In this document: positions 1-54,471 of the stretch, piece by piece
Position numbering within the stretch: position 1 is the first letter of the stretch
Layout: every line of letters begins with the position of its first letter
NCBI GenBank assembly: GCA_018499965.2
Contig: JAHBAS020000005.1
Coordinates: 1 to 54,471, forward strand
Source of the DNA: Candidatus Uhrbacteria bacterium
Lineage (GTDB): Bacteria; Patescibacteriota; Patescibacteriia; 2-12-FULL-60-25
Length of the DNA stretch: 54,471 bases
Direction of reading: 5' to 3'
Position numbers and translations under genes: made by a program
The notes under the pieces: model-generated
What the model was told of the DNA's origin: nothing
The model's database searches: none
The model's input: only the letters and a program-made list of their open reading frames with translations

Positions 1-2
1 CG

Positions 3-857
3 CTCGTCCGCGTGCTTCGCGAGAAGGGCTTGGCTATTTTGAATAATGACGATCCTCGCGTTACAGCGATGCGGAAGGAAATGCATTGTCCTGCTGTATA
101 CTTTGGCGCTTCAGAGGGGAGTGATGTTCGTGTGCTTGCTACGCAGGTGGTTACGGAATCTGATGAGCAGGGGCGTATTATGCCGATCGGTATTTCGATG
201 ACGATTGAGGTGAATGGTCGAGAGCATGACGTATTGCTTCGCGGAACCGTTGGTCGTCCGCAAACGCTATCCGTTGCTGCGGCATTTGCCGTGGCGCAGG
301 CCTTTGACGTTTCGGTATCGCAAATCATTGAACGTCTTGAACGTGATTATCATGGCATTGCGGGCCGGACGCGCGTGATTCCGGGTATTAAGGGAACGAC
401 GATCGTGGATGATTCGTACAATGCCGCTTCTCCGCTCGGGGTCATTTCCGCGCTCCGGGACCTTTCGAGCATCCCCATTTCTACGGGTCAGCGTCGTATT
501 GCGGCCTTAGGTGATATGCGTGAACTGGGCTTATATTCCGATAAGGCGCATCAGGATGTAGGGCATGCCGTAGCAGATATCGACATTGACTTCTTGGTCA
601 CCTGTGGTACACTCGGGCGCGCCATCGCTCGCGCCGCAACGGAGCAAGGATTCCCAGAATCTCGTATTCGATCCTTTGAATCCAGCGAGGATGTTGGCCG
701 ATTCTTGCAAGACCTTATCGTCCCTGGAGATCTTGTTTTGATCAAGGGTTCGCAAGGGTCACGTATGGAAAAAGCAGTTAAAGAAATCATGGCTGAACCG
801 CTCCAGGCGCCGTTCCTCCTCGTTCGAATGAGTGATGAATGGCAGAAAGGTGGGTAG
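3..857 (+). CDS. murF: UDP-N-acetylmuramoyl-tripeptide--D-alanyl-D-alanine ligase, 3' part
   Basis: This is the C-terminal ~285 residues of a Mur ligase; the 5' end lies outside the window and the frame is open from base 3. MurF adds D-Ala-D-Ala to the UDP-MurNAc tripeptide in the cytoplasm, the last soluble step of peptidoglycan precursor synthesis. Visible signatures are the substrate-loop motif DDSYNAAS, the family motif ALGDMRELG, and KGSQGSRMEK near the C-terminus. Together these fit MurF better than MurC, MurD or MurE, although the P-loop is not in the window. The gene ends about 58 bp before tRNA-Glu. Confidence 0.9.
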   Translation, partial: LVRVLREKGLAILNNDDPRVTAMRKEMHCPAVYFGASEGSDVRVLATQVVTESDEQGRIMPIGISMTIEVNGREHDVLLRGTVGRPQTLSVAAAFAVAQAFDVSVSQIIERLERDYHGIAGRTRVIPGIKGTTIVDDSYNAASPLGVISALRDLSSIPISTGQRRIAALGDMRELGLYSDKAHQDVGHAVADIDIDFLVTCGTLGRAIARAATEQGFPESRIRSFESSEDVGRFLQDLIVPGDLVLIKGSQGSRMEKAVKEIMAEPLQAPFLLVRMSDEWQKGG

Positions 858-915
858 AATCGTTCATATGTTTTCGATTGCCATGGCTCTGTGCCACGGC
901 GTTCGTGAACACCAT

Positions 916-990
916 GGCCCGTTCGTCTAGTGGTTAGGACACCAGGTTCTCATCCTGGTAACAGGGGTCCGATTCCCCTACGGGCTACCA
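916..990 (+). tRNA. tRNA-Glu (anticodon CTC)
   Basis: The 75-nt gene folds as a cloverleaf. The 7-bp acceptor stem pairs GGCCCGT with ACGGGCT, with one G-T pair at the end. The anticodon stem CCAGG/CCTGG encloses a loop with CTC, which reads the Glu codon GAG. The T-arm is GGGGTCCGATTCCCC. The CCA end is encoded at 988-990. A rho-independent terminator follows about 55 bp downstream. Confidence 0.95.
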
Positions 991-1043
991 TCGCGTTACA
1001 CGCGAGACCAAATTGCAAGAAATGCGACGTTAAACGTTGCAAC

Positions 1044-1074
1044 AAAAAAGAAGCCTTCGTGGCTTCTTTTTTTT
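1044..1074. terminator. Bidirectional intrinsic terminator
   Basis: The stem GAAGCC/GGCTTC with loop TTCGT is flanked by A6 on the left and T8 on the right. It can end transcripts from the tRNA on the plus strand and from the secreted-protein gene that ends at 1085 on the minus strand. Confidence 0.85.
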
Positions 1075-1084
1075 GTTTGAGAGT

Positions 1085-2227
1085 TTACTTCGTCGATGTC
1101 GTCGAGTACCTGGTATTGAGATCGTATACGAGGTCATTGATTCTAATGAGCGTCACAGCTTCTACGGTCATCGTCTGTGGTTCTTTTTGCATCGTGAGGC
1201 GATACAGTGGATTGAGCGGGTCTGTTTGATATGTTGGGGCGGACCATCCTGTTGCTGCGCCAGTACGTGCATACCAGTCAAGAACCGTGGATGTCGCCTC
1301 GGTGGTGAATTGCGTGAAATCGTATGTCCCATTTTTCTGTTCAGGCGCATCCAGGATGATCGCTTTTGGATAGGCGAGATACCCTGGCAGGAAGGCGACT
1401 TCGGAGAAGATGAATTCCGTTTGATAGGTGGAGCTCGTCGTTTCTGGGGTTTTCGTGAAGAAGAGCGATCGGTGGGTGAAGTGATCTCCGGTGGATTTAG
1501 TGAAGTTCAGCACTCGCGAAGTCAGATCTTCCTTTGAGACATCGAGTTGTTTCGTCCATCCGGCGGATTGTTCTTCGAACCATTGTGCGAGTTGAGGAAT
1601 GGGCTGCGTTGAACTAGCCCAGTAGCCAACGTTGTATTCATGCGTCACAACGGCGCTCGAAGGAATGGGACGCTTGGCTTCGGATGTTGCGGCCGGCGTT
1701 TCAGATGCGATGGTTTTCTCAATGGCTTTTTCGGGCGCGTTAAAGGTTTCCAGAATGGTTTGTACAGGATAGTCCGATGAGGAGTTGATGTTCGTCCCAA
1801 CGTTATAGTCTGAAAAGAACGTGTCTGGAACGTCATGGACCATCTGCGCCCAATCTTTGCCAAACGTCTCGATCGCAAGGGCTTCGCTCGGAATCCAATG
1901 CAAGACATTTCCTTCGTTAATGGCATAGACTTTTGGATTTGTTGTCATTTTGACAAGCTGCTTTCCTGGTCGGTACGTGGCATTGCCGGCGAGGGGAATG
2001 GCGGACATCTCTTGATCGGAGATCGTGGTAACCGTGTCGAAGTTTTGATACCAGGAGAAGAAGACTTTCTCATTTGGAAAGGCGAATCGTTTTCCATCTA
2101 TGTAGAGGTATACCGCGGATCCAGATCCTTTGATCAAGCTACCGGTTGAGAGCTCTTTAGCGTGCACGGTAAATGCAAGCGGCGAGAGAAGGGTGATAAA
2201 AAGAAAGACGAGAAGAGCGTGTTTCAT
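1085..2227 (-). CDS. Secreted protein with CPR-type N-terminal repeat domain
   Basis: The 380-aa product starts with a clear signal peptide (MKHALLVFLFITLLSPLAF, cleaved after about residue 22). Residues ~25-145 form a domain with the segments AVYLYIDGKRFAFPNEK, YRPGKQLVKMTTNPKVYAI and LHWIPSEALA. The same pattern occurs in the 1740-aa surface protein at 41 kb, and I know it from many CPR secreted proteins without an assigned function. The remaining ~230 residues are not recognised. The ATG at 2227 is preferred over an in-frame upstream start because the signal peptide begins there and a TATAAT box lies 13 nt upstream. Probably an exported cell-surface protein. Confidence 0.8.
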   Translation of the reverse strand: MKHALLVFLFITLLSPLAFTVHAKELSTGSLIKGSGSAVYLYIDGKRFAFPNEKVFFSWYQNFDTVTTISDQEMSAIPLAGNATYRPGKQLVKMTTNPKVYAINEGNVLHWIPSEALAIETFGKDWAQMVHDVPDTFFSDYNVGTNINSSSDYPVQTILETFNAPEKAIEKTIASETPAATSEAKRPIPSSAVVTHEYNVGYWASSTQPIPQLAQWFEEQSAGWTKQLDVSKEDLTSRVLNFTKSTGDHFTHRSLFFTKTPETTSSTYQTEFIFSEVAFLPGYLAYPKAIILDAPEQKNGTYDFTQFTTEATSTVLDWYARTGAATGWSAPTYQTDPLNPLYRLTMQKEPQTMTVEAVTLIRINDLVYDLNTRYSTTSTK

Positions 2228-2240
2228 AGATATAGAGCGT

Positions 2241-2246
2241 ATTATA
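2241..2246 (-). promoter_or_regulatory. -10 box for the secreted-protein gene
   Basis: TATAAT preceded by TGG (an extended -10 TGn) ends 13 nt before the ATG at 2227. The 5' leader would be about 6-7 nt. No Shine-Dalgarno is present. Confidence 0.6.
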
Positions 2247-2255
2247 CCACTGTTG

Positions 2256-2774
2256 CTACACGATGCTTTCAACTTTTGGATTGATGACGCTGTTCCAGAT
2301 CCCGATGCCGATCGCGGCGATCACGGTGATGATTCCAGCTCCGTAGATGAGATGTGAGATGAGGGCGGTGTGGGGCAGGAGTCCGGTCATGACGAGGAGA
2401 TTGTGCCAATCATGGCCCGTGACGTCTCCGCCGAGTAATTCGAGTTGCATGGCAATTGCATCGCCAGCGTACACGGAAACATTTACGAGGTTTTGGCCAA
2501 CCCATAGGAGGACAATCGAAGATTCTACGAAAAGATTCTGTCGCCAAAAATAGTAGGTGAAGACGAAAGGCACGAAGACTTGAAGAAAAGAGCCGCCGAG
2601 GGTTTGAAGAAATGTTCCGAATGGCGCAAAGACGATGTGTCCAGCTTCGTGGATGATGAGGTTTACGCCATCGATGAAATGCCAGGCGGAAAGATGGGTG
2701 ATGCAGTAAATAAAATACACGCAGGCCAAAATAAAGCCTGAGAGTTTCCAGTAGTTGATCGCTGACGTGTTCAC
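2256..2774 (-). CDS. Small membrane protein with HEAGH zinc motif
   Basis: The 172-aa hydrophobic protein has about four predicted membrane segments. A HEAGH motif sits at about residue 43 at the edge of the first loop, in the context NLIIHEAGHIVFAPFG. HExxH inside a membrane protein suggests an M50-like (site-2) or related intramembrane metalloprotease, but I cannot identify a third zinc ligand with confidence. The start is GTG at 2774, with TAAAAT ending 7 nt upstream, so the transcript is probably leaderless. The stop overlaps the long upstream reading frame of the secreted-protein gene but not its preferred start. The two may be transcribed in tandem. Confidence 0.6.
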   Translation of the reverse strand: MNTSAINYWKLSGFILACVYFIYCITHLSAWHFIDGVNLIIHEAGHIVFAPFGTFLQTLGGSFLQVFVPFVFTYYFWRQNLFVESSIVLLWVGQNLVNVSVYAGDAIAMQLELLGGDVTGHDWHNLLVMTGLLPHTALISHLIYGAGIITVIAAIGIGIWNSVINPKVESIV

Positions 2775-2827
2775 GGGATGTATTTTACCCGGAATGGGGA
2801 AGAAAGGCGATGTTTGGAGAAATAGAA

Positions 2828-2859
2828 GAGGCTACGCATGTGAGCAGGTGCGTAGCCTC
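2828..2859 (-). terminator. Intrinsic terminator after histidine phosphatase gene
   Basis: An 11-bp perfect stem GAGGCTACGCA/TGCGTAGCCTC is followed on the minus strand by a pyrimidine-rich tail TTCTATTTC. It lies directly downstream of the gene ending at 2893. Confidence 0.75.
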
Positions 2860-2892
2860 GTCATGGCGTTTCTGAACCAGAGGAGGGGGGGA

Positions 2893-3474
2893 TCAGAACG
2901 GAAAATCATTGTCACCATCATCTAAAACAGTCGTCGTCTGTTGACGAGGAGGTGGGGAATGAGGCTTGTATGCAGCATCGTCGTATGCGGCAGCGATGAT
3001 CCTCGGTGGTTGCACGGGGATGATAACGTAGTCCGTTGCTCCGTCTGTGCTGGTGATACGAGCTTGTCCTTTTTGCAGTTCGACTGACCCAAGCGTTTTC
3101 CCGACGGTTTCATCTATGAAATATCGAGAGAATCCATTCGTGTATTCCAGATGCGTGACCAAGATGACGATATCGGAGGTGAGGAGCATTCGTTTGACGA
3201 GAGCCTTAACCTTTTCATAATCAGGTCTACGTCCTGATTCTGACCAGAGAAGCTCGTGTCGTTCTATGGCATTGAGCCCGAAGTCGTCTCGGAGGATCTC
3301 TGCGCTTTCTATGGCGCGATCCGCTGTGGATGACAGGACGCACATCGTTCGATCTTCGATAATAGGTTTCAGGCAGGCGGCAAGTGCTTTCATCTGCCAT
3401 TCTCCATCGTTATTGAGGTGGCATGTGGTTTCGTCATACGCTCCGTGACGGCAAGTGATGAGGAGTTTTTCCAT
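2893..3474 (-). CDS. Histidine phosphatase superfamily protein
   Basis: The 193-aa protein begins with LITCRHGAYDE, where RHG carries the phospho-accepting histidine of the phosphoglycerate mutase-like (branch 1) family. An Arg in the segment SSTADRAIESA and a second catalytic His in ILVTHLEYTNGF complete the expected set. The C-terminal 40 residues are Pro/Gln-rich and acidic, ending in DDGDNDFPF, which resembles the acidic tip of single-stranded DNA-binding proteins; any functional link is unproven. The substrate is unknown. A TTGACG/17/TATACC promoter lies upstream and an AAGGA sequence 9 nt before the ATG may serve as RBS. Confidence 0.75.
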   Translation of the reverse strand: MEKLLITCRHGAYDETTCHLNNDGEWQMKALAACLKPIIEDRTMCVLSSTADRAIESAEILRDDFGLNAIERHELLWSESGRRPDYEKVKALVKRMLLTSDIVILVTHLEYTNGFSRYFIDETVGKTLGSVELQKGQARITSTDGATDYVIIPVQPPRIIAAAYDDAAYKPHSPPPRQQTTTVLDDGDNDFPF

Positions 3475-3512
3475 GGTTCTAATTCCTTGTGAGAGGTGCG
3501 ACTTCGGAGGAA

Positions 3513-3541
3513 GGTATACGGTAAAAAGATGATCTCGTCAA
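3513..3541 (-). promoter_or_regulatory. Promoter of histidine phosphatase gene
   Basis: TTGACG, a 17-nt spacer and TATACC on the minus strand. The -35 hexamer lies in the loop of the preceding terminator hairpin (3523-3551). Confidence 0.65.
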
Positions 3542-3551
3542 TCATCTTTTT
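3523..3551 (-). terminator. Terminator of the DUF2339 gene overlapping the next promoter
   Basis: An 11-bp perfect stem (AAAAAGATGAT/ATCATCTTTTT) with a 7-nt loop lies downstream of the minus-strand gene ending at 3581. The loop carries most of the -35 hexamer of the following gene. Confidence 0.7.
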
Positions 3552-3580
3552 ATCTCTATGTAGATTTTTTGGTGAGAAAG

Positions 3581-5773
3581 CTATTCGGCCACGAACTTTT
3601 TCATTTGATCACGGAAGCGATGGTAGAGGTATCCCACGACGAGCAAGAGAATGCCGAGTGTCATGAAGGAAGCGAATCGATACAGGTTACTGAGCGAGGA
3701 TGTGTCCACAAGGAAGACTTTGAGAATCGTGAATCCAAGAAACGCGATGGCGAACCGTCGGGCGATGAGGGATCGTTTCATGATGCCGAAGACGAGAACG
3801 GCGAGCGCGTAGATAGCCCAGAAAATAGAGAGCGAAGCGTTCTTGGCGGCGACGAGCGAGTACGGCAACTCGTTACGGAGTGCGTAGATTTTGCGGGTAA
3901 ACCATCCAGAGATCTCTGAACTGATAAGCCAAATGACGAGCGCGTGTACGGCTACGAAGAGCACGGATCTCATAGCTGTTCGTTCCGCTTCTCTGAGGTT
4001 GTTCGCGTATCGTTTTTGGATCAGGAAAGCGAAGATGGCGAGAGAAGCGATGAAGATGCTGATCGCATAGATACGCGGATTCAGCATGAACTCCCGAGCG
4101 GAGACGGTATTTGTGTGAAGGGCGAGCGTCCGAAGGGCTAGGAGTGCGTACGAGGCATAGACGGCCACGCGAAGCGGGAGCGATGAAAACGCGCAAGCGA
4201 TCCAGCCCGCGACGAGGAAGAGGATGCCGAGAATAGCAACGCCCCATACCTGTTTCGTGGAGACTAGCGCCCCAACCTGGTGGTTGATAACGAACGCCGC
4301 CAAGAGAAACGCTTCGGTGGTCACTAGGGAGAAGAGGGATTTTGCTTCCAAACTCGTGATCGTTTCCGGCATCTGTGATTTACGGTGATGATGCCAGTGA
4401 ATGGCGGCCGTAACGGCAAATGTGAGGATGATACAGACATTCGTAAGAAAGTTCTGATTGATCCACGGAGTTTGAATGGACGTGTCGATGAAATTGCTTA
4501 TAACAACACGCAGGATGATGCCAAACGTGAGAGCATGCGCCAGGACCACGAGAACGCGGGAACGGATGAGATACCCCCATGCCACGAGGGCGCTTACACA
4601 GACTGCCCATATGATAGCAATGGTATCTGTATGAAGTGCGGTGATGACCGGTGCCATGGCAATGAATACGAATCCGATAATGCTAAGAGCATTTTGATAC
4701 TGGATATCCTGTTTCGTTTTTTGCTGGATCAGCCGTGTAAGACCAAGGTATGCCGCGCCGAGGACGCCAAGGAAAACGCCGAGCCAATCGCGATAGACGA
4801 ACGGGATGAGTCCGTAGAATGTAAAGGCGTAGATGGCGGGGTTGAGGGCAACGACCGCGAGATCCATGCGGGTATTCGAATGACGTCGGTAGAGGTATTT
4901 TGTCAGGCTCGTGACCGCAAAGATGAGAAAGAAGATCGTTGCGAAAACGCTCGGAAGAACCCATTCTTGGGTTCGTGTATAGAAAAAGCTAGGCGTCCAC
5001 GCGTGGAAAACGATTGCCGTACCAATAAGGCCAATAAGCGCGGTTGAGCTCCATGACTGGAAGAAAGCCAGGGCGAGTGTAGCGATGTTGAGAATGAAGA
5101 GATAGGTAAAGAAGATGAGCGGATCCTGGTGGTCACTTCCTAAGATAATAGGTGTTAAGAATCCACCGATCTGGGCCACGACGGCAAGAGGCGCAGAGCG
5201 ATGGTATGCGGAAAGCGCTAATCCGATCGCTGTGACGATGATCGCGATCGTGATGGCGATACTGGATGCAATAAGGTGGTATTGATGGAGTGCGGCATAG
5301 CACACGAGATAGGCGAGGCCTAATCCAAGTCCGATGAGGATTTGTCCGTAGTTCTTATATTTCTTCTGTAGCCATTCTCCAAGCCCGATACAAGCGACGC
5401 TGGCGATGATTCCAAGGATGATACGGAGAAGCGGGGAGATGAGATTGTTTTCAAAGGCGTATCGGAGAAAGAATCCGGCGCCAAAGAGTACGGCAATCAC
5501 ACCGATGACGGTAAAGGCTTTTCCACCCACTTTGAATTCCAGGTCGGTTTGGGGTTTGGGAGAGGTTTTTTGGGTGATGATCGGAGCAGCTCCTGGCTCA
5601 GGAGTGGTCGTCGGCTGTAGACCGTTCGCGGTAAGTTTTGCGGCTTCCGTTTTGGTTGCGCTTTGCGGATCTAAGTGATTGATCCGTGATTCGAGCTTTT
5701 GAATGCGCTCGGACATCTTGGAAAAGGCGCTAGCGGTAAAGATAGCAAAAAGCACGAATAAAAAGATGGTCAT
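3581..5773 (-). CDS. DUF2339 family multi-pass membrane protein
   Basis: The 730-aa protein starts with one membrane helix (TIFLFVLFAIFTASAF) followed by a short coiled coil (MSERIQKLESRINHL) and a Pro/Thr-rich linker to about residue 75. After this comes the segment DLEFKVGGKAFTVIGVIAV, typical of DUF2339 proteins, and then some twenty membrane helices to the end. The C-terminus VGYLYHRFRDQMKKF also matches the family. No biochemical role is established for the family. TATACT ends 12 nt before the ATG with no Shine-Dalgarno, so the transcript has a very short leader. Confidence 0.85.
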   Translation of the reverse strand: MTIFLFVLFAIFTASAFSKMSERIQKLESRINHLDPQSATKTEAAKLTANGLQPTTTPEPGAAPIITQKTSPKPQTDLEFKVGGKAFTVIGVIAVLFGAGFFLRYAFENNLISPLLRIILGIIASVACIGLGEWLQKKYKNYGQILIGLGLGLAYLVCYAALHQYHLIASSIAITIAIIVTAIGLALSAYHRSAPLAVVAQIGGFLTPIILGSDHQDPLIFFTYLFILNIATLALAFFQSWSSTALIGLIGTAIVFHAWTPSFFYTRTQEWVLPSVFATIFFLIFAVTSLTKYLYRRHSNTRMDLAVVALNPAIYAFTFYGLIPFVYRDWLGVFLGVLGAAYLGLTRLIQQKTKQDIQYQNALSIIGFVFIAMAPVITALHTDTIAIIWAVCVSALVAWGYLIRSRVLVVLAHALTFGIILRVVISNFIDTSIQTPWINQNFLTNVCIILTFAVTAAIHWHHHRKSQMPETITSLEAKSLFSLVTTEAFLLAAFVINHQVGALVSTKQVWGVAILGILFLVAGWIACAFSSLPLRVAVYASYALLALRTLALHTNTVSAREFMLNPRIYAISIFIASLAIFAFLIQKRYANNLREAERTAMRSVLFVAVHALVIWLISSEISGWFTRKIYALRNELPYSLVAAKNASLSIFWAIYALAVLVFGIMKRSLIARRFAIAFLGFTILKVFLVDTSSLSNLYRFASFMTLGILLLVVGYLYHRFRDQMKKFVAE

Positions 5774-5785
5774 AGGAGTGGAGTT

Positions 5786-5791
5786 AGTATA
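5786..5791 (-). promoter_or_regulatory. -10 box of the DUF2339 gene
   Basis: TATACT ends 12 nt before the ATG at 5773. No convincing -35 box is seen. Confidence 0.55.
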
Positions 5792-5868
5792 GAGGGGGTG
5801 ATGGAAGATGGGAAATATGAGTTGACAGCGAACGGTCTACGGGACGCAGTTAGTCTTCTAAAATAGAT

Positions 5869-5902
5869 CGCGCGTCGGCCACAGGAGTGTGACCGACGCG
5901 CG
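5869..5902 (-). terminator. Strong hairpin terminator
   Basis: A 10-bp GC-rich perfect stem CGCGCGTCGG/CCGACGCGCG is followed on the minus strand by ATCTATTTT. It terminates the hypothetical gene ending at 5936. Confidence 0.75.
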
Positions 5903-5935
5903 TGGTTTGGAGGAGGTGGATGGAAAGAATGTGAG

Positions 5936-6565
5936 CTAAGCGGTTGAGGCGAGGCTAAAAGGGGATTCGTCGACAGCCTGGGCGGCGGAACAGATGTTGA
6001 CACCGGATGGGGCTGGATCTTCCGCGAACACTTCCTGGGCGGCGTTGACCTCTCGTTCGAGGTCTAGCCATGTGCGTCTGGGGAAGTATGACATCCTTCG
6101 GAACGTGTAGGAATCAATCCCGCGAGTATCGATAGGGATCGTTCCTTCGCCGTTGCTCTGAGCAGAAAAACGTATGTGGTCGGAGAATATCTGGATAGCG
6201 ATCGGTCCTCCGCGCGTCCGAATGGCCGCAATGGCTTGGAGGGTTTCGAGCGGAAGCTCTCTAAAGGCGATGAGCTTTTTCCGCAGGCGTTTCTTCATCC
6301 CGCCGTCGATGTTCTGTGCGAGAATGAGTGTGCAGTTCGCTTGAACGAGTCTCTCGACGCTCTCTTCACGAGAGTGTTTGCGGCCCTTGCCGATGGCATA
6401 AGAGAAGGGCACGACCAAGATCGTTGGCAAGAGATTCGCTCGCGTTGGCGGAAGTATTCCTGCCAACATACGTGTCGTTGGCTCGTGCTTCAGAACGAGG
6501 GAGTGTCCCACGGTCTGAAACAGGGGTATTCCTTGGGCGTCATCAGTTTGCTGCTTTGCTAGCAT
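5936..6565 (-). CDS. Hypothetical protein, stand-alone gene
   Basis: The 209-aa soluble protein has no family I recognise. It has a basic middle segment (GGMKKRLRKKLIAF) and a C-terminal half that could be mixed alpha/beta (GGPIAIQIFSDHIRFSAQ). The start at 6565 is set by an excellent ribosome binding site, AAGGAGG six nt before the ATG; the longer frame starting at 6613 lacks one. The gene has its own promoter (TTGACA/17/TTTACT) and its own terminator, so it is monocistronic. The next gene upstream, at 6849-7322, has the same layout. Confidence 0.65.
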   Translation of the reverse strand: MLAKQQTDDAQGIPLFQTVGHSLVLKHEPTTRMLAGILPPTRANLLPTILVVPFSYAIGKGRKHSREESVERLVQANCTLILAQNIDGGMKKRLRKKLIAFRELPLETLQAIAAIRTRGGPIAIQIFSDHIRFSAQSNGEGTIPIDTRGIDSYTFRRMSYFPRRTWLDLEREVNAAQEVFAEDPAPSGVNICSAAQAVDESPFSLASTA

Positions 6566-6621
6566 TCTTTCCTCCTTGAAGTTGCGACCTAAAAACACCA
6601 TGCTTTTAGGCAATGTCTTCT

Positions 6622-6650
6622 AGTAAACAGGAGGCTAGCTGGTTTGTCAA
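6622..6650 (-). promoter_or_regulatory. Promoter of hypothetical gene 5936-6565
   Basis: TTGACA, 17-nt spacer, TTTACT on the minus strand. The leader of about 50 nt ends in a strong Shine-Dalgarno. Confidence 0.65.
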
Positions 6651-6771
6651 TAAAAGGCAGGTCCATAAGATCGTAGGCCCGTATGCCCGTAGGTCGAAAT
6701 GCAGCTTGACGAAGGTATTTCAGAAATCAGCACTCTCGACGGACTTGCGTTAAAACAAACAGCCAGCACGG

Positions 6772-6791
6772 GAGAGAGGTCTCGTGCTGGC
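6772..6791 (-). terminator. Terminator after hypothetical gene 6849-7322
   Basis: A hairpin pairs GCCAGCAC with GTGCTGGC, followed on the minus strand by TGTTTGTTTT. The rest of the 283-bp gap between the two hypothetical genes holds the promoter of the downstream gene; no coding sequence was seen in it. Confidence 0.7.
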
Positions 6792-6848
6792 GTTCGGAGT
6801 TCCTTTCGGAAGGTTCCTTGGGAACTGGGGTTGGGGCGGGATCGGGCG

Positions 6849-7322
6849 TTAGTCATTCCTTGTGCGATAGATCTTGGGGTGGATGATGCGTCCGGGTTTC
6901 TTCGTCCTATCGCTCGTGGTCACCACTTCGTACATCACGCGTTTTTGATCTCGATGTCCGAGGGTTTGTTGAAGGATGGAACGGGCAATGGCCCGCAAGC
7001 TCAATGTCGTACCTCCCAGGATTTCAACGAGATTTTGGAGCCGATGTTTGAAATCAGGTGTAGGTTCACGGAGTCGTCGCGTGGTCGATTCCAATTGCTG
7101 CACCATGAATATCGGCGGCAAGAATGCTTGAGCCGGATTCCGGGGATCGAAGGGCGGTTGCGTGAAGAAGAGCTGTGAGCCGAAGTAGTGCTTCTTGAAG
7201 AGCTCGTACATCCAGAGTGTCGCTAAATCGTCGACTTCTGCTGGATTGAGATGCAGGGTTTCTTCGAGTCGTTTTGACATGACGGCACTCTCTATAGGAT
7301 GCCGTGGATTGGTAGCATCCAT
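6849..7322 (-). CDS. Hypothetical protein, stand-alone gene
   Basis: The 157-aa protein is of unrecognised family, probably soluble and largely helical, with a basic C-terminus (SDRTKKPGRIIHPKIYRTR). The ATG at 7322 is preceded by GGAGG at a spacing of 7-8 nt. Upstream is TTGACG/17/TAAGGT and downstream a terminator, so it is a single-gene unit. Gene layout matches that of 5936-6565, and both may belong to a set of regulated accessory genes. No function can be assigned. Confidence 0.6.
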   Translation of the reverse strand: MDATNPRHPIESAVMSKRLEETLHLNPAEVDDLATLWMYELFKKHYFGSQLFFTQPPFDPRNPAQAFLPPIFMVQQLESTTRRLREPTPDFKHRLQNLVEILGGTTLSLRAIARSILQQTLGHRDQKRVMYEVVTTSDRTKKPGRIIHPKIYRTRND

Positions 7323-7364
7323 GGTGTAACCTCCAGTTCTTGGGGATGTGAAAGGTGATCAAGA

Positions 7365-7393
7365 ACCTTACGATTTTTTGGCGTAGGCGTCAA
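7365..7393 (-). promoter_or_regulatory. Promoter with TAAGGT -10
   Basis: TTGACG, 17-nt spacer, TAAGGT on the minus strand, about 36 nt of leader, then GGAGG. The -10 resembles those at 29732 (TATGGT) and 30247 (TACGGT). Confidence 0.5.
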
Positions 7394-7425
7394 GTCAGGG
7401 TGATGCTTAGATAAAGAGAAAATCA

Positions 7426-7461
7426 AAAAATCAGGTATTTGTTAAGAAATGCCTGATTTTT
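7426..7461 (-). terminator. Terminator after glycosyltransferase gene
   Basis: A 15-bp stem with one wobble pair (AAAAATCAGGTATTT with AAATGCCTGATTTTT) and a 6-nt loop lies 25 bp downstream of the gene ending at 7487. Confidence 0.85.
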
Positions 7462-7486
7462 ATGAATGTGTTTCTTTTACCTCTCG

Positions 7487-8830
7487 TTAAACGATCAGTG
7501 GTGGGGGTTCTAGGACGCCGTCTTCTCCGGTGATGACGGCTTCGATGCGATGTGCGCCATGGGTCGGGGCTTCTACGTAGCCATTCCAAGCCATGCGAGC
7601 TAGGGCTCCGCTATTGATCCAATCCTGTAGCCATTCATTACAGGTATCTGCATTTGCCATTTGTATGCCTCCTCCTACGTTTTGGAGCCAAAGGCGATTG
7701 AATTCTTCCTGGGAACCGATCGGAGGAGACATGATAATCGGAAGTCCGAGTCCGGTATAGAAGGAGAGTTCTGATGGTTTTGTCCAGAGAATATCTGTAC
7801 GTCGCAGAATAGCGTCAAAGCCTTTGAAGTATGCGTGCCGTTCCGGTTCGTAATAGATCTCGATCCCTTTATTGATGAGATTGCCGAGCCCGTTGAAGCG
7901 AAGATGGAATTGGAAGTAGCGGGCGATTTGTTTATGTGTTCCGGCAACGAGGACGAGTTTAAAAATACCTTTGGCTAGTTTTTCGCGAAGAGATTTGGCG
8001 ATCTGAATGGCGAGCTGACGTTGTGCGCCCGCGCCTCCGACCGTAAACGTAATCGTTACCGGTCGACTCTTCTTTTTTGCATTGCAGACGGTGCTCCCAA
8101 ATTCCGCTTCAAGCGTACGCCAGTAGCGTTTGGTGAAAGCGCCGGTTGGATCAAGATTGCAAATGCGTTGCGCGAGATCGGTTTTAAGAACCTTGGCGTC
8201 TGCTCCACCGATGAGTTTTTTTGGAATCGGGAAACCGGTGTAGTGGATACGATCCGGATGGACGCCATAGAGTTTGAGGCGTTCGACGACGCGACCCGTT
8301 GGCGCGAAATACTGGATCTTGCTCCGCTTCGGATCTGGTGGAACCCATGCGCGCGCCATATCGGTATCCGTTACGATCGTATAGATATCCTCTGGGTATC
8401 CATGGTATTCCATGGCAAGAGCGGTGAGCGGAAAAGTGCAAATCACGGGAAGCCTTCGTTTTGCGATGAGTTTATTTACCAAGTGCTTCATGAGTCCACG
8501 TTCGATGAGCTTATAACTCATGCGAAGTTGTATGCTTGGCTTGGAAAGATCTCGACGGGGATAGAAAGCAGGAATCTCTTGAAAGCGATCCATGGCCTCA
8601 AAGAGAAAATCGCCGATGATTGGAATGGGTTTGAGTCGAGAGATGGCTTCGTAGGCTCTCCGCGTTTCTTTCCACAGATTGCGGTCTTGTTTTGGGATGC
8701 CTATGTAGTGGTTGGCTGTGATGAATCCTCCGTACGAGAGTTCTTCAATGCCGTGCGCTGCACGATCGTGTCCGTATCCCATGTCCGCAGAAACGACCCA
8801 CGCTTGCTTGTGACGTTTTTTGATGGCCAT
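7487..8830 (-). CDS. GT28/MGDG-synthase-like glycosyltransferase
   Basis: The 447-aa protein has the layout of GT-B glycosyltransferases related to MGDG synthase and processive diacylglycerol glucosyltransferase. The N-terminal VVSADMGYGHDRAAHGIEEL corresponds to the family's GxGH-x-AA acceptor loop. TIVTDTDMARAWVPPDP lies mid-protein, and the C-terminal domain has FTVGGAGAQRQLA and a donor-site-like segment SELSFYTGLGLPIIM. The acceptor, lipid or otherwise, cannot be read from the sequence. The ATG at 8830 is preferred to the frame's first ATG (8857), because a TATACT box lies between them and would exclude the longer start. A terminator follows. Confidence 0.65.
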   Translation of the reverse strand: MAIKKRHKQAWVVSADMGYGHDRAAHGIEELSYGGFITANHYIGIPKQDRNLWKETRRAYEAISRLKPIPIIGDFLFEAMDRFQEIPAFYPRRDLSKPSIQLRMSYKLIERGLMKHLVNKLIAKRRLPVICTFPLTALAMEYHGYPEDIYTIVTDTDMARAWVPPDPKRSKIQYFAPTGRVVERLKLYGVHPDRIHYTGFPIPKKLIGGADAKVLKTDLAQRICNLDPTGAFTKRYWRTLEAEFGSTVCNAKKKSRPVTITFTVGGAGAQRQLAIQIAKSLREKLAKGIFKLVLVAGTHKQIARYFQFHLRFNGLGNLINKGIEIYYEPERHAYFKGFDAILRRTDILWTKPSELSFYTGLGLPIIMSPPIGSQEEFNRLWLQNVGGGIQMANADTCNEWLQDWINSGALARMAWNGYVEAPTHGAHRIEAVITGEDGVLEPPPLIV

Positions 8831-8845
8831 AAAAAATTCTTCGCA

Positions 8846-8854
8846 AGTATACCA
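8846..8854 (-). promoter_or_regulatory. Extended -10 promoter of the glycosyltransferase gene
   Basis: TGGTATACT on the minus strand, ending 15 nt before the ATG at 8830. It overlaps the alternative upstream start and so argues against it. Confidence 0.55.
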
Positions 8855-8906
8855 CATCTCATCGCATGAAGAAATAAAAAAAACTGATACCGATACTGAA
8901 ACGGAC

Positions 8907-10358
8907 TTACAATAACGGACCGATCAGTCGCGCAAGAGATTCACGCACGCGAACAAGGAGCGGACGTTGAAGGTATGTTTCGTACGTAAGCTCTTGGGAG
9001 GCGGCTTTGTCACGCTCCGCATCTTCCAATAGATGGCGGATGGCTTGCGAGCCGGAAATGAGGACATTGACTTCGAAGTCGAGATGAAAACTTCGGAGGT
9101 CGATATTGCAGGTTCCGACCGTTGCCAAGATAGCATCGGAGATGAGGATTTTTTGATGGAGGAAGCCAACGGGGTATTCAAAAACGCGCACACCGGCACG
9201 TAAAAGGTCGCCGATATAGGTCATGGCTACCCAGCGAAAGAGCGGCGTATCCGGGTAGCGGGGGATGAAGAGTTCCACGTTTACGCCTCGAAGCGCAGCG
9301 TTGATGAGCGCTTCTTGGATGGCGGCGTCTGGAATGAAGTACGGCGTTTGAACCACGAGGTGACGGTCCGTTTGGTGGATGAGTTCAAGGTAGATGCGTT
9401 GAATGGCATACCAATCCGAATCTGGTCCGCTGGAGATCACGTTAATCGTGTCAGTTCCCACGGAAGCCGGTTGCGGGATAGTTTGTCTGGATGTTCTCGT
9501 GGTACGCGTCCACGATTCCTGGAATACTTCGATGAATTGTCCTACGCATGGTCCGCGAAGTTCGATCGAGGTGTCTCGCCATGGTCCGCGCTCGGAGTTC
9601 CCAAGGTATTCTTTACCGATATTAATCCCTCCGGTAAAAACGATTTCTTCATCGATGATGACGATTTTTCGATGGTCCCGATAATTTACTTTGAAGAAAT
9701 ACAGCAAGGTGGAAAGCGGGGCGAAGTAGTGCGCCTGGATGCCTGCGGCTCGCATGCGCGCGAAAACTTTCATGCCGAGTCCGATGCTGCCCATGCCATC
9801 CACGAGAAAGCGTATCTTGACTCCGGCTTTCGCTTTTTGGATCAGGATATCGATGATCTCAAGTCCGATTTCATCGTATCGGAAGATGTAGTACTCAAGG
9901 TCGATCGTCCGTTTGGCGTTTCGAAGTGCGACGAAGAGATGGGGGTATTTTTCATGCGCATCCGTAAGGATACGGACGGCATTTCCTTTGGTGAGCGAAA
10001 AACCCGTCGTGGTCGTTGAGAGCGCTCGCAGTCGACGTTCGGCATTCGGGGTGTCTGCAGGGAGGAGTGTGGCATCGCGATCGGCGATCTCTCTCCATCG
10101 TGCGAGCATGCGCATGCCGAGGCGTCGCGCTTCGCGTGATTTGCGATGCCAATTGTGTCCGAAGAAGATGTAGAGAATAAAGCCGACGAACGGGAACGCG
10201 AAAAGGACGAGGAGCCAGCTATGGGATCGTTCCGGTTCTCGGTTTTCAAGCAGGATCACGAATCCGACCAATGCGATATTCACCGCAAAAAGGACCGCCA
10301 CGGCTGTTCCAAGGTGCGTGACGGTCCAAGCGATGAATTCGTGAAGGGCGAAATCCAT
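8907..10358 (-). CDS. cls: Cardiolipin synthase (phospholipase D family)
   Basis: The 483-aa membrane enzyme joins phosphatidyl groups to make cardiolipin. Two N-terminal helices (about residues 8-37 and 46-66) are followed by two PLD domains with HKD motifs: HRKIVIIDE at His229 and HQKILISDA at His401, each with the downstream GG or GT and N expected. Length fits bacterial Cls. The ATG at 10358 lies 2 nt after the stop of the preceding gene (TAA-GA-ATG), so the gene is the last of a three-gene operon with the DUF5671 and pilin-like proteins and is probably translationally coupled. Confidence 0.9.
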   Translation of the reverse strand: MDFALHEFIAWTVTHLGTAVAVLFAVNIALVGFVILLENREPERSHSWLLVLFAFPFVGFILYIFFGHNWHRKSREARRLGMRMLARWREIADRDATLLPADTPNAERRLRALSTTTTGFSLTKGNAVRILTDAHEKYPHLFVALRNAKRTIDLEYYIFRYDEIGLEIIDILIQKAKAGVKIRFLVDGMGSIGLGMKVFARMRAAGIQAHYFAPLSTLLYFFKVNYRDHRKIVIIDEEIVFTGGINIGKEYLGNSERGPWRDTSIELRGPCVGQFIEVFQESWTRTTRTSRQTIPQPASVGTDTINVISSGPDSDWYAIQRIYLELIHQTDRHLVVQTPYFIPDAAIQEALINAALRGVNVELFIPRYPDTPLFRWVAMTYIGDLLRAGVRVFEYPVGFLHQKILISDAILATVGTCNIDLRSFHLDFEVNVLISGSQAIRHLLEDAERDKAASQELTYETYLQRPLLVRVRESLARLIGPLL

Positions 10359-10360
10359 TC

Positions 10361-10828
10361 TTATTTCGGGTAGACCACGGTTTCGGCAGGAATGGCTTTG
10401 CTTCCAGTTGTTCGAGCGGTGAAGTTGAAGCAGGTACGACCGGCTCCGTGTTCCCATGTCGGCTGGATTCGAACTTGTTCGGCGTCCATTGGGCGATCAA
10501 ACGTGGCGCAGAGTTCGTACGTATCCGGTCCGGTTGCGCGATATTCGAACGGCGTTTGCGTGCTCGGATCAACGAACGTGGTTCCATCTCCTGCCCAAAA
10601 CTCCTGGGCTTCGTTCAGCGTTTGTGGAAGGGTTCCGCGATCCGCGTAAAAGGAATCAATGGCTCCGAAGCGGAGTTGCTCTAATCGAGAGATGCGCTGA
10701 TCGTCAAACCGACGTAGTCGTTCTTCGGTTGGCGATCCGGCGGTAATGAGTCCGGCGATGACGGAGATCGCAATGATTGCCGTAATGATGCTCGGGAAAA
10801 GCGGAAAAGGAAAATTCGGGCGTTTCAT
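10361..10828 (-). CDS. Single-pass membrane protein, pilin-like
   Basis: The 155-aa protein has one N-terminal membrane helix (about residues 8-28, IITAIIAISVIAGLI). This is followed by a helix and a small Cys-containing C-terminal domain including GAIDSFYADRGTLPQTLNEA, which resembles the alphaC-domain start of type II pseudopilins. A canonical prepilin cleavage site is not evident, so this is only a resemblance. The ATG at 10828 overlaps the upstream stop region (TAATATG); the longer start at 10852 would overlap the previous gene by 23 nt. Middle gene of the DUF5671-cls operon. Confidence 0.6.
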   Translation of the reverse strand: MKRPNFPFPLFPSIITAIIAISVIAGLITAGSPTEERLRRFDDQRISRLEQLRFGAIDSFYADRGTLPQTLNEAQEFWAGDGTTFVDPSTQTPFEYRATGPDTYELCATFDRPMDAEQVRIQPTWEHGAGRTCFNFTARTTGSKAIPAETVVYPK

Positions 10829-10829
10829 A

Positions 10830-11465
10830 TTAGGAAGCGGATTCATTGTCACGTTTTAGATCCCAGAGGTAGTACCCGAAAATAACCCCGGCGATACCTC
10901 CAACCGTGAGGACTTTGAGAACGAATCGTAATGTAAGGTCCCCGTTCAAGAGGCTCATGACGAGCGCGATAAGATCTCCGATGATGATGCCAGCAGCGAT
11001 GAATAGCGTAATGTAGGTAAGCCACTTACGGATCTTCGAAGAGCGTTTTTCCGGATCCTTCACAATGGCTCGTCGCAGGATCATGGTGATCGCAACGAAG
11101 ATCGGATACGCGATGATCAAGGAGGCAGTCGCTTGGCGGATCAGTCCGAGGGAAGCGAGACGTCCATAATCGTTCAGAAGCGGGTCGGGGAAGGCTCGAT
11201 TGATGAATTGGAATAAGAGCGTTCCTAGGCTGATGGCGCTGATGTAGAGCGTAAGGAAGAGAACGAGGTACATGAATGCCTCCTGTGCAGAAACGTATGG
11301 TTTTCGTTTCGGAACAGGGATGACGAATGCAACGTCAGAAAAGCCATCAAGGGCGTTCGTCACTTCATCTTGTTGCCAGCCGGCGCTTAGCAGGGCCTTC
11401 TTAATGTCGTTTCGTGAAGCGCCTTTCGTGAGGGCTTCGCGAACGAAGTCGTGTATTGTTGTCAT
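10830..11465 (-). CDS. DUF5671 membrane protein
   Basis: The 211-aa protein has an N-terminal UBA-like helical segment (residues ~1-45, including ALLSAGWQQDEVTNAL). Four hydrophobic helices follow. It resembles the DUF5671 membrane proteins frequent in CPR genomes. No function is known. It is the first gene of the operon with the pilin-like protein and cardiolipin synthase, which suggests a role at the membrane. An extended -10 TGCTATACT lies at 11502-11510, giving a leader of about 30 nt without a clear Shine-Dalgarno. Confidence 0.75.
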   Translation of the reverse strand: MTTIHDFVREALTKGASRNDIKKALLSAGWQQDEVTNALDGFSDVAFVIPVPKRKPYVSAQEAFMYLVLFLTLYISAISLGTLLFQFINRAFPDPLLNDYGRLASLGLIRQATASLIIAYPIFVAITMILRRAIVKDPEKRSSKIRKWLTYITLFIAAGIIIGDLIALVMSLLNGDLTLRFVLKVLTVGGIAGVIFGYYLWDLKRDNESAS

Positions 11466-11501
11466 AAATAGGTAGAGAGTGCATGATGCACCTCATGATT
11501 G

Positions 11502-11510
11502 AGTATAGCA
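11502..11510 (-). promoter_or_regulatory. Extended -10 promoter of DUF5671-cls operon
   Basis: TGCTATACT on the minus strand, 36 nt before the ATG at 11465. A small inverted repeat, GTGCATGATGCAC, lies in the leader at 11479-11491 and could be an operator, but nothing supports this beyond the symmetry. Confidence 0.5.
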
Positions 11511-11575
11511 TGTTCGATTTGGATGGGTAGAGGTCAAAAGATCAATTTTTTCTAAAGAAAATGAAAAGATATCCG

Positions 11576-11604
11576 TTGCAGAGATCTGAAAAAACGAGTA
11601 CGAT
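11576..11604 (+). promoter_or_regulatory. Candidate promoter of the response regulator
   Basis: TTGCAG, 17-nt spacer, TACGAT, ending 15 nt before the ATG at 11620. The -35 is weak. Confidence 0.4.
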
Positions 11605-11619
11605 GCAAGCGATCTTGTT

Positions 11620-12306
11620 ATGCACACACTTCTTATCGTTGAGGATCAGGAAGACATCCGTGATTCTCTCCAATCTCAATTTGTTTTAGAAGGTTATAGC
11701 GTTGATACAGCCTCTGACGGCCGTGAGGCGGTTGGAAAAATCAAGAAACGTGAATATGACTGCGTCGTCATGGATTACGTGATGCCTCGTATGGACGGAA
11801 AGGAGGCCTGTAAAGAGGTTCGTGAATCAGGTATTTGCGTGCCCATCATCATGCTCTCGGTCAAATCTGAACCGTTAACGAAGGCCGAGCTATTGGATTG
11901 TGGCGCAGATGACTATCTTGGCAAACCGTTTTCCAGCGAAGAGCTTTTAGCTCGTATTCGAGCACTTCTTCGTCGACCGAAAGCATTGAAAAGCGATGTT
12001 TTAAACGTGGGTGATTTAATGATGGATGTGAAAGCGCATAAGGTTTCCGTTCAGGGAAAACCGATTTATCTCACGCGCAAAGAGTTCTCTCTTCTCGAGT
12101 GTCTTCTTCGGCATAAGGGTTCAGCCGTTTCCCGTGAACGTCTTGTTACGGATGTGTGGGGCGGAGCTGTTGGTGTGCATTCCAATACCATCGAGTCTCA
12201 TATTTTGAGTTTACGTAAAAAGATCGATCATCAGCGAGCGCATGGGCGATTGATTCATACGATGCCAGGGGTTGGGTATCGCGTTGATGCGCTGGTAGTG
12301 GAATAG
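11620..12306 (+). CDS. OmpR/PhoB-type response regulator
   Basis: The 228-aa protein has a receiver domain (residues 1-~118) with acidic residues E8/D9, phospho-acceptor Asp52 (CVVMDYVMP), Ser80 and Lys102 (YLGKPF). The C-terminal winged-helix domain (~128-225) ends in the typical VRTVWGVGY-like segment, here MPGVGYRVD. It is a DNA-binding transcription factor controlled by phosphorylation. The partner is very likely the histidine kinase 322 bp downstream on the same strand, although a terminator-like palindrome separates them. Confidence 0.9.
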   Translation: MHTLLIVEDQEDIRDSLQSQFVLEGYSVDTASDGREAVGKIKKREYDCVVMDYVMPRMDGKEACKEVRESGICVPIIMLSVKSEPLTKAELLDCGADDYLGKPFSSEELLARIRALLRRPKALKSDVLNVGDLMMDVKAHKVSVQGKPIYLTRKEFSLLECLLRHKGSAVSRERLVTDVWGGAVGVHSNTIESHILSLRKKIDHQRAHGRLIHTMPGVGYRVDALVVE

Positions 12307-12325
12307 GTTGAAATCGTAGAGATAC

Positions 12326-12357
12326 AAAGAAAAAATGAAATATTTCATTTTTTCTTT
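12326..12357 (+). terminator. Perfect 32-bp palindrome after the response regulator
   Basis: A 16-bp arm (AAAGAAAAAATGAAAT) and its exact complement abut with no loop, 20 bp after the response-regulator stop. The T-rich right arm can act as a terminator tail. The perfect symmetry without a loop would also suit a DNA-binding site. Confidence 0.55.
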
Positions 12358-12616
12358 ATCTACAGGCTTTATCATTTCTTTATCCTTGGCGGGCCACATT
12401 AAAGGTCTACCCATTTTCCTGGTCAGAAAATGTCGGAGGGGCGTTGTACGGCTCATGCCTCATTGACGGAGGTATGGGAATGGTTTACAACGTTAATCAT
12501 TCATCTCTATGCAGAACGTTCTCAAGGCCGTTCTCACGAGCAAGGCTTCTCGCTCTACGGCTGGTGTGTTGGCTGTAGGCATTGTCGCCTTACCTTGGGC
12601 GTAGTGTGCGTGGCGC

Positions 12617-12622
12617 TATTCT
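12617..12622 (+). promoter_or_regulatory. -10 box of the histidine kinase gene
   Basis: TATTCT ends 6 nt before the ATG at 12629, with a weak TTGGGC 16 nt upstream. This supports the first ATG as start and a separate, leaderless kinase transcript. Apart from the palindrome and a 31-codon frame (12509-12604), nothing else is seen in 12307-12628. Confidence 0.45.
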
Positions 12623-12628
12623 TTTCGT

Positions 12629-14044
12629 ATGTCTTTTGCATGGTCTTTGTTACAGAATGGCGCCATCGCATTGCGCCGTATGTATATTGATGCCCGTTCG
12701 ACGAATGAAGATGATCGACGTCAGGAACATCTTGCCAATATCCTTTTGGTGAGTTTGATCGTCGTGACGGCGGTGATGGGTATGGTTGCCGCATGGCAGG
12801 CGATGGTCGCCCATTCGTCATATTCAGGCGTTCATCCGGCTTCCGTGGGTTTATGGTGCGCTTGGTATGGTCTCCTGTTATGGGTATCGCGACGTGGTCG
12901 TATCCGAACGGCGATCGCCGGATTGCTTATTTCGTTGTACCTCCCCACGGTGATCGTCATGGTTCGATACGGTGTCACGGTTCCGGAGCTCGTATTGCTG
13001 CTCGCCTTACTTGTGACGATTAGCAGCGTGCTTGTTGCGACGCGATTTTCTTTCCTTGTGACGGGCATTGTCAGCGTGACGATGTTGACGGTTTATTTTT
13101 TGCAGAGCCGAGGGGTTTTTGTGCCGGAATACGATTGGCGCACGGAGCCGATGTTCGTGGTTTCTGATATCGTTCCACTCGTCGTAACCTTGTTCGCGAT
13201 CGCGATCGTGGCATGGCTTTCGAATAGGGAAACGGAGCGGTCCTTGATTCGCGCCAGAGCGTCTGAAGCGGCATTGAAAAAAGAACGTGATTCGCTTGAA
13301 GAGAAGGTAGAAGAACGGACGCGAGCCTTGAAGCAGGCGCAGATGGATCAAATCGGGCAGCTCTACCGATTCGCGGAATTCGGAAAAATGGCCTCTGGGC
13401 ATTTTCATGATCTCGCGAATCCACTGACTGCGGTTTCGTTGAGCCTGGATCAATTGTCCAAAGAGAGTGGGGAGTGCCTCCTTCCGGTACGGGAGCATCT
13501 TGATCGGGCTATGAGCGCCGCAAAGCGCATGGAGGGGTATATCGGAGCGGTTCGAAAGCAATTACAGCAGCATGAAGTCGTTGCGCTCTTCCATCCTGCG
13601 GAAGAAATAAGGGATATCGTGAATGTTTTGGGGTATAAGGCGAGAAAAGCGCATGTGCAGGTGCGATTAAAATTAGATGACCGGATAACGATCAAGGGAA
13701 ATCTGTTAAAATTTGGCCAGATCGTGATGAACGTTATGAGTAATGCTATTGATGCCTACGAAGGGATAGAGCGAAAGGGCACGAGGGATGTCATCGTCTC
13801 GCTGGAGCGAGAAAAGCAAACCATATATATGACCATTCGGGATCATGGATGCGGTATTCCCGAAGGAGATCTTTCAAAGATTTTTCAACCGTTTTTTACA
13901 ACAAAACGAGAACAGGGATTGGGAATCGGATTGGCAACGGTATCTGATATCGTAAAGAAAGATTTTGGCGGGTCTATGCAGGTACAAAGCGTCGTTGGTC
14001 AGGGGAGTACGTTTACCATTTCTTTGCCCGAGGCGAATACTTGA
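12629..14044 (+). CDS. Membrane sensor histidine kinase
   Basis: The 471-aa protein has five to six membrane helices in the first ~195 residues and no large extracellular domain. A coiled coil (~200-235, KKERDSLEEKVEERTRALKQ) connects to the dimerisation domain with phospho-acceptor His260 (GHFHDLANPLTAV). An ATPase domain follows with N-box NVMSNAIDAY, G1 DHGCGIPEG and G2 GLGIGLATV. It would autophosphorylate and pass phosphate to the neighbouring response regulator. Short loops suggest that it senses a signal within the membrane. The terpenoid-fold gene starts 4 nt after the stop, so the two are cotranscribed. Confidence 0.85.
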   Translation: MSFAWSLLQNGAIALRRMYIDARSTNEDDRRQEHLANILLVSLIVVTAVMGMVAAWQAMVAHSSYSGVHPASVGLWCAWYGLLLWVSRRGRIRTAIAGLLISLYLPTVIVMVRYGVTVPELVLLLALLVTISSVLVATRFSFLVTGIVSVTMLTVYFLQSRGVFVPEYDWRTEPMFVVSDIVPLVVTLFAIAIVAWLSNRETERSLIRARASEAALKKERDSLEEKVEERTRALKQAQMDQIGQLYRFAEFGKMASGHFHDLANPLTAVSLSLDQLSKESGECLLPVREHLDRAMSAAKRMEGYIGAVRKQLQQHEVVALFHPAEEIRDIVNVLGYKARKAHVQVRLKLDDRITIKGNLLKFGQIVMNVMSNAIDAYEGIERKGTRDVIVSLEREKQTIYMTIRDHGCGIPEGDLSKIFQPFFTTKREQGLGIGLATVSDIVKKDFGGSMQVQSVVGQGSTFTISLPEANT

Positions 14045-14048
14045 TTGC

Positions 14049-15500
14049 ATGACGTCTTTTGAAGTGCGAAAAAGAGAGCAAGACGCTCTCATAGCAGGCG
14101 TGTCTTCGTCTATTTTTTCTGTGAGGTCTGGAGCGTTTCCGCTTGAGGGGCTTTTTCGATCTCTCGCATACGTTGCGGATCGGGATCCTGATCTGATGCA
14201 GTCGGAATGGGTGGCTGCTGCTGCATGGATTTTGACGCAATGTGAAGTTGGAGAAGGTGGGCCATACCGATCCCGAATCGGCAGCCAGGATGAGCCTGAT
14301 CTTGAGACGAATGTTCAAATCGCTCGGTTTTTACGTACGCAGGACATTGTTCTCAATCCTCTAAATGAGTGGTTGGCAAAACAGGGAGTTTTTGTGTTGC
14401 AGGAGAAAAAAAGATATGATCATCAAAATGATTCATTAAAGAAAACGGATAAGGCTCATGTTGAGTATCATCATGATTCTTATATCGTTCCGCTGATTCA
14501 ACGAAGGATGAGTCTTGTTGGCGAATCGTTGCGATTGGATGTCGAGGATGAATTACAGGCGATGTTCGGACGTGATCAGCGTGGGGAAAAGACGCGTCTT
14601 CCCCTTTTCTTTTTTAAGGGAATTGATCCGTCGATCATTTCCGTTTCTCCGGAAGTCGTTCGAATGCTCTGCGTTGCGCATACGTACGGATGGATGGCTT
14701 ATACGGTTTTGGATCGTTATCTCGACGAAGATCATGGCGCGCATACCTTATCGATGGTGCCATTCTGCCTGCGTGAGATGATGGGTATTTATCAAGCGCT
14801 CGGACCGGCCGTGGCTGCATATGCGCGGAATACGCTTGATCGCTGCGATGTTGCGAACGCACACGAGCTTCAGTGCTGTCGTCTCATTCACGCTCTGGGT
14901 GGAGCATATGAACTTCCCGAGTTCCTTCCGAGCGCATTTTATCAAGGGCCGGAGCTTGCCGAACGTTCGCTTGGACATCTCATTGGTTGCGTATCGATAT
15001 TTCTTCGATCTGGAGTCGCTACGAACCATCCGTTCGTCCAGGCGACGGAGTCTTTTTTTACGAGGGTGATCTGTGCAAAGCAGCTTTGTGATGATATTGA
15101 AGACTGGTGGGAGGACCTTTGTCATGGCCATCTCAATGCCGTGGGATGCGAAGTGATTCGGACCTGGCAATCCGTGACGCATCATCCTGACTTTTCAATA
15201 GAGCGCGATGAATTGCCGTTGCGGAATGTTATGTTAGAATCCGTGCTCGAAAACATGATTCACGCCGTGCGCGTGCATGCGGATGAGGCCTCGGTTGCCC
15301 TTGGGAAAATGACATTTTTATCTGATGCGACGTTTTGCCGGAACATGATCGACGTGTATCGCCAAACGGCTAATCACTTGGAGCGTCAGTTGAAGGAGCG
15401 AAGAGCTTTTTTACAGGAGTTCGGACCAAATAGCGTCGACGGTCTATCGTCTACGGCTGACGGGATCGATTCTCTCCGACCGTTAGCCGTCGACCGTTAG
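14049..15500 (+). CDS. Putative isoprenoid-synthase/terpenoid-cyclase-like protein
   Basis: The 483-aa protein is all-helical by inspection. The N-terminal part (residues ~15-105) contains AAAWILTQCEVGEGGPYRSR followed by DLETNVQIARFLRTQ, which resembles a prenyltransferase/squalene-cyclase QW-type repeat. The C-terminal part has two Asp-rich helices in the order of class I isoprenoid synthases: VLDRYLDEDHG and KQLCDDIEDWWEDL. I know similar CPR hypothetical proteins; none has an assigned reaction. The first motif is altered compared with a full DDxxD. The ATG at 14049, 4 nt after the kinase stop, is preferred to the upstream overlapping start. The last codons fall in the repeat at 15435-15522. 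Confidence 0.55.
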   Translation: MTSFEVRKREQDALIAGVSSSIFSVRSGAFPLEGLFRSLAYVADRDPDLMQSEWVAAAAWILTQCEVGEGGPYRSRIGSQDEPDLETNVQIARFLRTQDIVLNPLNEWLAKQGVFVLQEKKRYDHQNDSLKKTDKAHVEYHHDSYIVPLIQRRMSLVGESLRLDVEDELQAMFGRDQRGEKTRLPLFFFKGIDPSIISVSPEVVRMLCVAHTYGWMAYTVLDRYLDEDHGAHTLSMVPFCLREMMGIYQALGPAVAAYARNTLDRCDVANAHELQCCRLIHALGGAYELPEFLPSAFYQGPELAERSLGHLIGCVSIFLRSGVATNHPFVQATESFFTRVICAKQLCDDIEDWWEDLCHGHLNAVGCEVIRTWQSVTHHPDFSIERDELPLRNVMLESVLENMIHAVRVHADEASVALGKMTFLSDATFCRNMIDVYRQTANHLERQLKERRAFLQEFGPNSVDGLSSTADGIDSLRPLAVDR

Positions 15501-15522
15501 CCGTCGACCGTTAGTCGTCGAC
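15435..15522. repeat. GTCGAC-rich direct and inverted repeats at convergent gene ends
   Basis: Three tandem 14-bp units CGTTAGCCGTCGAC (15481-15494, 15495-15508, and 15509-15522 with one change) follow an inverted relative, GTCTACGGCTGACGG, at 15450-15464. They span the stop codons of both convergent genes (15500 plus, 15511 minus) and encode their C-terminal residues. GGCTGACGG can pair with CCGTTAGCC to form a hairpin that may terminate both transcripts. Confidence 0.75.
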
Positions 15523-16407
15523 CGACGGTGCATTCCCCGTTGGTTTCATCTGGACATTCGTCGCAAGAGGATAGCTGTCTTTGGTGATATTCGGATAGTT
15601 CAAACGTACGGGTTTGTATCCCGCTTTTTGAAGCGTCATGTAATACGATCCGCGGTTTACGAGAAAAGCGTATCGTCCCTTTGGAGAGGTGATTTGCGTA
15701 TTGAGGACTTTATTGAATTGCGCATCAAATAATCGAATGACGACACGCGTGATCGGTTCTCCGGATTTGGCGTCTTTCACGGTTCCATACGCGGGTTTTC
15801 CTGGTTGGAACGTGACGATGCGCCAGAGTGTGATAAGGACAAAGACGGCGTAGATCAGCCATGGGATGAGTGGTTTTTTTGAGGCTAGGGGATAGATCGT
15901 CGCAAAGACCGGACTCGCATAGGCGATGGCGAGTTGGGCATTGTCGCTCAGGACGATCCATCGACGAAAGACTTTTGAACGCGTGGACATGCCTTCCACT
16001 GGATCGATCGGGATGTTCTTGGTAATGATGCCGTAGTCCTTGATTTTAATGCGGCTCGACGAAAGGACATTGTCATACATCTTGCTGCGTCGATGCTGCT
16101 TTAAAAAGAACGATGGAAAAACGTATCCCGGCTTTAGCACGTCGACGACGTACTCGCCTGGAGCGGCCGTGAGGCGATAGTGGCCATAGGCGTCCGTGAC
16201 CGCAGAGGCGACCGTGAGACCATGGGTATCGACTAATCGGATGCGTGCGAGGTCTACCGGTTTACCGTTGACGCTATGGAAGATCGTGCCGTATCCGGAA
16301 CGGTGGCGTTTGAATTTTGCGTAGACCTCACCCGTCATCGCGAGAAGCGTGCCAAGGATACCGGCGAATAGCGTCGGCTGGAGGAAGGGCGTGAGGATGT
16401 GAGGCAT
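15511..16407 (-). CDS. Membrane protein with two carboxypeptidase-regulatory-like domains
   Basis: The 298-aa protein has an N-terminal hydrophobic segment (~8-28) and a beta-sandwich domain of CarboxypepD_reg type (residues ~38-105: GKPVDLARIRLVD, TDAYGHYRLTAAPGEYVVDV). Membrane segments lie around residues 150-200, and a second similar domain covers ~205-290 (GTVKDAKSGEPITRVVIRLFD, GRYAFLVNRGSYYMTLQKAG). Such domains usually act as structural modules in surface proteins. The C-terminal residues SVDD come from the repeat shared with the convergent neighbour. Specific function unknown. Confidence 0.7.
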   Translation of the reverse strand: MPHILTPFLQPTLFAGILGTLLAMTGEVYAKFKRHRSGYGTIFHSVNGKPVDLARIRLVDTHGLTVASAVTDAYGHYRLTAAPGEYVVDVLKPGYVFPSFFLKQHRRSKMYDNVLSSSRIKIKDYGIITKNIPIDPVEGMSTRSKVFRRWIVLSDNAQLAIAYASPVFATIYPLASKKPLIPWLIYAVFVLITLWRIVTFQPGKPAYGTVKDAKSGEPITRVVIRLFDAQFNKVLNTQITSPKGRYAFLVNRGSYYMTLQKAGYKPVRLNYPNITKDSYPLATNVQMKPTGNAPSVDD

Positions 16408-16466
16408 ACGTGTACGTTCATTTTACCTTTTTCTGTTGTCCTTCGCCATGATGGGGTGTTTTCTGG

Positions 16467-16472
16467 TATCCT
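16467..16472 (+). promoter_or_regulatory. -10 box of the aldolase gene
   Basis: TATCCT, preceded by TGG, ends 10 nt before the ATG at 16483. No Shine-Dalgarno is seen. Confidence 0.4.
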
Positions 16473-16482
16473 ATAGCTCAAT

Positions 16483-17481
16483 ATGTCACAACGTTCATTG
16501 CGTGAAATCGTGAAAGCGATGTTTCCTGCGGGGAAGGGGCTTCTTGCCGCAGATGAGAGTACGAAATCGTCTTCGAAACGACTTGATCCGATCGGCGTTC
16601 CATCAACGCCGGAAAATCGCCGAAGGTTCCGTGAACTTTATCTTTCCGCTCCCGGCGTGGAGCAGTACATGAGTGGTGTGATCCTCGTTGATGAAACATT
16701 GCGTCAGACGGATTCGCTCGGCGTGCCGTTTCCCAAGTCCCTTGCGGATCGGGGCATTGTTCCCGGAATTAAGGTGGATGGGGGAACGAAAGACCTCCCG
16801 GGCTTTCCAGAAGAGTCAATGACAGAAGGGTTGGACGGGTTGGCGGATCGGCTCAAAGAGTATGCGGATCTCGGAGCGGAGTTCGCGAAGTGGCGCGCGG
16901 TGATCCGTATTGGGAAAGATATTCCTTCGGACGCCTGCATCCGGTTGAATGCCGTGTCATTGGCAATCTACGCCTTGCGATGTCAGGAAGCGGGGATCGT
17001 CCCGATGGTGGAGCCTGAAGTCCTTTTGAGTGGATCGCATACCATGGAAGTAGCAGAGCAGGTGACAACGCGAACGCTCAAAACCGTCATCGATACCATG
17101 CGGTTGTTCCGTGTGGATCTTTCGTGCGCTGTGATGAAAACAAGCATGATCGTTCCAGGCGATACGTCTGGTCAGGTCGCATCTCCGGATCATGTTGCCG
17201 AAGCCACGGCCCGATGTTTGCGTGCGACGATTCCAGATGAAATGGGCGGTGTCGTGTTCCTCTCTGGCGGACAAACGAGCGAGCAGGCCACGTTGAACTT
17301 GAATGCCATTGCCAAACTCGGACCATATCCGTGGCCAGTGACGTTCTGTTATGCCCGCGCCTTGCAATATCCTGCGCTGGAAATTTGGGCGGGAAAAGAC
17401 GAGCTCCTCCCAGAGGCTCGCACTGCCTTCCTCGAACGCCTCAAAGCGAATGCCGCAGCGAGTATGGGGCATTTTGGATGA
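16483..17481 (+). CDS. Class I fructose-bisphosphate aldolase
   Basis: The 332-aa protein matches the animal/plant-type class I aldolase: N-terminal GKGLLAADESTKSSSKR, then LVDETLRQ and KVDGGTKDLPGF. Lys136 is in FAKWRAVIRI, and the Schiff-base Lys219 is in CAVMKTSMI. FLSGGQTSEQATLNLNAI and a C-terminal ALQYPALEIW are also family signatures. It cleaves fructose 1,6-bisphosphate to DHAP and glyceraldehyde 3-phosphate in the cytoplasm and needs no metal. The gene is 42 bp upstream of pyrD on the same strand; the metabolic link is loose. Confidence 0.93.
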   Translation: MSQRSLREIVKAMFPAGKGLLAADESTKSSSKRLDPIGVPSTPENRRRFRELYLSAPGVEQYMSGVILVDETLRQTDSLGVPFPKSLADRGIVPGIKVDGGTKDLPGFPEESMTEGLDGLADRLKEYADLGAEFAKWRAVIRIGKDIPSDACIRLNAVSLAIYALRCQEAGIVPMVEPEVLLSGSHTMEVAEQVTTRTLKTVIDTMRLFRVDLSCAVMKTSMIVPGDTSGQVASPDHVAEATARCLRATIPDEMGGVVFLSGGQTSEQATLNLNAIAKLGPYPWPVTFCYARALQYPALEIWAGKDELLPEARTAFLERLKANAAASMGHFG

Positions 17482-17523
17482 AGGGGGTTTTCTTGCTCTC
17501 TCACGTCCGTTCCCGTACCCTAG

Positions 17524-18645
17524 ATGGGTATGTTTGCGCCATCCTTTTTTCGTTGGGGGTATAAGCAGGTGTTGAAGCCGATCTTTTTTCGGATGGATCC
17601 AGAAGTCATCCACGATCGTATGCTTGGGGCAGGGAGCGCTCTGGGGCGATTCGGGATAACGCGATGGCTCACGTCTGTGTTTTTTGCCTATCAGCATCCG
17701 ATGCTTGAGCAGGAAGTTTTGGGCATTCGATTTTCGAATCCCGTCGGTCTTGCCGGAGGATTTGATAAGAATGGAAAGCTTGCGGATATCATTCCATCTG
17801 TTGGATTTGGATTTGAAGAGATTGGATCTATTACCGCTGAACCATGTGCAGGAAATCCGAAGAAGCGATTATGGAGACTAGCGAAGCTCAAAGGTTTGGT
17901 TGTGAATTACGGACTGCCAAATAAAGGGGCGGAAGTCATCGCGAAGCGTTTAGAAGGAAAAGTTTTTCGATGTCCGATCGGCGTCAATATGGCAAAGACC
18001 AATTCCCAGGTTTGCGCGGTCGATGGAGCGGGGATTGAAGATCATCTAAAGTCCATACGTTTATTTAAAGACATCGGAGATTACGACACGATCAATGTAA
18101 GTTGTCCGAATTCCTTTGGCGGGCAGTCGTTCCAGAACCCAGAGGCCATGGATCGTCTCTTAGGAGCGCTGGATTCCGTGCAAACGGGTAAACCGAGGTT
18201 TGTAAAAGTATCCGCTGATCTTCCGATCTCGGAGGTCGATGCCATGGTAACAGTTGCAGAGCATCATAATGTTCAGGGATTTATCATTTCGAATTTGACG
18301 AAGCAGTATGAGCGTTCGGGGATCGCGCAGGAGCTTGCGAAGCAGGGAATTACGACAGGTGGAATCAGCGGCAAGCCCACGCAGGAATTAGCGGATAATC
18401 TCATCGCCGCATTCTATGCCAGATGCGGAGATCGTTTCGTCCTTATTGGCTGCGGCGGCGTCTTTAGTGCTGAAGATGCGTACGCTAAAATCAAGCGAGG
18501 CGCATCGCTTGTTCAACTGATTACGGGGATGATCTACGAAGGTCCGCAGTTGATCGGAGAAATCAATCGAGGTTTGGTGAAACTATTAAAGCGAGACGGG
18601 TATCGAAATATCTCCGAGGCTGTAGGGGTGGACTATCGGTCGTAA
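17524..18645 (+). CDS. pyrD: Dihydroorotate dehydrogenase (quinone), class 2
   Basis: The 373-aa protein oxidises dihydroorotate to orotate, passing electrons through FMN to the membrane quinone pool. The N-terminal amphipathic region (RWGYKQVLKPIFFRMDPE) is the membrane-association part of class 2 enzymes. FSNPVGLAGGFDKNG, YGLPNKGAEV, INVSCPNSFG with the catalytic Ser region, and IGCGGVFSAEDAYAKIKRGA (the FMN phosphate site) are present. The start may be ATG 17524 or the second in-frame ATG at 17530; the latter gives room for a TACCCT box. pyrE and pyrF lie 14 kb away, so the pathway genes are dispersed. Confidence 0.92.
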   Translation: MGMFAPSFFRWGYKQVLKPIFFRMDPEVIHDRMLGAGSALGRFGITRWLTSVFFAYQHPMLEQEVLGIRFSNPVGLAGGFDKNGKLADIIPSVGFGFEEIGSITAEPCAGNPKKRLWRLAKLKGLVVNYGLPNKGAEVIAKRLEGKVFRCPIGVNMAKTNSQVCAVDGAGIEDHLKSIRLFKDIGDYDTINVSCPNSFGGQSFQNPEAMDRLLGALDSVQTGKPRFVKVSADLPISEVDAMVTVAEHHNVQGFIISNLTKQYERSGIAQELAKQGITTGGISGKPTQELADNLIAAFYARCGDRFVLIGCGGVFSAEDAYAKIKRGASLVQLITGMIYEGPQLIGEINRGLVKLLKRDGYRNISEAVGVDYRS

Positions 18646-18705
18646 TAGGGTGATGAGTGGTTTATCGTTTCCTTTGTTTTTATATATTTTTGATGTAAGT
18701 TTGAC

Positions 18706-18734
18706 TTGACAAATTGGTGCTATTGTGGCATAGT
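18706..18734 (+). promoter_or_regulatory. Promoter of small membrane protein gene
   Basis: TTGACA, 17-nt spacer, CATAGT. The transcript would start near 18741 and carry a ~20-nt leader with GGAGGTG before the ATG. Confidence 0.7.
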
Positions 18735-18762
18735 ACAAAAATCAGTTTTTCTGGAGGTGTCT

Positions 18763-18972
18763 ATGTACATTCTAGCGAGCCATATATCTCATAATGATGG
18801 ATCGGCCGTCTTCATCTTGCTTGGTGGACTCGTTCTCATCCTCGCTGTCGTAGTCTTCGTCGTTTATCAGGTGAGACAGGTGGGAAAGATGGTAGATGAA
18901 GGGGAACGGCGTCTTTGGGGACTTGGGCGATACTATAGGGACCGCATGGAGGACGAAGAGAATCGTTCCTAA
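18763..18972 (+). CDS. Small single-pass membrane protein
   Basis: The 69-aa protein has one membrane helix (about residues 15-38, FILLGGLVLILAVVVFVVYQV) and a charged cytoplasmic tail rich in Arg/Glu. The ATG at 18763 is set by GGAGGTG three nt upstream; the frame stays open further upstream but overlaps the promoter. It is monocistronic, with its own promoter and a convergent terminator at 19006-19036. Function unknown. Confidence 0.7.
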   Translation: MYILASHISHNDGSAVFILLGGLVLILAVVVFVVYQVRQVGKMVDEGERRLWGLGRYYRDRMEDEENRS

Positions 18973-19005
18973 AAAAAGAGAAGCGATTCTCGTGAGATTA
19001 CTCTG

Positions 19006-19036
19006 TCACCGCGCACTCATTCGAGTTGCGCGGTGA
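19006..19036. terminator. Convergent terminator
   Basis: A perfect 10-bp stem TCACCGCGCA/TGCGCGGTGA with an 11-nt loop that is itself partly palindromic. It lies between the small membrane protein gene (plus) and the FGGY kinase gene (minus). Confidence 0.8.
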
Positions 19037-19038
19037 AG

Positions 19039-20202
19039 TTATTTTAGAAGCATCATCGCAATCCCTAGCGCCGTTCCATCATAGGAGATAAGCGGTTGCG
19101 TAGAGATCCCGGAAACCTCTTCTTGAATAGCGAGAATAAGGCCGTCTCGCGAGCTGCCGCCGTCGATGAGGAGCTGCTTGGGTTTCTTTGGGAGCTTTTT
19201 GATTTCCGTATCTACCTTTTTTGCGAGCTCATAGAAGTACGTCCTGAGGGCTTTTGGATTCTTGAGACGCTTCGTAACATCCGGACCGCTCACGCAGATT
19301 TTTGCCTCTAAGGCGTATGCGGATTCGTGGCCATGAGGGACGAGCGTGGTAAAGAAATTTTCCGAGAGTTTAAAGGTTGATCCGAGGCTTTGTCCCAAGA
19401 AGACGCCGGTGCCATAGGTAATCTTTGTTACCGGTGAAACCTTTGTTGACGAGGCTGCGGCGAAGAAGCTTGATTGCTGATCTCCGCATACGGCCTGGAT
19501 CGGAATCGGTCTACCGACGATGGATGGGAGTAGGGTTCCGAAATTGGATATGGATGGCTTCACGTCCGGGAGGATATCCATAGGCACGTGGAAAATCGTG
19601 CAGAGGTCGGTATCCCATTCCTTCGTTTGGATATTGAAGAGGAGCGTTCGTGCGGCATTCGTTTCGTCTGTCACGTGAGGATGGTTTGTGCAGAGATGCC
19701 ACATGAGCCACGTATCGATCGTGCCAAAACGAAGCTGATCTTGATCAAGGAGTTTTTTGGCCTTCGGAACGTTTTCCATGAGCCATTCGGCCTTTGACGC
19801 AGAAAAGTATGCATCAAGATGAAGACCGGTTTTCTTCCGAACGTCTCCTTGATGGTGCTTTGCGAGCGCTTGGCATCGTGCCTTCGTTCGTTCGTCCTGC
19901 CACACGATGGCCGGATAGATCGGCGTGCCGGTTTTTGCATCCCAGAACACGATCGTTTCCCGCTGGTTCGTGATGCCCATCCGTTCGATCGCGGTCATGG
20001 GGAGCTTGCTCGCATGCGTGACACTTCGGAGCACGCGAATGCTTGCGGTGAGAATGGCCTTGGGATCTTGTTCCACCCATCCGCGTTTTGGCTTATGGAG
20101 CGGATAGGTCTCGTACGCTTTTCCGATTTGTTGGAGATGATGATCAAAGAGAAAAGCTTTGACACCGGTGGTTCCCACGTCGAGCACGAGCGAGTATTTC
20201 AT
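19039..20202 (-). CDS. Short FGGY-family carbohydrate kinase (glycerol-kinase-like)
   Basis: The 387-aa protein starts like glycerol kinase: LVLDVGTTGVKAFLFD, RMGITNQRETIVFWDAKTG, PAIVWQDERTKARC. The catalytic Asp is in AVCGDQQSSFF and the ATP-site loop in TYGTGVFLGQ and LLIDGGSSRDGLI. FGGY kinases are usually ~490-510 aa; here the C-terminal domain is about 110 residues shorter, with the missing part between the ATP loop and the GGSS motif. N-terminal residues match GlpK more than XylB, but the substrate (glycerol, pentulose or other) is not certain. Enzyme presumably cytoplasmic. Confidence 0.75.
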   Translation of the reverse strand: MKYSLVLDVGTTGVKAFLFDHHLQQIGKAYETYPLHKPKRGWVEQDPKAILTASIRVLRSVTHASKLPMTAIERMGITNQRETIVFWDAKTGTPIYPAIVWQDERTKARCQALAKHHQGDVRKKTGLHLDAYFSASKAEWLMENVPKAKKLLDQDQLRFGTIDTWLMWHLCTNHPHVTDETNAARTLLFNIQTKEWDTDLCTIFHVPMDILPDVKPSISNFGTLLPSIVGRPIPIQAVCGDQQSSFFAAASSTKVSPVTKITYGTGVFLGQSLGSTFKLSENFFTTLVPHGHESAYALEAKICVSGPDVTKRLKNPKALRTYFYELAKKVDTEIKKLPKKPKQLLIDGGSSRDGLILAIQEEVSGISTQPLISYDGTALGIAMMLLK

Positions 20203-20248
20203 AGATTATGCTATATGATAGCACGGACTTATCGATTGAATGTCGTTT

Positions 20249-20257
20249 TGCTATACT
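20249..20257 (+). promoter_or_regulatory. Extended -10 TGCTATACT
   Basis: TGCTATACT ends 10 nt before the ATG at 20268, so the leader is only a few nt. Confidence 0.6.
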
Positions 20258-20267
20258 CGACGCTGCT

Positions 20268-20621
20268 ATGCAAGATATCCAAGAAGTCTACAACCGCATT
20301 CAAGACAAAAAGAAAGAACGTAAACGTTTAAAGGGGATGTTCAAGGACGGTATTGATGCCTCTACGCCCTTGCGTGAAGTGAAGGAACAATTTGAGACGA
20401 TTCGCGCAAAGCGGAAGCGTATGGAGACGGAAATCAAGGAAGCATACTCCAAGGAATTGCAGGAACTTGAGGCGATTGAAATGGATATTAAGAGCGATCA
20501 GCTGCTCATGGATGACATTGCGCTCACAAAGGCCATGAAGGGCGAGCCGGTGGTCTTTAAGGACGCGTATGATGCGGAGTACGAGCCGGTTCTAAAAGTG
20601 AAGTATCAAAAAGTGCGATAG
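20268..20621 (+). CDS. Small coiled-coil protein
   Basis: The 117-aa protein is highly charged. A long predicted coiled coil covers residues ~5-80 (QDKKKERKRLKGMF, REVKEQFETIRAKRKRMETE), followed by a short acidic-then-basic tail. The start at 20268 is chosen because the -10 box TATACT lies between it and the further upstream in-frame start. Cytoplasmic. No function can be assigned; CPR genomes often carry such short coiled-coil proteins. Confidence 0.65.
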   Translation: MQDIQEVYNRIQDKKKERKRLKGMFKDGIDASTPLREVKEQFETIRAKRKRMETEIKEAYSKELQELEAIEMDIKSDQLLMDDIALTKAMKGEPVVFKDAYDAEYEPVLKVKYQKVR

Positions 20622-20638
20622 GCGGTGGATCTTGAGAT

Positions 20639-20672
20639 AAAAAAATCCGATGGATGAGCCATCGGATTTTTT
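20639..20672. terminator. Bidirectional terminator
   Basis: An 8-bp stem TCCGATGG/CCATCGGA with loop ATGAG is flanked by A7 and T6. It serves the coiled-coil gene (plus) and the antiporter gene (minus). Confidence 0.9.
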
Positions 20673-20675
20673 CGT

Positions 20676-22013
20676 TTATGTCGCTCGAACCAGTTGGAGC
20701 TTTTTCGCCCACCAGGACGTAAGAAGCGGTAGGACGATCAGGGTTGAAAGAATGACCCAGACGCCGATAGAGAAAGCCATTTCTCCATCCGGGAGCGACG
20801 GAATATAGGCGAGGAGCAGGACGGCCGGGATCACGCCGGTTTCCCGTACGGCATCAAGGAAGAGGAGATCGCGAATGCCAAAATTTTGATGGCCAACAAA
20901 CCATCCTAAGGACGTGAGAACCGCGATCGGTCGCACGAGGAACATGAAGATAATGCTCATGATGATCCCAAGACCAGCGATGCCGAGGAAGCTTGGGAGA
21001 ATGAGCCCGCCTAGGAGGACGAAAACTGCGGGCTTGATAAAGCCATCAACGAGGTTGATGAAAAATTCTTCAACGGCCCGGAACTCCGTGCCGAGTTCAA
21101 AGAGCAATCCGGCCACGAAGGTCGCGAGATACCCGCTTCCACCCCAGAGTGTTGAAAGGGAAAAGCTCGCGACCGCGATACCGATGAGGAATGGAAAGCT
21201 TGCTCGAGAAACGTGTCCTTGCGTCTTCCAGATATGGAGCAGGGAGAAGCTGGCATATCCGATGAGTCCGCCAATAATGATCTCTTTGAGGAAGTCCAAG
21301 AGTACGTGCACGCTTAAGAGATTGGCATAGAGGGCGCCAAGGGAGGCTGGGGCATTGGTATTGTTCAAAACGAATCCGGCGAAGACCACGGTCATGATCG
21401 TGGCGAGGACATCGTTCGCGGCGCTTTCGGCAATGGCAATGGTTTTGGTATCCGGATTTTTCAACTTGAGCATTTGAAACGTCGGGAGAATGGATGCCGG
21501 ATCCGTGGAGCAGAGCATGGCTCCCAAGAGGCCGATCGTCCCAATGCTTAGTGGAAGGTGGAGGAGGGTTGCGATACCGGAGAGGCTGGCGCTAAAGAGA
21601 AAAGCTGTAACGAGGGCACCGATAATGGAAATGGAGAGGATAGGAAAGATGAGTCGGCGGACATGCGCGAATGAAAGATCAAGACCTCCGCCGAAGATAA
21701 TAAGGATGCCGAGAAAAGTTGTGATCCATGTCAGGGTGCTCGGAGAGGAAAGGACGGGCATGAGTCCTTCCCGGAAAATGCTGCCAAGACCAATCGCCCA
21801 CACGAAGAAGGGGATGCGAAATGCGCCTTCAAGGCGATGGGCGTAAAACGCGAGGATCGGAATGAGCGCTGCCGCAAGGTACGTGGCGATGTTCGGATAT
21901 CCCGGCTGATGCAGGATGAAGAAGATGAGGGTATACAGGAGCCCGATCTCCAAAAGAAAAGATCCGAGCCGTTGCGCGCGTTGTGCGTGGCTCATGACTT
22001 GTGCACGTTTCAT
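20676..22013 (-). CDS. Cation:proton antiporter (CPA1 / NhaP-like)
   Basis: The 445-aa integral membrane protein has about 12 helices. The segment GAMLCSTDPASILPTFQML fits the TDP/ND-type ion-site helices of CPA antiporters, and AESAANDVLATIMTVV corresponds to the family's (E/S)xxND motif, which coordinates Na+ or H+. A cytoplasmic regulatory tail is absent. It likely exchanges Na+ or K+ for H+ across the cytoplasmic membrane. An extended -10 ends 6 nt before the ATG, so the mRNA is probably leaderless. yvcK lies 36 bp upstream on the same strand. Confidence 0.85.
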   Translation of the reverse strand: MKRAQVMSHAQRAQRLGSFLLEIGLLYTLIFFILHQPGYPNIATYLAAALIPILAFYAHRLEGAFRIPFFVWAIGLGSIFREGLMPVLSSPSTLTWITTFLGILIIFGGGLDLSFAHVRRLIFPILSISIIGALVTAFLFSASLSGIATLLHLPLSIGTIGLLGAMLCSTDPASILPTFQMLKLKNPDTKTIAIAESAANDVLATIMTVVFAGFVLNNTNAPASLGALYANLLSVHVLLDFLKEIIIGGLIGYASFSLLHIWKTQGHVSRASFPFLIGIAVASFSLSTLWGGSGYLATFVAGLLFELGTEFRAVEEFFINLVDGFIKPAVFVLLGGLILPSFLGIAGLGIIMSIIFMFLVRPIAVLTSLGWFVGHQNFGIRDLLFLDAVRETGVIPAVLLLAYIPSLPDGEMAFSIGVWVILSTLIVLPLLTSWWAKKLQLVRAT

Positions 22014-22019
22014 GTATAC

Positions 22020-22028
22020 AGTATAGCA
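22020..22028 (-). promoter_or_regulatory. Extended -10 TGCTATACT of the antiporter gene
   Basis: TGCTATACT on the minus strand ends 6 nt before the ATG at 22013, predicting transcription start at or next to the start codon. Confidence 0.6.
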
Positions 22029-22049
22029 GGATCGGTTTTCCGTTCGTAG

Positions 22050-23033
22050 CTATAGTGCCATCAAGATCGCATGTGCAAGCTTGTCTTGATCGTGACGGAT
22101 GAGGCTGCGTACGAGGCGATCTTGCGGAGCGTGTTCTTGAATATCGTCTGCGATCAGTGGAGCGAGGATCACGCGTGTTCGCGTTGATGAAAGGGGTCCG
22201 GTCCATTGCACGAGCTCTTCTCCCTGGGCTTCGTAACGTTGGCGAAGTTCCGGAGCGGCTTGTGCGCTATTCATGATGACGACGTCGATCATTCGTTCTC
22301 CAAGATGGCGCTGTAGGGCTTCGAGATGGTCGTTTGCTGTATACCCGTCGGTTTGTCCTGGTTTGGTTACGAGGTTTACGATGTAGATGATCGTGGCTCG
22401 TGTGGATGCGAGCGCTTGAGCGATGCCTTCAGGGAGCAGGACCGGTACGATACTGGTGTAGAGATCTCCTGGAGCGATCACGACCGCATCCGCGTTTTTA
22501 ATCGCTTCGACAGCCTCGGGATTTGCCGGGACTGATGGTCGGAGTTGGCAGGTTTGAATGGGGGATCGTTCAGGGATTCGTTCGTCGATACGATGCTCGC
22601 CGATGATCTCTGTTCCATCTTTAAGCAATGCAACAAGATTTGATGCAATGCTTGAAACCGGGATCACCCGCCCGTTTACGCGCAGAATGCGATGAGCGAC
22701 ATCAATGGCTTTGAGAGGATCTCCGACGGTTTTTTCCAAGGCGGAAAGGAAGAGATTGCCAAAGTTGTGGCCGGAAAGAGATTCATTCGAAAAGCGATAG
22801 AGGAAGAGATCGCGAAGTTCCTGATCCGCGTCCGAGAGCGCTACGAGGCATTGCCGAAGATCTCCGGGCGGGAGCACGCCGAGTTCATCGCGGAGAATGC
22901 CGGTTGATCCGCCGCCGTCAGACATGGTGACGATGGCAGAGAGATCTACAGGGTGTTTCTTGAGTCCGGTGAGCACGGTAAACGTTCCGGTTCCCCCTCC
23001 TATGACGATGATATTCGGTTTCGCATGTTGCAT
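22050..23033 (-). CDS. yvcK: YvcK/CofD-like gluconeogenesis factor
   Basis: The 327-aa protein shows the YvcK signatures: IIVIGGGTGTFTVLTGLK, IVTMSDGGGSTGILRDE, LPPGDLRQCLVAL, GHNFGNLFLSALE and ADAVVIAPGDLYTSIVPVLL. In Firmicutes and actinobacteria YvcK binds UDP-sugars and links carbon metabolism to cell-wall synthesis. The ATG at 23033 is preferred, because an ATG 15 nt upstream abuts a TACGAT box. The gene is divergent from rfbC across about 100 bp. Confidence 0.88.
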   Translation of the reverse strand: MQHAKPNIIVIGGGTGTFTVLTGLKKHPVDLSAIVTMSDGGGSTGILRDELGVLPPGDLRQCLVALSDADQELRDLFLYRFSNESLSGHNFGNLFLSALEKTVGDPLKAIDVAHRILRVNGRVIPVSSIASNLVALLKDGTEIIGEHRIDERIPERSPIQTCQLRPSVPANPEAVEAIKNADAVVIAPGDLYTSIVPVLLPEGIAQALASTRATIIYIVNLVTKPGQTDGYTANDHLEALQRHLGERMIDVVIMNSAQAAPELRQRYEAQGEELVQWTGPLSSTRTRVILAPLIADDIQEHAPQDRLVRSLIRHDQDKLAHAILMAL

Positions 23034-23131
23034 ATATGGCGAAGGCATATCGTACCTCCCCGAGAGCGATTGGCAAACAGCGGGCGGTCCACGCCGTTGA
23101 CATGAGCCTTCCCGATTGCGAAAGTGTAGGC

Positions 23132-23704
23132 ATGAAGATCACTGAACTTGCATTGCCGGGCGCGCGCCTGATTGAACCTCGCGTTTTTCCAGATGAACGA
23201 GGGTTCTTTTTTGAATCGTTCAAGCAAAGTACGTACGAAGCTGCGGGGATACGCGAAGTATTTATCCAAGATAATCGCTCCGTTTCCCGCAAGTACGTTT
23301 TTCGCGGTTTGCATTTTCAACGTCCGCCGCATGCGCAGGCCAAGATCGTTTCGGTATCCCGAGGATCTGCGATCGACGTCATCGTGGATATCCGAGCAGG
23401 ATCTCCTACATTCGGAAAGCATCTCGCGGTGCCGCTTTCCATGGAAAACCGTCATCGACTGTTCGTTCCAAAGGGATTTGCGCATGGATTCGTGGCATTG
23501 GAAGACGATACGGAGTTTGACTATAAAGTTTCGGACGAATGGCATCCGGAATGCGAGAGTGGCGTATGTTGGAACGACCCCGCGCTCGATATCGACTGGA
23601 AGGCGATCACCGGCATTGATCCATCGGAGTTTATCGTAAGTCCGAAAGATCTCGTTTTCCCTTCACTTGAATCTTCATCAACCCTTTTTACTTATGAAGC
23701 CTAA
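23132..23704 (+). CDS. rfbC: dTDP-4-dehydrorhamnose 3,5-epimerase
   Basis: The 190-aa cupin-fold enzyme epimerises dTDP-4-keto-6-deoxyglucose at C3 and C5 on the way to dTDP-L-rhamnose. Signatures are EPRVFPDERGFFFESF, FIQDNRSVSRKYVFRGLHFQ (with the catalytic His), VDIRAGSPTFGKH, LFVPKGFAHGF and DPALDIDW. The ATG at 23132 matches the family's N-terminus; the frame is open upstream but that part would face yvcK. It overlaps rfbD by 11 nt, so the two are translationally coupled. rfbA and rfbB are not in the window. Confidence 0.92.
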   Translation: MKITELALPGARLIEPRVFPDERGFFFESFKQSTYEAAGIREVFIQDNRSVSRKYVFRGLHFQRPPHAQAKIVSVSRGSAIDVIVDIRAGSPTFGKHLAVPLSMENRHRLFVPKGFAHGFVALEDDTEFDYKVSDEWHPECESGVCWNDPALDIDWKAITGIDPSEFIVSPKDLVFPSLESSSTLFTYEA

Positions 23705-24575
23705 GTGGTTAATCGTGGGATCTGCCGGTTTGCTCGGATCTGCGCTTTTGCGTATTTGTGCCCAGGAGGATGTTGAGGTGATCGGTATGGATCGAGAAAG
23801 TATCGACGTGACGAATGCCGAGAGTATTGCTTCGGCATTCGATCGCGTGCAGCCTGCATGTGTCATTAGCGCCGCGGCTATGACGGATGTGGAAGGTGCG
23901 GAATCTCCTGAGGGCCGCGCGCTCGCGGATCTTTTAAACGGCACGGCGGTCCAATTGCTCGCAGAGGCCTGCGTGGCACGCAATATTGGTTTCGTGCAGA
24001 TTTCCACGGACTCCGTATTTTACGGAACGGATCATGAAGGCGCGGAAGAATCGACGATCCCCGAGAAGGCGATGAATGCCTACGGGGAAAGTAAGCGATT
24101 GGGCGAGAAGTATATGATCGACATCTTCGGAGGATTGGATGGCTCGGCCTTTCAGCGAACGACCCCGGTGGGCTACCTCATTCGGACCTCATGGCTCTTC
24201 GGTCATGGCGCGCGGAACTTCGTCGGAAAGGTTCTCGCCAAAGCGAGCGCAGGGGAGTCGCTCCGTATCGTTGACGACGAGGTCGGCGTTCCAACATTCG
24301 TCGATGATCTCGCGACGCGCATCTGTTGGATGTTAAAGACGCATGTTCCAAACGGGATCTATCATGTGGTCAATGACGGCTCATGCTCGCGCTTTGATTT
24401 TGCAAAAGCCGTTGTGGAGGCAAAAGGCCTAGATGTTCCGATGGAGCATGTCTCGATGAAGGATTTTCCTCGAAAGGCGCATATCGAACCGGTTTCCATT
24501 CTTCGAAACACCAAGCTTCCTCCAATGCCAACATGGCAGGATGGTGTGAAACGATTCGTCGAAGGACTCGAATAG
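23694..24575 (+). CDS. rfbD: dTDP-4-dehydrorhamnose reductase
   Basis: The 293-aa short-chain dehydrogenase reduces dTDP-4-keto-L-rhamnose to dTDP-L-rhamnose with NAD(P)H. The N-terminal glycine-rich loop is LIVGSAGLLGSALL, and the segments SAAAMTDVEGAE, STDSVFYG, catalytic YxxxK in YGESKRLGEKY, and RTSWLFGHGARNFV are all RfbD-type. The ATG at 23694 lies inside the end of rfbC. Rhamnose made here probably decorates a surface glycan. A terminator follows at 24596. Confidence 0.92.
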   Translation: MKPKWLIVGSAGLLGSALLRICAQEDVEVIGMDRESIDVTNAESIASAFDRVQPACVISAAAMTDVEGAESPEGRALADLLNGTAVQLLAEACVARNIGFVQISTDSVFYGTDHEGAEESTIPEKAMNAYGESKRLGEKYMIDIFGGLDGSAFQRTTPVGYLIRTSWLFGHGARNFVGKVLAKASAGESLRIVDDEVGVPTFVDDLATRICWMLKTHVPNGIYHVVNDGSCSRFDFAKAVVEAKGLDVPMEHVSMKDFPRKAHIEPVSILRNTKLPPMPTWQDGVKRFVEGLE

Positions 24576-24595
24576 ATTTTATAGGATGTACAACG

Positions 24596-24625
24596 AATAC
24601 CCGCGGCCTTCTGCGGGTATTTGTT
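24596..24625 (+). terminator. Terminator of rfbC-rfbD
   Basis: A 9-bp stem AATACCCGC/GCGGGTATT with an 8-nt loop, then TGTT, 20 bp after the rfbD stop. Confidence 0.75.
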
Positions 24626-24680
24626 ATGCTTGAAAGGTTGTAGAAGGAGAGGTATGCTTATCTATTCATAAAAATCATAT

Positions 24681-25118
24681 ATGCATACGCAAAACGAAAA
24701 GATCACCGTTGAAGCGCTGGTTCATACTCCGTTATCAAAGGTTTGGGCATATTGGACTGATCCTGCGCATATTGTCCATTGGAATGCCGCATCGGATGAT
24801 TGGCATACGACTCGATCCGAAAATGATGTAAGGGTTGGGGGAGCGTTCTCCGCTCGCATGGAAGCTAAGGACGGAAGTGTGGGATTTGATTTTGCTGGGA
24901 CGTATACCGAGGTCGTGCCGGAAAAATACCTCGTGTATCAGCTTGGCGACATGAGAGAGGTGGAGGTCGTTTTTACGGAACAGGAAGGAGGGGTACGGGT
25001 TACGGAAACCTTCGATGCCGAACACGAGAATTCGCCAGATATGCAAAAGACCGGGTGGCAGGCGATCTTGGATCGGTTTAAGGCATACGTTGAAGAAAGC
25101 GAACAGAAAGCCGGATAG
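24681..25118 (+). CDS. SRPBCC/AHSA1-domain protein
   Basis: The 145-aa protein covers one complete START-like helix-grip domain: VEALVHTPLSKVWAYWTDPA, HWNAASDDWHT, VGGAFSARMEAKDGSVGF, GTYTEVVPEKYLVYQL, VVFTEQEGGVRVTETFDAE and a C-terminal helix GWQAILDRFKAYVEE. This matches AHSA1-type proteins, which bind hydrophobic ligands or, in eukaryotes, activate Hsp90. The ligand is unknown. Cytoplasmic. It sits alone between rfbD and tRNA-Trp. Confidence 0.85.
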   Translation: MHTQNEKITVEALVHTPLSKVWAYWTDPAHIVHWNAASDDWHTTRSENDVRVGGAFSARMEAKDGSVGFDFAGTYTEVVPEKYLVYQLGDMREVEVVFTEQEGGVRVTETFDAEHENSPDMQKTGWQAILDRFKAYVEESEQKAG

Positions 25119-25180
25119 AGGGTTTGAGCTTGAATTATTTCGTTTGCTCCTGTAGGATCTTGGCACAATAAAAGATCCAT

Positions 25181-25254
25181 GGGGGCATCGTATAATGGTA
25201 GTACAACGGTCTCCAAAACCGTTAGCGTGGGTTCGATTCCTACTGCCCCTGCCA
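25181..25254 (+). tRNA. tRNA-Trp (anticodon CCA)
   Basis: A 74-nt cloverleaf with acceptor GGGGGCA/TGCCCCT, D-arm TCGTATAATGGTAGTA, anticodon stem ACGGT/ACCGT with CCA in the loop, T-arm GTGGGTTCGATTCCTAC, discriminator G and encoded CCA. The CCA anticodon reads UGG. No UCA-reading tRNA was seen in the window. Confidence 0.95.
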
Positions 25255-25310
25255 TGAAGAAATCACGGAGTAAAAAGCCGTGGTTTTTTCATTCCCTCCA
25301 TGGGATTCTT

Positions 25311-25319
25311 TGCTATACT
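25311..25319 (+). promoter_or_regulatory. Extended -10 TGCTATACT
   Basis: TGCTATACT ends 7 nt before the ATG at 25327, predicting a leaderless mRNA for the YdeI-like gene. Confidence 0.6.
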
Positions 25320-25326
25320 CCTCCAT

Positions 25327-25575
25327 ATGATCAAGAAGACCCCAAAACCGCCTGTCCATACGCTTCCAAAAGATATGCGAGAGGCTCTGGTTGCTTCTCC
25401 ACCTGCGTACGCGGCCTGGAAGACGCTTACGCCGCTCGCGCGCAATGAGTGGATCTGTTGGGTGATTTCCGTAAAGAAAGCCGAAACGAGAGTTGATCAC
25501 CTCCGACGATTACGCGAGAATCTCATCGCCGGAAAGCGAAGGCCTTGTTGCTTTGCTGGATGCATTCATCGTTGA
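25327..25575 (+). CDS. YdeI/OmpD-associated family protein, short form
   Basis: The 82-aa protein consists of the C-terminal YdeI-type helical domain: PPAYAAWKTLTPLARNEWIC, then VKKAETRVDHLRRLRENL and AGKRRPCC. Full-length YdeI proteins also have an N-terminal domain that is absent here; stand-alone short forms are common. The molecular role is not established. The ATG at 25327 follows a TGCTATACT box by 7 nt. Confidence 0.75.
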   Translation: MIKKTPKPPVHTLPKDMREALVASPPAYAAWKTLTPLARNEWICWVISVKKAETRVDHLRRLRENLIAGKRRPCCFAGCIHR

Positions 25576-25593
25576 AGTGAGATTTTTTCTAAA

Positions 25594-25732
25594 AAAGAAG
25601 ACCGTATCCCGTTAGACGCGGCCTTCTTTCGGATGGCGACGTTCGAGATACGGTTCTGGGGTCCGAGCTCGTTATTGAGCATTGGTGAGCTGGATGACTT
25701 TGACGTAGTTGGCTGTGCCTTGCGTCTAACGT
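25594..25732. other. Non-coding stretch with nested inverted repeats
   Basis: No convincing gene is seen in 25576-25892. This part holds three inverted repeats: AAAGAAGACCG/CGGCCTTCTTT (25594-25604 with 25619-25629, one mismatch; may terminate the YdeI-like gene), ACCGTATC/GATACGGT (25601-25608 with 25648-25655) and CGTTAGACGC/GCGTCTAACG (25610-25619 with 25723-25732). The last two interleave in a pseudoknot-like order. On the minus strand, protein-like pieces occur in two frames and are interrupted by stops, so a decayed gene is an alternative. Confidence 0.3.
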
Positions 25733-25892
25733 GGGTTGAAACGCGGATCACAGAATGTGCGGCGATATCGTTTGTCGAGCTCCCGATCGCCGTTGAGTAT
25801 GTGATATTTTTTTGACGCCTTGAAAGAAGAGGTGTATTTTAGTTAATAAAGATTGCCCCAGTATAAAATTTATTTTTTAATATTTTTCTCTA

Positions 25893-26606
25893 ATGAGAAT
25901 TTTTATAAATATGATAAAAAAGTTTTTAATAAAATTTTTCCTAGGTTTGATAGTCATCCCGTTATTTTTTGTTGTTGGAAATTCCGCTTACGCCCATAGG
26001 TCAGGTTGTCATCGTTGGCATTCTTGTCCATCAGACTCTGGTTCGTATACTTGCGGGGATGCTGGACACCCTTGCCAGTATCCTACGTATCCAGCAAGTG
26101 GCGGAGTGATTTATCCACCAAGTGGCTATTACAGGGATTATTATGGAGGGCCTTTAAAAAAAGTTCCAACTCACGCCACTAGCTCCAGTAGTGGTATTGG
26201 GTGGGAGTGTGCCGATGGGTATTTTAAAAAGGATAATGTTTGTATTACTCATACAAAGAATTGTCAGGACGCTTTTGGTCCAAATGTTATCGGTGTTAAA
26301 TTTTCTGACACGGAGAGCTCGTGTAGTTGTATTTCTGGATATAGCGCGAGCAACTGGGTTAAAGGAGGGGATGCTTGCGTAAAAAATACACCAACTCCTA
26401 AAGTTGGCACTGAGGCCATATCTAAAGTTGTATACATAGAAAAAGGGATAAATATACGAAAAGAGCGAGGGATGAAAGGAGAGATTTTGGCAACGACAAG
26501 GATGGCTGGCGCGTATCCTTATAAGGATGAGAGTGATGGGTGGATCAAGATTGATTATAATGGAAAAATTGGATGGGTCTTGAAAAGTCTTGTCATTATA
26601 AAGTGA
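25893..26606 (+). CDS. Secreted Cys-rich protein with C-terminal SH3 domain
   Basis: The 237-aa protein has an N-terminal signal peptide (~residues 8-33, ending NSAYA). Next comes a His/Cys-rich segment (HRSGCHRWHSCPSD, TCGDAGHPCQ), a Pro/Tyr-rich linker and a second Cys-containing part (WECADGYFKKDNVC, CSCISGYSA). A bacterial SH3-like domain at ~175-237 includes EKGINIRKERGMKGEILA, DGWIKIDYNGKIGWV. SH3_3 domains often bind cell wall. The gene is strikingly AT-rich, with A/T third positions, unlike its neighbours, which suggests recent acquisition. The first ATG is used; no Shine-Dalgarno is seen. Confidence 0.7.
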   Translation: MRIFINMIKKFLIKFFLGLIVIPLFFVVGNSAYAHRSGCHRWHSCPSDSGSYTCGDAGHPCQYPTYPASGGVIYPPSGYYRDYYGGPLKKVPTHATSSSSGIGWECADGYFKKDNVCITHTKNCQDAFGPNVIGVKFSDTESSCSCISGYSASNWVKGGDACVKNTPTPKVGTEAISKVVYIEKGINIRKERGMKGEILATTRMAGAYPYKDESDGWIKIDYNGKIGWVLKSLVIIK

Positions 26607-26651
26607 TTTTATAGATTACCCGTTCCTCATGGATGAGGAAGGGATGATTGA

Positions 26652-26956
26652 GAAAAGACTCATGTAGAAGAATGGATATTGCCATTTGCTAAAAAAATAG
26701 GTTGGCCACCAATTAAATCTAGTAATTCATCAGGATGGCGCCTCCTTTTAACTTTGGATTTAAGAATATCACGAATGGCGCTATGGACGTTTGAAGATGT
26801 GGATTTTTCATCGGTGCATTAGATCCGTGGGCAAGGATCGAAAGAAAAAACCGCACAAGATTTAAGCGTTGGAAAAATTTATCACTTTTTAATGTACAAA
26901 AGACATGGGTGGCACGCTTTGATACGCATTCACAAGAAGAGATGATGTATAGTTGA
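26652..26956 (+). pseudogene. Decayed AT-rich reading frame
   Basis: Two protein-like fragments in different plus-strand frames overlap near 26816. The first is 26652-26822 (VEEWILPFAKKIGWPPI, then GWRLLLTLDLRISRMALW). The second is 26816-26956 (DPWARIERKNRTRFKRW, then KTWVARFDTHSQEEMMYS, ending in TGA). Neither has a start codon at its beginning, so this reads like a frameshifted, 5'-truncated gene. I do not recognise the family. Composition matches the AT-rich gene just upstream. The 373-bp gap holds nothing else I can support. Confidence 0.3.
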
Positions 26957-26979
26957 GTTTTTATCCTATCCATCCTGGT

Positions 26980-28788
26980 TTACTCGTTCTTCGCCCCCTT
27001 CATCTCCAAGTTGAACGCATCGATCCGATCCTGGATTGTGAACCAGTTGGACTCTAAGCCGATGATCTCTGCGTCGATCTCTTTGAGGCGTTTGGCTTTT
27101 TCGATGTCTACGTTTGTGGGTGCGGTTTCGAAGGCTTTGTAGATGCGTTCTTTTTCTTGCGTGAGCTTTTTCAAATCCGCTTCTAGGCGTTCCATGGAAC
27201 GCTTCTCTTTTTTAAGATCATCGTAGATCTCGGTTTTGGTTCGGAGGAATGGGTTGTCAGGGGAAAGGGGAATGGATAGGGGCTCCTCTTTTGGCATGAG
27301 AAACGTCTCATGCGTCTTGGTTTCGTATACATAGACCTCGTATGGATATGGATAGCGAATCGCGCGGCCGTCTTTGACCTCGAGAATCGAGGTAGCGATC
27401 TCAGACACGAAGGTTCGGCTATGGCTTACGAACAGGATGGTGCCGGAGAACTCCGCGAGCGCCTCGCCAAGAGCTTCGACCGTATCGAAATCCAAGTGGT
27501 TGGTCGGCTCGTCCAGGATGAGTACGTCGTGCTTGCCTAGGAAGATTCCGGCAAGGCAGAGCCGTGCGCGTTCGCCGCCAGAGAGGATGGAGATGGATTT
27601 TTCCAGGTCGTCTTTGGAAAAGAGGAAGTTACTCGCCATGCGTAGCACGTCTTCCGGCAAGGTCGCTCCTGCTTTGGAGGCAAGATACGTGCCAACTGTT
27701 CCTTTGGATGGGAGCATGAGCGGCACATGCTGCGCGTAGTAGGCGATGGTGATGTTATGACCCCATTTAAAGCGACCAGAGAGCGGTGTGAGCTCATTGG
27801 CGAGGGTTTTGAGGAGCGTGGTCTTTCCTTTGCCGTTCTCGCCCACAATCGCCACATGCTCCCCGCGCTTGATCTCAAAATCAACGCCTTGCAATACCGG
27901 GTGGTCGGCGTGATATCCGGCTGAGAGATCTTTGCATTCAAGTGCAAACGTTTGTTTCTGCGGAACGTCTGGAATGTGGATTTGCACCGTGCGGATAGAA
28001 TGCGCAATCTCAATCGTCTTGAGCTTATCGAGTTGCTTGAGCTTGGATTGGGCCTGCGTCGCCTTAGAAGCTTTGTACCGAAAGCGATCCACGAATGCCT
28101 GCAAGTGGCGTTGCTGTAGCTGGACTTTTTTATTGTACCGCTTGGTCATTTCCAATCGGGATTCCTTTTCTGCAAAATACGCCTCAATGTCGCCAGCGAA
28201 GAGCGTGAGTTTTTGATGTTCGAGTTCCAGTGTATGCGTACAGGTGTTCTTGAGGAATTCGCGATCATGCGAAATGAGGAGTAGGGAACCGCGATAGGCT
28301 CGTAGTACGTCTTCTAAGAGAAGGACGGTTTGAAGGTCGAGATAGTTCGTCGGTTCGTCTAATAAGAGAAAGTTCGGATCTTTCAAAAAGATCGCCGTCA
28401 ATCGAACGCGCATTTGATAGCCTCCGGAGAGTTTCAAAAACGGCATCTCAAGGTGTTCGGCTGTGAGATCGAAGCTGCTCGCCATCTTGGCGCACTCCCA
28501 AGGTTCACGTCCGGATACGCGGAGCAGGTACCCGATGACGGTTTCGCCTTCAGGAAAGGTCTCGTGCTGTTCGAGATAGCCGAGGCGCGTATTCGGGTAG
28601 CATGTCACGGACCCGCTATCTGGTTTTTCGTCTCCGGTGATCATGCGCATGATCGTGGTTTTTCCAGCGCCATTCGCCCCGATGAATCCGACGCGTTGTC
28701 CTTCAACGAATGTCGCGCTCGCTTTATCAAAAAGAATCCTTGGTCCAAAGGATTTGGAAATGCCTTGCAGCTGAAAAACGGTCGACAT
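26980..28788 (-). CDS. ABC-F family ATPase
   Basis: The 602-aa protein has two ABC domains and no membrane segments. Domain 1 has Walker A GANGAGKTT, signature LSGGYQMRV and Walker B FLLLDEPTNYLDL. Domain 2 has Walker A GENGKGKTT, signature LSGGERARL and Walker B VLILDEPTNHLDF. A charged linker (~residues 210-275) joins them, and a C-terminal coiled coil covers ~535-600 (KKEKRSMERLEADLKKLTQE). ABC-F proteins act on the ribosome in translation or antibiotic protection. The overall plan, including the C-terminal coiled coil, resembles Uup/EttA-type proteins; subtype not assigned. Confidence 0.9.
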   Translation of the reverse strand: MSTVFQLQGISKSFGPRILFDKASATFVEGQRVGFIGANGAGKTTIMRMITGDEKPDSGSVTCYPNTRLGYLEQHETFPEGETVIGYLLRVSGREPWECAKMASSFDLTAEHLEMPFLKLSGGYQMRVRLTAIFLKDPNFLLLDEPTNYLDLQTVLLLEDVLRAYRGSLLLISHDREFLKNTCTHTLELEHQKLTLFAGDIEAYFAEKESRLEMTKRYNKKVQLQQRHLQAFVDRFRYKASKATQAQSKLKQLDKLKTIEIAHSIRTVQIHIPDVPQKQTFALECKDLSAGYHADHPVLQGVDFEIKRGEHVAIVGENGKGKTTLLKTLANELTPLSGRFKWGHNITIAYYAQHVPLMLPSKGTVGTYLASKAGATLPEDVLRMASNFLFSKDDLEKSISILSGGERARLCLAGIFLGKHDVLILDEPTNHLDFDTVEALGEALAEFSGTILFVSHSRTFVSEIATSILEVKDGRAIRYPYPYEVYVYETKTHETFLMPKEEPLSIPLSPDNPFLRTKTEIYDDLKKEKRSMERLEADLKKLTQEKERIYKAFETAPTNVDIEKAKRLKEIDAEIIGLESNWFTIQDRIDAFNLEMKGAKNE

Positions 28789-28858
28789 GATGCGTATTCT
28801 GCCAAGAATAGCGGAAAAAAGATAGGGGCTCCATGTTGCTCATATCCCTGATTCCCGC

Positions 28859-28864
28859 TATGAT
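28859..28864 (+). promoter_or_regulatory. -10 box of engB
   Basis: TATGAT ends 6 nt before the ATG at 28871, consistent with a leaderless transcript. Confidence 0.5.
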
Positions 28865-28870
28865 CCGCGC

Positions 28871-29434
28871 ATGAACGTCACTTACGTCAAAAGCCTTACG
28901 AAGATCGAGGATATCCCGGTGAGCCATAAGCCACAGGTGGCTTTTGTTGGCCGCTCAAATGTAGGGAAGTCGACGCTGATTAATCATCTTGCGCATCAGA
29001 AGAATCTCGCTCGCGTGAGCTCGGAGCCGGGTCGAACGCAGACGATCAACTTGTTCGATGTCGATAAGAAGCTCGTTCTGGTAGATCTTCCGGGGTATGG
29101 CTATGCCAAGACATCCAAAGAAAAGCGCGAAGCTTTCTCGGAGATGTTGAATGACTATCTCGCGCTATCAAAGCAGCTCAAGCTCGTTTTTCTGATTATC
29201 GACGCACGTATCGGTCCTACGGACTTGGATCGCAATATGCTGGATGATCTCGCGCATAGCGATCTTGAGATCGTGATGATTTTGAATAAGGTCGACAAGC
29301 TCAATCAGTCGGAACTCGCAAAGTTGAAATCAACGCTCGCATGCGAGTACCCAGGCATGGAATTGATCCCGCATTCCAGCGTCACAAACAAGGGTCGAAA
29401 CGAAATCCTTCAAGCGATGAAGAAGATTGAATAA
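28871..29434 (+). CDS. engB: Ribosome biogenesis GTPase EngB/YihA
   Basis: The 187-aa TRAFAC GTPase has G1 GRSNVGKS (27-34), G2 Thr in GRTQTINLF, G3 DLPGYGYA, G4 NKVD and a G5-like SSVTNKGRN. Length and the motif PGYGYAKTSKEKR are typical of YihA/YsxC, which helps late assembly of the large ribosomal subunit. It is divergent from the ABC-F gene across 82 bp and ends at a bidirectional terminator. Confidence 0.95.
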   Translation: MNVTYVKSLTKIEDIPVSHKPQVAFVGRSNVGKSTLINHLAHQKNLARVSSEPGRTQTINLFDVDKKLVLVDLPGYGYAKTSKEKREAFSEMLNDYLALSKQLKLVFLIIDARIGPTDLDRNMLDDLAHSDLEIVMILNKVDKLNQSELAKLKSTLACEYPGMELIPHSSVTNKGRNEILQAMKKIE

Positions 29435-29461
29435 GTGGCGTTTGCGAAGATAAGAAGTATT

Positions 29462-29497
29462 AAAAAACACCCGATGAATACCTCGGGCGTTTTTTTT
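29462..29497. terminator. Bidirectional terminator
   Basis: The stem ACACCCGA/TCGGGCGT (one mismatch) with an 8-nt loop is flanked by A and T runs. It separates engB (plus) from the lmo0937-type gene (minus). Confidence 0.85.
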
Positions 29498-29504
29498 GTT
29501 TTTC

Positions 29505-29654
29505 TTAAAGTATTTTTTCTCCACGGATGACTCGTACAAGGACCACGATGATTGCGATGACGAGCAGGATGTGGATGAAGCCTCCGAGCGTGAATGACGT
29601 GATAAGGCCAAGGATCCACAGAAGAATAAGCACAACGGCGATTGTCCACAACAT
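29505..29654 (-). CDS. lmo0937-family small membrane protein
   Basis: The 49-aa protein reads MLWTIAVVLILLWILGLITS followed by FTLGGFIHILLVIAIIVVLV and a short basic tail. Two membrane helices and the central GGFIHILL motif match the short lmo0937-type membrane proteins widespread in bacteria, often stress-induced, of unknown function. The assigned frame uses ATG at 29654 and TAA at 29505-29507. A promoter TTGACA/17/TATGGT lies at 29732-29760, leaving a leader of about 70 nt without a strong Shine-Dalgarno. Confidence 0.8.
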   Translation of the reverse strand: MLWTIAVVLILLWILGLITSFTLGGFIHILLVIAIIVVLVRVIRGEKIL

Positions 29655-29731
29655 AAAATTTGGATAGGGCTTGTCCAGGAAAATCGTAAACGATTCACGA
29701 TGGAGGTTTTTATTGAATGAGCCTTACGTCC

Positions 29732-29760
29732 ACCATACGCGTATAAGATAAAAGTGTCAA
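29732..29760 (-). promoter_or_regulatory. Promoter with TATGGT -10 and AT-rich upstream element
   Basis: TTGACA, 17-nt spacer, TATGGT for the lmo0937-type gene. The -35 lies in a 23-bp sequence (29754-29776) that recurs with one difference at 30269-30291. Confidence 0.65.
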
Positions 29761-29776
29761 TTAAATTTTACTTTTA
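29754..29776 (-). repeat. Promoter-associated 23-bp repeat, copy 1
   Basis: Matches 30269-30291 at 22 of 23 positions and includes the -35 TTGACA plus an AT-rich stretch upstream of it, like an UP element or activator site. Confidence 0.7.
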
Positions 29777-29781
29777 AACAA

Positions 29782-29809
29782 ATATCCAGCAAGCGTTCTT
29801 GCTGGATAT
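29782..29809 (-). terminator. Terminator of gene 29831-30190
   Basis: A perfect 12-bp stem ATATCCAGCAAG/CTTGCTGGATAT with loop CGTT, followed on the minus strand by TTTGTTTAAAAG. Confidence 0.85.
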
Positions 29810-29830
29810 GAGCTTTACATCAGATGGGTA

Positions 29831-30190
29831 TCACTCGGCGGAGCAGAACTTCCATTCGCCGTTGATGAGGTTTGCGAAGGTGTCTGAGCTTACGGGCATG
29901 TCTCCATCGTACATGACGGCGTGGATGGATGCCGCAGGACTTCCGAGTTCAGGGATGATGACCTTTGCTTTTTGGTAGTTGTACTCAACCTTGTCTCCCG
30001 TTTCATCGGTCGTTTCGATCTCGTACATGATAAGCGTTTCTCCGTCGTACTTGCAGCGCACTTCTGTGTACGTTGCGCCTTTCAGGATCTTCTCAAAAAT
30101 GGCAGTCACGTCCTCCTTGGAGGGGAATTGCTCCATCTTTTTTTCGATAGAGGTTTTTGCGAGCTGTGGTGATGAGGGAAAATGTTCCAT
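29831..30190 (-). CDS. Hypothetical small soluble protein
   Basis: The 119-aa protein is acidic, with an N-terminal helix (EDVTAIFEKILKGATYTEVR) and a beta-rich middle (TLIMYEIETTDETGDKVEY). Family not recognised. GGAG five nt before the ATG at 30190 supports the start. It is monocistronic, with a promoter of the same class as the lmo0937-type gene and a strong terminator, so the two small genes are probably co-regulated. Confidence 0.65.
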   Translation of the reverse strand: MEHFPSSPQLAKTSIEKKMEQFPSKEDVTAIFEKILKGATYTEVRCKYDGETLIMYEIETTDETGDKVEYNYQKAKVIIPELGSPAASIHAVMYDGDMPVSSDTFANLINGEWKFCSAE

Positions 30191-30246
30191 GGTTCTCCTA
30201 TCTTAACACGGTACGTAATAGGTTTGCACGCGCCTATCTGCGGGCT

Positions 30247-30275
30247 ACCGTACAGGTAAACGCCTAAGGTGTCAA
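30247..30275 (-). promoter_or_regulatory. Promoter with TACGGT -10
   Basis: TTGACA, 17-nt spacer, TACGGT for the gene starting at 30190. It shares the upstream 23-bp sequence with the promoter at 29732-29760. Confidence 0.55.
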
Positions 30276-30291
30276 TTAAATTTGACTTTTA
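30269..30291 (-). repeat. Promoter-associated 23-bp repeat, copy 2
   Basis: Second copy of the element at 29754-29776, at the same place relative to the -35 box. Confidence 0.7.
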
Positions 30292-30298
30292 TGAATAA

Positions 30299-30330
30299 CA
30301 AAACCCCCGAGCTTGCGCACGGGGGTTTTG
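30299..30330 (-). terminator. Terminator of cold-shock gene
   Basis: A perfect 11-bp stem CAAAACCCCCG/CGGGGGTTTTG downstream of csp, followed on the minus strand by TTATT. Confidence 0.85.
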
Positions 30331-30346
30331 TAGATGTGAACCAAGC

Positions 30347-30595
30347 TTATGCAGCGAGGTCGACGTCTGCGGATCCGTTGTCGTTGGCTGCTCCTTCTTC
30401 CAAGAGCTTCACGTCAACAGCGGCTGGGCCCTTCTGACCGTCTTCGATTTCAAAGGAGACCTTGTCACCTTCGCGAAGTTCGTCGAACTGGATGCCGACC
30501 AAAGACTTCATGTGGAAAAAGACATCCTTTTCCTTACCTTCTACGCCGATGAAGCCAAAGCCCTTATCGGTGAGTTTCTTGATGATACCGTTCAT
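30347..30595 (-). CDS. csp: Cold-shock domain protein
   Basis: The 82-aa protein has one cold-shock domain with RNP1 KGFGFIGVEG and RNP2 DVFFHMKSL, then a short acidic Ala/Asp tail (SADVDLAA) beyond the usual 67 residues. It binds single-stranded nucleic acid and acts as an RNA chaperone. The ATG at 30595 has a weak GAGA upstream. The AT-rich stretch upstream (30596-30700) may be a long 5' UTR, as is usual for csp genes; an exact promoter could not be fixed. Confidence 0.92.
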   Translation of the reverse strand: MNGIIKKLTDKGFGFIGVEGKEKDVFFHMKSLVGIQFDELREGDKVSFEIEDGQKGPAAVDVKLLEEGAANDNGSADVDLAA

Positions 30596-30770
30596 AGGTT
30601 CTCTACGTTATGTGTTTAAAATTGCAGCTTTAAGTTATATTTCTTCAACTCGATGAGTTTTCAAAATAAGGCAATTTTATGCCCTAGATCATCCCATGTT
30701 TTCCTAGAAAAGTCAATAGCGCTAGACGGAGAGATGGATATCTTCGTCTATTTCATGTAAGGTGGTCGTC

Positions 30771-31367
30771 ATGATCTACCTTATCGGAGGCGCGCCGCGT
30801 GTTGGAAAGAGCGTTGTCGCGAAGCTTGTTGCGGACCGTCAGTATGCGGTCTTGATTGCGATGGACGACCTCGGTGAACGGGTGAAGTCGTTCTTCTCGC
30901 AAGAGAAGTCGCCAGTCCCGAATTTTTCAGGTGACGCTTCAGAAAATACGCTCACACCGGAGGAGCGAGTGAAGCTCCATGTGAAGTCGGCGCCGATGTT
31001 TACGGCAGAAGTGGATGATATGGTCGCCAAAGCGGTCGCAAGAGGGGAATCGTTAGTCATTGAGGGCGTTCAGCTTTTTCCAGAGCACGTAAAAAGTCTT
31101 TTGACACAATACGGATCAGAGAACTTCCGCGTCTTATTTATCGGATGGAGTGACGTCGATGGCGTGGTAGACGGAATCATGAAGAATACGAGTTCGAATA
31201 ACTGGCTCCGAGAAAGTAACGCAGAAGTTATTCGTCAGGTCGCGGAATTCGTCGTTGCCTACAGCGCCTATGTCCGAGATGAAGCGAAAAAGCATGACCT
31301 TCCGTATCAAGAACGAACCGGGGATTTCGATGTGGATGTGAAGAAGTACGGTGAAGCGTTGATGTAG
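30771..31367 (+). CDS. P-loop nucleotide kinase-like protein
   Basis: The 198-aa protein starts MIYLIGGAPRVGKS, a Walker A at residues 7-14. A DDLG motif follows at about residue 33, ESLVIEGVQLFPEHV mid-protein, and FRVLFIGWSD as a beta-strand near the sensor region. This resembles small kinases of the AAA_33 or 2-phosphoglycerate-kinase type; the substrate is unknown. The ATG at 30771 follows AAGGTGG by 5 nt; a GTG 9 nt upstream lies in the Shine-Dalgarno itself. A convergent terminator follows. Confidence 0.7.
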   Translation: MIYLIGGAPRVGKSVVAKLVADRQYAVLIAMDDLGERVKSFFSQEKSPVPNFSGDASENTLTPEERVKLHVKSAPMFTAEVDDMVAKAVARGESLVIEGVQLFPEHVKSLLTQYGSENFRVLFIGWSDVDGVVDGIMKNTSSNNWLRESNAEVIRQVAEFVVAYSAYVRDEAKKHDLPYQERTGDFDVDVKKYGEALM

Positions 31368-31384
31368 AGATCAAACGATAGATG

Positions 31385-31420
31385 ATAAAAACTCCCCGAG
31401 ATGTATCGGGGAGTTTTTAT
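31385..31420. terminator. Bidirectional terminator
   Basis: A perfect 15-bp inverted repeat around loop GATGTA, with core ACTCCCCGA/TCGGGGAGT and flanking A/T runs. It overlaps the stop of the minus-strand VF530 gene. Confidence 0.9.
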
Positions 31421-31680
31421 AGTCCAAGATCGATCGGTTTGTATTCACGTCTTGGTGGTTTATGTCCCATGGACTTGAGATAGAGGATTTCCACCTTCTC
31501 GCGAGCCCACGGAGTTTTTCGGAGGAAAACGAGGCTTGAATTGATGCTTGGATTGTTGATAAAACATTTGATCGCAATGCGTTTTGCGAGCTCCTCCCAC
31601 CCGTAATGCTTTACGAGATGTTCCAGAATGGCTTTGAGGGTTTTGCCATGAAGGGGATCGTTAGGGGCTTTGGTCGTCAT
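31417..31680 (-). CDS. VF530 family DNA-binding protein (DUF2132)
   Basis: The 87-aa protein matches the VF530/DUF2132 family across its length: [60 protein letters not shown]. Family members are small helical proteins that bind DNA; the cellular role is unclear. TACAAT ends 6 nt before the ATG, so the transcript is probably leaderless. Confidence 0.88.
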
Positions 31681-31686
31681 GGGGAG

Positions 31687-31692
31687 ATTGTA
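31687..31692 (-). promoter_or_regulatory. -10 box of VF530 gene
   Basis: TACAAT ends 6 nt before the ATG at 31680; no Shine-Dalgarno. Confidence 0.5.
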
Positions 31693-31801
31693 CCTTAAGA
31701 GAAGGTAGAGAAGAATATGGGCGGCATTCGCTTTTTTCTGGCGAGCTCGGTATGATTTTCTTGTTCTTCTTATTTTCTCATCTATTTTTTAAACTCTTTT
31801 T

Positions 31802-32356
31802 ATGAAGATGATCGTGGAAAAGCAGGACTTTCGGCGATACGCATCGCTTATGTCTTTGGTCTTCGTCGTGTTTTCTTTGATGTATGCCTCCGTCGCCATC
31901 CTCGAGGAGCAGTATCGCATTCGCCATAACAACGAATTGATGTTTGTGAAAAATCAATGGACCGCGCCAGACGGTTCTTCGAGCGGTGTGGAGTATGGAT
32001 ATCGTATCAATCCGTTTACGATTCCGCAGACGATCATGTCTTTTTCGTTGCTATTTCTTCCAATTGTTGTGACGACTGGTTTTTCATTGGTCTATTTCCG
32101 CCGCGCAGAAGGATCGTTGAAAAGGCGTTTTTGGAAGTCTATGGGATTAACGCTTCTCATTGTCCCATTGATGTATCTCGTCTTGTTGCCCTGGAATATC
32201 TACTGCTTCTTTCAAGAGCCGAATTATTTTCAGTACGATACCTATATGGTTCCGATGATGCTCATGCCCTTTTATGACGCGTTTATCGTCATTGTGTCAT
32301 TGAGTTTTAACGGGATGGCGTATGCGAGAGAGAAGAAGCGATTAAAGACCGCATAG
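31802..32356 (+). CDS. Hypothetical membrane protein
   Basis: The 184-aa protein has about four membrane helices: residues ~14-32, ~76-96 (TIMSFSLLFLPIVVTTGFSL), ~112-133 and ~150-172, with charged loops. The C-terminus is basic (REKKRLKTA). Family not recognised. The upstream region is T-rich and has no clear Shine-Dalgarno. A terminator follows at 32374. Confidence 0.65.
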   Translation: MKMIVEKQDFRRYASLMSLVFVVFSLMYASVAILEEQYRIRHNNELMFVKNQWTAPDGSSSGVEYGYRINPFTIPQTIMSFSLLFLPIVVTTGFSLVYFRRAEGSLKRRFWKSMGLTLLIVPLMYLVLLPWNIYCFFQEPNYFQYDTYMVPMMLMPFYDAFIVIVSLSFNGMAYAREKKRLKTA

Positions 32357-32373
32357 GAAGTCGAAAACAGAAA

Positions 32374-32409
32374 AGCGCCCCGAGGTAGTCATCGGGGCGC
32401 TCTCTTTTT
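32374..32409. terminator. Terminator between membrane protein gene and pyrF
   Basis: A perfect 10-bp stem AGCGCCCCGA/TCGGGGCGCT with an 8-nt loop and a T-rich tail on the plus strand; convergent with pyrF. Confidence 0.85.
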
Positions 32410-32430
32410 CGTAGCGAACGAATACTCATG

Positions 32431-33186
32431 TCATGCGATGGCGGTCTCGATCTCTGCGAGCATTCGCTTTGCGGCAGCTGGGCGGTCGTCAGCGTCCAGG
32501 ATAGGCCTTCCTACGACGATGCGGGTGGCGCCGTTTTGGATGGCTCGCGTAGCCGTCATGACGCGTTTTTGATTTTGGTCATCGTTCTGCACGCTGACGT
32601 CTGCAAAACGAATGCCTGGCGTGATGAGGCTGATGTCATCCCCGAACCGTGAACGGATCATCGGAGCTTCTGCTGCGGAGCAGACGAAACTTCGGACATC
32701 CGTTTTTCTGAGCGTGATGTCGATAAGGCGTAGCACGGCGGTTTGGATGTCTGTACCGTACATGCCCTGAACGTCTTCTTCGGTAAGTGACGTCAAGATA
32801 GTGACGCCGACGATCTCCGTTTCCGGAAGGTGTTCTTGAAGTGTCTGAATGGCCTTTGGCCCGGTGTTGCACATGACGGTGAGAAGTTCCGGGCCGTACG
32901 CGCGAAGGAGTTTACCGTCTTTCGCGAGCGTCTCTCCGATGTCGTTGAGCTTGAGATCCGCGAAGACTCGCAAGTCGAGTTCTTGGATATCCAGAATAGA
33001 CTCGTAATGATTCGCGCGGAGTGCCGAGTTGACTTTTAGGCAGATACCTTTCAACTCGGAGAGTTGATGTGCAAGGTCTCTGACTTGATCCATGACCGAA
33101 TCGGCAGCATCCGCATGGTCGGGGTTAGGGTCGAAATCTGCAGCAACAAAGAGTCGCTGTGCGGCTGTGAGGTTTTGTTGATTCAC
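32431..33186 (-). CDS. pyrF: Orotidine 5'-phosphate decarboxylase
   Basis: The 251-aa TIM-barrel enzyme makes UMP from OMP. The catalytic segment FADLKLNDIGET (DxKxxD) is present, as are LTVMCNTGPKAI, GVTILTSLTEEDV, a C-terminal LITPGIRF and the phosphate-binding RIVVGRPIL. The start is GTG at 33186, set by AAGGAG seven nt upstream; the frame is open much further upstream but there it overlaps pyrE. It is 19 bp downstream of pyrE in one operon. Confidence 0.92.
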   Translation of the reverse strand: MNQQNLTAAQRLFVAADFDPNPDHADAADSVMDQVRDLAHQLSELKGICLKVNSALRANHYESILDIQELDLRVFADLKLNDIGETLAKDGKLLRAYGPELLTVMCNTGPKAIQTLQEHLPETEIVGVTILTSLTEEDVQGMYGTDIQTAVLRLIDITLRKTDVRSFVCSAAEAPMIRSRFGDDISLITPGIRFADVSVQNDDQNQKRVMTATRAIQNGATRIVVGRPILDADDRPAAAKRMLAEIETAIA

Positions 33187-33205
33187 GATGCTTCTCCTTC
33201 TTTGT

Positions 33206-33874
33206 TCAGTACGTTGCGTTGAGTCGTTTCCAGTTTTCCGTGCCCTTGGGTCGAATCGCTTCGGATCCTGCGGCACAGAGTGGACATGCTTCCGGTGCCC
33301 ACATGGGCATTGGATGGTTGATGAGCGCAATGATTCGCTTGCCGTCGAGGACGGTTTCTAGTCCGGATCGATTCACGAGCGCCAGGATATAGGGGAGGAC
33401 ATTCGCTCCTCGTTCCAGTACGGCCTTTTCTGCGAGCGCAAGGCTTCCGGCGGTTGTGATGACGTCCTCGGTAAGGAGGATGTTGTCGCCTTCTTTGATA
33501 TTCGCCCGAGGAATCGTCATGCGTTTTTCCCCGCCTTCTCCTTCTTTGACGAAGTAGCCCCAGGTTATGTCATCCTCTACAGCGCTTAAGTGGTAATAGG
33601 CATCCGCTACGGCAAATGCTAAAGCAATGGCGCCCATTGCCGGTCCCATGATGCGATGGACAGGAAGTGACGGTGAGACGCTCAGTAATCGCTGAATGAG
33701 ATCTCCGCTCGCCTCTGCCAGCATCTCGACATCTTCAATGACGAATTCGCTATTGAAGAAGCCGGAGGAGTGCTTGCCAGAAGTGAGGAGTGCGTGTGGT
33801 CTTTTTGGATTGTCGTCATGAATCCACAAAGCGCCTTTTTTGCTAAAGCACTCTATCCAGTATTGATTATCCAT
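33206..33874 (-). CDS. pyrE: Orotate phosphoribosyltransferase
   Basis: The 222-aa protein transfers phosphoribosyl from PRPP to orotate. LTSGKHSSGFFN and the PRPP-binding motif ILLTEDVITTAGSLALA are visible. The C-terminus adds a CxxC segment (EACPLCAAGSEAIRPKG), as in the longer OPRT forms. pyrE and pyrF form an operon and supply the last two steps of de novo UMP synthesis, after the PyrD encoded at 17.5 kb. Confidence 0.9.
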   Translation of the reverse strand: MDNQYWIECFSKKGALWIHDDNPKRPHALLTSGKHSSGFFNSEFVIEDVEMLAEASGDLIQRLLSVSPSLPVHRIMGPAMGAIALAFAVADAYYHLSAVEDDITWGYFVKEGEGGEKRMTIPRANIKEGDNILLTEDVITTAGSLALAEKAVLERGANVLPYILALVNRSGLETVLDGKRIIALINHPMPMWAPEACPLCAAGSEAIRPKGTENWKRLNATY

Positions 33875-34050
33875 GAGTATTCAATTCTCCAAGGTCCGGA
33901 TATCGGGATATTCCGATGGCGCGGACTGTAAGGGAAAAAGGGACAAGGGGCAAGGGATTGAGAGGGTAGTGGGGAGAGGGCGGCGCGTAGAGGATTGTAA
34001 TGGCTTTATAGGGGCATTTTTTAGAATGCCTGTCTATTAGTCAACTAGCC

Positions 34051-34079
34051 TTGACAAAATGGCTGTTTTGATGTATACT
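34051..34079 (+). promoter_or_regulatory. Consensus-like promoter
   Basis: TTGACA, 17-nt spacer, TATACT. Transcription would begin near 34086, giving a ~140-nt leader before the ATG at 34226. Between pyrE and this promoter (33875-34050) I see no gene. Confidence 0.8.
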
Positions 34080-34085
34080 CATTTA

Positions 34086-34225
34086 TCAGGATTCGGAGCC
34101 GTGCTTTGGACAATTCTGGACTTCAGTGGGGCAGAAATGGCCCAATGAAGTCCGAAGTTCTCTAGAGGTGACATGTTGTCATCCTATCGAGGACTTCGTG
34201 AACATCAACTTCAAAGGAGGGATCC
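34086..34225 (+). promoter_or_regulatory. Structured leader with mutually exclusive stems
   Basis: The leader can form stem A (34118-34125 with 34146-34153, GGACTTCA/TGAAGTCC, extended by TGGG/CCCA) or stem B (34145-34153 with 34191-34199, using the second GGACTTC copy). A third stem pairs 34153-34161 with 34190-34198 and encloses TGACA/TGTCA. In addition GAAGTT (34154-34159) can pair with AACTTC (34207-34212), next to the Shine-Dalgarno AAAGGAGGG. This looks like a cis-regulatory RNA switch, but that is inference from pairing alone. Confidence 0.5.
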
Positions 34226-34666
34226 ATGAAATGGGTCTTTGCACTACCAGTGTTCGGGTTTTTGGCCTATCAGGTTTTTACATCCGAGATGTCTCGGAAT
34301 GCCTGGCATAGCGCAGGAATGATGACTTCTCGACAGCAACAAAGTGAAGCCAGAACGGTTTCTAACGTCTCTTCGGAGACAGTTCCTCAGCCATCAGCGC
34401 TCCCGATCGCAACGCTCGAAGAGGGTTGCAAAAACGGGAAGTGCCGACGCATGAAGGATCATGAAAAGCGACAGTGCTGGTCCGTGGGAGCAGCCAAAAT
34501 CATGAGTGACTATGGCAAAACCTACGGCATCGGGAGCGAATTCCTGATCAAGGATTGCCCAGAAGGGCCCGTTATCGGAGTTTTCGAGGTTCACTCGAAT
34601 AGTCCTAAGGGCGTTTCGCTCTTCTTCCCAGCAGGAAGTCCTGCTCTCGCCTACGCGAAAGACTAA
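34226..34666 (+). CDS. Small exported or membrane-anchored protein
   Basis: The 146-aa protein has an N-terminal hydrophobic segment (KWVFALPVFGFLAYQVF), a Ser/Gln-rich linker to about residue 65 and a compact domain with four Cys (GCKNGKCRRM, RQCWSVGA, LIKDCPEGP) that may form disulfides outside the cell. Family not recognised. AAAGGAGGG at 7-8 nt before the ATG is an unusually strong ribosome binding site. The gene has its own promoter, a 140-nt structured leader and a terminator, which points to dedicated regulation. Confidence 0.7.
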   Translation: MKWVFALPVFGFLAYQVFTSEMSRNAWHSAGMMTSRQQQSEARTVSNVSSETVPQPSALPIATLEEGCKNGKCRRMKDHEKRQCWSVGAAKIMSDYGKTYGIGSEFLIKDCPEGPVIGVFEVHSNSPKGVSLFFPAGSPALAYAKD

Positions 34667-34715
34667 AATCAACAAAAACAATCAACAAAGGAGGTTTGCA
34701 CCTTAAACTACGCTC

Positions 34716-34751
34716 AAACACCATGTCCCCCTCGGATATGGTGTTTTTGCT
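34716..34751 (+). terminator. Terminator of the small exported protein gene
   Basis: A 9-bp stem AAACACCAT/ATGGTGTTT with a 13-nt loop and TTTTTG tail. A Shine-Dalgarno-like AAAGGAGG stands upstream at 34688 without a start codon at the right distance. Confidence 0.8.
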
Positions 34752-34834
34752 TTTTAGTGACCTGATAGCAGGCTTACTGTCATTTTAACCTCTACCCCTA
34801 TCTTTTTATCCTGTTTTAGGCTATGCTGCTTGAC

Positions 34835-36268
34835 ATGACAAATACAACGCAGTTGCCACCGGGATTTTACGGGCTTGGAATCGCCCCTAAATTGCTCCAG
34901 ATTCTGGATCGGCTTCAATATAAAATTCCAACGCCGATTCAGGTAAAGTCCATCCCTATTGCTCTTGAAGGGAAGGATGTGGTTGGCATTGCGCAAACAG
35001 GAACAGGAAAGACGCTCGCTTTCGGCATTCCGCTGATCCAGCAGCTTGCCCAGCGCAAGGGGATTGGGTTGGTGATTCTCCCAACGCGTGAACTCGCGCT
35101 TCAGGTGGAAGAGACGCTCCAAAAACTCGGAAAGGGTGTTGGTTTGCGTACGGCTGTATTGATCGGCGGAGCATCTATGCATCTTCAGCTCATGCAGTTG
35201 AAGAAGCGACCGCATGTGATCGTTGGAACGCCTGGACGCATCAATGATCATTTGGATCAAAAGAGTGTTCATTTAGAAACCGTTTCCGTACTCATTCTCG
35301 ACGAAGCGGATCGCATGCTCGACATGGGTTTTGAACCGCAGATCAAACGCATCCTCCAGCACGTGCCAAAGGATCGTCAGACCATGTTGTTTTCCGCCAC
35401 CATGCCGGAGAAAATCATGAGCATCGCACGCGCGTACATGCAGCTCCCGGTGCGCATTGAAATTGCTCGTGCGGGTACGGTTGCGGAAAAAGTTTCGCAA
35501 GAAATTTTCGTGGTCCGAAAGGATGAAAAGATCCGATTACTTTCCAAGATTCTCGAAGAACATCGCGGAACAGTGCTTGTTTTTTCACGCACCAAGCATG
35601 GGGCAAAGAAGATCGCCGCATCCGTTCGTGCCATGGGTCATCGCTCGGCAGAAATCCATTCGAATCGATCGCTTGCGCAACGTAAAGAAGCGCTCGAAGG
35701 ATTTAAGACCGGACGGTATCGTGTGCTTGTGGCAACGGATATCGCTGCACGCGGTATCGACGTGACGGATATTGAACTTGTGATCAACTTTGATCTTCCG
35801 GACCAGAGTGAAGACTACGTGCACCGCATCGGACGAACCGGTCGTGCAGGTCGAAGCGGAAAGGCGATCTCATTCGCTACCCCAGACCAGAAGCGTGATG
35901 TTCGCGAAATCGAACAGCTTATGCGTATGGTTTTGCCGGTTACGAAAACGCCTGTACTTCCACCGGCTCCAACGAATGTTCAGGAGGAAAAGGAATTGAG
36001 CTTCGGAGGTCGTCGATCTCGTCAGGAGTATCCTCGGGCGTCATCGCATCGTTCATCAATGAGCGGAAAGCGCGAAGCTTCGAATATGGTTCATGATAAG
36101 ATTTTGGATGACGGAGACCACGGACGTCCGCATCATGGAGGCTCGTCTTTTTCAAGCCGATCCCGCGGTTCGCAATCTCGTGGCTCGAAGTTTGGCGGGA
36201 ACGGCCGACCCCCACGTCGTGGCGGATTGTCGTCCGGTCCAGCGCGAACGGTTCGTGTGACCGCGTAA
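34835..36268 (+). CDS. DEAD-box RNA helicase
   Basis: The 477-aa protein has the full DEAD-box set: Q motif (TPIQVKSIPIAL), I AQTGTGKT, Ia PTRELALQ, Ib TPGR, II DEAD (LILDEADRMLDMGF), III SAT, IV VLVFSRTKHGAKK, V TDIAARGIDV, VI HRIGRTGRAG. The C-terminal ~100 residues are basic and rich in Arg/Gly/Ser (RSRGSQSRGSK), which likely helps RNA binding. It resembles RhlE. ATG 34835 is preferred; an in-frame ATG 12 nt earlier overlaps a TATGCT box. rlmN starts 27 bp downstream. Confidence 0.9.
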   Translation: MTNTTQLPPGFYGLGIAPKLLQILDRLQYKIPTPIQVKSIPIALEGKDVVGIAQTGTGKTLAFGIPLIQQLAQRKGIGLVILPTRELALQVEETLQKLGKGVGLRTAVLIGGASMHLQLMQLKKRPHVIVGTPGRINDHLDQKSVHLETVSVLILDEADRMLDMGFEPQIKRILQHVPKDRQTMLFSATMPEKIMSIARAYMQLPVRIEIARAGTVAEKVSQEIFVVRKDEKIRLLSKILEEHRGTVLVFSRTKHGAKKIAASVRAMGHRSAEIHSNRSLAQRKEALEGFKTGRYRVLVATDIAARGIDVTDIELVINFDLPDQSEDYVHRIGRTGRAGRSGKAISFATPDQKRDVREIEQLMRMVLPVTKTPVLPPAPTNVQEEKELSFGGRRSRQEYPRASSHRSSMSGKREASNMVHDKILDDGDHGRPHHGGSSFSSRSRGSQSRGSKFGGNGRPPRRGGLSSGPARTVRVTA

Positions 36269-36282
36269 GGCGTTTTTAGAAA

Positions 36283-36288
36283 TACAAT
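36283..36288 (+). promoter_or_regulatory. -10 box of rlmN
   Basis: TACAAT ends 7 nt before the ATG at 36296. Confidence 0.45.
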
Positions 36289-36295
36289 AGGCAGT

Positions 36296-37324
36296 ATGAA
36301 TCTGATTGCTCTTGGTGAAGCGTTGCGTGATCGTAAAGAAAAGCCGTATCGCCTCGAACAGGCGAAGCAGGCCTATTACGTCTCCCTCGGGACCTCGTGG
36401 GAAGATGTAACCTCGTGGTCGAAGCAACTTCGTGAAGAAGTTGCTGCGATCATTCCTTGGGATACGATGACCTGCAATCAGGTCCAGGAAAGTGCGCAAG
36501 GGGACACGATCAAATTTTTGTTAACGTGTACCGATGGGTCCAAGATCGAATCCGTGATCATGCGGCACAAGGGCGATCGCAATACCGTGTGCATCTCTTG
36601 TCAGGTCGGGTGTCCGATGGCGTGTGCGTTTTGTGCGACCGGAAAGATGGGGCTCACACGCAACCTCACGGCTGATGAAATTGTCGAACAAGTGATCGTG
36701 GCTGCGCGGTGGTTGCAGGAACGCGATGCGAAAGTAACGAATGTCGTTTACATGGGCATGGGGGAGCCGATGAATAATTACGAGGAAGTGATGAAGTCCG
36801 TGCGTCTGTTGAATGATCCGAAGACGTTTGCGCTCGGTGTGCGCCATATCAGCATTTCCACCTGTGGCATCGTGCCAGGCATCCTCAAGCTCGCCGACGA
36901 TCCGTTACGCGTGAATCTCGCGATCTCGCTCCATGCGGGAACGGATGAAACGCGCAGCAAGATCATGCCGGTGAACAAGGCGTATCCAATCAAGAAATTG
37001 TTGCAGGCGGTTGATACGTATCTTGAAAAGACGAATCGAAAAGTACTTCTTGAATATTTGATGCTGAGAGGGATTAACGATACGCGCGAAGAGGCGAAGG
37101 CACTTGCAAAGCTCGTGCAACACAAGAAGCATTTGTATCACGTGAACGTGATCAAGTACCACGATACCGGAGTGTTTACGCATACGGAAGAAGATGGTCG
37201 CGTGCAGTTCGTTGAGTGGCTTAGGGAAGAAGGCGTGCAGGTGACGCATCGTCGAACGTTCGGTGAAGATATTTCCGCGGCATGCGGCCAGTTGGCTACA
37301 GAGTCTCGAAAAGCAAAGAGTTAA
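36296..37324 (+). CDS. rlmN: 23S rRNA (adenine2503-C2)-methyltransferase
   Basis: The 342-aa radical SAM enzyme has the cluster motif CPMACAFCATGKMG, preceded by CISCQVG, the SAM-site segment YMGMGEPMNNY, and SISTCGIVPGI. The catalytic Cys near the C-terminus is in DISAACGQL. In bacteria RlmN methylates A2503 of 23S rRNA and A37 of some tRNAs. Length is typical. It follows the DEAD-box helicase gene and ends at a bidirectional terminator. Confidence 0.95.
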   Translation: MNLIALGEALRDRKEKPYRLEQAKQAYYVSLGTSWEDVTSWSKQLREEVAAIIPWDTMTCNQVQESAQGDTIKFLLTCTDGSKIESVIMRHKGDRNTVCISCQVGCPMACAFCATGKMGLTRNLTADEIVEQVIVAARWLQERDAKVTNVVYMGMGEPMNNYEEVMKSVRLLNDPKTFALGVRHISISTCGIVPGILKLADDPLRVNLAISLHAGTDETRSKIMPVNKAYPIKKLLQAVDTYLEKTNRKVLLEYLMLRGINDTREEAKALAKLVQHKKHLYHVNVIKYHDTGVFTHTEEDGRVQFVEWLREEGVQVTHRRTFGEDISAACGQLATESRKAKS

Positions 37325-37343
37325 AAACGTATTCATTAAAACG

Positions 37344-37374
37344 AAACCCCGAGAAGCGATTGCTTTCGGGGTTT
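37344..37374. terminator. Bidirectional terminator
   Basis: The stem AAACCCCGA/TCGGGGTTT continues with an inner AAGC/GCTT, between rlmN (plus) and the gene ending at 37404 (minus). Confidence 0.85.
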
Positions 37375-37403
37375 GTTATTAGGTCATGACGACGATGTCA
37401 GAT

Positions 37404-37694
37404 CTATGTACCGGTCGTTGCGGCGCTTGCCTTGGCTGCTCGTGGTATGGCCGAGAGCGTAGTGGCTGACGGCGGTTCCAAGAAAAGCGTAAGCGCCGAA
37501 TCGTTTCGGGTGAATGCGCCGGGTCGGCACGTCTCATCCTTGGTTCGGAGGTATGCCGCGCAGTGCAAAACCTCTTCGCCGATCCGCGCAAGGATTTGCG
37601 TGGCGACGTGTGGTGCTACGATATACTCATCCGCCGAATGGGTTGATTCAACTTCTGAGAGATTCAGTTCTACGGAAAAGCTTTGAATTCTCAC
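37404..37694 (-). CDS. Hypothetical small protein
   Basis: The 96-aa reading frame has a protein-like sequence (VELNLSEVESTHSADEYIV, APHVATQILARIGEEVLHC) and an Ala/Thr-rich C-terminus. Family not recognised. Start is taken as GTG at 37694 because there is no ATG in frame nearby. A good promoter (TTGACA/17/TACGCT) 51 nt upstream and a terminator downstream support a transcribed unit. Translation start is uncertain, as no clear Shine-Dalgarno is present. Confidence 0.5.
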   Translation of the reverse strand: MRIQSFSVELNLSEVESTHSADEYIVAPHVATQILARIGEEVLHCAAYLRTKDETCRPGAFTRNDSALTLFLEPPSATTLSAIPRAAKASAATTGT

Positions 37695-37744
37695 GGTAAA
37701 ACGCTTTCTATCGTCGTTTCATGAAAAGGGCGACGATGGGCAAA

Positions 37745-37773
37745 AGCGTAGCATGACAATGAAAGTATGTCAA
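37745..37773 (-). promoter_or_regulatory. Promoter of gene 37404-37694
   Basis: TTGACA, 17-nt spacer ending TGC, TACGCT on the minus strand. Confidence 0.6.
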
Positions 37774-37778
37774 GTGTA

Positions 37779-38033
37779 CTACTCTTCAAAGGAAAGGCCT
37801 TGCACGGTATCTCGAAAGATTTTTCCGTCTTCTGGCTCATAGGGATTCTCGCCTGCGAGGCTTGGGACGGCAAAGCTTAAATACACGCCAGCGCAAATGA
37901 CGAGGACGAGGAGGGCGGCGACGATATGCAAAAAACGATCTTCGATTTCCGCGAAGATAGGCCCAAAGTGATGCATTCCAAAGGCGACTCCGATCAAGAA
38001 GAGAATTACGCCGATGGTGACGTACGTCATCAT
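37779..38033 (-). CDS. Small two-helix membrane protein
   Basis: The 84-aa protein has two membrane helices (TIGVILFLIGVAFGMHHF and HIVAALLVLVICAGVYLSF) and an acidic C-terminal tail. Family not recognised. The start at 38033 is chosen because the promoter TTGACG/17/TATGAT ends 7 nt before this ATG; the frame is open upstream, but those residues would be encoded by the promoter itself. It is divergent from the 541-aa protein gene, with closely spaced promoters. Confidence 0.6.
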   Translation of the reverse strand: MMTYVTIGVILFLIGVAFGMHHFGPIFAEIEDRFLHIVAALLVLVICAGVYLSFAVPSLAGENPYEPEDGKIFRDTVQGLSFEE

Positions 38034-38040
38034 GGGCAAG

Positions 38041-38069
38041 ATCATAGAATGCAAAAAGCGCCGCGTCAA
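38041..38069 (-). promoter_or_regulatory. Promoter of small membrane protein gene (divergent pair)
   Basis: TTGACG, 17-nt spacer, TATGAT; the -10 ends 7 nt before the ATG. Its -35 lies 9 bp from the -35 of the opposite promoter (38079-38107). Confidence 0.7.
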
Positions 38070-38078
38070 TCCGTCGCA

Positions 38079-38107
38079 TTGATTTTTTTCCTAAAAACTG
38101 GTATCTT
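38079..38107 (+). promoter_or_regulatory. Promoter of 541-aa protein gene (divergent pair)
   Basis: TTGATT, 17-nt spacer, TATCTT; the -10 ends 12 nt before the ATG at 38120. Confidence 0.65.
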
Positions 38108-38119
38108 TCTAGCAAAATT

Positions 38120-39745
38120 ATGCCTCTCAAGGCGTTTAATAGTTCTCCGAAGAAGCCGTCATCGTCCCAAGGGGGCGTGCTTTTTGATCCGCGATGCGTG
38201 GCGCAAGTGCTCCACGCGGCAAAACCTCCCAAGGCCGCTCTTCCTCCGGAGGAGTCGCGGATCACGGTTCATGCGGCCGTGAGTCGTATTTCGGTGCTGT
38301 ATGAGAAACTTCGAAACGCCGTGGATTACAAAGACGAACACTTGATCCGTAAAGGCGCGATCGTGCGTATTTTGCGTCGACAGCTCGTGCTGGAATCCGA
38401 CCCGGTCATTATCGCGCATAACTTGGTATACGAATTGATCGCCGCGCGTTATTTGCCAAACGAGGTTTTACCGGAATCCTTGATCGAAGATGCGGCGACC
38501 GTTGTTCGCAAATTGCAAGCCGTGTCTTCGGTGCGCATGGGTGGCGATCGCTACTCCACGTGGCTCATAGGTATCGCATCCGCAGAGCTCGAAGAGACTT
38601 TGGCGGATCCGCATTCGGACAAGGCGTATGTCACGTTTTTGTATCAGAGGCTTTCCGAGAGCTTGAAAGTGAAGAATGTTCCGATTGAAGAAACGGAACG
38701 TCATTTGGAAATTTTTATCGCGTGCTATCGCACGTTTGTGAAGGCGGACGAGGAACAGATCGCGTATAAATACGTGCGCGCGTTTTTGCCTCAGTGGATG
38801 CGTCCGAACGAGTGGGTGGATCGACCAGTGGATGTGGCGGAAGAGTTGTATGGGGTGCATGAACGTATTCGTCAGCGTTTGGTCTCTCCGCTTGCACAGC
38901 GTTTTGTGCGTGCCGTGCGTCCATGGGCTGTAACGATGTGGATGCTTCGCGATGCCTTAAGCAAGGATGCGGATCCGGCGGTGCTCCTTTCGTCGCGTGA
39001 AGATACGCAGCGTGCAGTGGCATCGATTACATCGCGTCGGGAAGAGCAAGCTCGCGGCAAGATTTGGCGCGGAACGCTTCGGGCTATTGTCTATCTCTTG
39101 ATTACGAAAATCATTTTCGCTCTTGCCTTGGAAGTTCCGATTGAAAAATGGCTCTATCACGAGTTGGATATGAAGGCGTTGATGATCAATATCTCGCTTC
39201 CTCCGGCGATCATGTTGCTCGTGGGCATCTTCATTCGTCGTCCGACCTCAGAAAATAGCAAGCGTATTTTGGAGCACTTGGATATGCTTATGACCGCTTC
39301 GGGCGTTCCGGTGCAGGAGATTCGTGTACCGCGGCCCCGCGTCGGAGGTACGGCATTCGTCTTCGGGCTTGTGTATCTGTTCATGTACGCGCTCTCATTC
39401 GGTCTTATTGGTTGGGGGTTGATGAAATTACACTTCACCCCGATTGCGATTGCCGTTTTCTACTTCTTCCTTTGCGTGGTCAGCTTCTTCGGATATCGAT
39501 TGGGGAGTGTGGTTCGTGAAACGATCGTAGTAAAACAACGCGAGCGACTTTCGACGGCAATTTGGGATTTCTTCTTGCTTCCGATTCTCCGTGCCGGTCG
39601 ATGGCTTTCGTCCTCGGTTTCCCGTATCAATGTCTTCGCCTTTGTCTTGGATGTTATTTTTGAGGCTCCGCTCAAGCTTTTCCTCGGGGCACTCGAAGAA
39701 ACCTTGAAGTTTATCCGTGAGAAGAAAGATGAATTATCAGAATAA
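38120..39745 (+). CDS. Large hypothetical membrane protein
   Basis: The 541-aa protein has a ~310-residue N-terminal cytoplasmic part, mostly helical (RISVLYEKLRNAVDYKDEHL, EETERHLEIFIACYRTFVKA). Four membrane helices follow between residues ~320 and 470, and an amphipathic C-terminal tail (KLFLGALEETLKFIREKKDE). I recognise it only as a type of protein seen in CPR genomes; no domain of known function was found. It has its own promoter with a very short leader and starts the block tgt - surface protein. Confidence 0.65.
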   Translation: MPLKAFNSSPKKPSSSQGGVLFDPRCVAQVLHAAKPPKAALPPEESRITVHAAVSRISVLYEKLRNAVDYKDEHLIRKGAIVRILRRQLVLESDPVIIAHNLVYELIAARYLPNEVLPESLIEDAATVVRKLQAVSSVRMGGDRYSTWLIGIASAELEETLADPHSDKAYVTFLYQRLSESLKVKNVPIEETERHLEIFIACYRTFVKADEEQIAYKYVRAFLPQWMRPNEWVDRPVDVAEELYGVHERIRQRLVSPLAQRFVRAVRPWAVTMWMLRDALSKDADPAVLLSSREDTQRAVASITSRREEQARGKIWRGTLRAIVYLLITKIIFALALEVPIEKWLYHELDMKALMINISLPPAIMLLVGIFIRRPTSENSKRILEHLDMLMTASGVPVQEIRVPRPRVGGTAFVFGLVYLFMYALSFGLIGWGLMKLHFTPIAIAVFYFFLCVVSFFGYRLGSVVRETIVVKQRERLSTAIWDFFLLPILRAGRWLSSSVSRINVFAFVLDVIFEAPLKLFLGALEETLKFIREKKDELSE

Positions 39746-39808
39746 GTAAGCGGTTGTTGGCAGGTGGAAATGCATTTCCTCTCTGCTTGCGGCCTACGAG
39801 TCACCAAA

Positions 39809-40933
39809 ATGTTCACCCTCACCTCTACCTCTCCAAACGGTTCCCGTCATGGCGCGCTTCAAACGACGCACGGGAATTTGGCAACGCCATTTTTTATGCC
39901 GATCGCCACGCGGGGAGCGGTGAAGACGCTGTCATCTCTTGATATTGAAAAGCTTGGATCGCCGATCGTACTTTCGAATACCTATCATCTCATGCTTCGA
40001 CCGGGAATGGATGTGATGGAAAAAGTTGGGGGATTGCATGCGTTCATGGGATGGCGTGGAGCGATCCTTACGGATTCCGGAGGGTATCAGGTTTTTTCAT
40101 TAGCTGATCGCCGAAAGGTGACCGAAGAGGGGGTTTCGTTTTCCTCACCGATCGATGGATCAAAGCATCTTTTGACACCGGAAAAATCCATGGAAATCCA
40201 GTTGACACTAGGGAGTGATATCGTTATGTGTTTTGATGAAGTGATCGCGCTTCCGGCGGATGCAAAAACCACGCTCGCGGCAGTAGAGCGAACCGAGCGT
40301 TGGGCAAAACGATGCAAGGAGTATTTTGAATCACATGTTGGTTCATCACGAAATCCGAATGCGAAGCTATTCGGAATCATCCAGGGCGGAACGGATCACG
40401 AGTTACGCAAACGAAGCGCAGAGGGTCTTATGGCCATCGGATTCGATGGGTATGCAATCGGGGGTCTTTCTGTCGGCGAGCCATTCGAAGAAGCATTGGC
40501 TGTGCTCGATCGTCTCATGCCTTTGTTACCGGCGGACAAGCCTCGGTATTTCATGGGTGGAGCGCAGCCGCATCAGATCGTGGAGTATGTAAAGCGGGGG
40601 ATTGATATGTTCGATTGTGTGCTCCCGACGCGAAACGCTCGCCATGGTCATCTCTATCGCTGGACGCATGGAGATCTTTCACGTCCAGATTTCTACGAGA
40701 CGGTAAATATCGTGAATGCAAAATGGAATGGCAGCGATGCCCCGCTCCTTGATCCGAATATCCCACGCACCGATCTTGTTACAGTCTACGGATTCGAGGA
40801 GGAGTTGTCGCGATTTTCCCTTGGATATCTTCATCATCTTTTTGATGTGAAGGAAGTTCTCGGGCATCGATTAGCAACGGTGAACAACGTGATGTTTTAT
40901 CTGAAGTTATTAGAGATGCTGCGGGGGCAATAG
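39809..40933 (+). CDS. tgt: Queuine tRNA-ribosyltransferase homologue lacking zinc ligands
   Basis: The 374-aa TIM-barrel protein matches Tgt throughout: FMPIATRGAVKTLSS, NTYHLMLRPG, Asp89 in LTDSGGYQVFS, GIIQGGTDHELRKRSAEGL, GYAIGGLSVGEP, and Asp269 in FDCVLPTRNARHG. The usual zinc site CxCxxC...H is absent: the place reads RTDLVTVYGFEEELSRFSLG (~320-339) and the ligand His position reads TVNNVMFY (~357). The nearby GYLHHLF segment aligns well, so this is substitution, not truncation. Substrate specificity is uncertain. ATG 39809 fits the family N-terminus. A terminator follows. Confidence 0.85.
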   Translation: MFTLTSTSPNGSRHGALQTTHGNLATPFFMPIATRGAVKTLSSLDIEKLGSPIVLSNTYHLMLRPGMDVMEKVGGLHAFMGWRGAILTDSGGYQVFSLADRRKVTEEGVSFSSPIDGSKHLLTPEKSMEIQLTLGSDIVMCFDEVIALPADAKTTLAAVERTERWAKRCKEYFESHVGSSRNPNAKLFGIIQGGTDHELRKRSAEGLMAIGFDGYAIGGLSVGEPFEEALAVLDRLMPLLPADKPRYFMGGAQPHQIVEYVKRGIDMFDCVLPTRNARHGHLYRWTHGDLSRPDFYETVNIVNAKWNGSDAPLLDPNIPRTDLVTVYGFEEELSRFSLGYLHHLFDVKEVLGHRLATVNNVMFYLKLLEMLRGQ

Positions 40934-40951
40934 GACGTCGGCGCTCCTGTG

Positions 40952-40976
40952 AAGACGAGGTGATTCTCGTCTTTTT
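40952..40976 (+). terminator. Terminator of tgt
   Basis: An 8-bp stem AAGACGAG/CTCGTCTT with loop GTGATT and a T6 tail. Confidence 0.85.
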
Positions 40977-41064
40977 TGTTCTTATTTTTTTTGTATGGTT
41001 GCCCACAGATTCCTTCTTGTAGGGCGTTCTCGCGGATAGTAGAATTCTCAAAAGATTCGTTCCT

Positions 41065-44000
41065 ATGAGATTGAGGTTTTTCTCACTACGTTTTTTTGCG
41101 ATCAGCATTGGAATACTGATGAGTTTTGCGATGTTCGTGCAAGCTCCTGATGCTTCGGCACAACGATTGCCGTCGAACTCGCCTTGCCCGGTTGTTACTG
41201 GCAAGCCATATCGTTCTCCGGGGAGCGCAACGGTGTATCTTGTGACGCCAGAATGCACGAAGCGGCCATTTTTTAATCCGGCTGTTTATTTTTCTTTTTT
41301 CCAAGACTGGAATGAAGTCATCTTCATCGAAGATCGCGAGATGGACACCGTGAAGAAGGATGCTCTCAATTTTCTTCCCTGGGGTCCTCGACGAACGTTC
41401 CAAGACGGATCACTCATCAAGATCACGTCTGATCCGAGGGTATATCTCGTAGCGCATGGTGAGGCGCATCCGATTGAAAGCGAGGAGGCATTTAAAGCCC
41501 TAGGGTATTCGTTCGATCAGATTGAAGACGTGGCGGAAGCCGTGCTCGTAAAATTCACCAAACGAATGGATCAGGTCGTGACCGGCGTGGATGCGATTCC
41601 TGAAAAACTCGTCTTTAAATATCCGGATGATCCACGAGTCTACTGCCTGGAGAGGAAGGAGGACGGAACCCTGGAAAAAGAACATGTGATGTCCATGGAA
41701 GAATTGGCAACGATCGCTCGACCGGACCGTATCGCGATTCTCCCTCCGACAAAGACGTTCGCGGATTTTTCCGGGAGCGCATCGGCGCCTCAAAATACCC
41801 AGAATACGCAAACGACGAATACGACGACACAGACGAGTCAGACTTCGACACCGGTTACTTCGTCATCCGGTGGTGGTAGCGGGGGTGGCAGTGGAGGAGG
41901 TGGCAGCTCATCGCCTGCAGATACCACGAGGCCAACGATTACGGCGTTTACGCTTCCATCTACGTCTACGTCACTCACGGTGACTCTTTCGGCGTTTACG
42001 GCTTCTGATGCGGTTGGCGTGACGGGATATTATCTTTCAGAATCATCTTCAACGCCATCGGCTGGGGCGGTGGGATGGTCTGCTTCGGCGCAGGGGAGTT
42101 ACGTCTTTGCCACAGTAGGATCTAAAACGTTATATGCGTGGACGAAAGATGCAGCGGGGAATATCTCTTCTTCCGCCTCGGCTTCAATAACAGTTTTAGA
42201 TGTAACGGCTCCAGTGATTTCTTCGGTCACGTCTTCAACCACCTTGACGACCGCAACGCTCGCATGGACGACCGATGAATCTTCGACTTCGACCGTCTCG
42301 TATGGCCTCACGACCAGCTACGGATCAGCCTCTTCATCTGCATCATACGTGACCTCACACTCCATTGTACTTACGGGGCTGACCTCGGGAACGACCTACC
42401 ACTTCCGCGTAGGTTCGCGGGACACATCCGGGAACGTGGCTACGTCTACAGATTACACGTTCACGACGGTCGTGGCGGATACGACGGCCCCAGTCATCTC
42501 CTCTGTCGCGTCTTCGACGAGCCTGACGACTGCTACGATTACTTGGACCACGAACGAAGCTTCGACGTCTACGGTCTCATATGGAACGACCGTCTCATAT
42601 GGAAGCGCTTCCTCGTCCTCGTTGTCGGTCACTTCCCATTCGATCGCTTTGACGGGCTTGGCGACAAGTACGTTATATCACTTCCGCGTCTCGTCTCAGG
42701 ATGCTGCAGGGAACGTGTCGACGTCGACGGATTATACGTTCCGAACGCTTACGCCGGCGGATACGACAGCTCCGGTGATCTCTTCCATATCCACATCTAC
42801 GAATGGAAATACAGGAGCCTCCATTTCATGGAATACGAATGAGTCCGCCACGACATTGGTGGAGTACGGTTTGACGACGTCTTACGGGAGCACGTCGTCG
42901 ACGAGCGGATATTCAACGAGTCATGCGATCAACCTGACGGGTTTGACACCGAATGTGAGTTATTATTTCCGCCTCTCATCCCAGGACGCATCAGGAAATA
43001 CTTCTTCTTCGACCGGAATCTTTATGGTCGATGAGATGATTTTTACGACGACCGGTTCATCATTTGCCGCATATGTCACGGTAACATCCGGTACAAGCAT
43101 TCTTTGGACCTATGAAGACGGAACGACATCCGCGAATGCATCTTCCACGAAGAACTACGGCTCGTCTGCGACGCGTTCGAATCGTTTAAAGGTCACTCCA
43201 TGGAGCGGTTTGCGTGCGATTAACGTGGGGTATGATGCCGGAGACGGCGGTGGATCCCAGATCGCTATGCTGGCTCAGCAGAATGTAACGGCGGTTTCCG
43301 GCATGTCGAATGCGGCGCCATATCTCGTCCATTGGGCCTCTTCGAATAACCCGATCACATCCTTGGATTTCCATAATTTCGTGAATGTTGAAATTATCGA
43401 ATGCTACCTCTGTCAGTCCATGACCTCGGTTGATTTGCGAAACACGCCTTCGCTCATTCGCGCGGACTTTGAGGATAATGCCTTAACCGCATTGGATTTT
43501 TCAGAAAGTCCGGCGATTGAAGATATTCGAGGTGCGGTAAATAATTATAGCGTGATCACTTGGGGAGATTCGGGCGACTATCTCTGGCATTATTGCACGC
43601 GCGACAATCCTCAAATCACGACAAATCATCCGTCCTTTACGCGATTCCCGTTATTGAGTCAGTTATGGATTTGGAATGATAATCAGACGGGAGAGCTGCG
43701 AACGAGTTCAACGGCTTTAACATCGATTCAGGCGAGTGATAATCACTATACGTCTTTGAATATCCCTGGTCAGTTCCCGGCAGGAAGGGGCGGGGAAGTG
43801 GTATTACGCAGCAATAGTCTCACGAGCGTTGATCTCTCCAACAATCCTGGTTTGACCACGTTAGATCTTCGTAATAATAATCTTGATCAGGCGGATATCG
43901 ATGGCATCCTCCAGGTGATGAATTCATTCGGCACGAGCAATGGGACGATAAACCTTTCGGATAATGTTCCGCCTTCGCAAACCGGTCAGGGATATGTTAC

Positions 44001-46287
44001 GAGTTTAGAATCTAGGGGATGGACGGTAACGGTAGATGTATCGGCGGATATCTACCCTCCATCGATCACATCCGTAGCGTCGTCCACAAACGTACTGACC
44101 GCGACAATCACCTGGACCACGAATGAGGCTTCAACCTCGACCGTGGAATACGGAACGACGACGGCATATGGATCGACGTCTTCATCTGCCCTTTCTGTCA
44201 CTTCGCATTCAATCGCTTTGACGGGTCTCGCAACGAGTACGCTTTACCATTTCCGCGTATCCTCTCAGGATGTGTACGGGAACTACGCGACGTCATCCGA
44301 TTATACGTTTACGACGCGTGACTCTGCAGATCTCACGTCTCCGGTGGTCTCCTCTGTTGCATCTTCAACTACGGGGATTACGGCGACAATTACCTGGACG
44401 ACGGATGAGGCGGCTTCTTCTCTGGTGCAGTACGGAACGACAGCTTCGTATGGCAGTTCGTCTTCGACGGCAACGGCAGTGCTTTCGCATAGCATTGTGC
44501 TGACCGGATTAACTTCGGACACCGTGTACCATTTCCGTCTGATTTCAGAGGACGTCTTCGGAAATGTCACAACGTCCACGGACTACACGTTCCGAACGAC
44601 GATCAATACCACTTACTGGTCTGACGATTTCGAGCGCGCGGATGGCGCGGTCGGGAACGGATGGGTGGCAAGCGGAGGAGCTTCTGCAACGATTGCGAGC
44701 GGCGCGTTGCGACGTACGGATGCCGCGGCGTATCAGACCTATTCAAATCCTACGAATGTGACGCTTCCTGCTGATTACATTGTGACAGCCACCGTTCCGC
44801 ATTCAACGCTCAGCACGAGTTATTGGGGGATCGCAAGTCGTTGGTCCGGCGGAACGGGTGTGAGAATGATTTTTGCGGATCCGACGACGCTTCAGGTAGG
44901 AGAAGCGGTTGGTTGGAATACGAACAACGTCACCGTTACGGTTACCGGTGGTTTTCCGGCAAGTTGGTCCGTGAGCCAGAATCACACGATAAGCATTGGA
45001 ATGGTTGGAACGGCGGGAACGATTTACCTCGACGGCTCCGTATACGGAACCTTTACCTTGGCGACGAACAACCAGACTGGAACCGGCGTCGCGATTGTCG
45101 GTGAAGGAAATAACCGCGATTGGTACGATATTCATGTTGGGGATTACATCGCGGGTCAGGGTGCGGATACGACGGCTCCAACGATCACGTCCGTTGCTTC
45201 ATCGACGTCATTCACGACGGCCACGATCGCCTGGACAACGAACGAAGCTTCAACATCGACCGTTGAATACGGGACTACGAGCGGATACGGCAACACGTCC
45301 TCGTCCGCGTCATTCGTAACCTCCCATTCCATCAATCTCACTGGCCTTACCGCAAGCACGACCTACCATTTCCGCGTGTCCTCTCAGGATGCTTCAGGAA
45401 ATGTCGCAACCTCTACAGATTACCTCTTCACCACGTCTTCGACAGACGTTACTGCTCCGGTGATCTCGTCGGTCGCATCCTCGACTTCGGCGAATTCGGC
45501 CACGATCACGTGGACGACGAACGAATCTTCAACTTCGACCGTCTCATATGGCCTCACGACCGGATATGGATCAGCCTCCTCGTCCGCGTTATCTGTTACC
45601 TCACACTCAATCATCCTTACCGGATTGAACGCGAGTACGACGTATCACTTCCGCGTAGGCTCGCAAGACGCCTCGGGGAACTATGCGACATCCTCGGACT
45701 ACACGTTCACAACGACCGCGACTTCTTCAATGACCACCTACTGGTCTGATGACTTCGAACGTGCGGATGGTCCGATCGGGAATAGCTGGTTGGCCTATAA
45801 CTCGGGAGCGGCGCAAATCGTAAGCGGGGCGATGCGGCGAACGGATACGGGGTATTACTATGCGATGTATAACATGGCTACATCGACGTCAGCCTTGCCT
45901 GCGGATTACTTCGTGACGGTGACCGTGCCGCACTCCACGTTGAGTACGAGTTTCTGGGGTATTGCCGGGCGTTGGTCGAATGGAGATGGTATACGCGCCT
46001 TCTTTGAAGGTCCGTCTACGATCACTGCGGGCCAAGCGCAAGACTGGAATACGAATAACCAAACGATCACAGTGACGGGCGGCGTTCCGGCAAGTTGGTC
46101 CGTCAACCAAAACCATACGCTCACGCTTGGACTTTCTGGAACGACCGGAACGATTTATCTCGACGGATCGGAATATGGGACCTTTACACTTGCGACGAAT
46201 AACCAGACGGGAACCGGCGTGGCAATCGTGGGAGAAGGGAATAGTCGAGATTGGTACGATATTAGCGTGACGGATGTATTGCCGTAG
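41065..46287 (+). CDS. Giant modular secreted surface protein (1740 aa)
   Basis: Signal peptide 1-32 (ends DASA). Residues ~45-235 hold the CPR-type domain also found at 1085-2227, in two or three variants (PRVYLVAHGEAHPIE, PRVYCLERKEDG). A Thr/Ser/Gly linker (~240-290) leads to an Ig-like domain (~290-378). Three FN3-like repeats (~380-655) follow, then a beta-rich segment and irregular leucine-rich repeats (~735-990). After these come FN3 4-5, a jelly-roll domain (~1182-1365, WSDDFERADG), FN3 6-7, and a second jelly-roll (~1557-1740). There is no membrane anchor or sortase motif at the C-terminus. Probably an adhesin or matrix-binding protein. Third positions are C/G-rich as in neighbours. 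Confidence 0.85.
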   Translation: MRLRFFSLRFFAISIGILMSFAMFVQAPDASAQRLPSNSPCPVVTGKPYRSPGSATVYLVTPECTKRPFFNPAVYFSFFQDWNEVIFIEDREMDTVKKDALNFLPWGPRRTFQDGSLIKITSDPRVYLVAHGEAHPIESEEAFKALGYSFDQIEDVAEAVLVKFTKRMDQVVTGVDAIPEKLVFKYPDDPRVYCLERKEDGTLEKEHVMSMEELATIARPDRIAILPPTKTFADFSGSASAPQNTQNTQTTNTTTQTSQTSTPVTSSSGGGSGGGSGGGGSSSPADTTRPTITAFTLPSTSTSLTVTLSAFTASDAVGVTGYYLSESSSTPSAGAVGWSASAQGSYVFATVGSKTLYAWTKDAAGNISSSASASITVLDVTAPVISSVTSSTTLTTATLAWTTDESSTSTVSYGLTTSYGSASSSASYVTSHSIVLTGLTSGTTYHFRVGSRDTSGNVATSTDYTFTTVVADTTAPVISSVASSTSLTTATITWTTNEASTSTVSYGTTVSYGSASSSSLSVTSHSIALTGLATSTLYHFRVSSQDAAGNVSTSTDYTFRTLTPADTTAPVISSISTSTNGNTGASISWNTNESATTLVEYGLTTSYGSTSSTSGYSTSHAINLTGLTPNVSYYFRLSSQDASGNTSSSTGIFMVDEMIFTTTGSSFAAYVTVTSGTSILWTYEDGTTSANASSTKNYGSSATRSNRLKVTPWSGLRAINVGYDAGDGGGSQIAMLAQQNVTAVSGMSNAAPYLVHWASSNNPITSLDFHNFVNVEIIECYLCQSMTSVDLRNTPSLIRADFEDNALTALDFSESPAIEDIRGAVNNYSVITWGDSGDYLWHYCTRDNPQITTNHPSFTRFPLLSQLWIWNDNQTGELRTSSTALTSIQASDNHYTSLNIPGQFPAGRGGEVVLRSNSLTSVDLSNNPGLTTLDLRNNNLDQADIDGILQVMNSFGTSNGTINLSDNVPPSQTGQGYVTSLESRGWTVTVDVSADIYPPSITSVASSTNVLTATITWTTNEASTSTVEYGTTTAYGSTSSSALSVTSHSIALTGLATSTLYHFRVSSQDVYGNYATSSDYTFTTRDSADLTSPVVSSVASSTTGITATITWTTDEAASSLVQYGTTASYGSSSSTATAVLSHSIVLTGLTSDTVYHFRLISEDVFGNVTTSTDYTFRTTINTTYWSDDFERADGAVGNGWVASGGASATIASGALRRTDAAAYQTYSNPTNVTLPADYIVTATVPHSTLSTSYWGIASRWSGGTGVRMIFADPTTLQVGEAVGWNTNNVTVTVTGGFPASWSVSQNHTISIGMVGTAGTIYLDGSVYGTFTLATNNQTGTGVAIVGEGNNRDWYDIHVGDYIAGQGADTTAPTITSVASSTSFTTATIAWTTNEASTSTVEYGTTSGYGNTSSSASFVTSHSINLTGLTASTTYHFRVSSQDASGNVATSTDYLFTTSSTDVTAPVISSVASSTSANSATITWTTNESSTSTVSYGLTTGYGSASSSALSVTSHSIILTGLNASTTYHFRVGSQDASGNYATSSDYTFTTTATSSMTTYWSDDFERADGPIGNSWLAYNSGAAQIVSGAMRRTDTGYYYAMYNMATSTSALPADYFVTVTVPHSTLSTSFWGIAGRWSNGDGIRAFFEGPSTITAGQAQDWNTNNQTITVTGGVPASWSVNQNHTLTLGLSGTTGTIYLDGSEYGTFTLATNNQTGTGVAIVGEGNSRDWYDISVTDVLP
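42205..46284 (+). repeat. Internal FN3-like and jelly-roll repeats of the surface protein gene
   Basis: Seven FN3-like units of ~275-290 bp start near 42205, 42475, 42757, 44043, 44322, 45166 and 45439. Each begins TAPVISS or similar and contains YHFRV. Two ~550-bp jelly-roll units lie at 44610-45160 and 45736-46284. Units 1 and 7 share long near-identical stretches, which suggests recent duplication or exchange within the gene. Confidence 0.8.
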
Positions 46288-46307
46288 TGGCATAGGGTGG
46301 TGCTATG

Positions 46308-46334
46308 AGGCGCAGGCGAGTCCTGCGCCTTTTC
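46308..46334 (+). terminator. Terminator of the surface protein gene
   Basis: A perfect 9-bp stem AGGCGCAGG/CCTGCGCCT with loop CGAGT and a TTTT tail. Confidence 0.85.
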
Positions 46335-46345
46335 GTCATCGAATC

Positions 46346-46374
46346 TTGCCCGTCTTCCTCCTCTCCTTTATACT
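46346..46374 (+). promoter_or_regulatory. Promoter of gpmI
   Basis: TTGCCC, 17-nt spacer, TATACT, ending 9 nt before the ATG at 46384; no Shine-Dalgarno. Confidence 0.6.
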
Positions 46375-46383
46375 CATTTCTCT

Positions 46384-47889
46384 ATGAATAAGCGACCTGT
46401 CGTTCTTATTATCTGCGACGGCTTGGGCCATAATGAGGCCATCGAGCACAATGCCGTAGCGCAGGCATTAACGCCACATCTTGATGAGTATTGGAAAACA
46501 CGCCCACACGCTCTCCTGGAAGCCAGTGGAGAGTCGATCGGACTCCCAGACGGCCAGATGGGTACGAGCGAGGCGAATCACCTCGTGATCGGTTCTGGCC
46601 GTATCGTGTATCACAATCTCGTGAAAATAAATAAAGCAGTTCAGAGCGGAGAGATCGCCCAAAACGAAGCGATTCGTTCCGCTTTTGATCACGTGAAAGC
46701 CAAAGGGAGTACGTTGCATTTGATTGGTATCGCCAGTCCAGGAGGTGTGCATGGGCATACGGATCATTTAAAGGGTTTGGTGAAGGCGGCGAAAGCGGAC
46801 GGTATCACGAAGATCTCCCTTCATGTCTTTACGGACGGCCGCGATGTGGCTCCGAAGAGCGCAATCGAATACATCGATGACCTCGAAGCGTTTTTACGGG
46901 AACAGGGCGTTGGTCGTATCGTGAGCATCGGGGGTCGCTATTGGGGCATGGATCGCGACAATAATGCGGATCGCATTGAGCGCCATTTTAAGACCATGTG
47001 CGGAGAGGGGAAGAAGTACGCTTGCGCAAAGGATGCGGTTTTAGCCGCATACGAAGCAGGCGTAACGGATGAATTCATCGAGCCTGCAGCTGTAGAGATC
47101 CAGGAGGGTGAGCAGGCTTGTATTGCCGCGAACGATGCGGTGATCACCGCGAATTTCCGCGCCGATCGTGCGCGTCAGCTCGCAAAGCATATCGTCGATG
47201 CCAAGATCGAAAATCTTCAGGTCGTTGGCATGGCGAAGTACGACGATGATTTGGATATCCGTGTGGCGTATCCGCCAGAGGAGATGAAAGAGACGCTTTC
47301 TGAAGTCGTAAGTCGGGCGGGGATTAAGCAGCTTCGCGTCACGGAAACCGAAAAGTTCACGCATCTTACGTTCTTCTTCAATGCACAACGCTACGAGGCG
47401 GATCCGGGTGAAGATCGCGTGATGATCGATAGCGATAAGAGCGTAAAGACTTATGACGAACGTCCAGAGATGCGAGCCGGTGAGATTGCGGATGAAGTCA
47501 TCAAGGGCTTGGAGAGCGGGAATTACGGCTTGGTGATCACGAACCTCGTAAACTGCGACATGGTCGGTCATACCGGGAATATGGAAGCGATCAAAGTCGG
47601 TGTACAGGCCGTGGATACGGCCATCGGCCGCATCGTTGAAGCGGCGACGCGTATCGGTGCGGACGTATTGATCACGGCGGATCATGGAAATGCTGAACAG
47701 GTATTCGATACGACCACGAATCAGCCGCTCACGTCGCATACGCTTAACCCGGTCCCGTTCATCCTCGTTTCGGACCAGTCCTATCAGTTCAACCGTTCCG
47801 AAGGTTTTCTTTCAGACGTCGCGCCAACGATCCTGACGATGATGGGGCTCGATATCCCAAAGGAAATGACCGGAAAGAGTTTTGTCTAA
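46384..47889 (+). CDS. gpmI: 2,3-bisphosphoglycerate-independent phosphoglycerate mutase
   Basis: The 501-aa alkaline-phosphatase-fold enzyme interconverts 3- and 2-phosphoglycerate in glycolysis using two Mn ions. LIICDGLG carries the first metal ligand, Ser62 in GQMGTSEANH is the phospho-acceptor, and HVFTDGRDVAPKS, GGRYWGMDRDNNADRI, NCDMVGHTGN, ITADHGNAEQ and SHTLNPVPFI complete the site. GTSEANH departs from the usual GNSEVGH but keeps Ser and His. Length is standard. With the class I aldolase it shows an active lower glycolysis. Confidence 0.95.
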   Translation: MNKRPVVLIICDGLGHNEAIEHNAVAQALTPHLDEYWKTRPHALLEASGESIGLPDGQMGTSEANHLVIGSGRIVYHNLVKINKAVQSGEIAQNEAIRSAFDHVKAKGSTLHLIGIASPGGVHGHTDHLKGLVKAAKADGITKISLHVFTDGRDVAPKSAIEYIDDLEAFLREQGVGRIVSIGGRYWGMDRDNNADRIERHFKTMCGEGKKYACAKDAVLAAYEAGVTDEFIEPAAVEIQEGEQACIAANDAVITANFRADRARQLAKHIVDAKIENLQVVGMAKYDDDLDIRVAYPPEEMKETLSEVVSRAGIKQLRVTETEKFTHLTFFFNAQRYEADPGEDRVMIDSDKSVKTYDERPEMRAGEIADEVIKGLESGNYGLVITNLVNCDMVGHTGNMEAIKVGVQAVDTAIGRIVEAATRIGADVLITADHGNAEQVFDTTTNQPLTSHTLNPVPFILVSDQSYQFNRSEGFLSDVAPTILTMMGLDIPKEMTGKSFV

Positions 47890-47900
47890 GAGCTCATGTA

Positions 47901-47932
47901 AAAAAAAGACGCCTATCTGGGCGTCTTTTTTT
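47901..47932. terminator. Bidirectional terminator between gpmI and yebC
   Basis: The stem AAAAAAAGACGCC/GGCGTCTTTTTTT with a short loop; convergent genes end on both sides. Confidence 0.9.
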
Positions 47933-47944
47933 GATTGTTAAGAT

Positions 47945-48658
47945 TTATGACACGTTTGAATAGACTTGATTCACGTCGTCGTTTTCTTCGAGGGCTTCGA
48001 TAAGGGCTTCAATTTTGAGGCCGGTTTCTTCGTCAACGTCGATGAGGGTATTCGGGACCCACTCGAATTGAGCGGATTCGATCGCAAGGCCTTTTTGTTC
48101 TGCGGTCGTTGCAATGCTCATGAGGTCCTGGGGTGAGGTCTTGATGACGACTTCCTCATCTTCTTTGGTTATGTCGATTGCCCCGCTCTCGATGAGGGAT
48201 AATTCGATCTCATCATTCACCTCTCCCTTGGCTCGGACAACGCCCGTACGACTAAAGAGGTGAGTAACGGCTCCGGATGAAGCAAAGGTTCCGCCGTTTT
48301 TCGTGAGGATCGTTTTGACGTCTGCAACGGAGCGATTTCGATTATCCGTCATGCATTCGATGACGAGCGCAGATCCTCCTGGGCCGTAGGCTTCATACGT
48401 CGGCTGCTCGATTTGAGCATCTCCGACGTTCTCTCCGGTGCCGCGCTTAATGGCTCGTTCGATATTCTCTTTTGGCATGAGTCCTTTCTTTGCGCGTTCA
48501 ATCGCAAAGCGGAGACGGACGTTAAATCCCGGGTCTGATCCTTTTTCACGAACAGCCACGGTGATTTCGTGAGCAAGTTTCGTAAACGATGCAGAACGTT
48601 TGGCGTCGATGGCGCCTTTGAACTGCTTCACTTTGGACCATTTGGAATGCCGAGACAT
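47945..48658 (-). CDS. yebC: YebC/PmpR family protein
   Basis: The 237-aa protein shows the family N-terminus (MSRHSKWSKVKQFKGAIDAK), ARLP-like NVRLRFAIERAKKGLMPKEN, YEAYGPGGSALVIECMTDN, NRSVADVKTILTKNGG, and a C-terminal acidic ferredoxin-like domain. YebC-type proteins were described as transcription regulators, and recent work also ties them to translation of difficult peptides. The inverted-repeat element starts 40 bp upstream of its start codon. Confidence 0.93.
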   Translation of the reverse strand: MSRHSKWSKVKQFKGAIDAKRSASFTKLAHEITVAVREKGSDPGFNVRLRFAIERAKKGLMPKENIERAIKRGTGENVGDAQIEQPTYEAYGPGGSALVIECMTDNRNRSVADVKTILTKNGGTFASSGAVTHLFSRTGVVRAKGEVNDEIELSLIESGAIDITKEDEEVVIKTSPQDLMSIATTAEQKGLAIESAQFEWVPNTLIDVDEETGLKIEALIEALEENDDVNQVYSNVS

Positions 48659-48698
48659 AGTGGGGATAGGGTAGCGGGTCTTAGGGAAGAGATCAACT

Positions 48699-48839
48699 AG
48701 AACCCCTAAATCCCCTTGTCAGGGGACTTGAGCGTGGTACTAAGCAGATCCTTGCTTATCCACCTATATTCCTTGCAAGATAGATGCGATGCTTTTAGCA
48801 TCGCGCCAAAGTCCCCTGACAAGGGGATTTAGGGGTTCT
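48699..48839. mobile_element. MITE-like element with 31-bp perfect terminal inverted repeats
   Basis: Arms at 48699-48729 and 48809-48839 are exact reverse complements over 31 bp and enclose 79 bp with no coding capacity. Each arm also holds its own small palindrome (CCCCTTGTCAGGGG and its complement). The interior contains a hairpin, GCGATGC/GCATCGC. No clear target-site duplication is visible. It lies between the divergent yebC and M3 peptidase genes, and its right end is 5 bp from the peptidase's extended -10. It could be a non-autonomous transposable element or a REP-type sequence. Confidence 0.65.
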
Positions 48840-48844
48840 TCCTA

Positions 48845-48853
48845 TGCTATACT
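48845..48853 (+). promoter_or_regulatory. Extended -10 TGCTATACT of the peptidase gene
   Basis: TGCTATACT ends 12 nt before the ATG at 48866; a -35, if any, would fall within the inverted-repeat arm. Confidence 0.6.
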
Positions 48854-48865
48854 CCGCATTATCCT

Positions 48866-50824
48866 ATGAGATATCCAAATGATCCGATTGCTGCGTGTTT
48901 AACTCCTGACGGGGTGATACGGACATGCGACGAAGCTTTGGCTGAAGCTGCTCGTTTGCGAGATGAGATTGCTCGACACGCATCTTCCGTAAGCGCTACG
49001 TGGGAAGAGACGTTCGGGGCTTTTGATGAATTAACCAGGGCTGTTCAGGAGGCGGCGCATGCGCCAAGTTTGCTGAAAGTCGTTCATCCAGATGCTGAAG
49101 TTCGAGCCGCGGCTGAGACGTGTGAGCCGAAGATCGATGCCTTCATTTCAGATCTCTATTTGAATGAACACGTTTGTGATGCACTAAAGTCTTTCGAAAA
49201 GACTCATCATGAATCAGATCCGGTTCATCTCAAATTCATGTCAGAGACCCTGCGGGACTATCGTCGAAACGGTTTAGATCTCGATGAGGGTGGGCGCAAG
49301 AAGATTCGGGCCTTGAATGAGGATCTCATGCGTTTGGGACAGGAATTCGAGCGTCACTTGGCGGAGACGAAAGGGGAGATCTTCGTGACTGCGGATCAGC
49401 TTGAGGGGCTGCCGGAAACGTATGTTCAAAATCATCCAATGGATGCTGAGGGAAAGATTCGTATCACAACCGATGGTCCGGATTACGTGCCGTTCATGAC
49501 CTATGCCAAAGACCGTGAGGCCGCCGGGCGTTTATATGTACAGCACGAGAATCGTGCGGCAACACAAAACCTTCCTATTTTGGACAAGGTATTGGCTAAG
49601 CGTCATGAAAAGGCGTTGCTACTCGGATATCAAACATGGGCAGCATATGCCCTGGAAACGCGTATGGCTGGTTCAGTGGAGCGGGTTCGGGATTTTATCG
49701 ATGAACTGCACGGGCGTATCGTGAAACGTCGAGACGCAGAGTACGACGTATTGCGTGAAGTTGCGGATGAAGTAGGGTTGCCGCAAGAACCGATCCAGGC
49801 ATTCGATGCGTCTTTTGTGCAAGACCTTGCCCGCCAAACGCGTTTCGCTTTGGATACGAAGCGGTTGAGCGAGTATTTCGAAATCCGGGCGGTGTTACGT
49901 GGTATTACGGATATTGCTTCTACCTTGTTCGAGGTCGCATTCGTTCCGGTCACGGATGCCGTGACGTGGCATGAAGACGTCTTTGTCTTTGACGTGAAGA
50001 GAGGCGAGGGTCCGGCGATCGGACGCTTGTATCTCGATCTCTATCCGCGGGACAATAAGTATCAGCACGCGGCCATGTTCACCTTGCGCGAGACTATGCG
50101 GGAAGCGGATGGGTCGATCGTGATGCCGATGGTGGCATTGGTCTGCAATTTCCCAAAGCCCGGTCAGGCCCCTGCGCTCTTGTCCCATGAAGACGTGACG
50201 ACGTTTTTCCATGAATTCGGCCATGCTTTACATGGACTTCTGAGTACGTCGCCGATGGCGAGCTTTGCAGGTACAAGCGTGTTGCAGGACTTCGTGGAAG
50301 TCCCGTCCCAACTTTTTGAAGAATGGGCGTGGACACGCGAAACGCTCGACCTCTTCGCACGGCATTATCAAACGGGTGAGCGTATCCCGGACGACCTCTT
50401 TAAGGCGATGACGAATGCGCGACGTTTCGGTCGGGCGATCGGCACGGAACGTCAGCTCTTATTCGCGGATCTTGATCAAACGTATCATACGCGCGAGCCA
50501 GGTTTTGATACGACAACGGTCCTTGAAGAGCTCTACCCTCGATATAGCCGTTTCGCTCGCATTCCAGGGACGTTCTTCCAGTCGCATTTCGGCCATCTCA
50601 TCGGCTACGATGCGGCGTACTATAGCTATCAATGGGCATTGGCGATCGTCTACGATGTTAAGACAAGATTTTCCGCAGAGGGGATCATGAACCATCAGGT
50701 TGCTATGGATTATCTCCATGCCATTCTCGAACCAGGCGGCACCGAAGATCCGAATGCGCTCATCGAACGCTTTTTGGGCCGACCGTTTTCTCCAAAAGCC
50801 TACGTGGATTTTTTGGAGTCGTAA
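48866..50824 (+). CDS. M3 family zinc oligopeptidase
   Basis: The 652-aa helical metallopeptidase has HEFGH at 449-453 (FFHEFGHALHGLLS) with the third zinc ligand Glu in DFVEVPSQLFEEWAW, both typical of M3. The C-terminal signature FFQSHFGHLIGYDAAYYSYQ resembles Dcp/OpdA/thimet oligopeptidases more than PepF. No signal peptide, so it is cytoplasmic and degrades short peptides. It has its own promoter next to the inverted-repeat element. Confidence 0.9.
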   Translation: MRYPNDPIAACLTPDGVIRTCDEALAEAARLRDEIARHASSVSATWEETFGAFDELTRAVQEAAHAPSLLKVVHPDAEVRAAAETCEPKIDAFISDLYLNEHVCDALKSFEKTHHESDPVHLKFMSETLRDYRRNGLDLDEGGRKKIRALNEDLMRLGQEFERHLAETKGEIFVTADQLEGLPETYVQNHPMDAEGKIRITTDGPDYVPFMTYAKDREAAGRLYVQHENRAATQNLPILDKVLAKRHEKALLLGYQTWAAYALETRMAGSVERVRDFIDELHGRIVKRRDAEYDVLREVADEVGLPQEPIQAFDASFVQDLARQTRFALDTKRLSEYFEIRAVLRGITDIASTLFEVAFVPVTDAVTWHEDVFVFDVKRGEGPAIGRLYLDLYPRDNKYQHAAMFTLRETMREADGSIVMPMVALVCNFPKPGQAPALLSHEDVTTFFHEFGHALHGLLSTSPMASFAGTSVLQDFVEVPSQLFEEWAWTRETLDLFARHYQTGERIPDDLFKAMTNARRFGRAIGTERQLLFADLDQTYHTREPGFDTTTVLEELYPRYSRFARIPGTFFQSHFGHLIGYDAAYYSYQWALAIVYDVKTRFSAEGIMNHQVAMDYLHAILEPGGTEDPNALIERFLGRPFSPKAYVDFLES

Positions 50825-50851
50825 GAAAAGTTCCTTCCGCAAAAACATTTT

Positions 50852-50884
50852 CGCCCGCGATCATCGTCTTGGATGTCGCGGGCG
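50852..50884. terminator. Hairpin after the peptidase gene
   Basis: A perfect 9-bp GC-rich stem CGCCCGCGA/TCGCGGGCG, with a 15-nt loop that can pair further. There is no T-run, so termination is less sure than for the other hairpins. Confidence 0.45.
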
Positions 50885-50932
50885 TTGCGGTAGGTTGTGT
50901 TGTGTGAAAAGGAAGGAGCGGTAAAGCTAGTC

Positions 50933-51403
50933 TCATCGCTCGGGTGTTTGTTCGAGCTGATCGATCAGCGTTTGCTCATGGCGGCTTATTTTTTCGCTGA
51001 TCATTCTCATGATGACGTCGCCGAGACTAATGAGATTCTCCATGGACTGAAGTGTGAATGCTGCATCGCGTTTCGCGAAGAGTCGTATAGGGAGGTCTTT
51101 TCCTGTGGTAGGAGACCGTTCTGGTTCGTCATCGATCCATGCCCATCTGGGTGACCACTCGCTGCATTCGTTTGCAACCTCGCCGTAGTGGGTACTTTGG
51201 ATGTGCTGAACTTTCCACCTCTCATCTTCGACGAGGAGTTGATATTCGGCCTTCTCAAAGAGGGATATTCCGGTCTCGCTACATTGGCGACCCTCGTCGT
51301 CAAAGTGGAGAACGGCCTTATCGATCCGTTCGTGAAGTGGTCGAAATCTTCGATGTTCAACGTCAACGTCCGTATGGACGATAAGCGCATAGACGTTTTT
51401 CAT
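50933..51403 (-). CDS. Hypothetical protein
   Basis: The 156-aa soluble, acidic protein has a hydrophobic N-terminal strand (KNVYALIVHTDVDVEH), a Trp-rich middle (EWSPRWAWIDDEPE) and a C-terminal helix. Family not recognised. ATG 51403 is chosen because the promoter TTGACA/17/TACATT lies between it and the longer upstream frame. Confidence 0.55.
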   Translation of the reverse strand: MKNVYALIVHTDVDVEHRRFRPLHERIDKAVLHFDDEGRQCSETGISLFEKAEYQLLVEDERWKVQHIQSTHYGEVANECSEWSPRWAWIDDEPERSPTTGKDLPIRLFAKRDAAFTLQSMENLISLGDVIMRMISEKISRHEQTLIDQLEQTPER

Positions 51404-51448
51404 GCGAAATGTGCTGCCTTTCCCGTGCAGGTTATGCACGATGGGTGA

Positions 51449-51477
51449 AATGTAAGGAGAATTAGGCAAATTGTCAA
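51449..51477 (-). promoter_or_regulatory. Promoter of hypothetical gene 50933-51403
   Basis: TTGACA, 17-nt spacer, TACATT on the minus strand, leaving a leader of about 40 nt. Confidence 0.6.
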
Positions 51478-51567
51478 GATGGAGAGCGCTGTTTTTTCGA
51501 TGAAGAAGGCAGGATTCTTCTGACCTGCGCGTGAAATAAGGGATTATGAAGGTGTTTACAAGCGATC

Positions 51568-51596
51568 TTGACGTTTTGCGGGGATTTCTGTATGAT
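51568..51596 (+). promoter_or_regulatory. Promoter of rplU
   Basis: TTGACG, 17-nt spacer, TATGAT, ending 9 nt before the ATG at 51606. Confidence 0.75.
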
Positions 51597-51605
51597 GCGC
51601 CCACT

Positions 51606-51917
51606 ATGTTTGCAGTTATTCAGACCGGCGGAAAGCAATATATCGTCCGCGAAGGTCAACAGCTCAGTATTGAGAAGCTTCTCGGTGATGTGGGGAGCAA
51701 GGTTGAATTCGACGCGCTCATGCTCGCCGAGGACGATGGATCAAAGGTGGAATTGGGCACCCCGGTTCTTTCTGGCGTCAAAGTCTCTGGTGAAATCGTT
51801 GAACACGGCAAGGGCGAAAAGCTCGTGATCGTGAAGTACAAGGCGAAGTCCCGTTATACGCGCCGTACGGGTCACCGCCAGCCATTTACCAAAATCATGA
51901 TCTCAAAGATCGCCTAA
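51606..51917 (+). CDS. rplU: Ribosomal protein bL21
   Basis: The 103-aa protein starts MFAVIQTGGKQYIVREGQ and ends with SRYTRRTGHRQPFTKIMISK, standard for bL21 of the large ribosomal subunit. Start at 51606 is fixed by the conserved N-terminus. In most bacteria rplU is followed by rpmA (bL27); here a terminator follows directly and the next gene is convergent recR, so rpmA must be elsewhere or missing. Confidence 0.97.
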   Translation: MFAVIQTGGKQYIVREGQQLSIEKLLGDVGSKVEFDALMLAEDDGSKVELGTPVLSGVKVSGEIVEHGKGEKLVIVKYKAKSRYTRRTGHRQPFTKIMISKIA

Positions 51918-51932
51918 GCGATTCCTGAGAAT

Positions 51933-51967
51933 AAAAAAATCTCCTGAAATTATCAGGAGATTTTTTA
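51933..51967. terminator. Bidirectional terminator between rplU and recR
   Basis: A perfect 15-bp stem with core TCTCCTGA/TCAGGAGA and A/T flanks, loop AATTA. Confidence 0.9.
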
Positions 51968-51980
51968 TCGGTCCGAATTC

Positions 51981-52592
51981 TTATCTGCGATTCTCGAGTG
52001 CCTCTGCAATTGTCATTTCGTCCGCGTATTCGAGCTGGGAACCGGTTGGGAGGCCGCGGGCAAGACGGGTAATGCGGAGTTTGGCGTTTCCGATCGCGTC
52101 GATCTGTTTCTTGATGTAGAGGTATGTTGTATCTCCTGGAACATCCGCATCGAACGCTAGGACGATTTCACTGATCACGGATGCGGGATCTTGGAGTCGG
52201 CGGATCAACTGGGGGATGAAGAGTTGATCAGGTGTTCGTCCGCTCACCGGGTCTATCGTGCCGCTCGTGACGTGATAGAGGCCTTTAAAGGCCCCGGACT
52301 CTTCGATGATGCGAACATCCTGCGGTCCGGCAACCACGCAGATCTTGCTTCGGTCACGGGAAGGATTCGCGCAAATGATGCATGGAGAGGTGACGGACCA
52401 AAGTCCGCAGACTTTGCAACGCGTGACACCGTCAGCGAGGCGTTGAAGGGCGTTGGCGAATCGCAGGATACGATCGCGGGGGAGCGTCATCATCCAGTAC
52501 GCGTAGCGCAATGCGGCACGCGGTCCCACGCCTGGAAGGCCGTCGAATTCGGCGGCAACATCGTGAATCGGCGGTGGGATGAGCTTGCTCAC
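51981..52592 (-). CDS. recR: Recombination mediator RecR
   Basis: The 203-aa protein has a helix-hairpin-helix (FDGLPGVGPRAALRYAYWMM), a C4 zinc finger (CKVCGLWSVTSPCIIC) and a Toprim domain (KICVVAGPQDVRIIEESGAF; LAFDADVPGDTTYLYIKK). It acts with RecO/RecF in gap repair by loading RecA. Start is probably GTG at 52592; an ATG at 52640 is possible but would add residues unlike RecR. It follows ebfC, as is common. Confidence 0.92.
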   Translation of the reverse strand: MSKLIPPPIHDVAAEFDGLPGVGPRAALRYAYWMMTLPRDRILRFANALQRLADGVTRCKVCGLWSVTSPCIICANPSRDRSKICVVAGPQDVRIIEESGAFKGLYHVTSGTIDPVSGRTPDQLFIPQLIRRLQDPASVISEIVLAFDADVPGDTTYLYIKKQIDAIGNAKLRITRLARGLPTGSQLEYADEMTIAEALENRR

Positions 52593-52666
52593 AGAGTGGT
52601 GGGTAGTGGGTAGAGCGGGAAGTGTATTCCTGCGTACCATCTCCTATTTGCTACCTACTAATCCAA

Positions 52667-52978
52667 TTACTTCTTACCAAGTAACTCCTGCATTTCCTGG
52701 GCGAGATCAGAGCCGCCGAGGTCGTTCATCTTTGAGGCAAGCGTGCGTTGCATTTTCTTCATAGCATCGTTCACCGCATCTTTAACGCCTTGCTCGATTG
52801 CTTTAATGTCCGTAAGGGATGGATCGATTGAAACGCTTTGAACGTTCTGTGTACCATCGATAACGACTTTGACTTTGCCCCAAGCAGCAGATCCTTCACT
52901 GGATTCTTTGCTGAGCGCTTCTTGAAGGTCTTTGGCACGAGAACGAAGATCTTTGAACTGTTTGAGTTTGTTGAACAT
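52667..52978 (-). CDS. ebfC: YbaB/EbfC nucleoid-associated protein
   Basis: The 103-aa protein starts MFNKLKQFKDLRSRAKDLQE, then GKVKVVIDGTQNVQSVSIDP and a C-terminal helix KMQRTLASKMNDL, typical of YbaB/EbfC. The family's dimers bind DNA and often sit next to recR and dnaX or, as here, dnaB. ATG 52978 fits the family's N-terminus. Confidence 0.9.
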   Translation of the reverse strand: MFNKLKQFKDLRSRAKDLQEALSKESSEGSAAWGKVKVVIDGTQNVQSVSIDPSLTDIKAIEQGVKDAVNDAMKKMQRTLASKMNDLGGSDLAQEMQELLGKK

Positions 52979-53039
52979 ATTTTTAGGGTTTAGGGAGTAG
53001 AAGCTAGAGCGTAGGGGTGATGAACGAGAGTGTAGCAAA

Positions 53040-54452
53040 TTACTCTGGAAGATCAGAGAGGCCGCTGCCTACGCCGGCTCGATTCTTCTCGAGGTTTCTG
53101 AAGCTCGCACGGGATTCATCGAAGAAGAGGCGAACCACACCGGTTGGACCGTTACGGTGTTTGGCGATGTGGATTTCTCCCAAATGCCGTTCTTCCGGTG
53201 AAAGGTCTTCCATGCGGTAGTTTTTGTCTGCGGCTTTACGGTAGATGAACATTACCACGTCCGCGTCTTGCTCGATGGAGCCTGATTCACGCAAGTGAGC
53301 GAGCTTTGGAATGGCTGGTTTTGAAAGTTCTACCTGACGGGAGAGCTGGGATAGGGCGATGACCGGGATGTTCAATTCACGAGCGATCGCTTTAAGGCCT
53401 CGGGTGATCTGGGCGACTTCTTGTGTTCGATTGTTGGAATCGCCTCCACCTCCGCCACCGGCGCGTCCTTCCATGAGCTGGAGGTAGTCGATGATGAGCA
53501 TGCCGAGACCTTGGTCCATCTGTAGGCGTCGGGCTTTTGTACGAACCTCCATGACATTGACCGATGCCGTGTCGTCAATGTAAATCGGAGCTTCGCTCAA
53601 GACGCCAAGAGCGTGTCCGATGCGGGAGAAGTCGTCTTGCGCGCCATCGTTGCTTAATTTGCCGTTACGAAGGCTCCAGAGGTTTACGTTCGCTTCGGCG
53701 CAGATCATGCGATCGACGAGCTGTTCTTTGGCCATTTCGAGCGAGAAGATCCCGACCGGGACTTTGTGGCGAACTGCGGCATTCCGCGCGATATCGAGAA
53801 CGAAAGATGTTTTTCCGCAGGCCGGACGCGCGGCAAGGATGATGAGGTCGCTTTTTTGTACCCCGCCAAGATGACGATCTAGGTCTGTAAAGCCCGTTGG
53901 CGTACCTCGAAGCTTTCCGGCATCGCGATGAAGTTCGTCGATGCGATCAAAGGCGCCTGCGAGCAAATCTTTGATCGGGGTAAAGGCACTCTTGAGATAG
54001 CCTTGGGAAACGCTAAAAAGTTTTTGTTCTGCGAGATCGAGAACGGAGTCTACGTCTTCCGCCTGTTCAAATCCGAGTGCGGTGATGTCTTGCGCGGCTC
54101 GTAAGAGGCGACGAAGCGTAGCTTTTTTGGCTACGATGTTCGCGTAGTTACTGACGTGGCTCGCCGTCGGTACCGTATTCGAAAGATGGACGAGATACGT
54201 GCGGCCGCCAACGCGTTCAAGTTGCTCGCGTTCCTCCAAGATGTTTCCAAGAGAGAGAAGATCGATTGGTTCATGGCGGCGATAGAGGTCGGCAATGGAC
54301 TCGTAGATGATGCGGTGGCGATTGTCGTAGAAATCATCCCCGGAAATGGCATCGCCAATACGGATCATCGAATCCTTATCGATCAAAATAGACCCCAGGA
54401 GGGATTGCTCGGCCTCGAGGTTTTGGGGGATAAGTCGCTCGCTTTCACTCAT
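53040..54452 (-). CDS. dnaB: Replicative DNA helicase DnaB
   Basis: The 470-aa protein has the N-terminal helical domain (PQNLEAEQSLLGSILID; SNYANIVAKKATLRRLL) and a RecA-like ATPase domain with Walker A AARPACGKTSF, Walker B LGMLIIDYLQLM and ALSQLSRQVE, ending KHRNGPTGVVRLFFD. It is the hexameric fork helicase. The gene is complete, 19 bp from the window end, and heads a dnaB-ebfC-recR directon. Confidence 0.96.
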   Translation of the reverse strand: MSESERLIPQNLEAEQSLLGSILIDKDSMIRIGDAISGDDFYDNRHRIIYESIADLYRRHEPIDLLSLGNILEEREQLERVGGRTYLVHLSNTVPTASHVSNYANIVAKKATLRRLLRAAQDITALGFEQAEDVDSVLDLAEQKLFSVSQGYLKSAFTPIKDLLAGAFDRIDELHRDAGKLRGTPTGFTDLDRHLGGVQKSDLIILAARPACGKTSFVLDIARNAAVRHKVPVGIFSLEMAKEQLVDRMICAEANVNLWSLRNGKLSNDGAQDDFSRIGHALGVLSEAPIYIDDTASVNVMEVRTKARRLQMDQGLGMLIIDYLQLMEGRAGGGGGGDSNNRTQEVAQITRGLKAIARELNIPVIALSQLSRQVELSKPAIPKLAHLRESGSIEQDADVVMFIYRKAADKNYRMEDLSPEERHLGEIHIAKHRNGPTGVVRLFFDESRASFRNLEKNRAGVGSGLSDLPE

Positions 54453-54471
54453 AGTCCCTGAATGGAAGAAC

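Follow-up and report, generated by a model that had tools for sequence, protein, structure and literature searches.

The ComQXPA system of Bacillus subtilis is composed of four adjacent genes, i.e., an isoprenyl transferase, a short tryptophan-containing peptide, a membrane kinase, and a response regulator (PMC4008528). ComQXPA-like loci were found in Firmicutes only in a 2014 census (PMC4008528). All characterized trans-IDS-like peptide prenyltransferases, i.e., ComQ, PalQ, and ChrPC, modify tryptophan (PMC13290415; also PMC10853753, PMC5331326). In PalQ, the region of the second Asp motif (SARM) is thought to be used for Trp recognition (PMC10853753), and in ChrPC a Trp-prenylating P domain is joined to a chain-cyclizing C domain (PMC13290415).

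No paper combining "ComX" and "Patescibacteria" was found in the literature searched, which does not include closed-access papers and preprints. The cells of Patescibacteria are reduced, mostly host-dependent, and thought to have few regulators. To our knowledge, no such cell-to-cell signaling system is known in these tiny parasitic bacteria.

The window, i.e., the whole stretch of 54,471 nucleotides that was analyzed, belongs to a Candidatus Uhrbacteria bacterium, and the host had rightly been taken for a CPR bacterium in the original prediction. A four-gene set in this window is, with good probability, an autoinducing prenylated-peptide signaling cassette, RR-X-HK-Q, that works like ComQXPA of Bacillus.

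Cassette layout, distribution, and the peptide family

The four-gene set spans 11620-15500, and all genes lie on the forward strand in the order A-X-P-Q.

11620..12306, forward strand: response regulator, ComA-equivalent, with receiver and OmpR/PhoB-type winged helix (Response_reg 8.5e-30, Trans_reg_C 1.9e-24)
12509..12604, forward strand: peptide gene X, 31 aa, MQNVLKAVLTSKASRSTAGVLAVGIVALPWA, Trp at residue 30, conserved ORF family, proposed pre-pheromone
12629..14044, forward strand: membrane histidine kinase, 471 aa, proposed pheromone receptor (ComP-equivalent)
14049..15500, forward strand: Q, 483 aa, rudimentary N-terminal toroid and class I core, proposed peptide-tryptophan prenyltransferase, short form

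In the kinase, HATPase_c (8e-23) was recognized together with weak HisKA (2e-4) and weak 6TM_PilS (3e-4) matches, and five hydrophobic TM-like segments were found. The original prediction had described a kinase gene followed 4 nt later by the gene of a 483-aa protein, and the positions agree, i.e., the kinase stop is at 14044, the ATG of Q at 14049, and its end at 15500. The stretches quoted for that protein, i.e., GGPYRS...DLETNVQIARFL, LDRYLDEDHG, and CDDIEDWWEDL, are each present in the Q translation. The two upstream genes, response regulator and peptide X, were not part of the prediction; both belong to the same conserved cassette.

The kinase-Q pair, whose conservation had been left for checking, was found in about 70 homologous loci, where the start of Q mostly overlaps or abuts the kinase stop. 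Q and kinase distances were also correlated (Mantel r 0.63, 0/999 permutations), and both results argue for a coupling beyond chance. Homologs of the response regulator adjoin the cassette in most loci. The regulator gene sits before the kinase and, in a few loci, after Q. In one locus (L033), the cassette takes a two-gene form, in which X and Q overlap directly without an intervening kinase; Q is thereby indicated as the partner of X. A RadC-cluster gene was found near the cassette in four loci, and in the Pfam-checked L126 it lies directly after Q. Separately, an Rfam LOOT RNA family match (81 bits) was observed at L060:15923-16040.

A search of close relatives, covering 57 genomes, gave Q in the window's own genome only, so the phylum was sampled instead. 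Because Q is absent from the 56 relatives of the same genus, family, or class (0/56), the cassette is patchy. The phylum sample contained approximately 16 clear Q homologs with 19-27% identity. With the Q profile at E<=1e-3, 22 of 380 Patescibacteria genomes, i.e., about 5%, were hit, a few of them weakly. A pattern scan of GTDB species genomes, using a subset alignment of the Q family, gave 80 loci. All lineage-named records among these were CPR/Patescibacteria, and a few were titled just "bacterium". The lineages include Saccharibacteria, Nomurabacteria, Moraniibacteriota, Colwellbacteria, Levyibacteriota, Taylorbacteria, Berkelbacteria, Doudnabacteria, CPR2, and others.

A short ORF was found upstream of the kinase in each locus examined, and fifteen of these peptides align as MxxLLxxxLTxKxAR......PWx. 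A profile built from the 15 peptides was searched against the 42,172 six-frame ORFs of the 80 CPR loci. It gave 67 matches at E<=0.01, and the kinase follows directly after every one of them (67/67, none elsewhere); 58 of the matches are in loci outside the training set. Where the profile found no match, the contig ends close to the kinase or the Q start, apart from a few weak loci. In the weak loci L053, L092, L112, and L121, a Trp-ending ORF still occupies the place of X.

Trp is located 1-7 residues from the C-terminus in all 72 collected peptides and is preceded by Pro in 57. These peptides are 31-40 aa long, except for two with uncertain starts. GGAGG-type ribosome sites were found at many X genes, and the X gene of the window has no obvious ribosome-binding site. 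Six X peptides were searched in Pfam, and none matched the ComX family PF05952 at E<=10. A different reading frame contains an 86-aa ORF at 12430-12690 that overlaps X; it was rejected, as relatives showed no counterpart to it.

Candidate operator repeats and candidate target genes

Two elements were recognized between the response regulator gene and X.

12354..12384, forward strand: CTTTATC in three copies, spaced 13 and 11 bp, upstream of X, candidate operator of the response regulator
12412..12432, forward strand: possible hairpin CATTTTC-CTGGTCA-GAAAATG, corresponding to the hairpin with a GGTCGA loop found upstream of the peptide in relatives

In the intergenic regions between regulator and peptide genes, direct repeats with CTTTATC-type units peak at 11 bp (55 pairs vs approximately 8 at other spacings) and peak again at 22 bp. 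Direct repeats of 11 bp are the usual pattern of OmpR/PhoB-type regulator sites. The CTTTATC pair occurs at only one other place as an exact pair in the 1.1-Mb genome of the window, and the controls gave 0.

The hairpin of the window, taken alone, is not significant (z -0.46). In many lineages of the relatives, the peptide start is preceded, mostly by 25-59 nt, by a hairpin that has GGTCGA (or AGTCGA) in the loop and differing stem sequences (L050, L060, L065, L087, L101, L116, L117, and others). GGTCGA was present in 20 of 43 long intergenic regions, where 0.6 were expected. Covariation was not shown on the automatic alignment, and no such Rfam family was found in the loci scanned. The element may be part of the 5' UTR or an operator.

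Sites matching the operator pattern CTTTAWN5CTTTAWC were searched genome-wide, with the reversed pattern as control. The Taylorbacteria genome G426 (cassette locus L078) has 6 exact sites vs 0 for the control, and 23 vs 3 when one mismatch is allowed. The operator stands 39 bp ahead of the ComEC (Competence 1.3e-48), ComM (Mg_chelatase 1.2e-88), and RadC start codons, with distances of 33 bp to a ComF-like phosphoribosyltransferase and 47 bp to a small gene preceding recA. It is also found upstream of the peptide X gene. Other sites in this genome were observed at an IS200-like (Y1_Tnp) transposase-type protein, an Ada-metal-binding-like membrane protein, a receiver-only protein, and an 86-aa membrane protein (L159, L170, L173, L142).

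In 16 cassette genomes, with <=2 mismatches allowed, the operator was found at -36 to -42 in 8 of 28 comEC/comM genes vs 12 of 969 other genes (Fisher 1.3e-8, the related genomes not being independent). One of the eight (L188) is possibly an internal coding match. Within one family, the operator is at comEC in both testable cassette carriers, the third carrier (G442) being cut at a contig end; 2 of the 15 cassette-less genomes of the same family with a comEC locus have it. Apparent operators in G431, G439, and G434 were discarded because they fall within the reading frame of comEC. The recurrence of the direct repeats before comEC, comM, radC, comF, and recA in some genomes suggests competence control. 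Judging from these sites, we lean towards a regulator that would control competence in the lineages with the operator at com genes.

In the window's genome, no operator was found at comEC or comM, and the one-mismatch count equals the control (7 vs 7). A one-mismatch site on contig C15 was rejected as a comEC promoter; it sits downstream of the Competence domain of comEC, not upstream. A near-identical operator (G000:C13:3954-3971, L157) is followed after 39 bp by a start in an ORF of approximately 309 codons. The sole other exact site (G000:C31:49790-49807, L130, L131) is approximately 125 bp before a Rhodanese-domain membrane protein. This ORF and the rhodanese-like gene, the latter with a single site, are candidate targets.

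The repeats and their neighbors also bear on another explanation of the peptide. X could be a prenylated antimicrobial RiPP, i.e., a bacteriocin, with the two-component system merely regulating its production or sensing damage, and Trp-prenylated RiPPs from related enzymes do exist (PalQ, ChrPC). However, the genes for peptide, kinase, and regulator occur linked at almost every locus, no dedicated gene for immunity or export is found repeatedly beside the cassette in the homologous loci, and the candidate regulon consists of competence genes, which makes a bacteriocin improbable.

Predicted fold and motifs of Q

The two Asp motifs of Q were located as follows.

14712..14732, forward strand: first Asp motif (FARM), residues 222-228, D R Y L D E D; D222 in 66/67 and D226 in 67/67 homologs
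15081..15116, forward strand: second Asp motif (SARM), residues 345-356, Q L C D D I E D W W E D; conservation assessed in 67 homologs

A class I isoprenoid-synthase core had been proposed for the 483-aa protein. This is supported by the AlphaFold2 model (pLDDT 88.3, pTM 0.84) of the window Q, for which the best Foldseek matches were prenyl-diphosphate synthases with probability 1.00 and target TM mostly 0.55-0.72. The Asp motifs are also kept among homologs, i.e., the SARM aspartates D348, D349, D352, and D356 are invariant in 67/67, as are Q345 and, in the class I domain, E273. The first motif had been called incomplete, and R at position 223, where 50 of 67 homologs have D, agrees with this. 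However, that Q may bind and not catalyze is less likely, since D222 and D226 are conserved. The Gln upstream of the second motif (Q345, 67/67) is likewise invariant in 10 neighboring polyprenyl synthases, and it has therefore no power to discriminate Trp prenyltransferases.

The window Q alone gave nothing useful in Pfam or NCBIfam and nothing relevant in PDB. Against PF00348, one weak match (0.07) was found among 17 Q members and none at 0.05 in set A4. By hhalign profile comparison, Q and polyprenyl synthases matched weakly, in the SARM region only.

The original prediction had combined the class I core with a squalene-cyclase-like N-terminal part. This holds for the family, whose full-length relatives have a class II/squalene-cyclase-like N-domain; in the window Q, the toroid is rudimentary and the DxDD class II motif is absent. 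In the predicted structure of a full-length relative (652 aa, pLDDT 93.4), one part resembles drimenol synthase and squalene-hopene cyclases and the other part prenyl-diphosphate synthases. The profile of the long-form N-domain reaches drimenol synthase at E 5e-18. Pfam families of squalene-hopene-cyclase, prenyltransferase-toroid, and terpene-synthase were hit by some of the 67 Q members, and DxDD followed by T, S, A, or I was found in the N-domain of 47/67. With no DxDD in its sequence, the window form probably prenylates without cyclization. A 14-bp tandem repeat, CGACCGTTAGCCGT, with 3.4 copies (window 15477-15524), runs across the end of the Q gene, which thereby gains a disordered tail (residues ~465-483, pLDDT <50) that is absent from relatives.

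In 12 of 80 loci (L052, L061, L068, L072, L077, L085, L090, L098, L102, L108, L051, and L074), the cassette contains or adjoins a polyprenyl-diphosphate synthase gene (PF00348). For example, this gene separates the regulator gene from the peptide gene in L102, and it comes right behind Q in L052, L061, L072, and L077. Two tested synthases matched PF00348 with 9.5e-59 and 3.5e-57. Such an adjoining enzyme would supply the prenyl donor. The window's genome has one polyprenyl-diphosphate synthase, which is away from the cassette.

The peptide PRENYLTRANSFERASE reading of Q is suggested by the Trp modification common to trans-IDS-like prenyltransferases and by the ChrPC-like plan of the long Q. 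The conserved peptide with Trp in its C-terminal region points the same way. By this analysis, Q is most likely a peptide-tryptophan prenyltransferase maturing a pheromone for the kinase. The terpenoid enzyme itself had been proposed as the signal input, which was not supported here; the conserved Trp-bearing peptide X favors pheromone maturation.

A prenylated X might also stay anchored in the membrane and act on the kinase of its own cell as a lipidated ligand or inhibitor, i.e., self-sensing with no cell-to-cell signal. Neither an exporter nor a protease for X was identified; the lack of an exporter is in keeping with self-sensing, and the conserved N-terminal half of X (MxxLLxxxLTDKxAR) could be functional and not a leader. 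But such a half is equally expected of a leader recognized by Q, and modified ComX, the closest analog, is secreted; self-sensing is improbable. Highly improbable is the earlier view that Q is a small-molecule terpene synthase, whose product the kinase senses or whose use it controls, with the peptide an unrelated regulator: the class I core with a class II-like domain and the kinase-Q coupling would fit, but the X gene is in every testable locus and joined directly to Q without a kinase in L033, and the invariant Trp would be left unexplained.

Proposed mechanism and comparison with known systems

In the prenylated-peptide signaling cassette, X would be a 31-aa pre-pheromone, and Q, a trans-prenyl-synthase-like enzyme, would attach an isoprenoid to the Trp near its C-terminus. 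In full-length relatives, the class II cyclase domain may also cyclize the prenyl chain, as its DxDDT motif suggests. The modified X would then be trimmed and leave the cell. The membrane kinase would detect the processed X and phosphorylate the OmpR-type regulator, which is predicted from the sequence to bind the 11-bp direct repeats upstream of X and so to give positive feedback. The regulator would also turn on target genes. One output is probably natural competence in some lineages, because the same operator precedes comEC, comM, radC, comF, and the recA operon there.

If this is true, about 5% of sampled Patescibacteria genomes would have a dedicated cell-to-cell signaling system. Cell-to-cell communication would be linked to DNA uptake, which gives a testable answer to how uptake is switched on. 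The enzyme family would probably make peptide-terpenoid hybrids, of biotechnological use. The fullest version, i.e., a new quorum-sensing class, patchy in Patescibacteria, in which a two-domain enzyme puts a cyclized terpenoid on the peptide Trp and so switches on competence, is put forward tentatively and has less than even chances in our judgment.

The cassette shares with ComQXPA its set of four adjacent genes, the autoinducing logic, and a likely competence link. In both, Trp is near the peptide C-terminus, i.e., in the last 5-10 residues in Bacillus and 1-7 residues from the end here. However, the gene order differs, being A-X-P-Q here, and the CPR peptides of 31-40 aa have a different leader and no ComX family (PF05952) match. 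The ComQXPA kinase is of the HisKA_3 type (PF07730), whereas a weak HisKA (PF00512) with HATPase_c was found here. The regulator is LuxR-type (PF00196) in ComQXPA and OmpR/PhoB-type (Trans_reg_C, PF00486) in the cassette. The ComQXPA enzyme belongs to the PF00348 family, whereas the enzyme here is likened to it in fold by modeled structure only, and is 430-680 aa long with an extra domain. Because the peptide, kinase, and regulator families all differ, the locus is not filed as a ComQXPA member; the cassette is outside the ComQXPA family proper.

The N-domain fold and the DxDDT of the long Q are those of drimenol synthase (PDB 9mhs, 9m7d) and squalene-hopene cyclases. In contrast to drimenol synthase, Q has no HAD phosphatase, and the domain is fused to a prenyl-synthase-like domain and degenerate in the window protein. 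PalQ of Paenibacillus alvei, a C-terminal Trp prenyltransferase (PMC10853753), is also an isoprene-synthase-fold enzyme that acts on the terminal Trp of a peptide, PalX. PalX, a RiPP with an NHLP leader, is encoded in a RiPP gene cluster, whereas the genes here go with a two-component system. PalQ requires Trp as the last residue, whereas 1-7 residues follow Trp here.

With ChrPC (PMC13290415), the long Q shares the plan of a trans-IDS-like domain and a terpene-cyclase domain with DxDDT. Unlike ChrPC, Q is tied to a two-component system, and the window Q has no DxDD. What the trans-IDS-like Trp prenyltransferases, i.e., ComQ, PalQ, and the P domain of ChrPC, have in common with Q is the isoprenoid-synthase fold, as predicted by the model, with FARM.
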